A stretch of 41,243 bases of DNA from a virus, in IMG/VR virus record IMGVR_UViG_3300044639_000300, positions 1 to 41,243 of that record, one strand, 5' to 3'. Shown piece by piece: positions 1-41,243 of the stretch. The notes under the pieces were generated by a model. That model saw only the letters and a list, made by a program, of their open reading frames with translations. It was not told the origin of the DNA and did not search any database. A program made the translations under genes and the position numbers. Position 1 is the first letter of the stretch, and each line of letters starts with the position of its first letter.

Positions 1-127
1 TCATCAGTTACCTTAGTAATTGTCGCTGCTCGGTTTGGCGCAGTTCCACCAACTGCCCCTATCACACTCCCAGCACCAACTAAACTAAAGATTACAGTAG
101 CAGCCACATATCCAGTTGCGTTAATAC
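1..127. repeat. Terminal direct repeat, copy 1 (assembly closure)
   Basis: Bases 1-127 are identical to 41117-41243. The repeat lies inside an open reading frame that continues in frame across the join, and 127 is a common largest k-mer in short-read assemblers. It is best read as the overlap of a circular contig, not as the phage's own terminal repeat. The unit genome is therefore 41,116 bp. Confidence 0.95.
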
Positions 128-584
128 CAACTCGGTAATCTGATCCAATTTGCTTTACATAAACACTAATTGTTGTTGCGCCAACCATTGCAATTGGTGC
201 GCCAAATTGCAGCCGATGATAATCCAAAACAGTTGTTGGATAGAACACAACAGCAGTGTTGCCTGTTGGTGATGTAGTGGTTGACCGCGATAGGATTGCA
301 TTATCGGTGTAGCCTAAGCCTGTAGTTAGTAATTCAGAATACGGAGCGGTGTTAGCCACTGCGTACTCCACATACCCACTTGAGTTCACAAAGGTCGCAG
401 TACTTGCTCTGCTGAATGTCAGCCTTGAGTCCAACACACCCGTAGTGAAATCAAGGGACAGCGTGGAGCCATCCCCTGACCCTGGGAACAAGCTTGGGCG
501 ACCACCCTTTCGCATACCCATCCCGCTGAACGGGTTGAAGTTAGTGGGTGAACTCGGGGATGAGTAGGTATTGCTATATGTCAT
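1..584 (-). CDS. Tail/adhesin-like structural protein, N-terminal part (continues at 41116)
   Basis: This is the first ~195 codons of a 655-aa protein cut by the window ends; the rest is at 39733-41243. I chose the ATG at 584-582 because it overlaps the terminase stop as ATGA, which suggests translational coupling. The start of the protein (MTYSNTYSSPSSPTNFNPFS) is rich in Ser, Thr and Pro and has no signal peptide. It is followed by a segment of the kind found at the front of phage tail and receptor-binding proteins that carry carbohydrate-binding-like modules (DFTTGVLDSRLTFSRAST, then SSGYVEYAVANTAPYSE). The function is inferred from composition and position only. Confidence 0.8.
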   Translation of the reverse strand, partial: MTYSNTYSSPSSPTNFNPFSGMGMRKGGRPSLFPGSGDGSTLSLDFTTGVLDSRLTFSRASTATFVNSSGYVEYAVANTAPYSELLTTGLGYTDNAILSRSTTTSPTGNTAVVFYPTTVLDYHRLQFGAPIAMVGATTISVYVKQIGSDYRVGINATGYVAATVIFSLVGAGSVIGAVGGTAPNRAATITKVTD

Positions 585-2263
585 TGATTCTTTCCAAGCC
601 AATTGAGGCCTGAGGTTCCTTGGGTTCCGAAGGTTTTCGTATATGCCCGCTCGACCCGTTCGAGTTCGACATCAATATCTCTTTGTTTCCTAGCGATGAT
701 CATCTTGTCCACATCAACTGCTACTGCTTTCGCCCAATAGCCCACGGCCATGGAGAGCGCATCGAGTCTGTCATCATGCCTCAGGCTCCCACGATCCCTT
801 GTGATCCTGGTGAGTTGATAGAAGAGCTGATAGGACAACTGCTTCTCCGGCGGTAGCCCCTTGGTGGACTCATAGTCAGCCTTGATGACTGCCGGTTGCA
901 CTACGAGTCGATGCTGGTTGAGGATGGGTTCAAGGGTATCGATGATCCGCCGTTCCTTCTGAATGGAATGGCGTACCTCTTCGATAGAGCATGGCCATGA
1001 GTCCCGTAGGTACGGGGTCAGGAGCTGCGTGAACATTCCATCCCCGAAGTTTGATTCGACGATGCACTTGTTGACCTTCTGATCCCTGGCAACCTTGGCG
1101 AGTGCTCTGAGGTTCTCAGGTGTATAGCCACCACGGAGACCACCGGCGGCGGTGAGGTGCATCCATCCATTGCTCATCTTCACGACGGCATACGCAGTTT
1201 CATCCTCACCACGCCCTGAGGGGTCAATGGCAAGCACGGATCCTGCGAAGGGTATGAACTTGTCTGAGATGGATATGGGGTTGTGGTAGCGGTCACCACG
1301 GAAGCCAACGGCAGGTAGGTCTTCCTCGATCTTCTCCTTGGATCCTGACCACACCAGACGCTCCGGTGCTTGCTCCCAATCGCCACCATAGGCAATGAGG
1401 TCATGGAGCTTGAGGGGATATCTGTCCTGATCAGCCAGACTCGTATTGAGCATGAACTGAAGTTGGAACCCGCTTCGCCCATAGGACAACGCTCGTTCCT
1501 GTAGATCCTCTTTGGAGAACCGCTTGGGGTCTGTAGGAGTCCCAACGATCTCTTCAGTCCACTCCTCTTGGATCGTTGGTGCCAAGCGACCACCATAGGC
1601 GGTCATCTCGATCTCTGAGGGGTACAGGGCTGGCCATATGCGGCACTCATAGCCCCTCTCTTGGAGGATGTTGTAGATGGACTCTTCGCTCTGAGGAGTC
1701 CCTAGGAAGATGACGCGCCCCCCAGGCTTGATGATTGCATCAACTTCCTTGATGCGCTCCTGTAGTTGCTCCCTCATGGTGGAGGTGAGGCTGTTGTTGG
1801 CTACCTCCACATCGTCAAGGATCACTACATCAGCACGGGAGCCTGTTAACTGCCCGGTGATACCGAGGCTCTTGACACTTGGAGCATGGCTCGGTGGCGC
1901 AGGACCCACATCAAAGGCTATCGCTGAGTTCCTTTGGGTATCCCTGGGCATCAAGTGCTGGTACATGGGCACTACCTGCATCAACTTCCGGCAGAATGAG
2001 GCGAACTCATCAGCCCGGTTCTTGGATGCAGAGACAACGAGGAACTGCTTCGTAGGATCCAACATCAATTCATGCATAACGAATGCTGAAGTGATCCAAG
2101 ACTTCCCTACCCCACGGAAAGCAAGCGTTACAGATCGCCTTGGACCCCCTTGGAGCCATGAAGCCATCTCATATTGCACCTTGGTGGGCGCAGGGAGCCC
2201 AAGTTCAGCCCAGACAAGGTGGAGTCCATTACGGAAGTCCTTGAGCCGGGGATCTATCTCCAT
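581..2263 (-). CDS. Terminase large subunit (T7 gp19-like)
   Basis: The 560-aa DNA-packaging motor cuts concatemers and pumps DNA into the procapsid through the portal. The ATPase domain is visible as a Walker A-like FRGVGKSW (about residues 49-56), a Walker B VVILDD (about 146-151) and a coupling motif FLGTPQ (near 185). The C-terminal RNase H-like nuclease shows LAIDPSGRGEDE, a central VESNFGDG and RHDDRLDAL near the end, supplying the expected acidic residues. The length is close to T7 gp19 (586 aa). It lies 2 bases after the small terminase and overlaps the next gene as ATGA. In T7 this is among the last genes; here four more follow. Confidence 0.96.
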   Translation of the reverse strand: MEIDPRLKDFRNGLHLVWAELGLPAPTKVQYEMASWLQGGPRRSVTLAFRGVGKSWITSAFVMHELMLDPTKQFLVVSASKNRADEFASFCRKLMQVVPMYQHLMPRDTQRNSAIAFDVGPAPPSHAPSVKSLGITGQLTGSRADVVILDDVEVANNSLTSTMREQLQERIKEVDAIIKPGGRVIFLGTPQSEESIYNILQERGYECRIWPALYPSEIEMTAYGGRLAPTIQEEWTEEIVGTPTDPKRFSKEDLQERALSYGRSGFQLQFMLNTSLADQDRYPLKLHDLIAYGGDWEQAPERLVWSGSKEKIEEDLPAVGFRGDRYHNPISISDKFIPFAGSVLAIDPSGRGEDETAYAVVKMSNGWMHLTAAGGLRGGYTPENLRALAKVARDQKVNKCIVESNFGDGMFTQLLTPYLRDSWPCSIEEVRHSIQKERRIIDTLEPILNQHRLVVQPAVIKADYESTKGLPPEKQLSYQLFYQLTRITRDRGSLRHDDRLDALSMAVGYWAKAVAVDVDKMIIARKQRDIDVELERVERAYTKTFGTQGTSGLNWLGKNQ

Positions 2264-2265
2264 AC

Positions 2266-2493
2266 TTAGGTGCCGGTACGCAGATCTTCCTGATTATCAA
2301 AGGGCAGAGTCTGTGCAAGACGGAGAATTGGGGTACCCGCGAGAGCCACTTGATCCACCTGGTTGTCCTTGAGCATCTGACGGGCAACATTGAGGTCAGC
2401 GGGTGTCGCTTCCCCTGAGGCAACCCGGCGCAGCAGCTCATTGCAGAGACTCGCATGGAGGCTCTTGAGGGTTTCCTTGGTGGGATCAGCCAT
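2266..2493 (-). CDS. Terminase small subunit (T7 gp18-like)
   Basis: This 75-aa protein sits directly before the large terminase. The small subunit recognises DNA and regulates packaging. The frame is open further upstream (to 2610), but I chose the ATG at 2493 (MADPTKETLKSLHASLCNEL) because it begins a compact helical protein resembling T7-like gp18 and overlaps the preceding gene by only 8 bases. The stretch ATPADLNVARQMLKDNQV is the most recognisable part; alternating helices fit DNA-binding small terminases. There is no clear Shine-Dalgarno site, so coupling to the preceding gene is likely. The call rests mainly on position and this weak similarity. Confidence 0.75.
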   Translation of the reverse strand: MADPTKETLKSLHASLCNELLRRVASGEATPADLNVARQMLKDNQVDQVALAGTPILRLAQTLPFDNQEDLRTGT

Positions 2494-2878
2494 TGAGGAG
2501 TACTGCTCGTAGGAAAGTGGTTGAACCACCGACAGTGCAGAGGGCACCTGAAGTAACGATACGCATACGAGGCATCGTCTGAATGACCTGTGTGTAGTTC
2601 CTTGCTCCATTGACGGTGCCTACATCAAAGTGACCAACAGGCATCTTCAATGAGCCCACAGGGACGCTGAGAAGAGTGAACCACTCCACATCATCAACGG
2701 TTCCTTGAACCTCAATCGTCGCTGTACCAACCGTTGTCGCTGTGGTGGAGGAACTAACGAGACTAAGTAGAAGCAATCCAACCGTTGATGAAATTGGGTT
2801 GTATGGATGCGTCGGACCGGTGATGCTGCCGTTAGTAGCAAAGTTACTTGTCTTAGGCAGGAGATACTTGACTTGCAT
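2486..2878 (-). CDS. Hypothetical beta-rich, probably virion-associated protein
   Basis: I do not recognise this 130-aa family. It lies between the holin-like gene and the small terminase. It is rich in Ser, Thr, Val and Gly, with alternating hydrophobic patterns such as ATIEVQGTVDDVEWFTLLSVPVG and a later MRIVTSGALC. This looks like a small beta-sandwich, as in decoration or tail-accessory proteins. There is no signal peptide or clear membrane helix. Its ATG follows within a few bases of the upstream stop, with only a weak ribosome-binding site, so it is probably co-translated. A structural role is inference. Confidence 0.6.
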   Translation of the reverse strand: MQVKYLLPKTSNFATNGSITGPTHPYNPISSTVGLLLLSLVSSSTTATTVGTATIEVQGTVDDVEWFTLLSVPVGSLKMPVGHFDVGTVNGARNYTQVIQTMPRMRIVTSGALCTVGGSTTFLRAVLLNG

Positions 2879-2880
2879 AT

Positions 2881-3102
2881 TTATTTACTCGCTAGGGTGT
2901 ACTGAAAGAGGGCTGAAACGATTGCAGCAACGACTCCTGCTGCACCAATGATGTAAGAGCGTGATTGCTCTAGATGACGAACGCGATTATCTAACTCCTT
3001 TAGTTCCACTTGGGCAGCCTGACGCTGCTGTAGAAGCAGGTCGAGCTTTCCCTCAAGGCGGCCAATAGCAAGCATGACTTCATGGTCGAGTTGGGTATTC
3101 AT
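2881..3102 (-). CDS. Holin-like coiled-coil/membrane protein (T7 gp17.5 position)
   Basis: This is a 73-aa protein. I chose the start at 3102 (MNTQLDHEVMLAIGRLEGKL) over the longer frame from 3135, because AAGG lies 6 bases upstream and this start falls just after the tail fibre stop. Residues ~1-48 are a charged heptad-like coiled coil (LEGKLDLLLQQRQAAQVELKEL). Residues ~50-69 form one hydrophobic helix (YIIGAAGVVAAIVSALFQY) near the C-terminus. A coiled coil plus a C-terminal membrane anchor resembles XhlA-type proteins, and the slot after the fibre and before the terminase genes is where T7 encodes its holin. A holin role is likely but not proved. Confidence 0.7.
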   Translation of the reverse strand: MNTQLDHEVMLAIGRLEGKLDLLLQQRQAAQVELKELDNRVRHLEQSRSYIIGAAGVVAAIVSALFQYTLASK

Positions 3103-3110
3103 GGGATGCC

Positions 3111-6100
3111 TTAGGAGACTCGGACGAGCATCCACCGATTACTCGCTTCCAAAAGACTTCTTTGCGGCCCAAGTGTGTCGGTCAATGTATATTGGGTAGT
3201 GCCGACCCCATCCATTTTTCTTGCTAACCAAGTGCCCATTCCTGCTGCAACACGAATCTGAGGATTGCTTCCTCCGCCACTTGCATACTCAACGATGAGG
3301 CTAGGTGAAGGGAAACACCAAAGACCGCCTAGACTGCCATTGATAAAGGTTGACCACCCTAACATTTGAACAGATCCGATTCCGGTCAACGATGGCGTAT
3401 AGGGATTTGCCGCTGATTGTTCCCAAGTTGCATTACCGCTTCCATCACAGGTCAACACCTGTCCTGCCGCTGGGCTCCCCGAAGTAATCTTCAGTGGTCC
3501 ATTGATAGTGATCTGATTGGGACTCGAAGTGGCACCCAAGGTCACCGGGGCAACCGTGGACATCGTTGCGTTTACCGTAAGAGCATCACCCGCTGCATCA
3601 CCAACCGTTACATTCCCTTGGAATGTGTTGGCACCCGTAAAGGTGTTGGCTCCCGCAGCGGATACCGTGGGGATCGAAGTGTTCGCTAGTTGACCCGATA
3701 CGAAACCAAGCCCGGCACCTAAGGAGATCTCAGTGACATTCGCAGCGGTAGCACCAACTGCTGGGTTCCCTAGTAGCCGGAGTCCCGTGGATACCTGCTG
3801 CATCTTTCCATAGGTGACCTTGTTGGCACCAATGGTTGGGGCCGGGTAGGAGCTGCTGAGATCACCAGTAGCGGGACCCAATGGAGCCGCACCGAGCACC
3901 TTGAGGGGTGAAGCGGCAGTACCAAGTCCAGATAGGCAGGACACAGGCAGATTGTTGATATCTGTTGTGGTGATAGTGACTGAACTCAGTTTCGTGGCAG
4001 CTACACCAGCAGCAGCGTCAGCCGCGTTCTGTGCATTGGTAGCCAAAGTGGAAGCAGCGGTGACTTGGCCTGTAAGGGTTGTAAGGGCACCTGTAGTGGC
4101 TGCACCAATGTTGGTAGCAGTTATGAGTACAGCACCTGTTTGAGCAACGGGTGCCGCTGCACCAATCTGGGTACTCACAGATGTAATAAGCGATGGTGCC
4201 CAACCTGCTTTACCAGTTGCATCAGAAGTAAGAACCTTACCGGCGGCGGGGCTCGTAGGGATCCGTAGTGTCCCCTTGACTAGGAGGTCATCGGTAAGAA
4301 CGAGACCGAGCGTCATCCCTGCTTGAAAGTCCTGTGCAACTGAGAATGTCTTGGTACCCGTAATGGTCTGTGCCCCAGTCTTAGTGACAGCACCAAGGCC
4401 GTTTGCTGCTCCGTTGCCATCAGCGACAATATTGACTGCGCCTGTGAGGGCTGTTCCGCCGTTAACTGCAACAGAACTTACAGGAGCACTCGTTGGTGGT
4501 CCCCATGCCACAGTACCAACAGCACCATCTACTGCGGTGCAAGACATGACACTACCAACGCTAGGGGCTCCTGACCCACTGAACTTTAGGGTTCCTGTGA
4601 TGGAGATTCCCGTACCAGCATTTTGTCCGATGGTCAGACCACCTGGACTGGAGAAACCTAGACCTGTTGTCAAGAGTCCTGAGAAGTATGCGTCACCATC
4701 AGCCTCGATGAATGAAGTGACACCACCTCCAGGTGCAACACCTTCCCAAACATGATCGTTGTTGTTGACCCGTTGTACCTTGACTAGACCCGCTGGCTCA
4801 ATAGATACGCCGTTAGACCCGTTGGTTCCTACAGCAGTTCCCGATGATGTGACCGTAGGAGCTACTGTGAACTTCTTCGCAGCAGCTATTGTCTGCGTGG
4901 TATTGGTATCTACAGCATTTGTAACTTGGGCTGCTGTGTAATCATTCGTAGCAGGGGTGACATCACCAGCACGGCCATTGAAGAGGTTGACTCCAACAGC
5001 ACCATTCAAGGTGGCTGACACTACACCAGTTGATGCGTTGATAGACAGACCACTGCCTATCTTGATAGCGCCGAGTACAGAGGCAGTCGCAATAGGCAGC
5101 GTTGCGTTCTGGTTGACGCTTACAACACCCGCAGTAACCGATAGACCGCTACCGACCTGCATGATGCCCTGCTGATTCACCGTAGCAACAGGGATAGTGT
5201 TGGCTGTGTATGCACCGAGACCCGCAGCAGTAATTGTCACGGCACCCGTAGCACCGTTTACATTAGACACACCCGCTGCCGTTGCGTTCTGCCATATGGC
5301 TTGGGTTCCATCACCGGAGGCCATCAGCACCATACCGTTGGTTCCACCGGGGATCTTCAGAGTACCCCCAACATAGATGTTGTCGTTGGAGTCTGTACCT
5401 AGAGTGACGTTATTGCTGAATATCTTCGCACCAGTAATAGTCTGATCTTCGCTGATACTCACAGCACCTAACTGACCCGCTGATATGGTGACCGCCCCAT
5501 TGGTTCCGCTCAATCCATTGACCGATGTAATCCCGGAAGACGCTGCGGGCTGCCAAGCAGAAGTCCCATCAACACCTGTGCAAGTGAGCACCTTGCCAAT
5601 AGGTTCATCACCATCTTGAAGGTTGAGCTTCAATGTGCCTGTGACATTTAAGACGGATGCAGACACATCACTACCAAGCCCTACGCTCCCTGTGAATGCC
5701 ACGGGTCCCGCTACAGTCTGTGTTGCTCCCGTAGCACCCACGGCGATAGCACCAATGGATGCCGGTGTAATGACTACTGTTCCCGTAGATGACGCAGCAG
5801 CCTCTGATCCAAGCTTGATGCCATTGACAATGGATGACCACGCCACCGATCCATCATTCGTTGATGAAACAAGTGCTTTACCACTGACAGCAGATCCGGT
5901 GACCTTCAGCGGAGCGTTGATCTCCACAGCACCCGTAAATGTCTTCTGCCCATCAATGGTCTGAATGCTATCGGTGAGGACTACTGTTGCAGGGAGAGAA
6001 CCAGCGTTAATGGTTGTTTCTTCCCAGTGGACATCACCGGATGTACCGTTTGCACCAAGGACATACTGCTTACCTCCTGGAGTCTTGTCAGCAATGATGT

Positions 6101-6590
6101 CGAGACCCTGCGTGAACTTGAAGAATCCTTCAGGAGCAATAGTCGTAGTTCCCGTGAATGTCTTGGATCCCGTAATGGTCTCAGCGAAGTTAATGCTGAC
6201 CCCTGCTCCACCCTGGTCGAGGAACTGATCCGAGGATTCCTGAGAGACATACAGGGAGTTCAGCTGCGACATATCCAGGTCTGATGCAGTCAGCACATCA
6301 CCATCGGTAAAGTTGATCACACGGTCAGCCTCACGCGCCGGTGTGAATCGACGGAGCATTACATTGCCTGGTGTGGAACCATCTGGGGCAACATCGATGT
6401 GGACATAGGTTGCACCGTTGATGGTCACGAAAGACCAGCCACTCGATATCTCTGTCTGATTCACATACACCCGTACATGACTAGGGTCGAGCGGTGCTCC
6501 CCCATAGAAGGTCACCAAGAAATCATTGGTGCCACCGTTGCCTGAGTAGAAAGTACGGGCGTAGTAGGTCAGTTCATAGAATGCTGGCAT
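3111..6590 (-). CDS. Tail fibre protein (T7 gp17-like N-terminus, repeat-rich shaft)
   Basis: At 1159 aa this is about twice the length of T7 gp17 (553 aa). Residues ~1-125 form the T7 gp17-type tail-attachment domain (MPAFYELTYYARTFYSGNGG, then HVRVYVNQTEISSGW and FTPAREADRVINFTDGDVL). The shaft is built from repeated modules ending in a pattern like LKI-x-GKVLTC-DG-x-ATW, seen near residues 170-190, 227-252, 319-348, 410-435, 667-698, 774-799 and 1032-1058. They are separated by blocks containing VNGxTGAVTITAxxLGA or QTITGxKTF. The C-terminal ~100 residues are non-repetitive and probably the receptor-binding tip. The start overlaps the end of the gp16-like gene. Confidence 0.93.
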   Translation of the reverse strand: MPAFYELTYYARTFYSGNGGTNDFLVTFYGGAPLDPSHVRVYVNQTEISSGWSFVTINGATYVHIDVAPDGSTPGNVMLRRFTPAREADRVINFTDGDVLTASDLDMSQLNSLYVSQESSDQFLDQGGAGVSINFAETITGSKTFTGTTTIAPEGFFKFTQGLDIIADKTPGGKQYVLGANGTSGDVHWEETTINAGSLPATVVLTDSIQTIDGQKTFTGAVEINAPLKVTGSAVSGKALVSSTNDGSVAWSSIVNGIKLGSEAAASSTGTVVITPASIGAIAVGATGATQTVAGPVAFTGSVGLGSDVSASVLNVTGTLKLNLQDGDEPIGKVLTCTGVDGTSAWQPAASSGITSVNGLSGTNGAVTISAGQLGAVSISEDQTITGAKIFSNNVTLGTDSNDNIYVGGTLKIPGGTNGMVLMASGDGTQAIWQNATAAGVSNVNGATGAVTITAAGLGAYTANTIPVATVNQQGIMQVGSGLSVTAGVVSVNQNATLPIATASVLGAIKIGSGLSINASTGVVSATLNGAVGVNLFNGRAGDVTPATNDYTAAQVTNAVDTNTTQTIAAAKKFTVAPTVTSSGTAVGTNGSNGVSIEPAGLVKVQRVNNNDHVWEGVAPGGGVTSFIEADGDAYFSGLLTTGLGFSSPGGLTIGQNAGTGISITGTLKFSGSGAPSVGSVMSCTAVDGAVGTVAWGPPTSAPVSSVAVNGGTALTGAVNIVADGNGAANGLGAVTKTGAQTITGTKTFSVAQDFQAGMTLGLVLTDDLLVKGTLRIPTSPAAGKVLTSDATGKAGWAPSLITSVSTQIGAAAPVAQTGAVLITATNIGAATTGALTTLTGQVTAASTLATNAQNAADAAAGVAATKLSSVTITTTDINNLPVSCLSGLGTAASPLKVLGAAPLGPATGDLSSSYPAPTIGANKVTYGKMQQVSTGLRLLGNPAVGATAANVTEISLGAGLGFVSGQLANTSIPTVSAAGANTFTGANTFQGNVTVGDAAGDALTVNATMSTVAPVTLGATSSPNQITINGPLKITSGSPAAGQVLTCDGSGNATWEQSAANPYTPSLTGIGSVQMLGWSTFINGSLGGLWCFPSPSLIVEYASGGGSNPQIRVAAGMGTWLARKMDGVGTTQYTLTDTLGPQRSLLEASNRWMLVRVS

Positions 6591-9500
6591 CAGTTTCCTC
6601 GGTAAAGATTGGCTTTGACATCACGGGCATGAGCCATGGCTTGGGCTAGTTCAGGCGACTCTTTGATCAACTTCTCAAGGGCAACCCGACGGTAGTCAGA
6701 TACCTGCCCTCGGATGAGCGATGTGCGGGGACTCGTGATCCCATCGGTACCCATTTCAGGGAGACCCTTGAAGAACGGTGATGAGATCACGGAGCGCAGT
6801 TGGTCACGCACAGTCTTCCCACCGATCTTCACTTGACCCGTGAGTTCCCCATAGCGGTCATAGGCAGACTGACCGTTCTTCAACTTGATCTGCTTGAGAT
6901 CGATGTTGCCTGGGAGGGTTCGACGGGCTCCACCTACTGAGATCAAGGAATCCGATAGAGCACGGTTCACAGGATCCTTGGTTGCCCGGGTGCCAGTAAC
7001 GGGGAACAGAATAGACCATGGGCTCTCGGTGCCTTGCAGTGGTTCCCCAAGAGCATTACGGGTCTTATCAACGGAGTTCCCCGTGAACGGTAGACGAGCC
7101 AAGATGGCATCGACTGCGTTACGGGTTTCATAGATGGTGCTGTCGGTAAAGGTTGCCTCAGTCTGTGCCAAGGCGTTCGGTACAACTGCTCCTGCAAACT
7201 GACGCATCATCTTGTTTGCAGCAGCCTCATCACCCATGGCCGCTGACATAGCCGTAGTCAATCCACGCAGGTATGACTTGGAAGTCACATTGTTAGCGAT
7301 AGACATGATGGCAGCCTTAGAGACACCCATGATGATCCCGTTGTCCTCAGGGGTTGGGTCATAGGTGCTGCGGCTGATGTCCACAGTGTCCGCGACGATT
7401 CCAAGGAAGGTGGCTACTGGGTCATTGCGTCCAAAGGAGACATACACGCCTCCCACCTTGATGGCATAGGGTTGCCAACCGGATGCAAGGAGTTGCTTTC
7501 GGATGTCGGGATCTACAGGACCCTTGCCGGTGATCATGCCACTAGCGGCTAGACCGATGCCTGTGGTGTACAGGACAGTTCCGGTAGCCAATCGCCCTGC
7601 TGCCTGAGCTGCTGCCTTCTTATCACCAGCCTTGGCTGCTTGCACCCAAGCGAGACTCTGCCCGATGGGGTTACGGTCTGTAACGAAGGCGAGTAGGTTC
7701 GTAGGGGTCTTGATGAACGGAACAATCAGTTGCAGTTCAGGTACATGACCGACTGCTGTTGAGAACGCCTTACCGATGTTGCCTACGAGTCGTGAGCCGA
7801 AGGGTGCTGCTTCATCAGCGATATCGGTGTAGTCACGCTTCCAAGTCTGTTCCTTGACGCGACGCTCGATTTCCCCTGAGACACGCTGAAGGACTCGATA
7901 GTCCTCACCGGCGGCCTGTTGCATATTGCCACCAACGGGAGCCATGTCGCTATCGATATAGGCATCCCAGTTCTGATCGACATACCGTTGGACTTCAGGG
8001 ATGAACAGAGGATTTGCCTTTGCCTTGGCACCCGAGGCATCCAAGGCAGACATGACGGACTTTCGTTCAGCCTCATTAGCGATTGCCTTGATGGCATCTC
8101 GATCAACCTTGCCAGCCTTGATGGATGCGTTGTAGAGGCGACTGACCTCGGTGACCACTGCTGGGTCAGATACAGGTTTCCCTAGGCGATCAGCAACCAC
8201 GGTACCGAGGGTTTCCCGGAAAGCACCAGGCAGGTACTTATCCCGAGCCTGACGGAACCCACGCTCTTCTACAGTCTTACGGGTGTACAGCTGACCATCA
8301 ATGAAGAGAAGATCACGGAGCCTCGATACCTCTGCTGATACCGCAGCATGAGTGAGGGGCTTGCCCATGCGCTTCGCTACTTCAGCACGGATAACCGTAT
8401 CGGCTTCTGAGCGGGCGACAAGGGTCATGAAGAACTCATCGGAAAAACCGAGGGCTCTCATGGGAGCGTTGACGAATTGACCAAACCAATCCATTGCAGC
8501 ACCGGCTGGTGTGCGTTGGACTGCGCCGGTGACCTTGTCCACCTCGTTAAGCCAAGTAACACCCTTGGAGCCAATACGCCTACCAGGTACAAACTCATCA
8601 CCGTATTGTTGGTTTCCTCGACCGAGAACGAAGGAGTCACCTTCTTCTGACGCGGAGATCTTGAGAGCCTGAAAGGCATCCGTAGTCTGTGACCAGTACC
8701 GCGTGAATACCGATAGTTCATTCGCTGCGCCCGCTGCATCACCTGACAATGCTTTGCCAGCAGCCCGCTCAAGAGGCATTGCCAACATCTGCAAGCCGTT
8801 CCAGGCATTGACTGCAAGGGTCTTTGGTCCCGAAAGGATCGAGTTACGGAACATCTCAACCGTTACACGCATTCCACTTCGATAGGAACCTTCGGTAAGC
8901 AGCGTTGCAGCACGGCGGCCTGTTGATGGATCCCGAAGGAGCAATTCGAGGGCATCACCAAACATCTCCATACGCACCCGCTGGTCAGCCGGTGAGAGTG
9001 CATTGAAGCCCTTGGAGATCGTGTCCATATCCCCGAATGCTTGAACCATTTGGAGGTTCTTACCGAGGTAAGACTTGATCGTACGGGTGGATCCGGAGAC
9101 CACAGTGAATGCCTTGAGGAACGCCTCAGCATCTGCACCGGGAGAACGGATGGCTTGGAGGGCGTTATGTCGTGTTGCTGCTTCGAGACCAAGGATGAAT
9201 GGCAACTGTCGGTAAAGCTCCTGTGCCGTTACGACACCACGCTTCATTAGTTGCACCATCTCTTCACCGTTGATCTGACCAGTCTCAGCGGCAGCCTTGA
9301 GGAAACCCATGGCTTGCATACGGTGTGCTTCGTTGGAAGCAGATCCTGCCTTGCCAAAGAGTTCAGGGTTCTTATCGAATTGACGGAGGGCGACAATCAC
9401 CTCTTCGTACATATTGGCAGTAGGTGGACCAGGCTTTACCCCGGGCTTCCCTGGGATCTTCCCAAGGATTGGGTTTAGGTTGATGAGACCCTTCTTCTGT

Positions 9501-10546
9501 AGTTCATCGATACGGGCAGCAATCGCAGTAGTGTCTGCCCCACTTGCCACCAAGTCGTGGAGTTCCTTGACTGAAGGAGCATCAGTAACGACAGTCCGCA
9601 TCTGAGCAACACTTGGTGCTTTACGAGCAGTATCTACACCCGCTACTGGCTTCAGTGGATCAGTAGGGTCAATGACTGCTGATGCTGTTGGATCAACAGT
9701 TGGTGCCACAGCGTCAGCCACAGGAGCAGCCTCAGGCTTTGCCGTCATGGCTTCATCTTCAGCCCGGGCAGCAGCATCCACAGACTCCTTTAGATCCTTA
9801 CCGGCCACCTTCATGGCACCTTCCACAGCCTCCTCTTCAGACTTGCCAGCAGCCCGCAGACGCTTCATCTCCTTGACAGCCTTCATGGATCCTTTGATTC
9901 CCGCGATGACTCCCTCAAAGGCACCACCAATGATGCCACCCTCAAGGGCGTTCTTTAGGCGACCTTCGAGTTCCGAATCATTCATGTCGGTAGCCATGAA
10001 CTGCGTGAAGGCGTTATTCAGTGCAGGGTTGTCCGCTTGCACTAGGAGATCAGAGAGGCGACCTGCATTGCCCTCGAAGGCAGCGAAGTCCGTAACGGCA
10101 CCCTTGACAAAGGTTCCTCGGATAGCAGCCGCAGTACCACCCCCTGCTCCACCCAACCAACCGGCGGTGGCACCTACAGCACCAGGGATCTTTGAGGCTG
10201 CCCCAAGGACACCCCCGGCCGCGAGGAACCCGGTGGCTACCTGCGAGATACCTGACACAATGGAACCAGACCATGATGTGCTAGTGCCTAGTGGGTTCGT
10301 GTGCCAATCTGGGAGCAGATCCATGGTTGCCCAATCGGCAAGGTTGTAGACACCCTTGGCAGCATCGATGGCACCCCGGGGGACAGCCTTGATGGTGTCG
10401 TAGGTATCCCAAATGGGCTTCGATGGTTCCGCTGCTGGATCAGTAGGTTCCCCGAGATCCGTGGGCATCTGAGGAGATACCTGACCGTTGACGATGGCAC
10501 TGAGCTCATCCTCGTTGAAGTATCTACTATTTGGTGTTGTTGGCAT
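6590..10546 (-). CDS. Internal virion protein D (T7 gp16-like)
   Basis: A 1318-aa protein in the gp16 position; T7 gp16 is also 1318 aa. In T7 this protein is ejected with gp14 and gp15 to form a trans-envelope channel. Gly/Ala-rich hydrophobic stretches near residues 85-150 and again near ~970-1010 could insert into membranes, and much of the rest is charged helix. I do not see the N-terminal lytic transglycosylase domain of T7 gp16: the first ~80 residues are Pro/Thr-rich linker. This matters because no other peptidoglycan hydrolase is visible in the genome. The assignment rests on size, order and composition. Confidence 0.85.
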   Translation of the reverse strand: MPTTPNSRYFNEDELSAIVNGQVSPQMPTDLGEPTDPAAEPSKPIWDTYDTIKAVPRGAIDAAKGVYNLADWATMDLLPDWHTNPLGTSTSWSGSIVSGISQVATGFLAAGGVLGAASKIPGAVGATAGWLGGAGGGTAAAIRGTFVKGAVTDFAAFEGNAGRLSDLLVQADNPALNNAFTQFMATDMNDSELEGRLKNALEGGIIGGAFEGVIAGIKGSMKAVKEMKRLRAAGKSEEEAVEGAMKVAGKDLKESVDAAARAEDEAMTAKPEAAPVADAVAPTVDPTASAVIDPTDPLKPVAGVDTARKAPSVAQMRTVVTDAPSVKELHDLVASGADTTAIAARIDELQKKGLINLNPILGKIPGKPGVKPGPPTANMYEEVIVALRQFDKNPELFGKAGSASNEAHRMQAMGFLKAAAETGQINGEEMVQLMKRGVVTAQELYRQLPFILGLEAATRHNALQAIRSPGADAEAFLKAFTVVSGSTRTIKSYLGKNLQMVQAFGDMDTISKGFNALSPADQRVRMEMFGDALELLLRDPSTGRRAATLLTEGSYRSGMRVTVEMFRNSILSGPKTLAVNAWNGLQMLAMPLERAAGKALSGDAAGAANELSVFTRYWSQTTDAFQALKISASEEGDSFVLGRGNQQYGDEFVPGRRIGSKGVTWLNEVDKVTGAVQRTPAGAAMDWFGQFVNAPMRALGFSDEFFMTLVARSEADTVIRAEVAKRMGKPLTHAAVSAEVSRLRDLLFIDGQLYTRKTVEERGFRQARDKYLPGAFRETLGTVVADRLGKPVSDPAVVTEVSRLYNASIKAGKVDRDAIKAIANEAERKSVMSALDASGAKAKANPLFIPEVQRYVDQNWDAYIDSDMAPVGGNMQQAAGEDYRVLQRVSGEIERRVKEQTWKRDYTDIADEAAPFGSRLVGNIGKAFSTAVGHVPELQLIVPFIKTPTNLLAFVTDRNPIGQSLAWVQAAKAGDKKAAAQAAGRLATGTVLYTTGIGLAASGMITGKGPVDPDIRKQLLASGWQPYAIKVGGVYVSFGRNDPVATFLGIVADTVDISRSTYDPTPEDNGIIMGVSKAAIMSIANNVTSKSYLRGLTTAMSAAMGDEAAANKMMRQFAGAVVPNALAQTEATFTDSTIYETRNAVDAILARLPFTGNSVDKTRNALGEPLQGTESPWSILFPVTGTRATKDPVNRALSDSLISVGGARRTLPGNIDLKQIKLKNGQSAYDRYGELTGQVKIGGKTVRDQLRSVISSPFFKGLPEMGTDGITSPRTSLIRGQVSDYRRVALEKLIKESPELAQAMAHARDVKANLYRGN

Positions 10547-10549
10547 TGA

Positions 10550-12940
10550 TTATTTCAGATAGGGGTATGGAATGGACATTGCCCTTCGATAGCGGACAAG
10601 CTCTGCCTGACGGGCTACGAAGGGTGCGCGGAGTGCTTCTGTGAGCCCAAGCGAATCCATAACCTTGTTGGTTAGTTCCGGATTACGAAGTTCATCTTCA
10701 CTACGGAACATGGGAACAGCGAATGCGTAATCAACTGCTGCTTCTTTGTTGGGGAGAACAACACCGAAGACAGGGACACCGTCAGCGGTCTCGTTCGCAA
10801 TGACCTCTTGGGCTGAGAGACCAATAGCAACTGAACGCTTTATTCGTCCATATTGCTGTAGGACAAGATCCGGTGTGTATTCCCTAGTGCTAGTGAATGG
10901 ACCGAAAATTACACGGTTGACTCCCACTTTCCCTTCCGTTTTAGCGACACGCCACATATCACCCAATGTTTGTAGGTTCTTCTTTGGATTAACCCGCATA
11001 CCTAAGCCATTGGCAATATCAGAAAGTGAATCAATCTCACCCTGGACAACTTGCAGGAAAGCCTGATCTCGTTGTCCTAAGTCACTACCAGCAGCAGCAG
11101 CAGCAGCGAATGCATCAGTGACTGTCATCTTTTGGTTGACTGCCACTTCCTCAATGAAGGCCTCGCGTGGGTCTACGACTTTAGCCTTTCCAAGGGTCAC
11201 CCCGGAATCAGTAGCAGCCTTCATGCCACGCATAGCCTGGTTCTGCTCCTTGACCCTACCGTCGTAGTAGCCATCAAGAATCCCCACGACTGCGCGGTTG
11301 GCAACCTCAACACCCGAGGCAGCCTTGAGATCCCGGTAGGTCATCCCTGAGGTTGCATCGAGTACATCACCACGCACGAATGCTTTAACGCGTTCGTTAG
11401 CACCCGCTCTCCACTCAGTCTCAAGATCATTTGCTTCATCCATCTTGGACGGAGGCAGGATTGGTTGCCCACTGGCATTCCTGCCGGTAGCCATGTCAGC
11501 ATCGACATAACTCTGAAGGATCTTTGCGGTGATTCCCTTGCCATTCTGTTGGACATAGGCCGTAGTAGCACCACGCACCACACCAATATTCTCTTGCCAG
11601 TGCCTATCAAGCATCATCTGGCTTTGGATAGGTAGTTTGGTCATGCGGTCACGGAGTAGTCCGCGATCAGGGATTGATCCATCGTCAATTGCATCCATGA
11701 TGTCCCGAGTTTCTGCATCAGAAGCAGCGTTTCTCTGCACACCAACGGCAGCAAACAGCGGGCTCAACTTAAGTTGGATTGCTGAACGCAACCCATCACG
11801 GACATCAGGCTTCATATCCGGATTCTTAGTTACATATTCATCGAGGAGCTTCTCTGTGATCTGCTGCGCCTGTTCAGCATTGCCAGCCATAATGGCTGCA
11901 CTGACCTTCTCATTCCAACCGAGGGCATAGATCCCACGGACACCCTGTTGGATGTTCTGGTCAAAGACCCGTTCATTCCGGGTTGCCTCAGCAGCAATCT
12001 CGTTGAGCCGCTGATCCTTGATGGTCAGTAGGTTTGAATAGAAGGCAGGGTTCTGATTGATCTGAGCCTTACCGAAGGACAACTTGCCCATGGCTGACAT
12101 CATGGTCTCCACTTCAGCCTCATCCTTGGTCTGCGAGATCGCGGTCTCAAAGCCACCCAGGAGAACCTTACGAGCAATCAGCGGATCCGTAGTGGTCAAG
12201 TGGATACTGTCCACCATCTGCTGCATGGCTACACCCACGGAACCCTTAGAGTCCCATTCATAGCCACTGGCACCGGCGGTACGAAGAGCCTCAGCGATAC
12301 CGTTCTGAGTCTGCTCAACAGCAATGAACTCTTGACGCTTCAGCATCTCCGCTTGGAACTTACTGCTGAACTCAGCGTTGGCTTCTTGGGCAACCGAGGC
12401 AAACCCAGCAGCACCATAGATGTCTGATGTGAAGGCATCCATGCCTACCTTCTCGGCGGCCTGTTTGGCGATCTCAGAGAATGGGACAGGGTTCGCAGGG
12501 TCTGTGGCAGATGCTGAGAGTGACGCTAAGGCGTTCCTGTACTGGAGGCCACCGGATCGCCCAAAGTTCTTACGGGCTTCCATGAGGAAGAAGGGGTTCG
12601 CTGAATCAGGAGCATTGTTCTTGACAACGGCTTCCTTGAAGGCGCGGTTGAGGGCGAACTGACGCTCCTGTGGGGTAGCGTTGGGATCTACATTGAGATC
12701 AACCTGGGAGAAGTCAACAGAGGCTCCTTGGATCGCAAGGTTCCGCTTGTCCTCCTCAGCAGCCCGCGCAAGCATTCCTTGGAGTGATGGGGAGAACCCT
12801 GAGAGAGCCTCACCCAATTGCTGTAGGGAGTTACCACGGAGTTGTTGCCCAGGTGCCGGGGTGACATTGAGGTTTACCGGCGAGGCTGAAGGTTGAATAG
12901 CGACCTGCGTGAGGTCACGGGGTGTAAGGGATGTTGCCAT
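10550..12940 (-). CDS. Internal virion protein C (T7 gp15-like)
   Basis: A 796-aa protein in the gp15 position (T7 gp15 is 747 aa). It is long, mostly helical and charged, with no membrane segments, as expected for the ejection-channel component that spans the periplasm. I chose the ATG at 12940 (MATSLTPRDL) because GAGGG lies 11 bases upstream; the alternative GTG at 12952 sits too close to that site. The gene begins next to the stop of the gp14-like gene and ends 3 bases before the gp16-like gene. The function is inferred from order, size and composition. Confidence 0.85.
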   Translation of the reverse strand: MATSLTPRDLTQVAIQPSASPVNLNVTPAPGQQLRGNSLQQLGEALSGFSPSLQGMLARAAEEDKRNLAIQGASVDFSQVDLNVDPNATPQERQFALNRAFKEAVVKNNAPDSANPFFLMEARKNFGRSGGLQYRNALASLSASATDPANPVPFSEIAKQAAEKVGMDAFTSDIYGAAGFASVAQEANAEFSSKFQAEMLKRQEFIAVEQTQNGIAEALRTAGASGYEWDSKGSVGVAMQQMVDSIHLTTTDPLIARKVLLGGFETAISQTKDEAEVETMMSAMGKLSFGKAQINQNPAFYSNLLTIKDQRLNEIAAEATRNERVFDQNIQQGVRGIYALGWNEKVSAAIMAGNAEQAQQITEKLLDEYVTKNPDMKPDVRDGLRSAIQLKLSPLFAAVGVQRNAASDAETRDIMDAIDDGSIPDRGLLRDRMTKLPIQSQMMLDRHWQENIGVVRGATTAYVQQNGKGITAKILQSYVDADMATGRNASGQPILPPSKMDEANDLETEWRAGANERVKAFVRGDVLDATSGMTYRDLKAASGVEVANRAVVGILDGYYDGRVKEQNQAMRGMKAATDSGVTLGKAKVVDPREAFIEEVAVNQKMTVTDAFAAAAAAGSDLGQRDQAFLQVVQGEIDSLSDIANGLGMRVNPKKNLQTLGDMWRVAKTEGKVGVNRVIFGPFTSTREYTPDLVLQQYGRIKRSVAIGLSAQEVIANETADGVPVFGVVLPNKEAAVDYAFAVPMFRSEDELRNPELTNKVMDSLGLTEALRAPFVARQAELVRYRRAMSIPYPYLK

Positions 12941-12942
12941 AG

Positions 12943-13647
12943 TTAGTACCACCCTCGGCTAACCATGCGGACGGAGGTGGGCATGGAACCCATGAAAGCC
13001 TCGCGTCGAGCAAGCGTTGAGTAGTTGGCTGAAGGTGCACTACCTGTACCGAAGCCCATCCGATCTATATTGCCATAAGTATTCACAGCACCGAGGACAC
13101 CTCCACCAACCTGAAGAGCAGGAACAAAGGGACTTGGTTCAGTAGTCGTTGGGTAGGAACGGATCATGGTTCCATCGGCTTGCCCCTGCATACCGAGTTG
13201 TTCAATCATCAGTTGGCGACTACGGAAGTCGTAGTTGAGGTTGACATTGGCGATGGATTCATTCTGTTGACGGGTGAACTCGTTCATCAACATATTGACG
13301 GAGTTGCCCTGGATACCTGCTTCACCCGTAGTGGTACGAATGGAACCAAAGGCAGTCTCAGCTTCCTGACGGATCTGCTGTACCTGTTGAGCCTTACTGA
13401 TCTGCTCCTCACGCTGACGGACACCGACCTGCTGATATTGGAGTTGCAGGTTCTCTTGGGCAAGACGCTGCCCTTCTTCGTACTGGTACTTCTGTGAGTC
13501 AGCCGCTTGCTTCTGACCGGCATAGGACACACCGGCACTCGCTGCTGTTGCTGCCACCGATAGCACTGCCATGGTTCCAGCAGCAGCTGCCGCTGCCTCT
13601 GATGCTCCAAGAGCAATACCAATGGGTGCTAGGAATGGAATACACAT
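12943..13647 (-). CDS. Internal virion protein B (T7 gp14-like)
   Basis: A 234-aa protein (T7 gp14 is 196 aa). An Ala-rich hydrophobic N-terminus (about residues 5-45, IALGASEAAAAAAGTMAVLS) is followed by a long Gln-rich helix (QLQYQQVGVRQREEQISKAQ), the typical gp14 layout. In T7 it forms the outer-membrane end of the ejection channel. It follows the gp13-like gene immediately and abuts the gp15-like gene. Confidence is good because the hydrophobic-then-Gln-rich pattern and the gene order agree. Confidence 0.85.
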   Translation of the reverse strand: MCIPFLAPIGIALGASEAAAAAAGTMAVLSVAATAASAGVSYAGQKQAADSQKYQYEEGQRLAQENLQLQYQQVGVRQREEQISKAQQVQQIRQEAETAFGSIRTTTGEAGIQGNSVNMLMNEFTRQQNESIANVNLNYDFRSRQLMIEQLGMQGQADGTMIRSYPTTTEPSPFVPALQVGGGVLGAVNTYGNIDRMGFGTGSAPSANYSTLARREAFMGSMPTSVRMVSRGWY

Positions 13648-13650
13648 GAG

Positions 13651-14103
13651 TTAGATAGCCTTTCGGTAGTAACCGATTCGTTGATTGTTGTGAGTAGCGA
13701 TATTGGTGAGAGTGAATCCCACCCATACCAGCCAATCTGTATGTTTCGTGTTTCGCATATCGACCCAGTTTCCTACTCCGGAAACACCGGGCAAACTGGA
13801 AACAGGCGCAATGATGTGGTTCACCCACAGCCGACTCTGCCGCAGGAATGCCATAGGAAATGTGAAGAGCTCTTCAGTCCCTAGAAGCCAGACGGTGCCG
13901 GTGGGCGTGATCCCGAACATGGCCGTAGGGTTCCCTGTTTCCCCGATGACGGTGAGGCACTGCAACGAATGCGCCAGACCCTCCCGCAGAGAACACAGCG
14001 GATCAACCCCCCACAAGTCGCACTCTTGTCTGTCAGCCTCACGCAGAGCTCCTGCGATCCGAGCACAATCGGCTTCTTTCGAGGGACGCACATGGGGGGT
14101 CAT
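13651..14103 (-). CDS. Gp13-like protein, GNAT-type fold (internal virion protein A position)
   Basis: A 150-aa protein between tail tube B and the gp14-like gene, as T7 gene 13 is placed. The sequence begins VRPSKEADCARIAGALREAD and continues with CLTVIGETGNPTAMFGITPTG and WLLGTEELFTFPMAFLRQSR. This is the layout of the small acetyltransferase-like proteins (DUF2833 group) at this locus in T7-like phages. The catalytic GNAT acetyl-CoA loop is not obvious, so enzymatic activity is doubtful. T7 gp13 is needed for virion morphogenesis. The start overlaps the end of tail tube B by four bases. Confidence 0.75.
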   Translation of the reverse strand: MTPHVRPSKEADCARIAGALREADRQECDLWGVDPLCSLREGLAHSLQCLTVIGETGNPTAMFGITPTGTVWLLGTEELFTFPMAFLRQSRLWVNHIIAPVSSLPGVSGVGNWVDMRNTKHTDWLVWVGFTLTNIATHNNQRIGYYRKAI

Positions 14104-16460
14104 ATAGTCCTGTTACGGGTTGAGTAGTTCGCCTCAAAGGAGGCACTTTGGATCCGACATGGAAGATGAGATGTGCTGACTACAGATACCTTGGCATCAG
14201 CAGCGCGGCAGTGAACAGGGAACCTGAACGAGTCTGTGACTAGATTCGGAGTATTGGCAAGCAGACTGCCACCGAGTACTGACCCATCGAATGTGTAGGA
14301 GAATGGGGTTCGATACTTAGGGGTGACTTCAACCTTGAAGTTCCCTGTTTCCTCGAACGATAGAACTCCATAGGTGAGTTGCAAGCGGCCATCAATGATG
14401 GGCTTATCCTGGTTCCGTGCATACTGCTTCGAGAATGTCCAACGCATTTCGTATGGAACACCCACCCAAGCAACGGTTCCAACGAGATTCGCAAGGACAA
14501 CTACCTCAGTGCTAGTGACCTGAATAGGCTGATACTTGATCCCGTTGGCTACCACTACGGGGCTATAGGCACTCAGGTTTAAGTTAGTTGAGTAGAGGAA
14601 CTTAGTGGTTCCATAGACTGTTCCCGCAACTCCTGTGGCAACTGCGCGACGGTCGAGGTGGACACCCCAAGTTAACCCTGGGTCTGTGAAGCGTCCTTCA
14701 AACTCCACCTTCTCCAAGAAGGTTTCGGTACCACGGGTAACCACCATGTACAGGATGTGGTCGTACCAGTGCATACCTGCGACTACTGCATCAGCACCGA
14801 GATCCCATTTGCTCCAGGCTGATTGGATCTTCTCGCTGCCGTTTACGAACCACTTATGGTTGTAGAGGCCGGTAGATGTACGGAGGAATGCCGTACTGTC
14901 ATGGGTGCTCACAGCGATCTGTTGAGGTACCCCTGCAATGTAAGCAGGGATGTTGGCAGTGATATCGAGTCCGTCATACTTCTCATCGACTGAGATACGC
15001 ACATACTCACGGACACCCACATTCTGTCCCTTGCTCTGGATGAACAAGAGTGATCTGCCCGTAGGTTGTGGCTTACAGACTGAGGAGAAGTTCTCGAAGT
15101 CTGTGGTCTGAACGATCTCCACAGTCTCAGGGGTCAGGTTGGTATCCGCACCGGAACCTAAGGAGAACTGAGTGGTATCCGTGAAGAGGATCAAGCGTTC
15201 ATCCCAACCGACTGCTGCTCGTAACGAAGATACCTGAGAGTGTGCTACCGATACATCAATGGGATCTGAATCAATGATCTGCGTTGATGTTGTACGCCAG
15301 AAGCCAAAATAGTTCCCCGCCTCACTCATGACCACCTTGTTGTCCGCGAGAAAACCAAGGCGATTCCTGTAGAGGAACATATCGTTGATCTTGCGTCCAA
15401 CGAATGACGGAGGGGCTGCTGTTACAGCATCACCTACCAGGCGGAGATCCCATGTGGGTTTGTAGCATCCAAAGTTGCCATCTGACCTTCTTACAAGGAC
15501 ATAAGGCAGCGTGGCATCTGAGAGTGTCGTAGTAACACCGAAGCCAACAGACTCTTCCCAACGGCCTGAGCCGGTGATCCCATCGTTAGCGATGAAGATC
15601 CCGTAGTAGTCGCTCGTAGATGGATCTTCAATGTCAGCACCAATGGCTATCTTGAAGTCGTGAGGAGCCGCTAGGGGTAGATCGGATATACGGGCTACCT
15701 TGCCCTTGGCAACAGACATGATGGTTCCACCGGCAGAATCAGATGTCTTGACGGTGAATGTCCGAGCAAGACCAGTTTGATCCTGAGTAAGGACGATGGT
15801 GGATCCTGTGATAGTTGCTGTTACATAGTGAGTAGCAGTTCCTCCGTTAATCAGGGTCACCAAGGCAGCAGCAATAGTTTCCGTATCAGCGGTAGGGGCT
15901 GCGGCAGTTGTCGTATGGGTGTATGGATAATCAGTAGTCAAATACCGAATCGTTACCGTGTACTTAGTTGAGTAGGAAGCCTGGATGATGGCTACAAGAG
16001 CCTTCTGTTCCGCCACCCCAGTTGTTGTACCTGCCATTGCCACAGTCGTAGTGGTGTTCAGTAAGAAGGTGTAGTCAGCAACAGTGAGTGCCCGTAGGTT
16101 CGCAGGGGTGCTGAGGTAACCAGAACCAGGGAGCGTGAAGGCGGTGAAGCCGGTGCTATCCGTATAGACAGGCTTCTCTACACCAGCAAGCGTAAATACC
16201 TTCAAAGTAGTTGAGGTTCCGCGCACCACATACCGCTCAACCGAGTCACGATTGATGAAGTGGATGAACGGGGCTGTTGCTTGTGTATCCGACAACCGTG
16301 CAATGTGGTTCGTTGGTGGCCGCTTAGTTAGCCCCTCGGTCAACGAAGGGTAGGCATTGGTCTGCTCCTCAAGCTGTGAGGGCAACCGCATCTGAGGGGG
16401 CTGCTGAGAGACCCCTTGAATCAGGTTGGGGATCTGGAGCGAGATTAAGCTCACGCCCAC
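14100..16460 (-). CDS. Tail tubular protein B (T7 gp12-like nozzle)
   Basis: A 786-aa protein (T7 gp12 is 794 aa), the nozzle of the short tail. The N-terminal motif IPNLIQGVSQQPPQMRLPSQ is diagnostic of this family and is followed by LTEGLTKRPPT. The rest is beta-rich, including RKINDMFLYRNRLGFL and VMSEAGNYFGFWRT at mid-length, which are also typical. The start overlaps the end of the tail tube A gene by 10 bases, and the end overlaps the gp13-like gene by 4. This is one of the most secure calls in the window. Confidence 0.97.
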   Translation of the reverse strand: MGVSLISLQIPNLIQGVSQQPPQMRLPSQLEEQTNAYPSLTEGLTKRPPTNHIARLSDTQATAPFIHFINRDSVERYVVRGTSTTLKVFTLAGVEKPVYTDSTGFTAFTLPGSGYLSTPANLRALTVADYTFLLNTTTTVAMAGTTTGVAEQKALVAIIQASYSTKYTVTIRYLTTDYPYTHTTTAAAPTADTETIAAALVTLINGGTATHYVTATITGSTIVLTQDQTGLARTFTVKTSDSAGGTIMSVAKGKVARISDLPLAAPHDFKIAIGADIEDPSTSDYYGIFIANDGITGSGRWEESVGFGVTTTLSDATLPYVLVRRSDGNFGCYKPTWDLRLVGDAVTAAPPSFVGRKINDMFLYRNRLGFLADNKVVMSEAGNYFGFWRTTSTQIIDSDPIDVSVAHSQVSSLRAAVGWDERLILFTDTTQFSLGSGADTNLTPETVEIVQTTDFENFSSVCKPQPTGRSLLFIQSKGQNVGVREYVRISVDEKYDGLDITANIPAYIAGVPQQIAVSTHDSTAFLRTSTGLYNHKWFVNGSEKIQSAWSKWDLGADAVVAGMHWYDHILYMVVTRGTETFLEKVEFEGRFTDPGLTWGVHLDRRAVATGVAGTVYGTTKFLYSTNLNLSAYSPVVVANGIKYQPIQVTSTEVVVLANLVGTVAWVGVPYEMRWTFSKQYARNQDKPIIDGRLQLTYGVLSFEETGNFKVEVTPKYRTPFSYTFDGSVLGGSLLANTPNLVTDSFRFPVHCRAADAKVSVVSTSHLPCRIQSASFEANYSTRNRTI

Positions 16461-17023
16461 CTCCGGAGGTTCGATGAGATATCTGCATTGTTGAAGATGT
16501 TGAGGTCTGCTTGCTCAGATTCAAACTCACGAAGAGTCATCCAAGCCTGAACCTCATCACGCTCCGTAAAGGCAACACCCTTCTCACTCCCAACCAACCG
16601 GGCTACCAAGGTGCGCCCTGCTCTGATCATTGCGTACCTGCGGGCTGACTCAGGCATATCGTCCCATTCCAGGAGGATGACTACTTCTAGTTCATCCATG
16701 TCAGTCGTGAAGACATCCGTGGAGTCCTCACGGTTGTAGAGGAAACTACCTTTCTTAGCCACATCCTTAGTCGCATGGTCAACACGAACCCAAGCAGCGG
16801 GTACCGCAATCTTGCCATTGACATTCTTAGTCAGAGTCTGCTTGGTTAACTTGTTCCAAGACCACTCGCGGCTGCAAAGGTCTCGGCAGACTTCATCGAG
16901 GATGTTGATGGACATACTCACATCAGCCGTAGCAGTTGCTTCAAGCGAAGACACCGGGGATTCCCCGATGCAGGACAGCATCGTGTTGATCGCAGAGATC
17001 TTCGTTGTTTCAGTGAGTGCCAT
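16451..17023 (-). CDS. Tail tubular protein A (T7 gp11-like gatekeeper)
   Basis: A 190-aa protein (T7 gp11 is 196 aa) that links the portal to the nozzle. The N-terminus ISAINTMLSCIGESPVSSLE is the classic start of this family, and the VCRDLCSREWSWNK segment matches its conserved Trp-rich stretch. It is the first gene after the capsid terminator at 17061-17090, so its expression may depend on read-through, as in T7. It overlaps tail tube B by 10 bases. Confidence 0.95.
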   Translation of the reverse strand: MALTETTKISAINTMLSCIGESPVSSLEATATADVSMSINILDEVCRDLCSREWSWNKLTKQTLTKNVNGKIAVPAAWVRVDHATKDVAKKGSFLYNREDSTDVFTTDMDELEVVILLEWDDMPESARRYAMIRAGRTLVARLVGSEKGVAFTERDEVQAWMTLREFESEQADLNIFNNADISSNLRRWA

Positions 17024-17050
17024 GGGGTTCTCGATGGTTTCTTAGGGGAT

Positions 17051-17090
17051 CAAACAGAATCCCCCTGCACCTATTTCTAGATGCAGGGGG
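17051..17090 (-). terminator. Terminator after the capsid gene (T7 T-phi analogue)
   Basis: The arms CCCCCTGCA (17061-17069) and TGCAGGGGG (17082-17090) form a perfect 9-bp stem with a 12-base loop, in the gap between the capsid stop and the tail tube A start. On the minus strand it is followed by ATTCTGTTTG, only moderately T-rich. T7 has its main phage-polymerase terminator at exactly this place, where it gives high capsid expression with partial read-through into tail genes. Confidence 0.85.
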
Positions 17091-17110
17091 GATAAAGGGG
17101 TCAAACGGGA

Positions 17111-18187
17111 TTAGGACGCAGTAGCAAGACCAATGGCGCACTCAGGACGCAGAACTCCGAAGCCAGCCATCATCTTCGAGACAACCAAGGTGCCCTGGTA
17201 CTCGATCTTGCGCTCCATCTCAGTCGTGACATCGAACTTCTTGACGCAACCAATGGCATCAGCGTGTCCACAGATACCCCAGGCCAATGCCATGGAGTAG
17301 GTACCACCAGCAGTACCGCCGTAGCCAGTGCCGTTAGCACCGTACACATCGGTAACAGCATTTGCGTTTGCGAACAAGGTGGTGTTGGCAATCAGCGACT
17401 CGCGTGGGAACAGGTTCGACTTGTACACCTTGAAACCAGCCACCTCAACGGTAGCAGCGGTACCCTTGGTGACATCACCAACTCCACTACCAAAGTCCTT
17501 ACTGAACCGGAAGTTTGAGGCAAGAGTTGTTGGTGAAGCCAGGATTGCCTGATACTGTTCAGGACGAACAATGCAGAAGCGGCCTTCCATCGGCACATCC
17601 TTGTTATCAAGGGCCAGTTGAGCCTTGAAGAGCGTATCAACGATTTCAGTTCCCGATGGGTTCGTTGCAGTTGCGCTAGTGATGACTTCCCCAGCCAATG
17701 CCGTACCGTTAGCAGAAGTAGCACCCGTAATAGCAACGGGAGTGTTTGCTGCTGACCAGAAGGTGGACATTGCAAAGCGGTCATAGGCATACGCAAGCGC
17801 ACGACCAAGTTCCGTTGCAATCGGTGAACGAACATCCCAATGGTTGATCAGTTCATCAACATCATTGATGAGCGTGTTCGCGGTCAACATATTGTCGAGC
17901 GTAAGGATGCGCTCGGCGTACTTGAAGTTCGTCAGGTAACCCGAAGCAGCTTCAAGAATGTTGTCGCCTGGGGTATGCCACTTCGCAGTAGCAGCACCGT
18001 ACAGTGGGAAGGATGCAGACTTGCCGGTAGCAATGCTGCGGGTACGAACGAGATCCTTCATCACACACTTGGTCTCGTATTGGGAGATGATTTCTCCCGA
18101 AAACACTTTAAGGAAAAGTTCGCGCTTATCAGCACTTGAGTTGTTGGAACCAAGACGGTTCCCTGTAAAGTTAAATTCGCCAGTCAT
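17111..18187 (-). CDS. Major capsid protein (T7 gp10-like)
   Basis: A 358-aa HK97-fold shell protein (T7 gp10A is 345 aa). The N-terminus contains ELFLKVFSGEIISQYETKCV followed by RSIATGKSASFPLYG, a typical gp10 sequence, and the end has GFGVLRPECAIGLATAS. It is preceded by the scaffold gene and a small lysis-like cassette and followed at once by a strong hairpin terminator. There is no obvious -1 frameshift product, since the gene ends cleanly before the hairpin. The leader (18188-18241) carries a purine-rich GAGAAAGAAAAA stretch that may serve as ribosome-binding site. Confidence 0.96.
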   Translation of the reverse strand: MTGEFNFTGNRLGSNNSSADKRELFLKVFSGEIISQYETKCVMKDLVRTRSIATGKSASFPLYGAATAKWHTPGDNILEAASGYLTNFKYAERILTLDNMLTANTLINDVDELINHWDVRSPIATELGRALAYAYDRFAMSTFWSAANTPVAITGATSANGTALAGEVITSATATNPSGTEIVDTLFKAQLALDNKDVPMEGRFCIVRPEQYQAILASPTTLASNFRFSKDFGSGVGDVTKGTAATVEVAGFKVYKSNLFPRESLIANTTLFANANAVTDVYGANGTGYGGTAGGTYSMALAWGICGHADAIGCVKKFDVTTEMERKIEYQGTLVVSKMMAGFGVLRPECAIGLATAS

Positions 18188-18241
18188 AATAGTTTTTCTT
18201 TCTCAAAACATGACAAAGCAGGATTGTTGGTAGTCCTTTGA

Positions 18242-18529
18242 TTACGGTGCAACACCTGAGCTGGTACCCAACGCATTGGGCAGCCCCGTGTCTGCATCAT
18301 CTTCTGGGAGTGTGGCCACCCAGGCTCCTGCTGGAAGCCTGACGCGACCATTTGATTTCACCTTAGTTCCATCCTTCAGCACCACATACACACGGGCATC
18401 GACTGACTCTGCAAGTTGAACCGGGGTACCCTCAGGTACCAGGATCACGTTGCTTGAGCAGCCAAGCACGAATATGAGCCCGAAAGTGGCGACGTTTGTC
18501 ACCAGCACCCGGGTCAGCGTCTTGGGCAT
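18242..18529 (-). CDS. Small lipoprotein, candidate outer spanin or envelope protein
   Basis: A 95-aa protein. A signal sequence (VTNVATFGLIFVLGC) ends in a lipobox-like VLGC, with Cys at about residue 23. The mature part, starting SSNVILVPEGTPVQLAESV, contains a repeated basic/acidic beta pattern (RVYVVLKDGTKVKSNGRV). Small lipoproteins of this type occur near holin genes in phages, and anchoring in the outer membrane would fit an outer spanin. Unlike typical Rz1 it is not Pro-rich. The first 98 bases overlap another reading frame (18432-18602). Secretion and lipidation are well supported; the lysis role is inference. Confidence 0.75.
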   Translation of the reverse strand: MPKTLTRVLVTNVATFGLIFVLGCSSNVILVPEGTPVQLAESVDARVYVVLKDGTKVKSNGRVRLPAGAWVATLPEDDADTGLPNALGTSSGVAP

Positions 18530-18602
18530 AGGTTGGTTCTTTGGCTAATTTGGTGAAGTAATTGAGTAGTGCCTCAAGGAGTGGTTTGAGCCACCCCCAC
18601 AT
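18432..18602 (-). CDS. 56-aa protein in a frame overlapping the lipoprotein gene
   Basis: This short gene begins at an ATG sharing its A with the stop of the upstream membrane-protein gene (TAATG) and ends inside the lipoprotein gene, overlapping it by 98 bases in another frame. The protein starts with an amphipathic Trp/Leu helix (MWGWLKPLLEALLNYFTKLA) and ends in a basic tail (KRRHFRAHIRAWLLKQRD). It has no Cys lipobox and no full membrane helix. The tight stop-start coupling and sensible composition support a real gene. The overlapping pair recalls Rz/Rz1 organisation, but which partner would be the inner spanin is unclear. Confidence 0.6.
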   Translation of the reverse strand: MWGWLKPLLEALLNYFTKLAKEPTYAQDADPGAGDKRRHFRAHIRAWLLKQRDPGT

Positions 18603-18784
18603 TAGGCAACCTTCTTCGAGGCATCCTTTGCGAGGATCAGTCCAACACCGGCGGTGATAGCGGCGATTGTTGCCCCGATATCCATGGCAGTCGTTGGGTC
18701 ACCATCGAAGAATGAAGTGAGTGCGGATCCGATGGCAACAACGATTGCAGCGATGCCGCAAACAGTAGTGTTTCGATTTGACAT
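18602..18784 (-). CDS. Small two-helix membrane protein, holin candidate
   Basis: A 60-aa protein with two hydrophobic stretches, GIAAIVVAIGSALTSFF (residues 10-26) and IGATIAAITAGVGLILA (37-53), joined by a short acidic turn, plus a Lys-rich C-terminus (KDASKKVA). This is the layout of small class II holins. It sits two bases after the scaffold stop and is coupled by TAATG to the overlapping pair that includes a lipoprotein, so the three form a likely membrane/lysis cassette before the capsid gene. Another holin candidate lies at 2881-3102; I cannot tell which is the true holin. Confidence 0.7.
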   Translation of the reverse strand: MSNRNTTVCGIAAIVVAIGSALTSFFDGDPTTAMDIGATIAAITAGVGLILAKDASKKVA

Positions 18785-18786
18785 AT

Positions 18787-19590
18787 TTATCCTTGTTGGA
18801 AGTTGGAAGCACCCATACGCAAGGACACCTCGCGCCGGAATGCTGGATCAGTTTGATAGCGGGGATCAGTCATAGCAGTAACCATCTCATGCTTCGAGCG
18901 GAACCCAATCTGAGTACCCGTTGCTTTCCCATCGACCCGCGCAGGGCTCCGGTTCTGAGCATCGAATTGTGCCTTGAGGGTCTTGATGGCAAACGAGGCA
19001 GACTTCATGTTGCCTGAGCCCATGATCACATTGAACGCCTCTTGGTCATCTGCTGACAGGTTCTTCCCTGCCCAATCGATGACCTCGTTGAAGCCTTCAC
19101 GGCCACCTACGACTGCATAGACACCTTCGGCTTGCTTATCAGCGACTGCCTTCTGACCTTCGATATAGGCATCTACAACACCCTTACCGAGACCAAGGGA
19201 CTGAAGCTTGGCATAGGAGTCCTCGGACAGGTTGCCCTGGTTACGGAACTCCGATACGAAGCCATCGAGTGCCTCGGTACCAATGACCTTGGCAGCAGAT
19301 GCTTCATCAGCAACTGGCTCAGTCTTTGGATCCTTGGCACCCAACTTCGCCTGTAGTTCAAGGTAAGCCTTCTCTAACTCAGCGGCATCTTTGAACTTCC
19401 CGGCAAGAGGGGCGGGTGCTTCAGCGGACGCAGGGGATCCCGAAGGAGACTCCGCTACCTGCCCAAAGTCACCCGCTGGCACATTGGCCTCTGCCTCTGC
19501 ACGGGCGGTCTCATCAAACCGTGCAGCGTAAGCCGCATCGTTGGGACCTTGTGATGGATTAATCTCGAATACTGGTGTCGCCTCAGCCAT
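18787..19590 (-). CDS. Capsid scaffolding/assembly protein (T7 gp9-like)
   Basis: A 267-aa acidic, Ala/Glu-rich protein between portal and capsid, where T7 encodes its scaffold (307 aa). The N-terminal third is low complexity (ETARAEAEANVPAGDFGQVA, then SPASAEAPAPLAGKFKDAAE). A conserved-looking helical core follows (LEKAYLELQAKLG), then GYVAVVGGREGFNEVIDWAGK-type sequence. The C-terminus has DPRYQTDPAFRREVSLRM, typical of phage scaffolds. It would direct procapsid formation and leave before packaging. It overlaps the portal gene by 8 bases. Confidence 0.9.
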   Translation of the reverse strand: MAEATPVFEINPSQGPNDAAYAARFDETARAEAEANVPAGDFGQVAESPSGSPASAEAPAPLAGKFKDAAELEKAYLELQAKLGAKDPKTEPVADEASAAKVIGTEALDGFVSEFRNQGNLSEDSYAKLQSLGLGKGVVDAYIEGQKAVADKQAEGVYAVVGGREGFNEVIDWAGKNLSADDQEAFNVIMGSGNMKSASFAIKTLKAQFDAQNRSPARVDGKATGTQIGFRSKHEMVTAMTDPRYQTDPAFRREVSLRMGASNFQQG

Positions 19591-21148
19591 TTTGTGTCAT
19601 TGCTCCTGGTTGCATCTGTTGTCCCTGTTGCATCTGTGCTTGCATCAACTTCGCACCACCTTGTACAACACTGGGACCGAGTTTCTCAATACTTGCTTGT
19701 TGCTGTGCCTGTTCGGTTTCCTGTTGGATCTGCTCTTGGCTCTTAACGAGTCCATTGAGGTCGAGTCCAAGTGCACTTGCTCTCTTCGTGAGATACCCCT
19801 GCACATTGAGGTATTGAGCGAGTGCCTGTGGTCCAAGGCTGTCCTTGACACCCACAACAAACGCATCGAGTTTCTGTAGATCCTGTCCACGACCAAGGGC
19901 ATCAAGGCCGGTGACGATGACGGGACGCACCATGCCCTTAGGCATCTTGCGGAGTTTCTTCTTACGCAGCATCTGACCCATGACAATGAGGACGAGGGGC
20001 TGCGACAGTTCTTCGCTGAGGGTTGCGAACACACCACCCAAGGATGACTCCAGCTCTGAGATCATTGCGCGGACTTCAGTAGCAGTCACACGCTCTCCCC
20101 CACGCTGTACCGCAGTGTTCAGTAGGAACGCATATCCGAGGCGATCCTTAATCCCATCCATAGTGTCAAGGGCAACCCGGAAGTCCTGGTACTTCTCGAC
20201 CTGAAGAACACTCACATCGTCTGCAATGCCCTCACGGATAGCACCGTTAGGAGCATCCTGTAGGGTTCGAGCCTGTGTGAGACCATTGGGGTTCACAAGG
20301 AACAGCATTCGTGATGCTGCCATGGAAGCCTCAACGATGCTGCGGGTCAGACCTTCAAGGCTGATCAGGTCACCGAGGTACTCCTCAACGAGACCGCGAC
20401 CATAGTCCTCGTCCGATACACGGTTCCACCTGAGGACAACATAGGGCAGATCTTCAGCAGCGTAGGTAGAGCGCGAGTCTGCTACCTCGATACCGGCTAC
20501 CTCTTGCCAGACATCAAACTTGCCTGATTCATTACGGCAAGCAATGGTGTAGACATCGACTTCACGGGCGACATCACCTGATTCCATGTAGACAGCAGCA
20601 CGGATCTCAGGGGATAGTACGGAGAGATCAGACACTTCTTTCGTGACGATGTGGATGATGTTGTCTGAGGGATCCCGTTCAACGACATAACTCTCAAGCC
20701 CACGGAACCGCCACTTACCCTTAGGGGTCAGTTCGATCAAACCGTTGCCTGAGATCAGGAGGTGGCGCATGGCCTCATACATGATGGGTCGAGTCTGCAT
20801 TGACTCGATTTCATCCATGATCTCCTTCTCCATCTCGCTGAAGGCATAGTCAAGTTCACCCAGGAGATCAGCGGACTCAGCAGCCCGGAGGGTTTCCCGG
20901 TTGATGGTGAAGCGGAAGAAGGGGGTATTCGGGGGGAGCAGCGAGAGCAGCAGTTTGGCTGCTAGGTTGTTGACCCCTCGGGCTCCAAGGCTGTTGTAGG
21001 GGGTAGGGAGTGCCGAGGCAGATCCTGTACCGGCGGCTGGATACATATATGGCAGCGTCAGTTCAGAGCACTTACGCGCCCGAAGGACATAGGAGGAACG
21101 CTCCCCATCCAAACGGTTCCACTTCTCCTTAGCCGAGTAGTCCATCAT
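19583..21148 (-). CDS. Portal / head-tail connector protein (T7 gp8-like)
   Basis: A 521-aa protein (T7 gp8 is 536 aa) forming the dodecameric ring at the capsid vertex. Diagnostic stretches are RKCSELTLPYMYP near the N-terminus, GARGVNNLAAKLLLSLLPPN (about residues 51-70), the central LPYVVLRWNRVSDEDYGRGL and GGERVTATEVRAMISELESS. The C-terminus is Gln-rich (QEQIQQETEQAQQQAS), as is common in these proteins. It follows the gp7.3-like gene directly and overlaps the scaffold gene by 8 bases. This is a very secure call. Confidence 0.97.
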   Translation of the reverse strand: MMDYSAKEKWNRLDGERSSYVLRARKCSELTLPYMYPAAGTGSASALPTPYNSLGARGVNNLAAKLLLSLLPPNTPFFRFTINRETLRAAESADLLGELDYAFSEMEKEIMDEIESMQTRPIMYEAMRHLLISGNGLIELTPKGKWRFRGLESYVVERDPSDNIIHIVTKEVSDLSVLSPEIRAAVYMESGDVAREVDVYTIACRNESGKFDVWQEVAGIEVADSRSTYAAEDLPYVVLRWNRVSDEDYGRGLVEEYLGDLISLEGLTRSIVEASMAASRMLFLVNPNGLTQARTLQDAPNGAIREGIADDVSVLQVEKYQDFRVALDTMDGIKDRLGYAFLLNTAVQRGGERVTATEVRAMISELESSLGGVFATLSEELSQPLVLIVMGQMLRKKKLRKMPKGMVRPVIVTGLDALGRGQDLQKLDAFVVGVKDSLGPQALAQYLNVQGYLTKRASALGLDLNGLVKSQEQIQQETEQAQQQASIEKLGPSVVQGGAKLMQAQMQQGQQMQPGAMTQNG

Positions 21149-21349
21149 TTAGTAAGCCCCAGGGATGTTGGCACCGGATCCACTGTTCACCGACGGGCTC
21201 AAGGGGATCGTCAGGAGATCCAACCCGAAACCACCGGGCTTGCGCTTTGCCATGGTTGCTGCCGTAGCCTTGAAGGATTCAGCCATCTTGACGGGTGGCG
21301 GTGGCGGTGGTGGTGATGGTCTTGGCTTCGGGATCGAGGGCATACACAT
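21149..21349 (-). CDS. Small proline-rich virion assembly protein (T7 gp7.3-like)
   Basis: A 66-aa protein just before the portal. I chose the ATG at 21349 (MCMPSIPKPRPSPPPPPPPV) because ACAGGA lies about 10 bases upstream and because small proteins at this locus in T7-like phages typically begin with Met-Cys and a Pro run. The second half (MAKRKPGGFGLDLLTIPLSP) has the recognisable GGFGLD-L-IPL element. T7 gp7.3 is a tail-assembly/host-range protein; transfer of that role is inference from position and pattern. The Pro tract is encoded by a simple GGT/GGC-like repeat on the plus strand. Confidence 0.75.
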   Translation of the reverse strand: MCMPSIPKPRPSPPPPPPPVKMAESFKATAATMAKRKPGGFGLDLLTIPLSPSVNSGSGANIPGAY

Positions 21350-21351
21350 GG

Positions 21352-21528
21352 TTATTTTTCCTGTTGTTCTTTGAGCTTTAGTTCGAGGAATTGGATCACT
21401 GACCAACTCCCAAGGCGATGCCAGATAGCGCGGTCTTGATCATCCAACCGAGGGATGGGTAGAGGGAACCGCGCCTTCAAGGCAACGATCAATTGGGGAT
21501 TGATTAGCGGGATTTCAGTATCCTTCAT
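21352..21528 (-). CDS. Hypothetical 58-aa protein
   Basis: I chose the ATG at 21528 because it overlaps the preceding stop as ATGA. The frame is open further upstream, but that part is only a shadow of the diphosphohydrolase-like gene. The protein starts MKDTEIPLINPQLIVALKAR and ends in a Lys/Glu-rich helix (FLELKLKEQQEK). It resembles small conserved proteins found just before gp7.3/portal genes in podoviruses (NPQLIxALKxRFP). I know no function. Confidence 0.7.
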   Translation of the reverse strand: MKDTEIPLINPQLIVALKARFPLPIPRLDDQDRAIWHRLGSWSVIQFLELKLKEQQEK

Positions 21529-21926
21529 TCCATAGGTACCAATCCAGGCAGGATGACCTCGCCGGTGTCGTTCAATTCCATGGGCAAAGTGTTCTCCCGG
21601 ATCCGGTTGAGAGTCCATTGGTAAGCCGCAAGGTTCCAACGGGCAGCCTGTAGATGGGGCTCATCCCGGTGACCAATCATGTACTTGGTCAGATGCCGTA
21701 GGCCTGAGTCGAGGTAGCGCGATAGGGGCTGCCCCTTCTCCCAGTTGCGATCCCCATACTTCTTCGCACCCAACTCCATGTACCGGGCATCTGCTTCGAT
21801 GATCTCCCAAGGAAGTAGATCGAACCTGCCCTTTCCCTCCCGTGTATCCCGGCGGCTACCTGTGTTCCACTCCTGCCGCTTACCACTGTCCTTCAGGCTG
21901 ATCCCTGCGATTTGATGATCACTCAT
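21525..21926 (-). CDS. dATP/dGTP diphosphohydrolase-like protein
   Basis: A 133-aa protein. The core RFDLLPWEIIEADARYMELG, then AKKYGDRNWEKG, YLDSGLRHL and HLQAARWNLAAYQW matches the phage family named dATP/dGTP diphosphohydrolase (N-terminal domain, MazG-like all-helical). The His/Glu/Asp residues in these blocks would bind metal and nucleotide. Such enzymes trim nucleotide pools during replication. There is no PurZ-like gene here, so I see no support for 2-aminoadenine DNA. It sits between the coiled-coil gene and the 58-aa gene, both overlapping by four bases. Confidence 0.75.
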   Translation of the reverse strand: MSDHQIAGISLKDSGKRQEWNTGSRRDTREGKGRFDLLPWEIIEADARYMELGAKKYGDRNWEKGQPLSRYLDSGLRHLTKYMIGHRDEPHLQAARWNLAAYQWTLNRIRENTLPMELNDTGEVILPGLVPME

Positions 21927-22168
21927 TCGACCACCGAGTGCTTTCCGTAGTGGACAATCTTGGGTGCCTTAGGCTCAACACGGATGTCATCACCACACCC
22001 AAGGTTCACCAAGCGAACCTCAAGCTCACGGATCCGAGCGAACTGCTTCTTCTCTTTCTCCATGTAGTAGTCGAGTTCAGCCAGGGTGTCGGACAGTAGG
22101 TTGTCTGAGATAATCCCGTACTTGCGGCTTGCCTCTAAACGCTCTATCAATGTTTGCTTCTTTGCCAT
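21923..22168 (-). CDS. Hypothetical coiled-coil protein
   Basis: This 81-aa protein belongs to no family I know. A basic N-terminus (MAKKQTLIERLEASRKYGII) is followed by a long charged helix (LAELDYYMEKEKKQFARIRE, then LEVRLVNLG) likely to form a coiled coil. The ribosome-binding site AAAAGGA lies about 8 bases before the ATG. It overlaps the next gene as ATGA, so it belongs to the same translation-coupled run as the exonuclease. Confidence 0.7.
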   Translation of the reverse strand: MAKKQTLIERLEASRKYGIISDNLLSDTLAELDYYMEKEKKQFARIRELEVRLVNLGCGDDIRVEPKAPKIVHYGKHSVVE

Positions 22169-22179
22169 TGCAGATCCTT

Positions 22180-22278
22180 TTAGTAATCGGGTGAACCGTC
22201 GATGATGAAGAACAAGAGAGCACTACAGGCCGCTAAGATCACGGTGATGCATCCAAAGGCAAGGACAAAGTCAAGCAT
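22180..22278 (-). CDS. 32-aa small membrane protein
   Basis: A very short gene between the exonuclease and the coiled-coil gene. Its ATG at 22278 overlaps the exonuclease stop by 8 bases and has GGGAG 7 bases upstream. The peptide is almost entirely one membrane helix (LDFVLAFGCITVILAACSAL, then LFFII) followed by a short polar tail (DGSPDY). Good ribosome-binding spacing and exact packing between neighbours support it. Its function is unknown. An LAAC motif is present, but hydrophobic residues after the Cys make a lipoprotein unlikely. Confidence 0.6.
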   Translation of the reverse strand: MLDFVLAFGCITVILAACSALLFFIIDGSPDY

Positions 22279-23005
22279 GGCTTGGCTCCCATAGGCGGAC
22301 GCGACCCGTCTTCTTGACATAGTCACCCTTGCGAAGGATGTAAGCACACCGGGCTTGTGTGATGGCTACTGATGCTGAGAGCCCTGCTTTCGCATAGGTC
22401 TCCACGACACCTGCCCAGCCACCCTCATCAACGATCTTCTCTGCCCGCACTGGACCAATGCCTGGGCACCCTGGGTACCCATCGACTCTGTCGCCGGTGA
22501 GCGTTTGGATCAGATGGGTTCTGTTGGCATCAGCAGGGGTAACTGTGATCACACCGGCATCAGGGTTGTTGGGGTTGAACCAACGACCGGGGATGGTCTT
22601 CATGTCCTTATCAGCGGAGACAATGATGGACTTGGTCTTGCCTGTGGCGTAGATGCCCATGACATCATCAGCCTCAAGGTTCTTCCAGGTCTGGCACGGC
22701 CAACACTCATTGATGTAAGCGCGAAGCTCCACGAAGCAGATGGGCTTACGGGTTGCCTTACGATTTGATTTGTACTCCGGGTACACACCCTTTCGGAAGT
22801 TCATGGCATCCGTAAAGCACACGGTGTAGGAGTCGCCCCCAAGTTTCTCAACGAACTCCACGATGTCTACATCAACCCGACTCTTAGCCTCAGCGAAGTC
22901 TGAGTGGAGCGTGAAGAAGTCATCACCCCAGTTGATCACCTTCTCTACCGAGGCGGCTGCTGTGTATGCGAGGATGTCACCATCGATAACAATATGTGTC
23001 TTCAT
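22271..23005 (-). CDS. 5'-3' exonuclease (T7 gp6-like, FEN family)
   Basis: A 244-aa nuclease for primer removal and host DNA breakdown. It starts with IVIDGDILAYTAA (metal-binding Asp), followed by CFTDAMNFRKGVYPEYKSNR, whose Arg/Lys-rich arch is typical. NLEADDVMGIYA and IIVSADKDMKTIPG supply the two further acidic clusters. The helix-three-turn-helix is visible as GCPGIGPVRAEKIVDEGG. All the key residues expected of FEN-type phage exonucleases are present. It follows the DNA polymerase region as in T7 and overlaps the preceding gene by four bases. Confidence 0.93.
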   Translation of the reverse strand: MKTHIVIDGDILAYTAAASVEKVINWGDDFFTLHSDFAEAKSRVDVDIVEFVEKLGGDSYTVCFTDAMNFRKGVYPEYKSNRKATRKPICFVELRAYINECWPCQTWKNLEADDVMGIYATGKTKSIIVSADKDMKTIPGRWFNPNNPDAGVITVTPADANRTHLIQTLTGDRVDGYPGCPGIGPVRAEKIVDEGGWAGVVETYAKAGLSASVAITQARCAYILRKGDYVKKTGRVRLWEPSHA

Positions 23006-23232
23006 TGCTCGTCCCTACCATCTCGCTCTTCAGCATTCGTAATCATGTTCCGCACTCGCATTGAGAGCATCTCAGTCATCCCAAGCATCTCGGGAGCACT
23101 CCCGTTGGTTTCCATAACGATTGCATAGGTGGTCTTGGATCTGTTCTGGTACCCAAAGAACACGAAGCAATCCATGCGCTTATCGATCTCTTCGAGTAGT
23201 TCTGTGGTGCTTGCAAGTTCAAGGTCTTTCAT
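23002..23232 (-). CDS. Hypothetical 76-aa protein
   Basis: It begins MKDLELASTTELLEEIDKRM and contains CFVFFGYQNRSKTTYAIVME, a pattern that recurs in small phage proteins next to replication genes (TxELLEEIxxR-x-FVF). A Met-rich second half ends in a charged tail (NAEERDGRDEQ). It lies between the homing endonuclease and the exonuclease, overlapping both by 4 bases. No function is known to me. Confidence 0.75.
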   Translation of the reverse strand: MKDLELASTTELLEEIDKRMDCFVFFGYQNRSKTTYAIVMETNGSAPEMLGMTEMLSMRVRNMITNAEERDGRDEQ

Positions 23233-23654
23233 ACAGATTCCTTTCCGTAATCAATTCGCTTCAGTGACTTGATGCGCTGTATCAGTTGCTTCCGTTGCTC
23301 TGACCCTGGAGGCCAAGTGCGGATCTGTGTCATCAAGGATGCTTGTGTTCGCTTCTCGATGAGGTAAGGGGAGACCATCAGGGCAGCATTGATTGCGTTG
23401 TCTCCATCAACGACCCACTCCCAGGCTGTACGGGCGTTGGGGTTGGTGGTGGACTTGCGGCGGATGCTTCCGCCCCATTCCTTCTTGAGCGCAGCGAGTA
23501 CCCCTGGAAATGTGTTCGAGACACATAAGCGCGCATTGCCCTTGCGGTAGAGCGCAAAGGATCCTTCACCATCGATATAGCCAGCCAGATAAGCAATCCA
23601 GTTGCTCCTTTCAATGAGTCTCGGCCCATGTAGCCCCGGTACGGAACTCACCAT
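23229..23654 (-). CDS. LAGLIDADG homing endonuclease overlapping the polymerase 3' end
   Basis: The signature is YLAGYIDGEGSF, a single LAGLIDADG helix with its catalytic acidic residue. After it come CVSNTFPGVLAALKKEWGGS and AWEWVVDGDNAINAALMVSP, and a basic end (QRIKSLKR). One motif in ~120-140 aa implies a homodimer. The first ATG in frame is at 23654 (141 aa), giving a 44-base overlap with the polymerase. A strong GAAAGGAG lies 7 bases before an in-frame ATT (Ile) just ahead of the motif, so a shorter product from a rare start is possible. It is probably a free-standing mobile gene riding on the polymerase locus. Confidence 0.85.
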   Translation of the reverse strand: MVSSVPGLHGPRLIERSNWIAYLAGYIDGEGSFALYRKGNARLCVSNTFPGVLAALKKEWGGSIRRKSTTNPNARTAWEWVVDGDNAINAALMVSPYLIEKRTQASLMTQIRTWPPGSEQRKQLIQRIKSLKRIDYGKESV

Positions 23655-25392
23655 CAAGGGCACACCGGAAGCCAAGGGTTTCCCCTGCTGACTTGATGCA
23701 ACCAACGGCATTGGTGCCAATGTGATCTTCGAGACCCCGACGGCATTCGATTTGGAACTCATCATGGATCCATCCGATGACTGCATAGTCTTTCCCCCAT
23801 TCGAGATTTGCCCAGGACATATTCTGAACGAAGTGCAAGAGTGCTTGCTTCATAATGACTGCACCGGCAGACTGAAGCAGTGTGTTCAATGCTGCGTGTT
23901 CTGAGCGGATAGGTAGATGTCTGCCATCGAGACCAATCAGGTACCCACGCTTCGATGCTGCTGATACGCAGTCTTTGAGAACCTTGTAGGCACCCACCTT
24001 CTTCTCGAAGGAACCCCGGAGCCGCTTGCCTTCCTTCACGCCACCACCAACAGTCATACCTAACTTGAGATCACCGGCTCCGTAGATCATGGCATAGATC
24101 AGAGTCTTGGCGATGTTCCGCTTCTCTTCAAGATCTGCATTGTGCTTGTCCCGCTTCGTCCCTGGTGCAACGATGCCGAATGCAATCGCGTTTGTCCAAT
24201 GGATGTCACCATTGAGTACAGCCTTGCAGTAGAGACCATCGTCATAGGCATGGAGGAAGTGGGATAGGCACCGTAGTTCAAGTCCCGAGGCATCAGCACC
24301 AACGAGCACCCAGTTAGGACGGGGACCAAAGAGGCTGCGGCACTCCTTGCCATAGGGTGACCTTGAGGCAGGAACCTGCGCCATGTTGGGCTTACTGTGG
24401 GTTGCTCTGCCGGTGACTGCACCATTGGTATTGATGCGGCCATGGATGACTCCATTGCGGGACAACTTCACCCATGCTTCCTCACCCTCACCGATCTGCC
24501 CAAGACGCTTCACGATCAGTAGGTACTCACATAGAAGTTTGGCTTCCGGATAAGGGAGCTTTGAGAGCACAGCCTCGTCGATCTTTGGTTGCCCTGAAGG
24601 AGTCACCTCCTCCGCTTGCCACCCGTAGAGTTCATTAAGACCTCTCGCAATGTCCATACGAGACCCTGGGTTGAATACAGCGGTCTTCACCTTGGTCTTC
24701 ATCTGAATCATCTTGGCAGGGAACACCTTCACCAACTGTTCCTTGAGATCCACCCGCTTGATCAGTAGTTGCGCGGTGAGCCTGTCAGCACCAGGGCGAT
24801 CAAAGTGCCACCCTGCCCGCTCAATGCGTTGGCAGATCCGAGCCACCCCTAGTTCCAACTCAACGGCCTTCGGTGCAGGACCCTGTGCAATCAGGTGCTG
24901 ATAGAGAGCAAGGGTGACCTTGGTATCTACTTCGCAGTAGTCCTGCATCTCCTGAGTCCATGCTGACCAATCAGCGTTCTCGCCGTAGGTGTCCTTGAGG
25001 AGCCCAAGACGCTGCCCCCATGCCTTGAGGCTGTGGCTACCAATCAGTTCCTTGTTGAATCCAACACGCTTCCAATCATCATTGCGGAGGTCTGGGTAGA
25101 CCAAGCGAGAGAGTGTCAGGGTGTCAAGGATCTTCTTGGTTGGAATGAATCCAAGGAGTTGTTGAAGGATCGGTAGATCGAAAGCAATGATGTTCTGACC
25201 AATGATGCAAGAGGCTTCTTGGAGAACCTTGATGGAAGCACCATGACCTGAAGCAAGACTCGTAGATGTAAGGATGGCTCCGGTGTTCGCATCACGGGTG
25301 ACGATGCACCAGATCCTTGTGGAGGCATCGAGTGAATCGGTCTCGATATCGAAGACCACAGAAGTGTCCAAAGTATTTGGACTATTGCTCAT
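23611..25392 (-). CDS. DNA polymerase, family A (T7 gp5-like)
   Basis: A 593-aa protein (T7 gp5 is 704 aa) with 3'-5' exonuclease and polymerase domains. The exonuclease carries FDIETDS (14-20), an FDLP site (71-74) and YCEVDTK (152-158). Polymerase motif A is GADASGLELR (365-374), motif B RNIAKTLIYAMIYGAG (425-440) and motif C HDE (543-545). The O-helix has Tyr at the T7 Tyr526 position, as in polymerases that accept dideoxynucleotides well. It is shorter than T7 gp5, mainly before the thumb, so thioredoxin binding is uncertain. Its end is overlapped by the homing endonuclease. Confidence 0.96.
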   Translation of the reverse strand: MSNSPNTLDTSVVFDIETDSLDASTRIWCIVTRDANTGAILTSTSLASGHGASIKVLQEASCIIGQNIIAFDLPILQQLLGFIPTKKILDTLTLSRLVYPDLRNDDWKRVGFNKELIGSHSLKAWGQRLGLLKDTYGENADWSAWTQEMQDYCEVDTKVTLALYQHLIAQGPAPKAVELELGVARICQRIERAGWHFDRPGADRLTAQLLIKRVDLKEQLVKVFPAKMIQMKTKVKTAVFNPGSRMDIARGLNELYGWQAEEVTPSGQPKIDEAVLSKLPYPEAKLLCEYLLIVKRLGQIGEGEEAWVKLSRNGVIHGRINTNGAVTGRATHSKPNMAQVPASRSPYGKECRSLFGPRPNWVLVGADASGLELRCLSHFLHAYDDGLYCKAVLNGDIHWTNAIAFGIVAPGTKRDKHNADLEEKRNIAKTLIYAMIYGAGDLKLGMTVGGGVKEGKRLRGSFEKKVGAYKVLKDCVSAASKRGYLIGLDGRHLPIRSEHAALNTLLQSAGAVIMKQALLHFVQNMSWANLEWGKDYAVIGWIHDEFQIECRRGLEDHIGTNAVGCIKSAGETLGFRCALDGEFRTGATWAETH

Positions 25393-25676
25393 GGTTCTTG
25401 CTCACTCCCGATCCAGAGCCGAAGGTCTGCTGCTGTACCACGGTGGAGAATCCCTGGTGTCCCTGCTCCCATACCAGCACCTTCAATGTTGAAGCTGACC
25501 CACTCTGCTGCTTCCTCATCAGTCATGCCCTGCTTGACGAATACGCTGCACAACCTTGGGTAGCTGTAGATCACCACGGGTGGATAGCCACATCGATCAA
25601 TGAAGCCGATGACGGCCTTGTCTGCTCCGTCAATCCACAAGGTCTCAGCACTTTCCTTCTTTGCGGATTTATCCAT
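25389..25676 (-). CDS. Hypothetical protein between primase-helicase and DNA polymerase
   Basis: I chose the ATG at 25676 (MDKSAKKESAETLWIDGADK; 95 aa) over the TTG at 25685. The conserved-looking core is KAVIGFIDRCGYPPVVIYSY and EEAAEWVSFNIEGAGMGAGT; similar small proteins sit beside polymerase genes in other phages, with no known function. The ATG is only 12 bases below a perfect -10 hexamer (25689-25694) and has no clear Shine-Dalgarno site. It overlaps the polymerase gene by four bases. Confidence 0.75.
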   Translation of the reverse strand: MDKSAKKESAETLWIDGADKAVIGFIDRCGYPPVVIYSYPRLCSVFVKQGMTDEEAAEWVSFNIEGAGMGAGTPGILHRGTAADLRLWIGSEQEP

Positions 25677-25688
25677 GTTGGTCAACTA

Positions 25689-25716
25689 ATTATAAGTGAC
25701 GCTTTCGCCAAGGCAA
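25689..25716 (-). promoter_or_regulatory. Sigma70-like promoter before the polymerase gene group
   Basis: On the minus strand TTGCCT (25716-25711), a 16-base spacer and a perfect TATAAT (25694-25689) precede the small gene upstream of DNA polymerase. The predicted start leaves a leader of only about five bases before the ATG at 25676. Just upstream are two small inverted repeats (25712-25728 and 25727-25742). It could be a host promoter or part of a phage promoter. Confidence 0.5.
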
Positions 25717-25726
25717 TAGTGCATTG

Positions 25727-25742
25727 CCGTGGATTTCCACGG
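25727..25742. repeat. Perfect inverted repeat after the primase-helicase gene
   Basis: CCGTGGA and TCCACGG pair over 7 bases with a 2-base loop, two bases past the primase-helicase stop. A second hairpin (GGCAAT/ATTGCC, 25712-25728) adjoins it and covers the -35 of the promoter. There is no T-run, so it may be an operator or a processing site rather than an intrinsic terminator. Confidence 0.55.
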
Positions 25743-25744
25743 AA

Positions 25745-27346
25745 TTAGAAGGGAGCTTCTTCGACCTCTTGAGCAGGATCAAACATGACACATTCAGTTA
25801 AGCGACCAGTCTCCTTGTCGTACTCCAGTGCCATGCAGCACCCTGTCTCACCTGTGTAGCGACACTTCAGAACACGCACTCTCGTTTGGTTCTTATTCTC
25901 GCCCTGTTGGTTCCGCTCAAGGGCTATCACTGAATCACTCAGTTGAGCAATACTCTGAGATGACCTGAGGTGTGACAGACTTACTTCACCGCCCTCTTCA
26001 TGGCTGCGCCCATCAATACGCTTCAGGTGGCACACAACAAACAGGGTGATCCCTGTCTCCTCCACCAGGGTGCGGAGCTTGGTCATCAGGTTGTCCAACA
26101 TCCGCCGCTCATCACCTTGCCCATCATTGAGCCCGGATACTGCAATGGATATGTGGTCGAGGACTACAGCCTTGCACCCAAGACCCTTACCCATGTAGCG
26201 GATGCGGTCGAGGAGGTTCTGACCCTCGGTACTCCCGAAGTGGTCATAGAGGAACACCTGTCCAGCAGCAAAGACCTTGTCGAAGGAGTCCCGTAGTTCC
26301 TTCGGGTCAGCCCCGAGGTGGAGCCGCTTGTTCGCTTCGAGACTCATCAGGCCAATAGCGGTACGCGCTACAGATTCCTCAAGGGCGATGTAGCCCACGG
26401 GGATCCCTGCTTTGATCAGGCTGAAGGCGAGTTCACGGCAGAACTGGCTCTTACCTACACCTGTACCGGCGGTAACTGTGACGAGTTCCCCTGGGCGGAT
26501 CCCATGGAGCATGGCTGATAGAGGAGCCCATGGGTATGGGATGCCCTCGGTTGCATCGAATGCTTGGATGCGCTCCCAGATGTCGTTGGCTGAAACGATG
26601 CCATCAGGGCGGAATGGTGGTGCTGTCCATATGGCATCAATCAGTTGCTTCGCCTTACCACCCTTGAGGCACTCGTTGGCATCCTTCAGGGGCAAGCGGG
26701 CTATGAAGGCTTTCCCTGGACTCAATACCTTGGCACATTCCTTGGCGGCGAGTTGCCCTGGTTCATCCATGTCAAAGGCGAAGACCACCCGGTCAAACCC
26801 TTCCAACCAATCGAGGCTCTTCGCTACTGCCTTGGGTGCCGATTGGGCACCATTGGGTACCGATACCACCGGCCACTTGTGATCCTGCATCTGAGACAGG
26901 CTCATGGCATCGATCTCACCCTCGGTCACTACCACCATGCGCCCACTACCGGCGAAGCGGTGTTGCCCAAAGAGCACCATTTGAGTGGCATCACCCAAGA
27001 TACGGAACTGCTTGTCAGCGGTACGGATCTTCTGAGCAATGATCTCCCCTGATGCGTTGCGGTACTGCGCTACCTGTACGGGTACACCAAGGTGCTCACC
27101 GATACCGTAGTTCCATGATCGGCAGGTTTCCTCGGAGAGACCTCTACGCTCAAGTGTCACATATTCGGTTTCAATCATTGCTGCGAAGTCCTTCCGCTGT
27201 GGGGTGGGTAGCGCGGTAGTTCCATCACCACGCTCATGGTGTTTGCATCCAAAGCAGAATCCGTGACCATCGGAGTAACGCGCTAGGTTGTTCTTGGAGC
27301 CACAGGCCGGACAAGGTTCATGGCGCAAGAAGGAAGCTTCAGTCAC
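25745..27346 (-). CDS. DNA primase-helicase (T7 gp4-like)
   Basis: A 533-aa protein that unwinds the fork and makes primers. I chose the GTG at 27346 (translated MTEASFLRHEPCPACGSKNN) over the ATG at 27418. It has GGAGA about 9 bases upstream, overlaps the previous gene by 8 rather than 80 bases, and places the zinc motif correctly. Zinc Cys residues are at 12, 15, 31 and 34. The TOPRIM centre shows EGEIDAM (142-148) and FDMDEPG (191-197). The helicase has Walker A AGTGVGKSQ (about 293-301), VVLDHIS and a later arginine-finger region (EYDKETGRL). It is slightly shorter than T7 gp4A (566 aa). Confidence 0.94.
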   Translation of the reverse strand: MTEASFLRHEPCPACGSKNNLARYSDGHGFCFGCKHHERGDGTTALPTPQRKDFAAMIETEYVTLERRGLSEETCRSWNYGIGEHLGVPVQVAQYRNASGEIIAQKIRTADKQFRILGDATQMVLFGQHRFAGSGRMVVVTEGEIDAMSLSQMQDHKWPVVSVPNGAQSAPKAVAKSLDWLEGFDRVVFAFDMDEPGQLAAKECAKVLSPGKAFIARLPLKDANECLKGGKAKQLIDAIWTAPPFRPDGIVSANDIWERIQAFDATEGIPYPWAPLSAMLHGIRPGELVTVTAGTGVGKSQFCRELAFSLIKAGIPVGYIALEESVARTAIGLMSLEANKRLHLGADPKELRDSFDKVFAAGQVFLYDHFGSTEGQNLLDRIRYMGKGLGCKAVVLDHISIAVSGLNDGQGDERRMLDNLMTKLRTLVEETGITLFVVCHLKRIDGRSHEEGGEVSLSHLRSSQSIAQLSDSVIALERNQQGENKNQTRVRVLKCRYTGETGCCMALEYDKETGRLTECVMFDPAQEVEEAPF

Positions 27347-27614
27347 GGAACTGATCTCCAGGGGTAACCACTGCCGTTCGATCTCCGTCAATCCAAGTGC
27401 AGGACACCGTTTCTCCAAGGTGCTTTACGAGTGCCAAGGCATCCTCGCGGTACACGGGTAACCACTTCTCCGCTGATGATGACCCTTTACCTGGTGCCCC
27501 TGCTAGGAGCCGACGAATTGTCACACCGGCACCGTAGGGGTAGTCACCTTCAAGTGCGTAGAACGACACTGTGATCAGGGATCCACCACCTCGGTACTTG
27601 ATGATGTCTTTCAT
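27339..27614 (-). CDS. Hypothetical 91-aa protein
   Basis: A small alpha/beta protein beginning MKDIIKYRGGGSLITVSFYA, with LPVYREDALALVKHLGETVS and a final WIDGDRTAVVTPGD. I do not recognise a family. It lies between the 86-aa protein and the primase-helicase and overlaps both by a few bases (ATGA at its start), so it is part of the coupled replication operon. Its last codons carry the ribosome-binding site of the primase-helicase. Confidence 0.7.
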   Translation of the reverse strand: MKDIIKYRGGGSLITVSFYALEGDYPYGAGVTIRRLLAGAPGKGSSSAEKWLPVYREDALALVKHLGETVSCTWIDGDRTAVVTPGDQFRD

Positions 27615-27871
27615 GCTTCCAGCGCGTAGTTGCTGCGTGATGGTGCAGGAGTTCGATTAGGTGTGATGCGGTCATCAAGTAGAGGCATCTGTCCAACAAG
27701 TGTTGAGAGGAAGATGCGGAGTGAGCGGATCTCTAGGCGATCCAAGGTTGCAAAGGTGTCTGATCCAAACTCGATCTTGAGTTCACCACTCGTTTCCGAT
27801 ACTTGGCAGAAGGAAGGCTGACTCGGATCATCACTGACCAACCGTGGGTTGAACACTTGCTTGTAAGCCAT
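27611..27871 (-). CDS. Hypothetical 86-aa protein
   Basis: The N-terminal part (MAYKQVFNPRLVSDDPSQPS) precedes an alternating beta segment (CQVSETSGELKIEFGSDTFA) and a helix (LDRLEIRSLRIFLSTLVGQM). I do not recognise the family. The first 41 bases overlap the end of the endonuclease gene. It may be a small DNA-replication accessory protein by position, but there is no motif evidence. Confidence 0.65.
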   Translation of the reverse strand: MAYKQVFNPRLVSDDPSQPSFCQVSETSGELKIEFGSDTFATLDRLEIRSLRIFLSTLVGQMPLLDDRITPNRTPAPSRSNYALEA

Positions 27872-28238
27872 ATTGATTCGTTTCTGTTAGGTGCATCATG
27901 GAGCCATGTTGCTCCTGCTGCGCTGCTGCTAATGACTGAATGAATGAAGGGGTGTCAGATAAACGCATCATCAACAACCATTCGCCGCGATCTCTACGCA
28001 TCACAACAGCGGGACACTTCTTGCCCTTACTGTCCTTGATGGCCTGTTCGATGAAGTCATAAACAGCCAATGACTTCCGTAACTTCACCTCGAAGTGCAA
28101 GCCTCCGGTTCCTCCTAGGTCTGCCGAGAGGCTCCCGCTTGATTGGGCTGCCCGGAAGCAACCAGGGAGACCTAAGTGCTCCCTGATTGCATCCCGTGCA
28201 TCCCGTTCCCCACGCTTCCCTCGTTCCCGGTTGTTCAT
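27831..28238 (-). CDS. PD-(D/E)XK endonuclease in the gp3 position
   Basis: A 135-aa protein after the SSB gene, where T7 encodes endonuclease I. Residues 4-20 (RERGKRGERDARDAIRE) form a helix with a conserved Glu. Asp40 in SLSADLGG and Glu50-Val-Lys52 in HFEVKLR make a PD-(D/E)XK active site, and a hydrophobic strand follows (CPAVVMRRDRGEWLLMM). The pattern is closer to Hjc/VRR-type resolvases than to T7 gp3, so it is a likely functional analogue rather than a clear orthologue. Roles in branch resolution before packaging and host DNA breakdown are inferred. It overlaps the SSB gene by one base. Confidence 0.8.
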   Translation of the reverse strand: MNNRERGKRGERDARDAIREHLGLPGCFRAAQSSGSLSADLGGTGGLHFEVKLRKSLAVYDFIEQAIKDSKGKKCPAVVMRRDRGEWLLMMRLSDTPSFIQSLAAAQQEQHGSMMHLTETNQYGLQASVQPTVGQ

Positions 28239-28897
28239 CAGAAGTCTTGCGCCTTGGGTGACTTCTTCTTAGGAAGTGACTCTTGCTTAGGTTCTTCCTT
28301 AGCAGCCGGTGCTTTCTTATCCTCCTCAAAGTCTGAGAAGGTCTCCGTAGTGAAGCCCGCATCAGTCGCGCCGAAACCGAAGTCCGATGCACTGGATGGC
28401 ATACCTTCGCGGAGCTCAATGATCTGTACACCACGGAGACGGAGACTGAGACCTACCCCACCGATGCCTGGTTGATTCCAAGAGGTGATCTCAACAGCAA
28501 GTCGAGCGCGACTGCCATTGCCTACTCGGATATCACCCTCAAGCTTGGTGCCGCGAGAGTCAAAGAGTGCCGGACGCTGAACCCAAGTCTTCCCTGACTT
28601 GGTCTCGACATTCGCCCGCAACTTTGCCTTGACTACCAACTTGCCCTCTTCGTTGCGGCTGTAAGGGAGCGAAGGGGATGTCTTGACCTTCTTGCCACCA
28701 GAACGCTTGGTCTCTTCTTCAATTGCGGAAGCCAGTGCCCGTGCGAGGGTTGCCTCAAGGGCATCTGCATCAGCACCATTTTCAAACATGATCCGGGTGC
28801 TGTAGGTACCCGCTGCATCAAACTTCATGTCCGGCTCAGTCAAGGAGGGCCAGATCAGGGTTCCTGTGGGTGTCGTTAACTGCGTATTTGCGCTCAT
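28238..28897 (-). CDS. Single-stranded DNA-binding protein (T7 gp2.5-like)
   Basis: A 219-aa protein (T7 gp2.5 is 232 aa). The N-terminus TPTGTLIWPSLTEPDMKFDA, the YSTRIMFENGADADALEA stretch and a later GNGSRARLAVEITSWN match the OB-fold SSB family of T7-like and DUF2815-type proteins. The C-terminal tail is charged (FEEDKKAPAAKEEPKQ) and ends in Phe, as in gp2.5, where the terminal Phe contacts polymerase and helicase; here Lys residues dilute the acidity. It is the first gene after RNA polymerase and follows a promoter-like site at 28956-28984. Confidence 0.88.
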   Translation of the reverse strand: MSANTQLTTPTGTLIWPSLTEPDMKFDAAGTYSTRIMFENGADADALEATLARALASAIEEETKRSGGKKVKTSPSLPYSRNEEGKLVVKAKLRANVETKSGKTWVQRPALFDSRGTKLEGDIRVGNGSRARLAVEITSWNQPGIGGVGLSLRLRGVQIIELREGMPSSASDFGFGATDAGFTTETFSDFEEDKKAPAAKEEPKQESLPKKKSPKAQDF

Positions 28898-28955
28898 TTG
28901 CCCTACTTTCTATATATGTTGTGCCCGATATGCATACCTAACGATCATTTCCACC

Positions 28956-28984
28956 ATTGTATGTACGAGAAGAGTGTCTCGCAA
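28956..28984 (-). promoter_or_regulatory. Promoter-like site between RNA polymerase and SSB genes
   Basis: On the minus strand TTGCGA, a 17-base spacer and TACAAT lie in the only sizeable gap of the replication operon, 59 bases before the SSB ATG. The gap is AT-richer than its surroundings and also holds a TTGACC further upstream. It may be a host-polymerase promoter or overlap a phage promoter. Confidence 0.45.
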
Positions 28985-28998
28985 TGGTCAACTATTAA

Positions 28999-31413
28999 CT
29001 ACGAGAAGAAATACGGAGCATCCACCAACAACTTTGTATCAAGGGTTCCCTGGGGAGGAGCCTGTGGCAACACCATTCCCACGGGTAACTGAGCGTTGAT
29101 CTGTCGGATCCAATCGCCCAAGGGATCACCGGCGAAGGTGTCCACCCACGCTGCCCGTAGTTCCCTGTTGAGTACCGGGGCATAAGCAGCGTGTGTCAAG
29201 TACGAGTCATGTACGAATGCCATGTCCGGTACCCCTGCTGCTACCAACCGTATCGCTGTCTTCCGAGCTGCACAGGCATCCAAGGAGTGAACAAGGTTTG
29301 GAACGATGCCATGGATGTGCTTGCGCCTGTTGATCCGCGCTGTCTTCTTGCGGATCTGCCAGATGTTTGCCTGAGGTCCCAGGACAGTTCTGACCCGTGA
29401 TTTGTCATAGTTCATGTATGACTGCTGCACAGTAAAGCCATCAGGGGTAACCCATGTGGCGTGTATCCCACTTTGAACGAGAACCTTGGCTGCCCGCTGC
29501 GCCCAACTGAGGAACGCCATGCCACCTACGCAGATCTCGCTGATTGCTGGCCATAGGCTCTTGATCAGGACTCCGCAGGGGTAACTCGGATCCATCCAAG
29601 GTCCACCACGGTGCTGCTCGAAGTATGCCTCCCGTAGGTACATGACAGCAGACCGCTGCGAGATGCTGTAGGGAACAGTCATCACGACCCGCTTGATGAG
29701 GCTCCGTGTGATCCCTAGTTCTGCCCATTGAGCAGCATGGTCATCACCCCGCTTGGCAGCCTCAATGATCTTCTGCTGCGTCCGTGCAGCAACAATGCTG
29801 TAGATGTCTGCGGGGACATTGGAGGGCAGCAGGTTGACGGCTGCACCCCCTACTTCATCCTTGAGGAGAAGCGAGAGAACCTGTAGGCCATTGCAGCTTC
29901 CATCGACGGCAACCATGAGGTGCGAGGGTTTACCGGCGCGGACATTGGGTACATCAAGGCACCAAGCAAGGAACGAGAAGGGATCTGCGGCATCCTTCCA
30001 GCGACCCACGGTGCCTAAGGGATCCTTGGCGATACTCTCGGCTTCCCCTGAGTTGACCCATTGGCGGGCTGCTGCCTCACGCTCGGCATAGGTGCCCTTG
30101 ACACCCCTACAGGCTGCCGCATGGCGCAACCAAGCTGCTGTCGCCTCCCCTGCATGAGGGATCACATGACCCTGCCCGAACTCAATGAGACCCTTCTGAA
30201 GGTCGTTGCCCTGGTGGGACAGACCCGTTGATTGACAGTAGAACCTGCCTCGGAAGTCCAAGCTTGAGGCATGGAAGAACCGAAGGTCACCCTCACTCGC
30301 AAACTTAGACGCAAGGCTGATGGTCTGAAGGATCCCGATGCGCCGTGACTTGATCCGCCGGTTGTTCTCAGCGACCCGGTTGGCCTCATGCCAGTACCTA
30401 CGGATCTCCGCTCGTTGCTCAGGGGTCTTCTCGCAGACCAAGTCGAGGATCGGAGGACGCGCAGGGAACACACCTTCGGCGTAGACATCCAAGTCGCCCA
30501 CGGGTGAACGGGTTTCCATGAGCCTCTGCACCACATCGAGGACTACAGCATTGACACGGTAAGGGGTGTGCTGCACAGCATTGATAGCTGCATACACCTC
30601 AGGCATGGTCTTGATGTCATGGCACTCGGTGGCTGACTTGGTAGCCCCACGAACCAAAGGGAACCCAAGACCCTCCTCATAGCCGCCATCGGTTGGTGAA
30701 GACCACTTACGGGGAGGGACAACCATGGGCATCTTGATGGGGTGCAGAGCCTCACCATGCTTCATGTTCTTGTGGGCATACTCCCAGGCATCCTCGGAGA
30801 GCGACAGGAGCACCACCGTCTGCCGCATACCACGCTTATGGCTCCTACGCTCAAAGAGACCTGTTGACTCGATAGCAGCAATAGCCAGGATGTACCCCAC
30901 CTTGAGGGCAGTCTCATCGTCCCAGGCAAACTCGTTGACGATGTCCGTGAAGGTACGGGAGACAATCTTTCGGAGCTCCGAGGCTCTCCGTTGGGTAGTC
31001 CGGTGGGCAACCCATTGCTGATACCGGGCTAACCGCTTCTCCTTATCCTTGATCCTGATGGCAGTCAGGATGGCCTCAGTCTGGATGGTCTTGGCAGTAA
31101 TGATGCAGACGCGGCTGAAGGTCATCGACTTAGCAGCACCATCCATGAACGACTGAAGGGCGATCAAGGCGACCCGGTCATACTTGAGCCCAAGGTTCCT
31201 TAGGGCAGTAGCACCTACCGAGGTTTCCCCGGGCAGCATCTCCTCAAGGTGCTCTGTCATGGGCTGAATGGCTGCTGAGGTGAGGAGGGTTCCCCAGCCT
31301 GTCTCGGAACTCCTACCGGCATCCATGGCTACCTTGATCCGCGCATAGAACCGGCGGCGACCACGCTCATAAGACTCCAGGTCAAGTTCACGCTGAGAAA
31401 GCTTCTTAGACAT
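28999..31413 (-). CDS. Single-subunit DNA-dependent RNA polymerase (T7 gp1-like)
   Basis: An 804-aa protein (T7 RNAP is 883 aa) that would transcribe middle and late genes from phage promoters. Catalytic features are DFRGRFY (386-392), VAVDGSCNGLQ with Asp504, the O-helix KRVVMTVPYS with Lys574 and Tyr582 (T7 Lys631/Tyr639), and VHDSYLTH with Asp736. It ends in YFFS, resembling the T7 foot. The shortening is mainly N-terminal, where T7 binds promoters and lysozyme. The ribosome-binding site is AAGGAG about 8 bases before the ATG. The gene follows attP, so prophage integration would separate it from integrase. Confidence 0.97.
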   Translation of the reverse strand: MSKKLSQRELDLESYERGRRRFYARIKVAMDAGRSSETGWGTLLTSAAIQPMTEHLEEMLPGETSVGATALRNLGLKYDRVALIALQSFMDGAAKSMTFSRVCIITAKTIQTEAILTAIRIKDKEKRLARYQQWVAHRTTQRRASELRKIVSRTFTDIVNEFAWDDETALKVGYILAIAAIESTGLFERRSHKRGMRQTVVLLSLSEDAWEYAHKNMKHGEALHPIKMPMVVPPRKWSSPTDGGYEEGLGFPLVRGATKSATECHDIKTMPEVYAAINAVQHTPYRVNAVVLDVVQRLMETRSPVGDLDVYAEGVFPARPPILDLVCEKTPEQRAEIRRYWHEANRVAENNRRIKSRRIGILQTISLASKFASEGDLRFFHASSLDFRGRFYCQSTGLSHQGNDLQKGLIEFGQGHVIPHAGEATAAWLRHAAACRGVKGTYAEREAAARQWVNSGEAESIAKDPLGTVGRWKDAADPFSFLAWCLDVPNVRAGKPSHLMVAVDGSCNGLQVLSLLLKDEVGGAAVNLLPSNVPADIYSIVAARTQQKIIEAAKRGDDHAAQWAELGITRSLIKRVVMTVPYSISQRSAVMYLREAYFEQHRGGPWMDPSYPCGVLIKSLWPAISEICVGGMAFLSWAQRAAKVLVQSGIHATWVTPDGFTVQQSYMNYDKSRVRTVLGPQANIWQIRKKTARINRRKHIHGIVPNLVHSLDACAARKTAIRLVAAGVPDMAFVHDSYLTHAAYAPVLNRELRAAWVDTFAGDPLGDWIRQINAQLPVGMVLPQAPPQGTLDTKLLVDAPYFFS

Positions 31414-31758
31414 CCTTGTCTCCTTAGGGTTCTTAATGATTCATAATGGTTGAATAAGGCTTATCTTCAATCAGTATCAAGAGAAATTGTTAAAGCCTTT
31501 TTCCTGATCCTTAGATGATATTTTAAGCAAGGATATTCTCTCCCCAAGAGGGAAGATTTCAAGATTGATAGAAAGAAATATGCAGTTGTATTTCTTACGT
31601 CTAACCCTGGAGCACCCTTAGGTTTCATTATGTTTTCTTAAGGGCAACTAGTGCCCAGCTCTTACATAATGTCGGTATGTATGGTGAAACTTGGACGGTT
31701 TGGGGCACATCCGTATATGACCATACCGAGACATTGACTGTGGCACAGTATTGGAAAG

Positions 31759-31767
31759 TGTGTCAAA
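31759..31767 (-). repeat. TTTGACACA repeat, candidate integrase arm site (left)
   Basis: One of three copies of this 9-mer within 200 bases around the tRNA fragment; this copy is inverted relative to the other two. The match with the copy at 31935 extends to TTTGACACAC. Arm-type sites flanking a core, in opposite orientation, are usual for tyrosine integrases. Confidence 0.55.
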
Positions 31768-31768
31768 C

Positions 31769-31804
31769 CGCAGGGGACAGGGGTAATCTTAGGGTTCCCC
31801 TGCG
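31769..31804. repeat. 8-bp inverted repeat beside attP
   Basis: CGCAGGGG (31769-31776) and CCCCTGCG (31797-31804) are perfect arms with a 20-base spacer, 30 bases from the tRNA fragment. There is no T-run on either side, so it is a weak intrinsic terminator at best. It may be a binding site for integrase, an excision factor or a host bending protein. Confidence 0.6.
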
Positions 31805-31834
31805 ATCATTGACCAAAGCGATAGTCTCGCGAAG

Positions 31835-31876
31835 GGATTTTGAGTCCGCTGCGTCTGCCAGTTCCGCCACACCGGC
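31835..31876 (-). other. Putative attP core: 5' half of a tRNA-Leu(CAA)
   Basis: Read on the minus strand, these 42 bases begin GCCGGTGTGGCGGAACTGGC and contain the acceptor 5' strand, the D-arm (GGCAGACGC) and the anticodon loop CTCAAAA (anticodon CAA). The tRNA then stops: the anticodon stem fails to close properly (GCGGA against TCCCT), and no T-arm or acceptor 3' strand follows. It is therefore not a working tRNA gene. It lies just downstream of the integrase, as does the tRNA-Leu-matching segment reported for cyanophage P-SSP7, and most likely pairs with a host tRNA-Leu gene during integration. Confidence 0.85.
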
Positions 31877-31934
31877 TTCTCAATGCACTTTTTATTGGTG
31901 CCTCTGTGCCAATCGTGTGCCCGAAGGACACCTT

Positions 31935-31960
31935 TTTGACACACATTTGACACAGTGTCA
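31935..31960 (+). repeat. Two TTTGACACA repeats, candidate integrase arm sites (right)
   Basis: Copies at 31935-31943 and 31946-31954 are 11 bases apart, about one helical turn. The second is part of a 13-base palindrome, TGACACAGTGTCA (31948-31960). A third, inverted copy lies across the tRNA core at 31759-31767. Confidence 0.6.
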
Positions 31961-32093
31961 CCGCAGCTACACGCCGGATAGTCCATCCGCTTGTAGATGC
32001 CACTGTTGTCACACTCGTAAAGCTCCAAGGGGTGCATCGAACCGCCAAGGATACACACCCAGGCGAAAGACAACAACCCCTCCGCTTGGCAGA

Positions 32094-33089
32094 TTATCCC
32101 GCCCGTGAACGCTCAAGCATCGTGACCACATCGTCCATACTTGAAGGTGCCAAGTGGGCGTACACCAGGGTCGATTGAATGCACTGGTGACCCATCCACA
32201 TTTGGACCCGACGGACATCCACCCCGGCCATCACCAGGCGACTCGCACAGGTGTGCCGGAGGCTGTGAAAGACCACCCCACTATCCGTGATCCCCACCGC
32301 CGTCGCAGCCCGCTTGAACCGCCGACTCGACTCCGTGGGACTCAAGTCCACGAAGGGTCCGGCAGACTGCCTCGGGAGCCGCTCCATCACCTGCCGCGCC
32401 CGGTGAGTTAAAGGCACCCCACGGCACTTGCCGTTCTTCGTGAGGGTCAAGGAGATCCGGTCAACCCCCACATCCCGCCAACGAAGATTCAACAATTCGC
32501 TGATGCGGCACCCGGTCTCCACCGCGACCACCACCAGGTCAGCCGTCAGGGTCGAACCCAAGTGTGAGAGAATCTTGTCCTCCTCCTCATGGGTCAGCCA
32601 ACGCCGCTCCTTCTTATGTTCCTTGCCAAAGGGGATCTTGGGCTTCGCAGCAATCCAATCCATATCAGCAGCCAAGTTCATCATCGTTGACAAAGCAGCC
32701 AGCCGCCGGTTGATGGTGGCCTGAGAGAGCCCTTGGAATTGCAGATCCATGACCATCTTCACGACCACGGCATGGGTGATCTCGGAGACAAGTTTCCCTG
32801 GGGAAAGAAGGGCAACCACCCTGCCCCCCACATCAGTCATCGAGTCCGTCCTGAGTCTTGACCAACGGGTCTTGTGTGTAATAAGAAAAAGATCCTGTAG
32901 CGTGTGAGTCTCTTTTTGGTCAACTGTTGGTGCCGAAAGAAGAACACTGGTGTCTTCACCACTGTCAACAGCCAACTCAAGCCGCCGCCGCCACAGGTTT
33001 GCTTCCTTCTCAGTCTTGAAGCTTTGCCGGTGCCTCTTACCGGAAACAGTGAAGGAGGCCTGATAGGAGTTACCGCGTTTCGTAAGCAT
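32094..33089 (-). CDS. Tyrosine recombinase, phage integrase
   Basis: A 331-aa integrase. An N-terminal arm-binding domain (residues ~1-50; KRGNSYQASFTVSGKRHRQS) precedes a core-binding SAM-like domain (~60-150) and the catalytic domain. Catalytic residues are visible: Arg195 in TGCRISELLNLRW, a Lys near 218 in LTKNGK, His275 and Arg278 in HSLRHTCASRL, His301 in MGH and the nucleophile Tyr310 in TLVYAHL. It is intact and starts directly after the MarR-type gene stop (TAA then ATG), so the two are probably one operon. It should catalyse insertion at a host tRNA-Leu gene through the attP beside it. Confidence 0.96.
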   Translation of the reverse strand: MLTKRGNSYQASFTVSGKRHRQSFKTEKEANLWRRRLELAVDSGEDTSVLLSAPTVDQKETHTLQDLFLITHKTRWSRLRTDSMTDVGGRVVALLSPGKLVSEITHAVVVKMVMDLQFQGLSQATINRRLAALSTMMNLAADMDWIAAKPKIPFGKEHKKERRWLTHEEEDKILSHLGSTLTADLVVVAVETGCRISELLNLRWRDVGVDRISLTLTKNGKCRGVPLTHRARQVMERLPRQSAGPFVDLSPTESSRRFKRAATAVGITDSGVVFHSLRHTCASRLVMAGVDVRRVQMWMGHQCIQSTLVYAHLAPSSMDDVVTMLERSRAG

Positions 33090-33461
33090 TTAAGAACCTT
33101 CCGATTGATTGATTTGCAGGGCAATGGTCTTGCCCTTGGTAGTTAGGAATAGCAATACTTGTCGCCGGTCAGCGGGATCTTCTTCAGGACGAATGAGGTC
33201 GAGACCCCAACGCCCTGCTCTCCCTGGGCGAACTAAGTTCTTCCCGAGGAGCGAGACATTGCGTGAGACCGTAGATGTTGAAACACCCATGGCCTCTCCG
33301 ATGTCAGCCATGCACAGCGGCTTCCCCCTGAGGTTCGACTCGGCAATGAGGCAGAAGATCGCGGTTGCCAGCACCGGGATATCTTCGTTCTGCGTCCTCA
33401 TCAACGCACAATTGCTCAGGAACTTCTTGATCGCTTGGGTATTGTTGACTTTCGTTGACAT
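33090..33461 (-). CDS. MarR-family winged-helix regulator, candidate lysogeny regulator
   Basis: A 123-aa protein from the ATG at 33461 (MSTKVNNTQAIKKFLSNCAL). The winged helix-turn-helix is clear: CMADIGEAMGVSTSTVSRNVSLLGKNLV is the DNA-reading helix region, and DRRQVLLFLTTKGKTIA is the wing and following helix with the conserved MarR Asp-Arg-Arg and Leu-Thr. The N- and C-terminal helices would form the dimer. It is co-transcribed with integrase and lies under a strong promoter whose -10 is 8 bases from this ATG. There is no CI-like repressor elsewhere, so it is the best candidate for lysogeny control. Confidence 0.85.
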   Translation of the reverse strand: MSTKVNNTQAIKKFLSNCALMRTQNEDIPVLATAIFCLIAESNLRGKPLCMADIGEAMGVSTSTVSRNVSLLGKNLVRPGRAGRWGLDLIRPEEDPADRRQVLLFLTTKGKTIALQINQSEGS

Positions 33462-33468
33462 GGTCACC

Positions 33469-33497
33469 ATTATCCTGTGCGCGGGAACTGCCGTCAA
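33469..33497 (-). promoter_or_regulatory. Strong sigma70-like promoter of the MarR-integrase operon
   Basis: On the minus strand TTGACG (33497-33492), a 17-base spacer and GATAAT (33474-33469) match the host consensus at 5 of 6 positions in both boxes. A start site about 7 bases on would be at or next to the ATG at 33461, giving a leaderless or almost leaderless mRNA. Confidence 0.7.
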
Positions 33498-33507
33498 GCC
33501 ACTTATC

Positions 33508-33554
33508 CCATCGATGGCACAGATTTATATAAAGAGTCCAACGGTGGATTTCAA
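33508..33554 (-). promoter_or_regulatory. Upstream promoter and palindromes, candidate operator region
   Basis: A second promoter-like pair, TTGAAA (33554-33549) and TATATA (33531-33526) with a 17-base spacer, lies upstream of the first. Between and over the two are perfect palindromes CCATCGATGG (33508-33517) and TTTATATAAA (33524-33533). MarR proteins bind palindromes at promoters, so either could be the autoregulatory operator. Confidence 0.5.
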
Positions 33555-33602
33555 GCTCGAAGTGGAGCCAGGAGATACTTTGATGAGTTATCAGCACTTG
33601 CA

Positions 33603-33959
33603 TTAGTACACCCTCAGAAGAAGTTCGCAACGGAAATAGTTCACACTCATACGCAGCCCCCCCGCCTCTACGAGTGCACCCACTCGTCGCAAACCCAAAC
33701 CCTGGATAGCAGCCATACGGTGCTCCCAGCGAGGCCCCAAGATCCTTTCTAAGCGTTCGGCACCAATGCGAAACTCGTTTACATCCCAAGATCGAAGCAT
33801 TTCCTTGCGGATAGCACGATGGAGGATTCGTTCGGTGGAGTTGTAGGATAATGGATCCCCTTTAGATAGGGGTACACGACCACTATTAAAGGATTTTTCC
33901 CACTTTTCTGCATGATCTGAGGGAATCGAGGCGACTGCCCGGGAAGTTCGGGGAACCAT
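33603..33959 (-). CDS. Hypothetical 118-aa basic protein
   Basis: An Arg-rich protein with no family I recognise. The middle (ILHRAIRKEMLRSWDVNEFR, then RIGAERLERILGPRWEHRMA) is strongly helical and basic, so nucleic-acid binding is possible. The stretch AAIQGLGLRRVGALVEAGGL could be a helix-hairpin or turn-helix. Its ATG shares a base with the upstream stop (TAATG), so the two are translation-coupled. It is the last gene before the MarR-integrase promoter region. Confidence 0.65.
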   Translation of the reverse strand: MVPRTSRAVASIPSDHAEKWEKSFNSGRVPLSKGDPLSYNSTERILHRAIRKEMLRSWDVNEFRIGAERLERILGPRWEHRMAAIQGLGLRRVGALVEAGGLRMSVNYFRCELLLRVY

Positions 33960-34180
33960 TACCAGTGTCCTCCCCGAGACTCCATCTCAAGGAGCTTTTT
34001 TTGGATAGTCAACAGGCTCTCCTTGGCCGCATCAATGCGACCCGCCTGTTCAATAATAAGGTCTGCTGCACGGGCGAACATCAGGGAATCAGGGGACACT
34101 CCTAGCTCGCCCCCGTCAGCCTTTGCCCTTGCGCGTAGGTAGTTCGCCGTCACTTCTACAATCGGATCTAGTGCCTTCAT
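33959..34180 (-). CDS. Hypothetical 73-aa helical protein
   Basis: It begins MKALDPIVEVTANYLRARAK and has two helices, the second (GRIDAAKESLLTIQKKLLEM) coiled-coil-like. An AAAGGA site 8 bases upstream of the ATG supports this start. It overlaps the end of the preceding gene by 65 bases and the next by one. Function unknown. Confidence 0.7.
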   Translation of the reverse strand: MKALDPIVEVTANYLRARAKADGGELGVSPDSLMFARAADLIIEQAGRIDAAKESLLTIQKKLLEMESRGGHW

Positions 34181-34319
34181 GCTTCGAGTCCTTTCGATGC
34201 AGTGCCTGAGTCAGTGCCATCAGAGCCAGTTTGTGAGCGTCCAATGCTCTTTCCAGCTCCACGATTCTCCGCCGTAAATGCACCTGGGTAACCACGGTGC
34301 CATCTGGATTTAGTTCCAT
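34116..34319 (-). CDS. Hypothetical 67-aa protein with coiled coil
   Basis: It begins MELNPDGTVVTQVHLRRRIV and has one long helix (LERALDAHKLALMALTQALH), then a disordered basic tail (PTRKGKG). It is the first gene after the terminator at 34391-34431. A promoter-like TTGACG with GACAAT 17 bases on lies close upstream on the minus strand. The ribosome-binding site is weak (AAGGA, 12 bases). The last 65 bases overlap the next gene, whose start has a better site, so the C-terminal tail may not be conserved. Confidence 0.55.
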   Translation of the reverse strand: MELNPDGTVVTQVHLRRRIVELERALDAHKLALMALTQALHRKDSKHEGTRSDCRSDGELPTRKGKG

Positions 34320-34390
34320 TGCAGGGAATTGTCCTTGGTGGTCAATGATTCGTCAACGGGAATGTAAGGGGAATAGCAGATTATTTTGCG

Positions 34391-34431
34391 AAAAACAAAA
34401 ACCCTCCCAAGGGGCGTAATCCCTGGGAGGG
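34391..34431 (-). terminator. Strong intrinsic terminator in the early region
   Basis: On the minus strand a GC-rich hairpin (CCCTCCCAGGG paired with CCCTTGGGAGGG, 34402-34431, one bulged base) is followed directly by TTTTTGTTTTT (34401-34391). This is a textbook rho-independent terminator for host polymerase. It separates the first early genes from the block leading into the lysogeny module. Confidence 0.93.
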
Positions 34432-34492
34432 CCTATCGCATCTACCCTGCTATAACAGGGGATGCTTGGACGGGAATGGGTTCAGCGGGGAA

Positions 34493-34696
34493 TCATAGTG
34501 GCTGCTTCTTTGCCGTAAAGTAGTCCTTCTCTTCACCCACCAGAATCCCGCTTCGATTAGTCAGACCAACACAATAGCCTCCATCGTGAACCACAAGAAA
34601 GCCTCCGAGTTTATCTTTAATGACTTGGTAGGAATCGTTTGCCCAGAACACTTTCTCTCCAGACTCTACTGCCGCTTTAATCTGCTCCAAGTTCAT
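34493..34696 (-). CDS. Hypothetical 67-aa protein
   Basis: The sequence MNLEQIKAAVESGEKVFWAN, then YQVIKDKLGGFLVVHDGGYC and VGLTNRSGILVGEEKDYF, resembles small beta-rich proteins common in phages and some bacteria. I know no function. GAGGA lies 7 bases before the ATG. It is the last gene before the early terminator. Upstream, in the gap 34697-34801, two small hairpins (34741-34761 and 34765-34782) occur without T-runs. Confidence 0.8.
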   Translation of the reverse strand: MNLEQIKAAVESGEKVFWANDSYQVIKDKLGGFLVVHDGGYCVGLTNRSGILVGEEKDYFTAKKQPL

Positions 34697-34801
34697 GGTT
34701 CAATCCTCGGGAATAGATGGGTAGTGCTGCCCTCATCAGTACCCACTATTACGCAGTGGGTATACGGATCTTAAACGATCCGTTTCGGGCTACGAAGGGA
34801 A

Positions 34802-35044
34802 TCACTCCAGCATGGCAGCATCATCGATGGATTCGCATACCCATACGGTTACCCCCGTAAGCCAGATTCGTTCCTCTTCGGTCAGTAGTTCCGGGGAATC
34901 GAGTAGGCCTAGGGCGGCCACTAGGCAACGATGGGCTTCCCAGTGGTCTCCTACCCATTCCCCCTTATCCACGCGGCGAAGGAGGGAATTGATGCGATCG
35001 GATACGGTAGTACTAGTGGCGGAGTGTGGCATAGGGATAGTCAT
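34802..35044 (-). CDS. Hypothetical 80-aa acidic protein
   Basis: It begins MTIPMPHSATSTTVSDRINS and is acidic and Trp-rich in its second half (EERIWLTGVTVWVCESIDDA). I recognise no family. Small acidic early proteins in T7-like phages often bind host enzymes, but nothing here identifies a target. The ribosome-binding site is weak (AGGA about 14 bases upstream). A second in-frame ATG four codons in is an alternative start. Confidence 0.65.
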   Translation of the reverse strand: MTIPMPHSATSTTVSDRINSLLRRVDKGEWVGDHWEAHRCLVAALGLLDSPELLTEEERIWLTGVTVWVCESIDDAAMLE

Positions 35045-35076
35045 GGTATCGGTTTATTCCTGTTTGGTCAATCAAT

Positions 35077-35820
35077 TTAATGAGCAATGATGGCAATACC
35101 GGAACATAGACCACGGCGGCCACTATTCCCGGAGCACAAACGGCATCGGTCGCACTGGGTACGGTTTCCCCCCTCGACACTCGCGGGACAAACCACTTCC
35201 CCGGGAATCATTGCATCCGCAGCTGAACTACGGACGCGGAAGGTGCGCCACCCTTGCGCCTGAGCTTCCAAGTGTTCCGCAGGGGAATCCACACTAGCCA
35301 TGCATAGGTGCCGATGACTAGATGCCGTACGCCATTGATGCGTATACCCCGTATACCCCGATGCGCGGGACACTAGGGAATCCCACACACTCGCCGGGAC
35401 CATTGCCGGATCCCCGTAGGCTCCCAGACGAACGGCGCGGCCTCTGATCATTGCCGATGCGTCACCAGGGGAGACCGTAGGGTAGTTACCCGCAGCGTAA
35501 CAACGATGCACGGCATTGACGGATTTCCCTACTTCGACATAACAGGTGCGCGGATTCAATTCATCGCCCCGATGTTTACAGTTGAAACATATGGAATAGT
35601 CTGCCCCGCTCAATACGGCATCCGTTGGCCGCATATCGGCGCGGAGTATGAATGTCTGCCCCATATCGCCTGTTTTTGCATTGCGGGAATGCCATGTAAC
35701 TATGGCGACGATGGGCGCACCGTCGATAGGGGAGGATCCTTCCCATATGACTGCCCCGGATGAACGAGGAATCTGATGCAAAGTGATAGCGCGCGCCGTG
35801 GGGCGTTCAAGTAGTGACAT
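35077..35820 (-). CDS. Conserved-looking Cys-rich protein of unknown function
   Basis: 247 aa from the ATG at 35820 (MSLLERPTARAITLHQIPRS), which has GGAG 8 bases upstream; the longer frame from 35862 runs through a hairpin and lacks such a site. Cys occurs in clusters: CFNCKH and RTCYVEVG near the middle, HRCYAAGNYP, and a C-terminal EVVCPAS followed by CDRCRLCSG. RLGAYGDPAMVP and CMASVDSP, GWRTFRVR lie between. I recall similar uncharacterised phage proteins with this Cys pattern (DUF7227-like, uncertain). The Cys clusters suggest zinc or iron-sulfur binding. It is the largest early gene. Confidence 0.8.
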   Translation of the reverse strand: MSLLERPTARAITLHQIPRSSGAVIWEGSSPIDGAPIVAIVTWHSRNAKTGDMGQTFILRADMRPTDAVLSGADYSICFNCKHRGDELNPRTCYVEVGKSVNAVHRCYAAGNYPTVSPGDASAMIRGRAVRLGAYGDPAMVPASVWDSLVSRASGYTGYTHQWRTASSHRHLCMASVDSPAEHLEAQAQGWRTFRVRSSAADAMIPGEVVCPASVEGGNRTQCDRCRLCSGNSGRRGLCSGIAIIAH

Positions 35821-35932
35821 GGTGCAGACTCCATCTAGATCGCCCGCATTACGCGCGGGCATCGGTGGGTATCAAAGTGATGCCCATAAGGACCCCTACG
35901 GATTACCGCAGGGATCCGAATGGATGCCACTA

Positions 35933-36238
35933 TTAGAAGTCTTGTACCACCACTACTTTGGAGGAATCACGCTTGGGATCATGCTCGAGCACCGTAGTGG
36001 CATCCCGCAATTGCTTCGGGGTGACCCCGTAGGCGTGTGCTGCATCCTTGAGGGTTTCATACTCGGACCATTCGCACCGAATGGCGACACGGTCGAATGT
36101 AATGGGGTCGCCCGTGTCCTCTGATAGCGCGTCAAGGTGTTCCATGATTAAACGGGCACCAAACCCGGTCCATCGGGCGCATTCATCGCGTAGAAGGATG
36201 TCCATACCATCCTCAACGGATAGGTGTAGCACTACCAT
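35933..36238 (-). CDS. Hypothetical 101-aa acidic protein
   Basis: It begins MVVLHLSVEDGMDILLRDEC and contains RLIMEHLDALSEDTGDPITF and a helix-turn-helix-like YETLKDAAHAYGVTPKQLRD. No family is recognised. The acidic N-terminal half and early position would suit a host-interaction protein; this is inference. Its ATG shares a base with the stop of the 42-aa gene before it (TAATG), so the two are coupled. Confidence 0.7.
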   Translation of the reverse strand: MVVLHLSVEDGMDILLRDECARWTGFGARLIMEHLDALSEDTGDPITFDRVAIRCEWSEYETLKDAAHAYGVTPKQLRDATTVLEHDPKRDSSKVVVVQDF

Positions 36239-36366
36239 TATGCGCCTACTTTCATGGCAAGCATGGCCGCATAGGTTCCATGGGCTACGATGCGATACCC
36301 GTTGCGCACGGTGTCACCCTTGCATACGATTCGGTTTCCGTGTGAGTCAGTTTGAAGCGTGTACAT
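36238..36366 (-). CDS. Small 42-aa hypothetical protein, first gene after the early promoter
   Basis: The ATG at 36366 has AAGGGA 7 bases upstream and lies 65 bases below the early promoter. The peptide reads MYTLQTDSHGNRIVCKGDTV and ends NGYRIVAHGTYAAMLAMKVG-A, a compact beta-then-helix protein. The stop TAA overlaps the next ATG. Good spacing at both ends makes it likely real despite its size. Function unknown. Confidence 0.7.
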   Translation of the reverse strand: MYTLQTDSHGNRIVCKGDTVRNGYRIVAHGTYAAMLAMKVGA

Positions 36367-36430
36367 TCGTGAATCCCTTATAGAGGAGTTGAGTATCGAA
36401 TCCGAATTACGCTCGGCTCCGATGCATTCA

Positions 36431-36458
36431 AGTATAACGAGTACTTCGGATCGGTCAA
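36431..36458 (-). promoter_or_regulatory. Early sigma70-like promoter
   Basis: On the minus strand TTGACC (36458-36453), a 16-base spacer and TATACT (36436-36431) match the host consensus at 5 of 6 bases in each box. It lies between a terminator and the first early gene, so it is probably used by host polymerase just after infection. Confidence 0.7.
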
Positions 36459-36473
36459 CGATCTAGCTGGATG

Positions 36474-36510
36474 AAAAATGATAAATGGGCAACTATTTAT
36501 AGTCGCCCAT
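36474..36510 (-). terminator. Intrinsic terminator upstream of the early promoter
   Basis: ATGGGC..CTAT and ATAG..GCCCAT (36485-36510) pair at 11 of 12 positions, followed on the minus strand by TTATCATTTTTC. It would stop transcripts coming from the metallopeptidase-like gene and from the repeat region, insulating the early promoter. Confidence 0.8.
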
Positions 36511-36863
36511 ATTCCCGCCGGTGCTACCAACGATGCCTGGGGAGGTGTGCTACCAACGATGCCCCGCCATGCGTCCCGATGCCCTACGCGGGATCCATTA
36601 TCCGATGCGGAGCGTGGATGCCTAGCGGATTCGCTTAGGTGTGCCCCGATGCCCTGCCCTTTACCCTTCCATAGTCGCGCGTGATGGCGTGCGTGCGCGT
36701 ATTCGGGCGGGCGGGCGCGTGCGCGGGCGCGAGGCCACCGGCACGGGGGGGAACGCCCCGGGCTCCTTGCGATACACCTCTTCAGACTTTTTCGCCAAAC
36801 ATTTGGGTTCCCCTTGGTTCCCCTAAGAGCCCCTAAGAGCCCCTAAGAGCCCCTAAAGAGCCC
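36511..36863. other. Non-coding repeat region with GC-rich block
   Basis: I find no gene on either strand. The 17-base sequence GTGCTACCAACGATGCC occurs twice (36521-36537 and 36547-36563), and CGATGCC recurs near 36577 and 36648. From about 36690 to 36770 the base composition becomes extremely GC-rich (GCGGGCGGGCGCGTGCGCGG-like). The short tandem array begins at 36820. Confidence 0.6.
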
Positions 36864-36874
36864 CTAAGAGCCCC
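36820..36874. repeat. Tandem array of a 10-bp CCCCTAAGAG unit
   Basis: Five consecutive units of CCCCTAAGAG lie on the plus strand, one with an extra A (CCCCTAAAGAG). The array overlaps the stop codon of the metallopeptidase-like gene. Spacing of one helical turn suggests a protein-binding array. The CCTAAAG-like core recalls the SRL/SRR repeats of T7. Confidence 0.85.
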
Positions 36875-37160
36875 TTCGATACCCCAACCTCCAAAGTGCC
36901 TCGGAGACCCCTAAGGACCCCTCAGCAATCGCTGACTCCACAAGATCTGGATAGGCAGCATGGAGGAGCTCGTGGACGAGGGTGTCTAGTTCATCCTGAG
37001 GCTTCTGCCCCAGGGCTATCCTAATGACTCCTTGGGTGTAGTCACACTGCCCTGCGGAGTCCCCAAGGTTCGGTACGAACCTAAGAGCCCATTTCTTCCC
37101 CCTGACCCGAAGAGTCTTAACGGTCCTCCTCGGACTCCGAGCAGGGTCTCCGCTAGTCAT
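36864..37160 (-). CDS. Small HExxH metallopeptidase-like protein
   Basis: A 98-aa protein. The motif TLVHELLHAAYPDL (about residues 59-72) carries HExxH, the zinc-binding signature, followed by a helix with acidic residues (VESAIAEGSLGVSEALWRLG). Before it is a basic strand region (KTLRVRGKKWALRFVPNLGD). Similar small phage and bacterial proteins have the same VHExLHA and LWRLGYR blocks. No signal peptide is seen, so it would act in the cytoplasm, perhaps on a host protein early in infection; that is inference. The ribosome-binding site is GAGGA, 8 bases upstream. Its stop lies inside the 10-bp repeat array. Confidence 0.7.
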   Translation of the reverse strand: MTSGDPARSPRRTVKTLRVRGKKWALRFVPNLGDSAGQCDYTQGVIRIALGQKPQDELDTLVHELLHAAYPDLVESAIAEGSLGVSEALWRLGYRRGS

Positions 37161-37882
37161 CCTTTAGTCCTCTTAGGTTGCCTCAGGTTCCTCGGATCAT
37201 CATCATCAGCATTCTGATGTGACTTCCATAGGTTCCCTGACAGGAGCTTCTTTAGGTACCCTGGTTCAGCATCATCAGCATTCTGATTTGAGCACCTTAG
37301 GTACCCTTAGGAACCTTAGGTCAGCATCATCAGTTTCCTGACAGTACCCCCTCTAGGAGCCTCAGAACGCCATATTTCTTTCCCTAAGGAAAGCGTGTGA
37401 CCCGGCCCCCAAGTTGCCTTAGAGTCTCCTTATCCCTCCCTAGTGGTCTTCATCCTACGGATGTATGCACTAGTACCTGTTTACCTATCTACTTCCCAGT
37501 CCTAGCTTCTTTGGAGGATGATGATGTCATACCTACAGGATCTAGACTATCTGACCTTAGGGTGGTTGCAGAGGAACAGACACCACTGTCTGGCTCTACT
37601 CACCCCGGGTGGTTGCAGTATGGTTCTAACCTGACCATACGCAGGGGCAGAAACGAAAGTCAGTATCTCCATAGGTCACCGAGGGGGATTCCCACTACCC
37701 CCATGGCCGCTGAACGGCATCTTAAGGAACTTAGATCATCGGTAGCGTATGGACGCTGTGTAGACACAGTATTGACAGCAAGGCTCCTAGGTTCCCCCAG
37801 GATCGATTCTTCCCCTTTGGGCGACCTCTGACCCACCCGAAGGGTTAAAAGGGCACCTGGGGCAACCTAGGAGGTTTAGTCC
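37161..37882. other. Non-coding repeat-rich region, candidate genome-end region
   Basis: No convincing gene is present in these 722 bases. On the minus strand CCTAAGG/CCTAAAG-type heptamers recur, mostly as GGTACCTAAGG or GGAACCTAAGG, at about 37170-37320. Small hairpins ATCAGcattCTGAT lie at 37205-37218 and 37274-37287, with a related TCAG/CTGA one at 37330-37341. A 12-bp direct repeat GGGTGGTTGCAG is at 37560-37571 and 37607-37618, and a CTGTGTAGACACAG palindrome at 37756-37769. It lies between the last late gene and the first early gene, where T7 has its terminal repeats, early promoters and SRL/SRR arrays. Confidence 0.65.
37205..37341. repeat. Three imperfect CATCATCAG hairpin repeats
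   Basis: Each copy has CATCATCAG followed by a short loop and CTGA(T). Copies one and two are 69 bases apart and copies two and three about 55 apart, each separated by TTAGGTxCC-type motifs. The regular alternation suggests an iterated binding region rather than chance. Confidence 0.7.
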
Positions 37883-38167
37883 TTAGTTAGCAGTTCTGAA
37901 GTTCTCACCAAGCGTTGCTGCTTCAGCGAAGGATGTCTTGTCCTCACCCGTGGCGTTTCCCACAATGTGGGGCAGCGTGAGGCACTCACGAAGATGACGA
38001 ACATTTCGGTCAATGGTGTCGTGGAGCTCATTACTGTGTTGACCAGCAGCAACGATCTGATTGATAAGGCCTACAGAATCATGCGAAGCGGAGATGTCCT
38101 GGGCGATCTGCTCGGGAGACCTGGGGATGGCATCAAGTGTTATGGGGATAACTGGTTCTGTGGTCAT
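37883..38167 (-). CDS. Hypothetical 94-aa protein, last late gene
   Basis: It begins MTTEPVIPITLDAIPRSPEQ and is mostly helical and polar (LINQIVAAGQHSNELHDTID). No family is recognised. It starts four bases after the 418-aa fibre gene, so it may be a small accessory or chaperone for that fibre; this is positional inference. No intrinsic terminator with a T-run is visible directly after it. Confidence 0.7.
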   Translation of the reverse strand: MTTEPVIPITLDAIPRSPEQIAQDISASHDSVGLINQIVAAGQHSNELHDTIDRNVRHLRECLTLPHIVGNATGEDKTSFAEAATLGENFRTAN

Positions 38168-38171
38168 AGCG

Positions 38172-39428
38172 TTACCAAGTTGAAATCGCTACACGCTTCC
38201 AAGTGTTGGTAGCTGTGCAGACATAGATGTAGTCGGTGTCGTGAACGATGTCCCCCTTGGTGCCTGTCGCTGTAGCAGAGGCTGGGGTCTTCTGAGTGGC
38301 AACCGATACGGTGTCACCTGTAATCAGCAACGAGCCAAACAGTTTGGTGGATGTTGTTGCAGTTACGCCGATGACAGTTGTGTTAGTTCCAAGCCCAACA
38401 GCACCTTTGCCGATGACGATTGAGTTAGTGTCACCGACAGCGGCAACATCGGATTCAAATCCAATGACTACATTGTTGCTGCCTGTAGTAAGCAAGTCAC
38501 AAGCGTAGCCACCCAATGCCGTATTACCCGCGCCTGTTGTTACTGCACCAAGCGAGTGTGCGCCCACAGCAGTATTGTTGGTTGCTGTTGTGGCAGCATC
38601 CATAGCGTTACTACCGATTACAGTATTTCGGTGTCCTGAACAACTAGCACTTAGTGCCACATACCCGATTGCCGTACTTCCGTATCCATTATTGCCATAT
38701 CCTGCACTTGCTCCAATAGCAACTAAGAATTGACCGCTTACCTTATTTGCAGCACCTGCCGCAGAGCCGATAGCCGTAAGACCAGCACCAAGATTGCTTG
38801 CACCGGCATTAAAACCAATCGCAATGCAGTTTGCGGCGTTGTTGGAAGTTCCTGCATTGCCACCTACAAAAACATTGTTTACGCCTGTGTTAGAAACTCC
38901 TGAACCGGGACCAATGGAAACTAGATTATTGGATTTATTTTGGTACGCCGCTTGATACCCAAACGCTAATACTGTGCTACCCGTGTTTACATCTGCCGCT
39001 TGAACACCAATAGCAGTAACAGATGTTCCCGTGTTGTTGTCAAGCGCAAGCCGACCGATTGCAATGTTGGTATCGAAGTCTCCCGCACCACGACCAATCT
39101 TGTGTCCGTTGATATAGGAGTCTTTAGCAACACCCACACCACCCGCAACAATGACTGCACCTGTGACAGACGATGTCGATGCGGTTGTGCTTGTCCCCGT
39201 AAGGACTCCGCTGAAAGCCCCAGTAGTTGAAGAGATACCGGCGGAGAATGTGTTGAGTCCCGTAAAGGTGTTTGTGCTAAGAGTTGCACCAACAGCTGCT
39301 TCCCCAACTGAACTAACTTTTTCATTGGCCGCGATGACAACTGAAGTCTTCGCTAAAGAAGCCGACAAGCCCTGGAGTCTCCTATTCAACAACCTGGCTT
39401 GCTGCTGTAGCTGCCTATTTGATGCCAT
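38172..39428 (-). CDS. YadA-head-like phage fibre/adhesin
   Basis: A 418-aa protein. A basic coiled-coil start (NRQLQQQARLLNRRLQGLSA) could trimerise. After a Ser/Thr-rich linker (~70-110) comes VTGAVIVAGGVGVAKDSYIN. From ~120 to ~345 there are many short repeats of the type AIG-x-x-A-x-x-x-x-xG-x-x-N-TAIG, such as NTAVGAHSLGAVTTGAGNTA, the left-handed beta-roll of YadA-type adhesin heads. The end (GDIVHDTDYIYVCTATNTWK) matches C-terminal caps of phage tail proteins. No signal peptide is present, so it is a virion fibre, not an exported adhesin. It starts as TAATG on the preceding stop. Confidence 0.85.
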   Translation of the reverse strand: MASNRQLQQQARLLNRRLQGLSASLAKTSVVIAANEKVSSVGEAAVGATLSTNTFTGLNTFSAGISSTTGAFSGVLTGTSTTASTSSVTGAVIVAGGVGVAKDSYINGHKIGRGAGDFDTNIAIGRLALDNNTGTSVTAIGVQAADVNTGSTVLAFGYQAAYQNKSNNLVSIGPGSGVSNTGVNNVFVGGNAGTSNNAANCIAIGFNAGASNLGAGLTAIGSAAGAANKVSGQFLVAIGASAGYGNNGYGSTAIGYVALSASCSGHRNTVIGSNAMDAATTATNNTAVGAHSLGAVTTGAGNTALGGYACDLLTTGSNNVVIGFESDVAAVGDTNSIVIGKGAVGLGTNTTVIGVTATTSTKLFGSLLITGDTVSVATQKTPASATATGTKGDIVHDTDYIYVCTATNTWKRVAISTW

Positions 39429-39730
39429 TAGGCGAACACCCGGTATGGAATGGAGGGTTCAGGGGTAAAGGTAGGGAGCCCCTCGATCACCTCAGGGGTC
39501 AACTCAATCATGGCGCGGATGTTGGTGTGCCAACGGGTGTCACCGGGACTGAGGATGTTGCCATCGATGTCGGTCTTAGGTGGGATGGGGCCTATGTGGT
39601 CAATGGAGATCCCGGCAGTAGGAACCACCGTGACCTCACCTTCGTAATCTGTGGTCTCCTGGGCAAGGCCAGCAGCGATGAGGATGTCTTCCATAGCGGA
39701 CTCTGTGGGGGTGCGGAGCATATAGTCCAT
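39428..39730 (-). CDS. Hypothetical 100-aa protein between the two adhesin-like genes
   Basis: It begins MDYMLRTPTESAMEDILIAA, has a central TAGISIDHIGPIPPKTDIDG, and ends LTPEVIEGLPTFTPEPSIPY followed by RVFA. Proteins with this RWHTNIR-x-LT-x-xP-x-FTPEP-x-PYR pattern occur next to tail fibre genes in other phages, so a tail accessory or assembly role is plausible. It is packed tightly between the flanking genes. Confidence 0.75.
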   Translation of the reverse strand: MDYMLRTPTESAMEDILIAAGLAQETTDYEGEVTVVPTAGISIDHIGPIPPKTDIDGNILSPGDTRWHTNIRAMIELTPEVIEGLPTFTPEPSIPYRVFA

Positions 39731-39732
39731 GT

Positions 39733-41243
39733 TTAGGGAGCCGTTAAGGCGTTAAGTTGCGCTGCCGTCAACGCTGTTGGGAAGAACTTTATTTTTCTAA
39801 TAGTTGCATCAGCATAACTTTGACTAGGGACTGATCCACCAGAAACCCCTGTGCCGCCAATGCAGAATAGATTGTTTGTCAAAGGCAGTGCGATAGTTGA
39901 AGCAGTGTTCAATGCTGAGTTAGTTCCGTTGATGGAAACCATGTTGTCTGCATCTGGCGCAGGAGTACCAGCAGACAAAGCCACGGCTGCTTTAATGAGA
40001 AACGGCGCAGACAGTGCGCTGTAGTTAGTTATGTTGTCCGAACCCCAGTTGAAAGAAAGCCAGTTAGTTCCGATGGCTTGGTACAGCATAAAATCTTTGG
40101 TGGCTGTTCCTTCTGTACCAAATAACGCACCCGCAAAGTTAACTGCTGCGTTACCTGAGAACCGCTTAGTGGCTTCAACAAAGAAGGTTCCCTGCGTTGC
40201 ATTCTTCAACCATGACAACGAACCAGTTAGCGTGGTGTCGTACATACTGCAATTGTCCGCATTCCGCGTGACCTGACTCGCACCCGTAGGGATGTAGGAG
40301 GATGCGCCGGAGCCAGCCTCTAGTTGTGCGCCCCAAATGTAAATGCTCTTGCTTGCATCACCTGCAAACAATGCTTGAGCGTACACATTGAAGGTAATAG
40401 CCCCATCATTCACAACCATGAAGTGGGGATACAAAGTGGTATCAGCAGTAGTCATTGTCACAGAACACCGATACCAACCATTTGTCCCTATTGCGGTAAT
40501 TGCATAACTAGTTCCAGTAGGTGCTGGCGAGGCTGTGCTAGAAGCCTCCTGAAATGAGCCGCTACCTGTCAGATTAAATACTGCCGTGTACCTTCCACCA
40601 GCAGCAATACAAACGCCTATGCGGTTGTACCCATTTGCCTTAGCGTAGATGCTAAGGGTGTACGAAGTCGCGTTTGCTACACCAACGGTGGAGTAGATCA
40701 GATGCGGTGATGTTCCTGCATCAGATGTCAACTTTATAGCGTTTGCAGTGTTTGATGGATCATTCGATGATCCTGTTCCTAACGTACTACCTTGAATCGT
40801 GTATGTCGATGACGAAAACGTAGATGAGTTAAGCGCAAGATTGATCGACTGCCCCTCAATCAGTAGTCCCCTAGGCTCCCCAATGTTCGTAGGGCTGTAG
40901 TCGAACCGAGGGGCGTGATAGGCGGTTGTAGTTGTTGGGTAGTAAGTTTGAGCAGTGGAGCCGGGGTTTATCTGCAAGCCCCAAATGGCAACGCCTTGGG
41001 CTACAACACCAGTAAAATTTAAGCCTGTGGGGTCTGTTGATGTTGAAGAAGTCATGAACACATATACACTTGCAATTGCGGTATAAGTTCCCGTAAGTGT
41101 GATTCGATACCAACCATCATCAGTTACCTTAGTAATTGTCGCTGCTCGGTTTGGCGCAGTTCCACCAACTGCCCCTATCACACTCCCAGCACCAACTAAA
41201 CTAAAGATTACAGTAGCAGCCACATATCCAGTTGCGTTAATAC
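39733..41243 (-). CDS. Tail/adhesin-like structural protein, C-terminal part (starts at 584)
   Basis: Residues ~153-655 of a 655-aa protein beginning at 584 across the circular join (the repeat is counted in both parts). It contains a carbohydrate-binding-like jelly-roll module ending IYIWGAQLEAGSGASSYIPT (about residues 450-470), common in phage tail proteins. An earlier, weaker copy ends VAIWGLQINPGSTAQTYYPT, indicating an internal duplication. PRFDYSPTNIGEPRGLLIEG links the two. The C-terminal ~170 residues (SLSWLKNATQGTFFVEATKR) look like a laminin-G/concanavalin-type lectin domain. A receptor- or polysaccharide-binding role is likely; it lies directly after the large terminase. Confidence 0.85.
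   Translation of the reverse strand, partial: INATGYVAATVIFSLVGAGSVIGAVGGTAPNRAATITKVTDDGWYRITLTGTYTAIASVYVFMTSSTSTDPTGLNFTGVVAQGVAIWGLQINPGSTAQTYYPTTTTAYHAPRFDYSPTNIGEPRGLLIEGQSINLALNSSTFSSSTYTIQGSTLGTGSSNDPSNTANAIKLTSDAGTSPHLIYSTVGVANATSYTLSIYAKANGYNRIGVCIAAGGRYTAVFNLTGSGSFQEASSTASPAPTGTSYAITAIGTNGWYRCSVTMTTADTTLYPHFMVVNDGAITFNVYAQALFAGDASKSIYIWGAQLEAGSGASSYIPTGASQVTRNADNCSMYDTTLTGSLSWLKNATQGTFFVEATKRFSGNAAVNFAGALFGTEGTATKDFMLYQAIGTNWLSFNWGSDNITNYSALSAPFLIKAAVALSAGTPAPDADNMVSINGTNSALNTASTIALPLTNNLFCIGGTGVSGGSVPSQSYADATIRKIKFFPTALTAAQLNALTAP
41117..41243. repeat. Terminal direct repeat, copy 2 (assembly closure)
   Basis: This is an exact copy of bases 1-127. Joining the two ends restores one 655-codon reading frame, from the ATG at 584-582 through base 1 (= 41117) down to the stop at 39733. 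Confidence 0.95.

Follow-up and report, generated by a model that had tools for sequence, protein, structure and literature searches.

A tRNA-Leu(CAA) 5' half as the probable attachment site of an integrase-bearing, T7-like virus with a predicted host among freshwater Phycisphaerae

What does the first half of a tRNA-Leu gene do between the integrase and the RNA polymerase of a T7-like virus, and which host does it point to? These questions arise from the window, i.e., the whole 41,243-nt stretch of the IMG/VR record IMGVR_UViG_3300044639_000300 from an environmental metagenome, which looks like a complete T7-like genome. Its two ends carry an exact terminal repeat of 127 nt (positions 1-127 and 41117-41243), the length of which suggests that k-mers overlapped when a circular or terminally redundant genome was assembled. 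All assigned genes lie on the minus strand, including a capsid gene and the genes that mark the Autographiviridae (T7-like phages), i.e., a single-subunit RNA polymerase (RNAP), a T7 helicase-primase, a family A DNA polymerase, a T7-type portal, and a terminase, and protein identity to the nearest catalogued relatives is only ~30-47%. The features at the locus are collected in Table 1. The alignment of the integrase identified R195, K218, H275, R278, H301, and Y310 as conserved residues, and the catalytic residues R195, H275, R278, H301, and Y310 line up with those of nine other integrases. The adjoining regulator belongs to a family (phrog_9665) common to all the phages tested for it, namely P-SSP7, LUZ100, HTVC200P, HTVC019P, and RHEph21.

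Table 1. Features of the window at and around the tRNA half.
Feature	Position	Strand	Evidence or remarks
attP core (probable), tRNA-Leu(CAA) 5' half (bases 1-42)	31835..31876	-	identical in five Phycisphaerae tRNA-Leu(CAA) genes; same sequence in two viral relatives
Putative 7-nt overlap, anticodon loop CTCAAAA	31838-31844		
Putative arm-type site TTTGACACA, P side, integrase-proximal	31935..31943	+	three copies in the window, flanking the core
Putative arm-type site TTTGACACA, second P-side copy	31946..31954	+	kept in L007, L012, L016
Putative arm-type site TTTGACACA, P' side, inverted	31759..31767	-	kept in relatives
Strong hairpin, 9-bp perfect stem within a 12-bp predicted helix	31769..31804	-	~30 nt past the core, before RNAP
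Unproven 82-aa ORF, in frame through the core	31789..32037	-	found within the phage group only
Tyrosine integrase, 331 aa	32094..33089	-	PF00589, E=1.8e-26; phrog_1 integrase
MarR-like transcriptional regulator, adjoins integrase	33090..33497	-	phrog_9665, E=1.4e-18
T7-type single-subunit RNA polymerase, 804 aa	28999..31413	-	PF00940 and PF14700

Read on the minus strand, the core is GCCGGTGTGGCGGAACTGGCAGACGCAGCGGACTCAAAATCC (42 nt) and extends from base 1 of the tRNA to three bases beyond the anticodon loop CTCAAAA (anticodon CAA). It begins 217 nt past the integrase stop and ends 421 nt ahead of the RNAP start, all three elements being on the same strand, and neither ARAGORN nor Rfam found a complete tRNA in the window. 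A preliminary description of this DNA had recognized here a 42-base 5' half of tRNA-Leu(CAA) that stops abruptly between integrase and RNAP, and had proposed it as an attP; the sequence, its truncation, and its placement are as described, and the proposal gains support from full-length exact matches in bacterial genomes, in which the stretch shared with the phage comprises exactly tRNA bases 1 to 42. These observations agree with what characterizes tRNA-Leu 5'-half attP sites in T7-like phages: an exact match of ~39-46 nt (here 42 of 42), a position between integrase and RNAP, and an integrase with intact catalytic residues.

In an exact 42-mer scan of 84,980 bacterial and archaeal species, the core was present in only five genomes, all of them Planctomycetota MAG records from one freshwater Phycisphaerae genus. 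Since only these five species, all of one genus, carry it, chance is excluded by far as the source of an exact tRNA match of this length, and infection of this genus is predicted. The tRNA-Leu(CAA) gene is intact in the four copies that are fully contained in their contigs, while the fifth runs past a contig end, and each genome has a single copy of the core site even when up to 3 mismatches are allowed. Among the 14 genomes of the genus that were sampled, five match exactly, three differ by one base, and two by two bases; the difference shared by these congeners is C33 to T (gene base 33), which lies in the anticodon loop. In one of the genomes (L002), the tRNA gene starts 14 nt past the guaB stop, and guaB ends at the same position in the other genomes checked; with this spacing, the host tRNA is probably co-transcribed with guaB. 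The virus thus probably infects this Phycisphaerae genus and inserts into its tRNA-Leu(CAA) gene while keeping the tRNA intact, as judged from the sequence. The G+C contents (53% in the phage, 58-60% in host contigs) are only compatible with this assignment. No exact 42-nt match was found in any scanned cyanobacterium, and a cyanobacterial host was rejected.

The virus is linked to this host by a single locus, with no support from CRISPR spacers or shared genes: a search for spacers gave nothing convincing in the genomes examined, and the genomes of the host genus have no phage matches other than their tRNA-Leu genes and one weak 52-base match (E=5e-4) in one congener. The preliminary description had also suggested that exact matching could lead to the host and to prophage junctions. 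The former was borne out by the five full 42-nt bacterial matches; as to the latter, the host genomes and viral contigs examined yielded neither an occupied attB nor an attL or attR: all five attB sites are empty, and all core copies in viral contigs are attP. As regards stable lysogeny, for which a repressor and prophages in host genomes would speak, the phage has a MarR-like regulator, and the genomes of the host genus and family yielded no prophage, with neither phage DNA nor the RNAP found in them (181 host-family genomes were searched for a T7-type RNAP, in a search that had no positive control). Integrase matches in the host family are mostly weak and consistent with XerC/D. One exception is an integrase 38-40% identical to that of the window over ~210 residues (L041:1084-2235), which ends ~15 nt from a tRNA-Lys(CTT) gene. 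As far as we found, Planctomycetota would be a new host phylum for this kind of T7-like phage. The phages of this phylum are little known (one of them, Phage-ZRK32, is chronic and extrachromosomal), and the core provides a genus-level host prediction for a T7-like virus with only distant catalogued relatives.

We consider it likely that the 42 bases are the working attP core of an integrase-bearing T7-like podovirus that infects this freshwater Phycisphaerae genus. In attB, the anticodon arm has the sequence GCGGA-CTCAAAA-TCCGC, in which a 5-bp inverted repeat encloses 7 nt; attP retains the left arm, the loop, and TCC. An inverted repeat around 7 nt is the usual shape of a tyrosine-recombinase core. 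Most likely, the integrase would join phage and host DNA within the 7-nt anticodon loop of the single host tRNA-Leu(CAA) gene behind guaB; we infer the exact crossover from the symmetry of the stem and from general knowledge of such cores. Since the phage brings along all of the tRNA up to the crossover, starting at base 1, attR would hold a complete tRNA and attL only the half of the host, so that a single-copy host gene would survive integration through the 5' half supplied by the phage. When built in silico from the left side of the phage and the right side of the host, attR indeed yields a complete tRNA-Leu(CAA) by ARAGORN, and neither the reciprocal attL nor attP does. The core boundary at base 1 would follow from the need to code for the tRNA and not from recombination alone, which suggests that the ~40-nt length and base-1 start of such attP cores are set by the distance from the tRNA start to the crossover rather than by what recombination needs. 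Integration by this phage is predicted from its sequence, and the rebuilt tRNA at attR would presumably be transcribed from the regulator-integrase side of the phage.

The sequences flanking the core are consistent with an attachment site. The 9-mer TTTGACACA occurs three times in 41 kb, with all copies within 196 bp around the core and in both orientations, and the only other 9-mers clustered to this degree belong to the tandem array at 36.8 kb and to a repeat near 37.2 kb; the three copies are putative arm-type sites of the integrase. On the RNAP side, the strong hairpin has a predicted energy of -19.7 kcal/mol and lacks a U-tract, and the terminator scan did not call it; it is a possible insulator or operator. 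One of its stem pairs is broken in L012. A sigma-70 scan of the interval between integrase and core found no sigma-70-like promoter that would drive the rebuilt tRNA.

This kind of attP is already known from P-SSP7 and other integrase-bearing T7-like cyanophages. For two close functional analogues, S-TIP37 and P-SSP7, Shitrit et al. reported integration at tRNA-Leu, attP motifs that correspond to its first half, and, in S-TIP37, a requirement for both int and attP, while stable lysogens of the two phages were not found (PMC8776855). The parallel with P-SSP7 drawn in the preliminary description is well founded, as P-SSP7 (a Prochlorococcus phage; Autographiviridae, Tiamatvirus) has the same co-oriented order of regulator, integrase, tRNA-Leu 5' half, and RNAP, its regulator is of the same phrog_9665 family, and the attP of P-SSP7 and S-TIP37 likewise span 39-42 nt and end in or just beyond the anticodon loop. 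In contrast to the window, the anticodon loop of P-SSP7 is CTTAAAA, i.e., that of a UAA isoacceptor, its host is cyanobacterial, and its integrase is 25% identical to ours. Among T7-like phages of Proteobacteria, HTVC019P, HTVC200P, LUZ100, RHEph01/21, and Limnohabitans phage YIMV22061 also have a regulator or small gene, the integrase, and RNAP adjacent to one another; their integrases are 27-32% identical to that of the window where aligned, and their portals up to 47%. Pelagiphages, rhizobiophages, and LUZ100 share this gene set, but several of them carry a whole tRNA-Leu in opposite orientation rather than a co-oriented 5' half. In uv-Fonsiphage-EPL, a tRNA of the phage itself reportedly takes the place of the one lost by the host (PMC6811365), and the LUZ100 regulator was proposed to control RNAP (PMC10134795).

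The cyanophages also offer a clue to how the core may be insulated. By consensus matching of promoters and terminators, P-SSP7 has, ~20 nt upstream of its tRNA half, a promoter that matches 10 of 12 positions (TTGTTA-16-TATAAT, extended -10) and, within ~45 nt downstream of that half, a terminator-like hairpin (region L059:5813-5963), whereas the window has neither by the same scan. P-SSP2 and P-SSP3, which are identical here, have both elements, and in SS120-1 and S-CBP3 a terminator follows the core. Overall, a terminator stands just after the tRNA half in four different cyanophage sequences, and a TATAAT promoter before it in three records (two sequences), so that cyanophage attP often looks like a promoter, half tRNA, and terminator in succession. 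After integration of a cyanophage, transcription of the rebuilt tRNA at attR would start from the phage promoter, and transcripts from the orphaned host promoter at attL would end at the phage terminator before they reach RNAP. The cyanophage pattern suggests a core framed by a phage promoter and terminator, of which the window shows only a hairpin without a U-tract. The presence of terminators and promoters around the cyanophage tRNA half, together with the hairpin at the same place in the window, supports a designed insulation, although by analogy with T4 in LUZ100 the cyanophage terminator may equally serve the int operon. The pattern bears on why such cyanophages integrate without forming stable lysogens, and we see the main value of the finding in the host assignment and in this idea of insulation. 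Integration itself might even act as a transcription switch, which we regard as rather unlikely: before integration, RNAP lies downstream of the early block, the regulator, and the integrase on one strand, and a crossover at attP would move it to the opposite end of the prophage, where host guaB and a half tRNA precede it, leaving the regulator and integrase to transcribe the rebuilt tRNA.

Several other explanations need to be weighed against a working attP. It is possible, if doubtful, that the tRNA half is a relic or serves a rare dead-end integration and that the phage is in practice lytic, as no prophage or junction was seen in the genomes and contigs examined, S-TIP37 and P-SSP7 integrate rarely, with no lysogens found (PMC8776855), and the record is complete and terminally redundant, as expected of free phage DNA. 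Yet the core is identical to the host sequence, the integrase is intact, and the core is unchanged across three phage genomes that differ by ~6% on the RNAP side. It is improbable, somewhat more so than the foregoing, that the attP is correctly recognized but belongs to another, unsampled bacterium that shares the 5' half of tRNA-Leu(CAA). tRNA 5' halves are conserved, other Phycisphaerae are only one base off (T at gene base 33), and such matches were considered to give only broad taxonomy by Mizuno et al. (PMC3861242); against this, all exact matches among the 84,980 species fall in one genus, and the base that sets even congeners apart falls in the putative 7-nt overlap, so that recombination with their gene should be impaired.

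We give little credence to a further reading, in which the core lies within a small protein gene and integration would swap the C-terminus of its product; a precedent for an attP inside an ORF is mycobacteriophage BPs with its integration-dependent immunity (PMC4557955). The 82-aa frame is open through the core, encodes several Cys, and would stay open into host DNA at attR, gaining a different tail, and the interval between integrase and core is less variable (4/217) than that between core and RNAP (24/421). However, no homologues were found outside this phage group, the length of the open frame is ordinary (68 of 500 shuffles), the substitutions comprise 2 synonymous and 3 amino-acid changing ones, and in BPs the attP lies inside the repressor gene, whereas the regulator of the window is upstream of int and not over attP. 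Open frames across tRNA genes are, moreover, a common annotation artefact. Hardly credible at all is a role of the fragment as RNA, i.e., as a tRNA-half decoy or regulator instead of a recombination site: an RNA could be made, given that the fragment is on the strand of the surrounding genes, but the fold of the isolated core is no better than that of shuffled sequences (z 0.02), and its ends match the tRNA start and anticodon arm, with an integrase and arm-like repeats adjoining, all of which an attP explains.

Two further viral contigs, ~95-97% identical to the window over the shared parts, have the same core, arms, and gene order. Among the three phage genomes, the core has 0/42 changes; because the integrase side is itself conserved, core conservation alone is weak evidence. 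In a different virus, IMGVR_UViG_3300037515_000929 (L073), the integrase is likewise followed directly by a co-stranded, incomplete 42-nt tRNA-Leu(CAA) 5' half (L073:1029-1070), which exactly matches other Phycisphaerae genomes (e.g., L035-L040). It differs from the window in its core variant and integrase (22% identical over the alignment), and tblastn found none of the RNAP, DNA polymerase, portal, and terminase of the window in the 9.6 kb examined. Complete planctomycete-type tRNA-Leu(CAA) genes are present in two other viral contigs (L072:41-129 and L074:1207-1290), in the latter beside an integrase. As these copies are probably provirus edges, the planctomycete tRNA-Leu(CAA) may be a repeated integration site.

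Other repeats occur elsewhere in the window. The early region has several tandem copies of the 10-nt unit CCCCTAAGAG (36810-36891), possibly protein-binding sites or an end or origin signal, and three imperfect copies of the 35-nt repeat TTAGGTACCCTGGTTCAGCATCATCAGCATTCTGA lie at 37183-37341. Ahead of RNAP, an AT-rich segment (31452-31650; 30-42% G+C) with imperfect inverted repeats is a candidate operator region for the MarR-like regulator.
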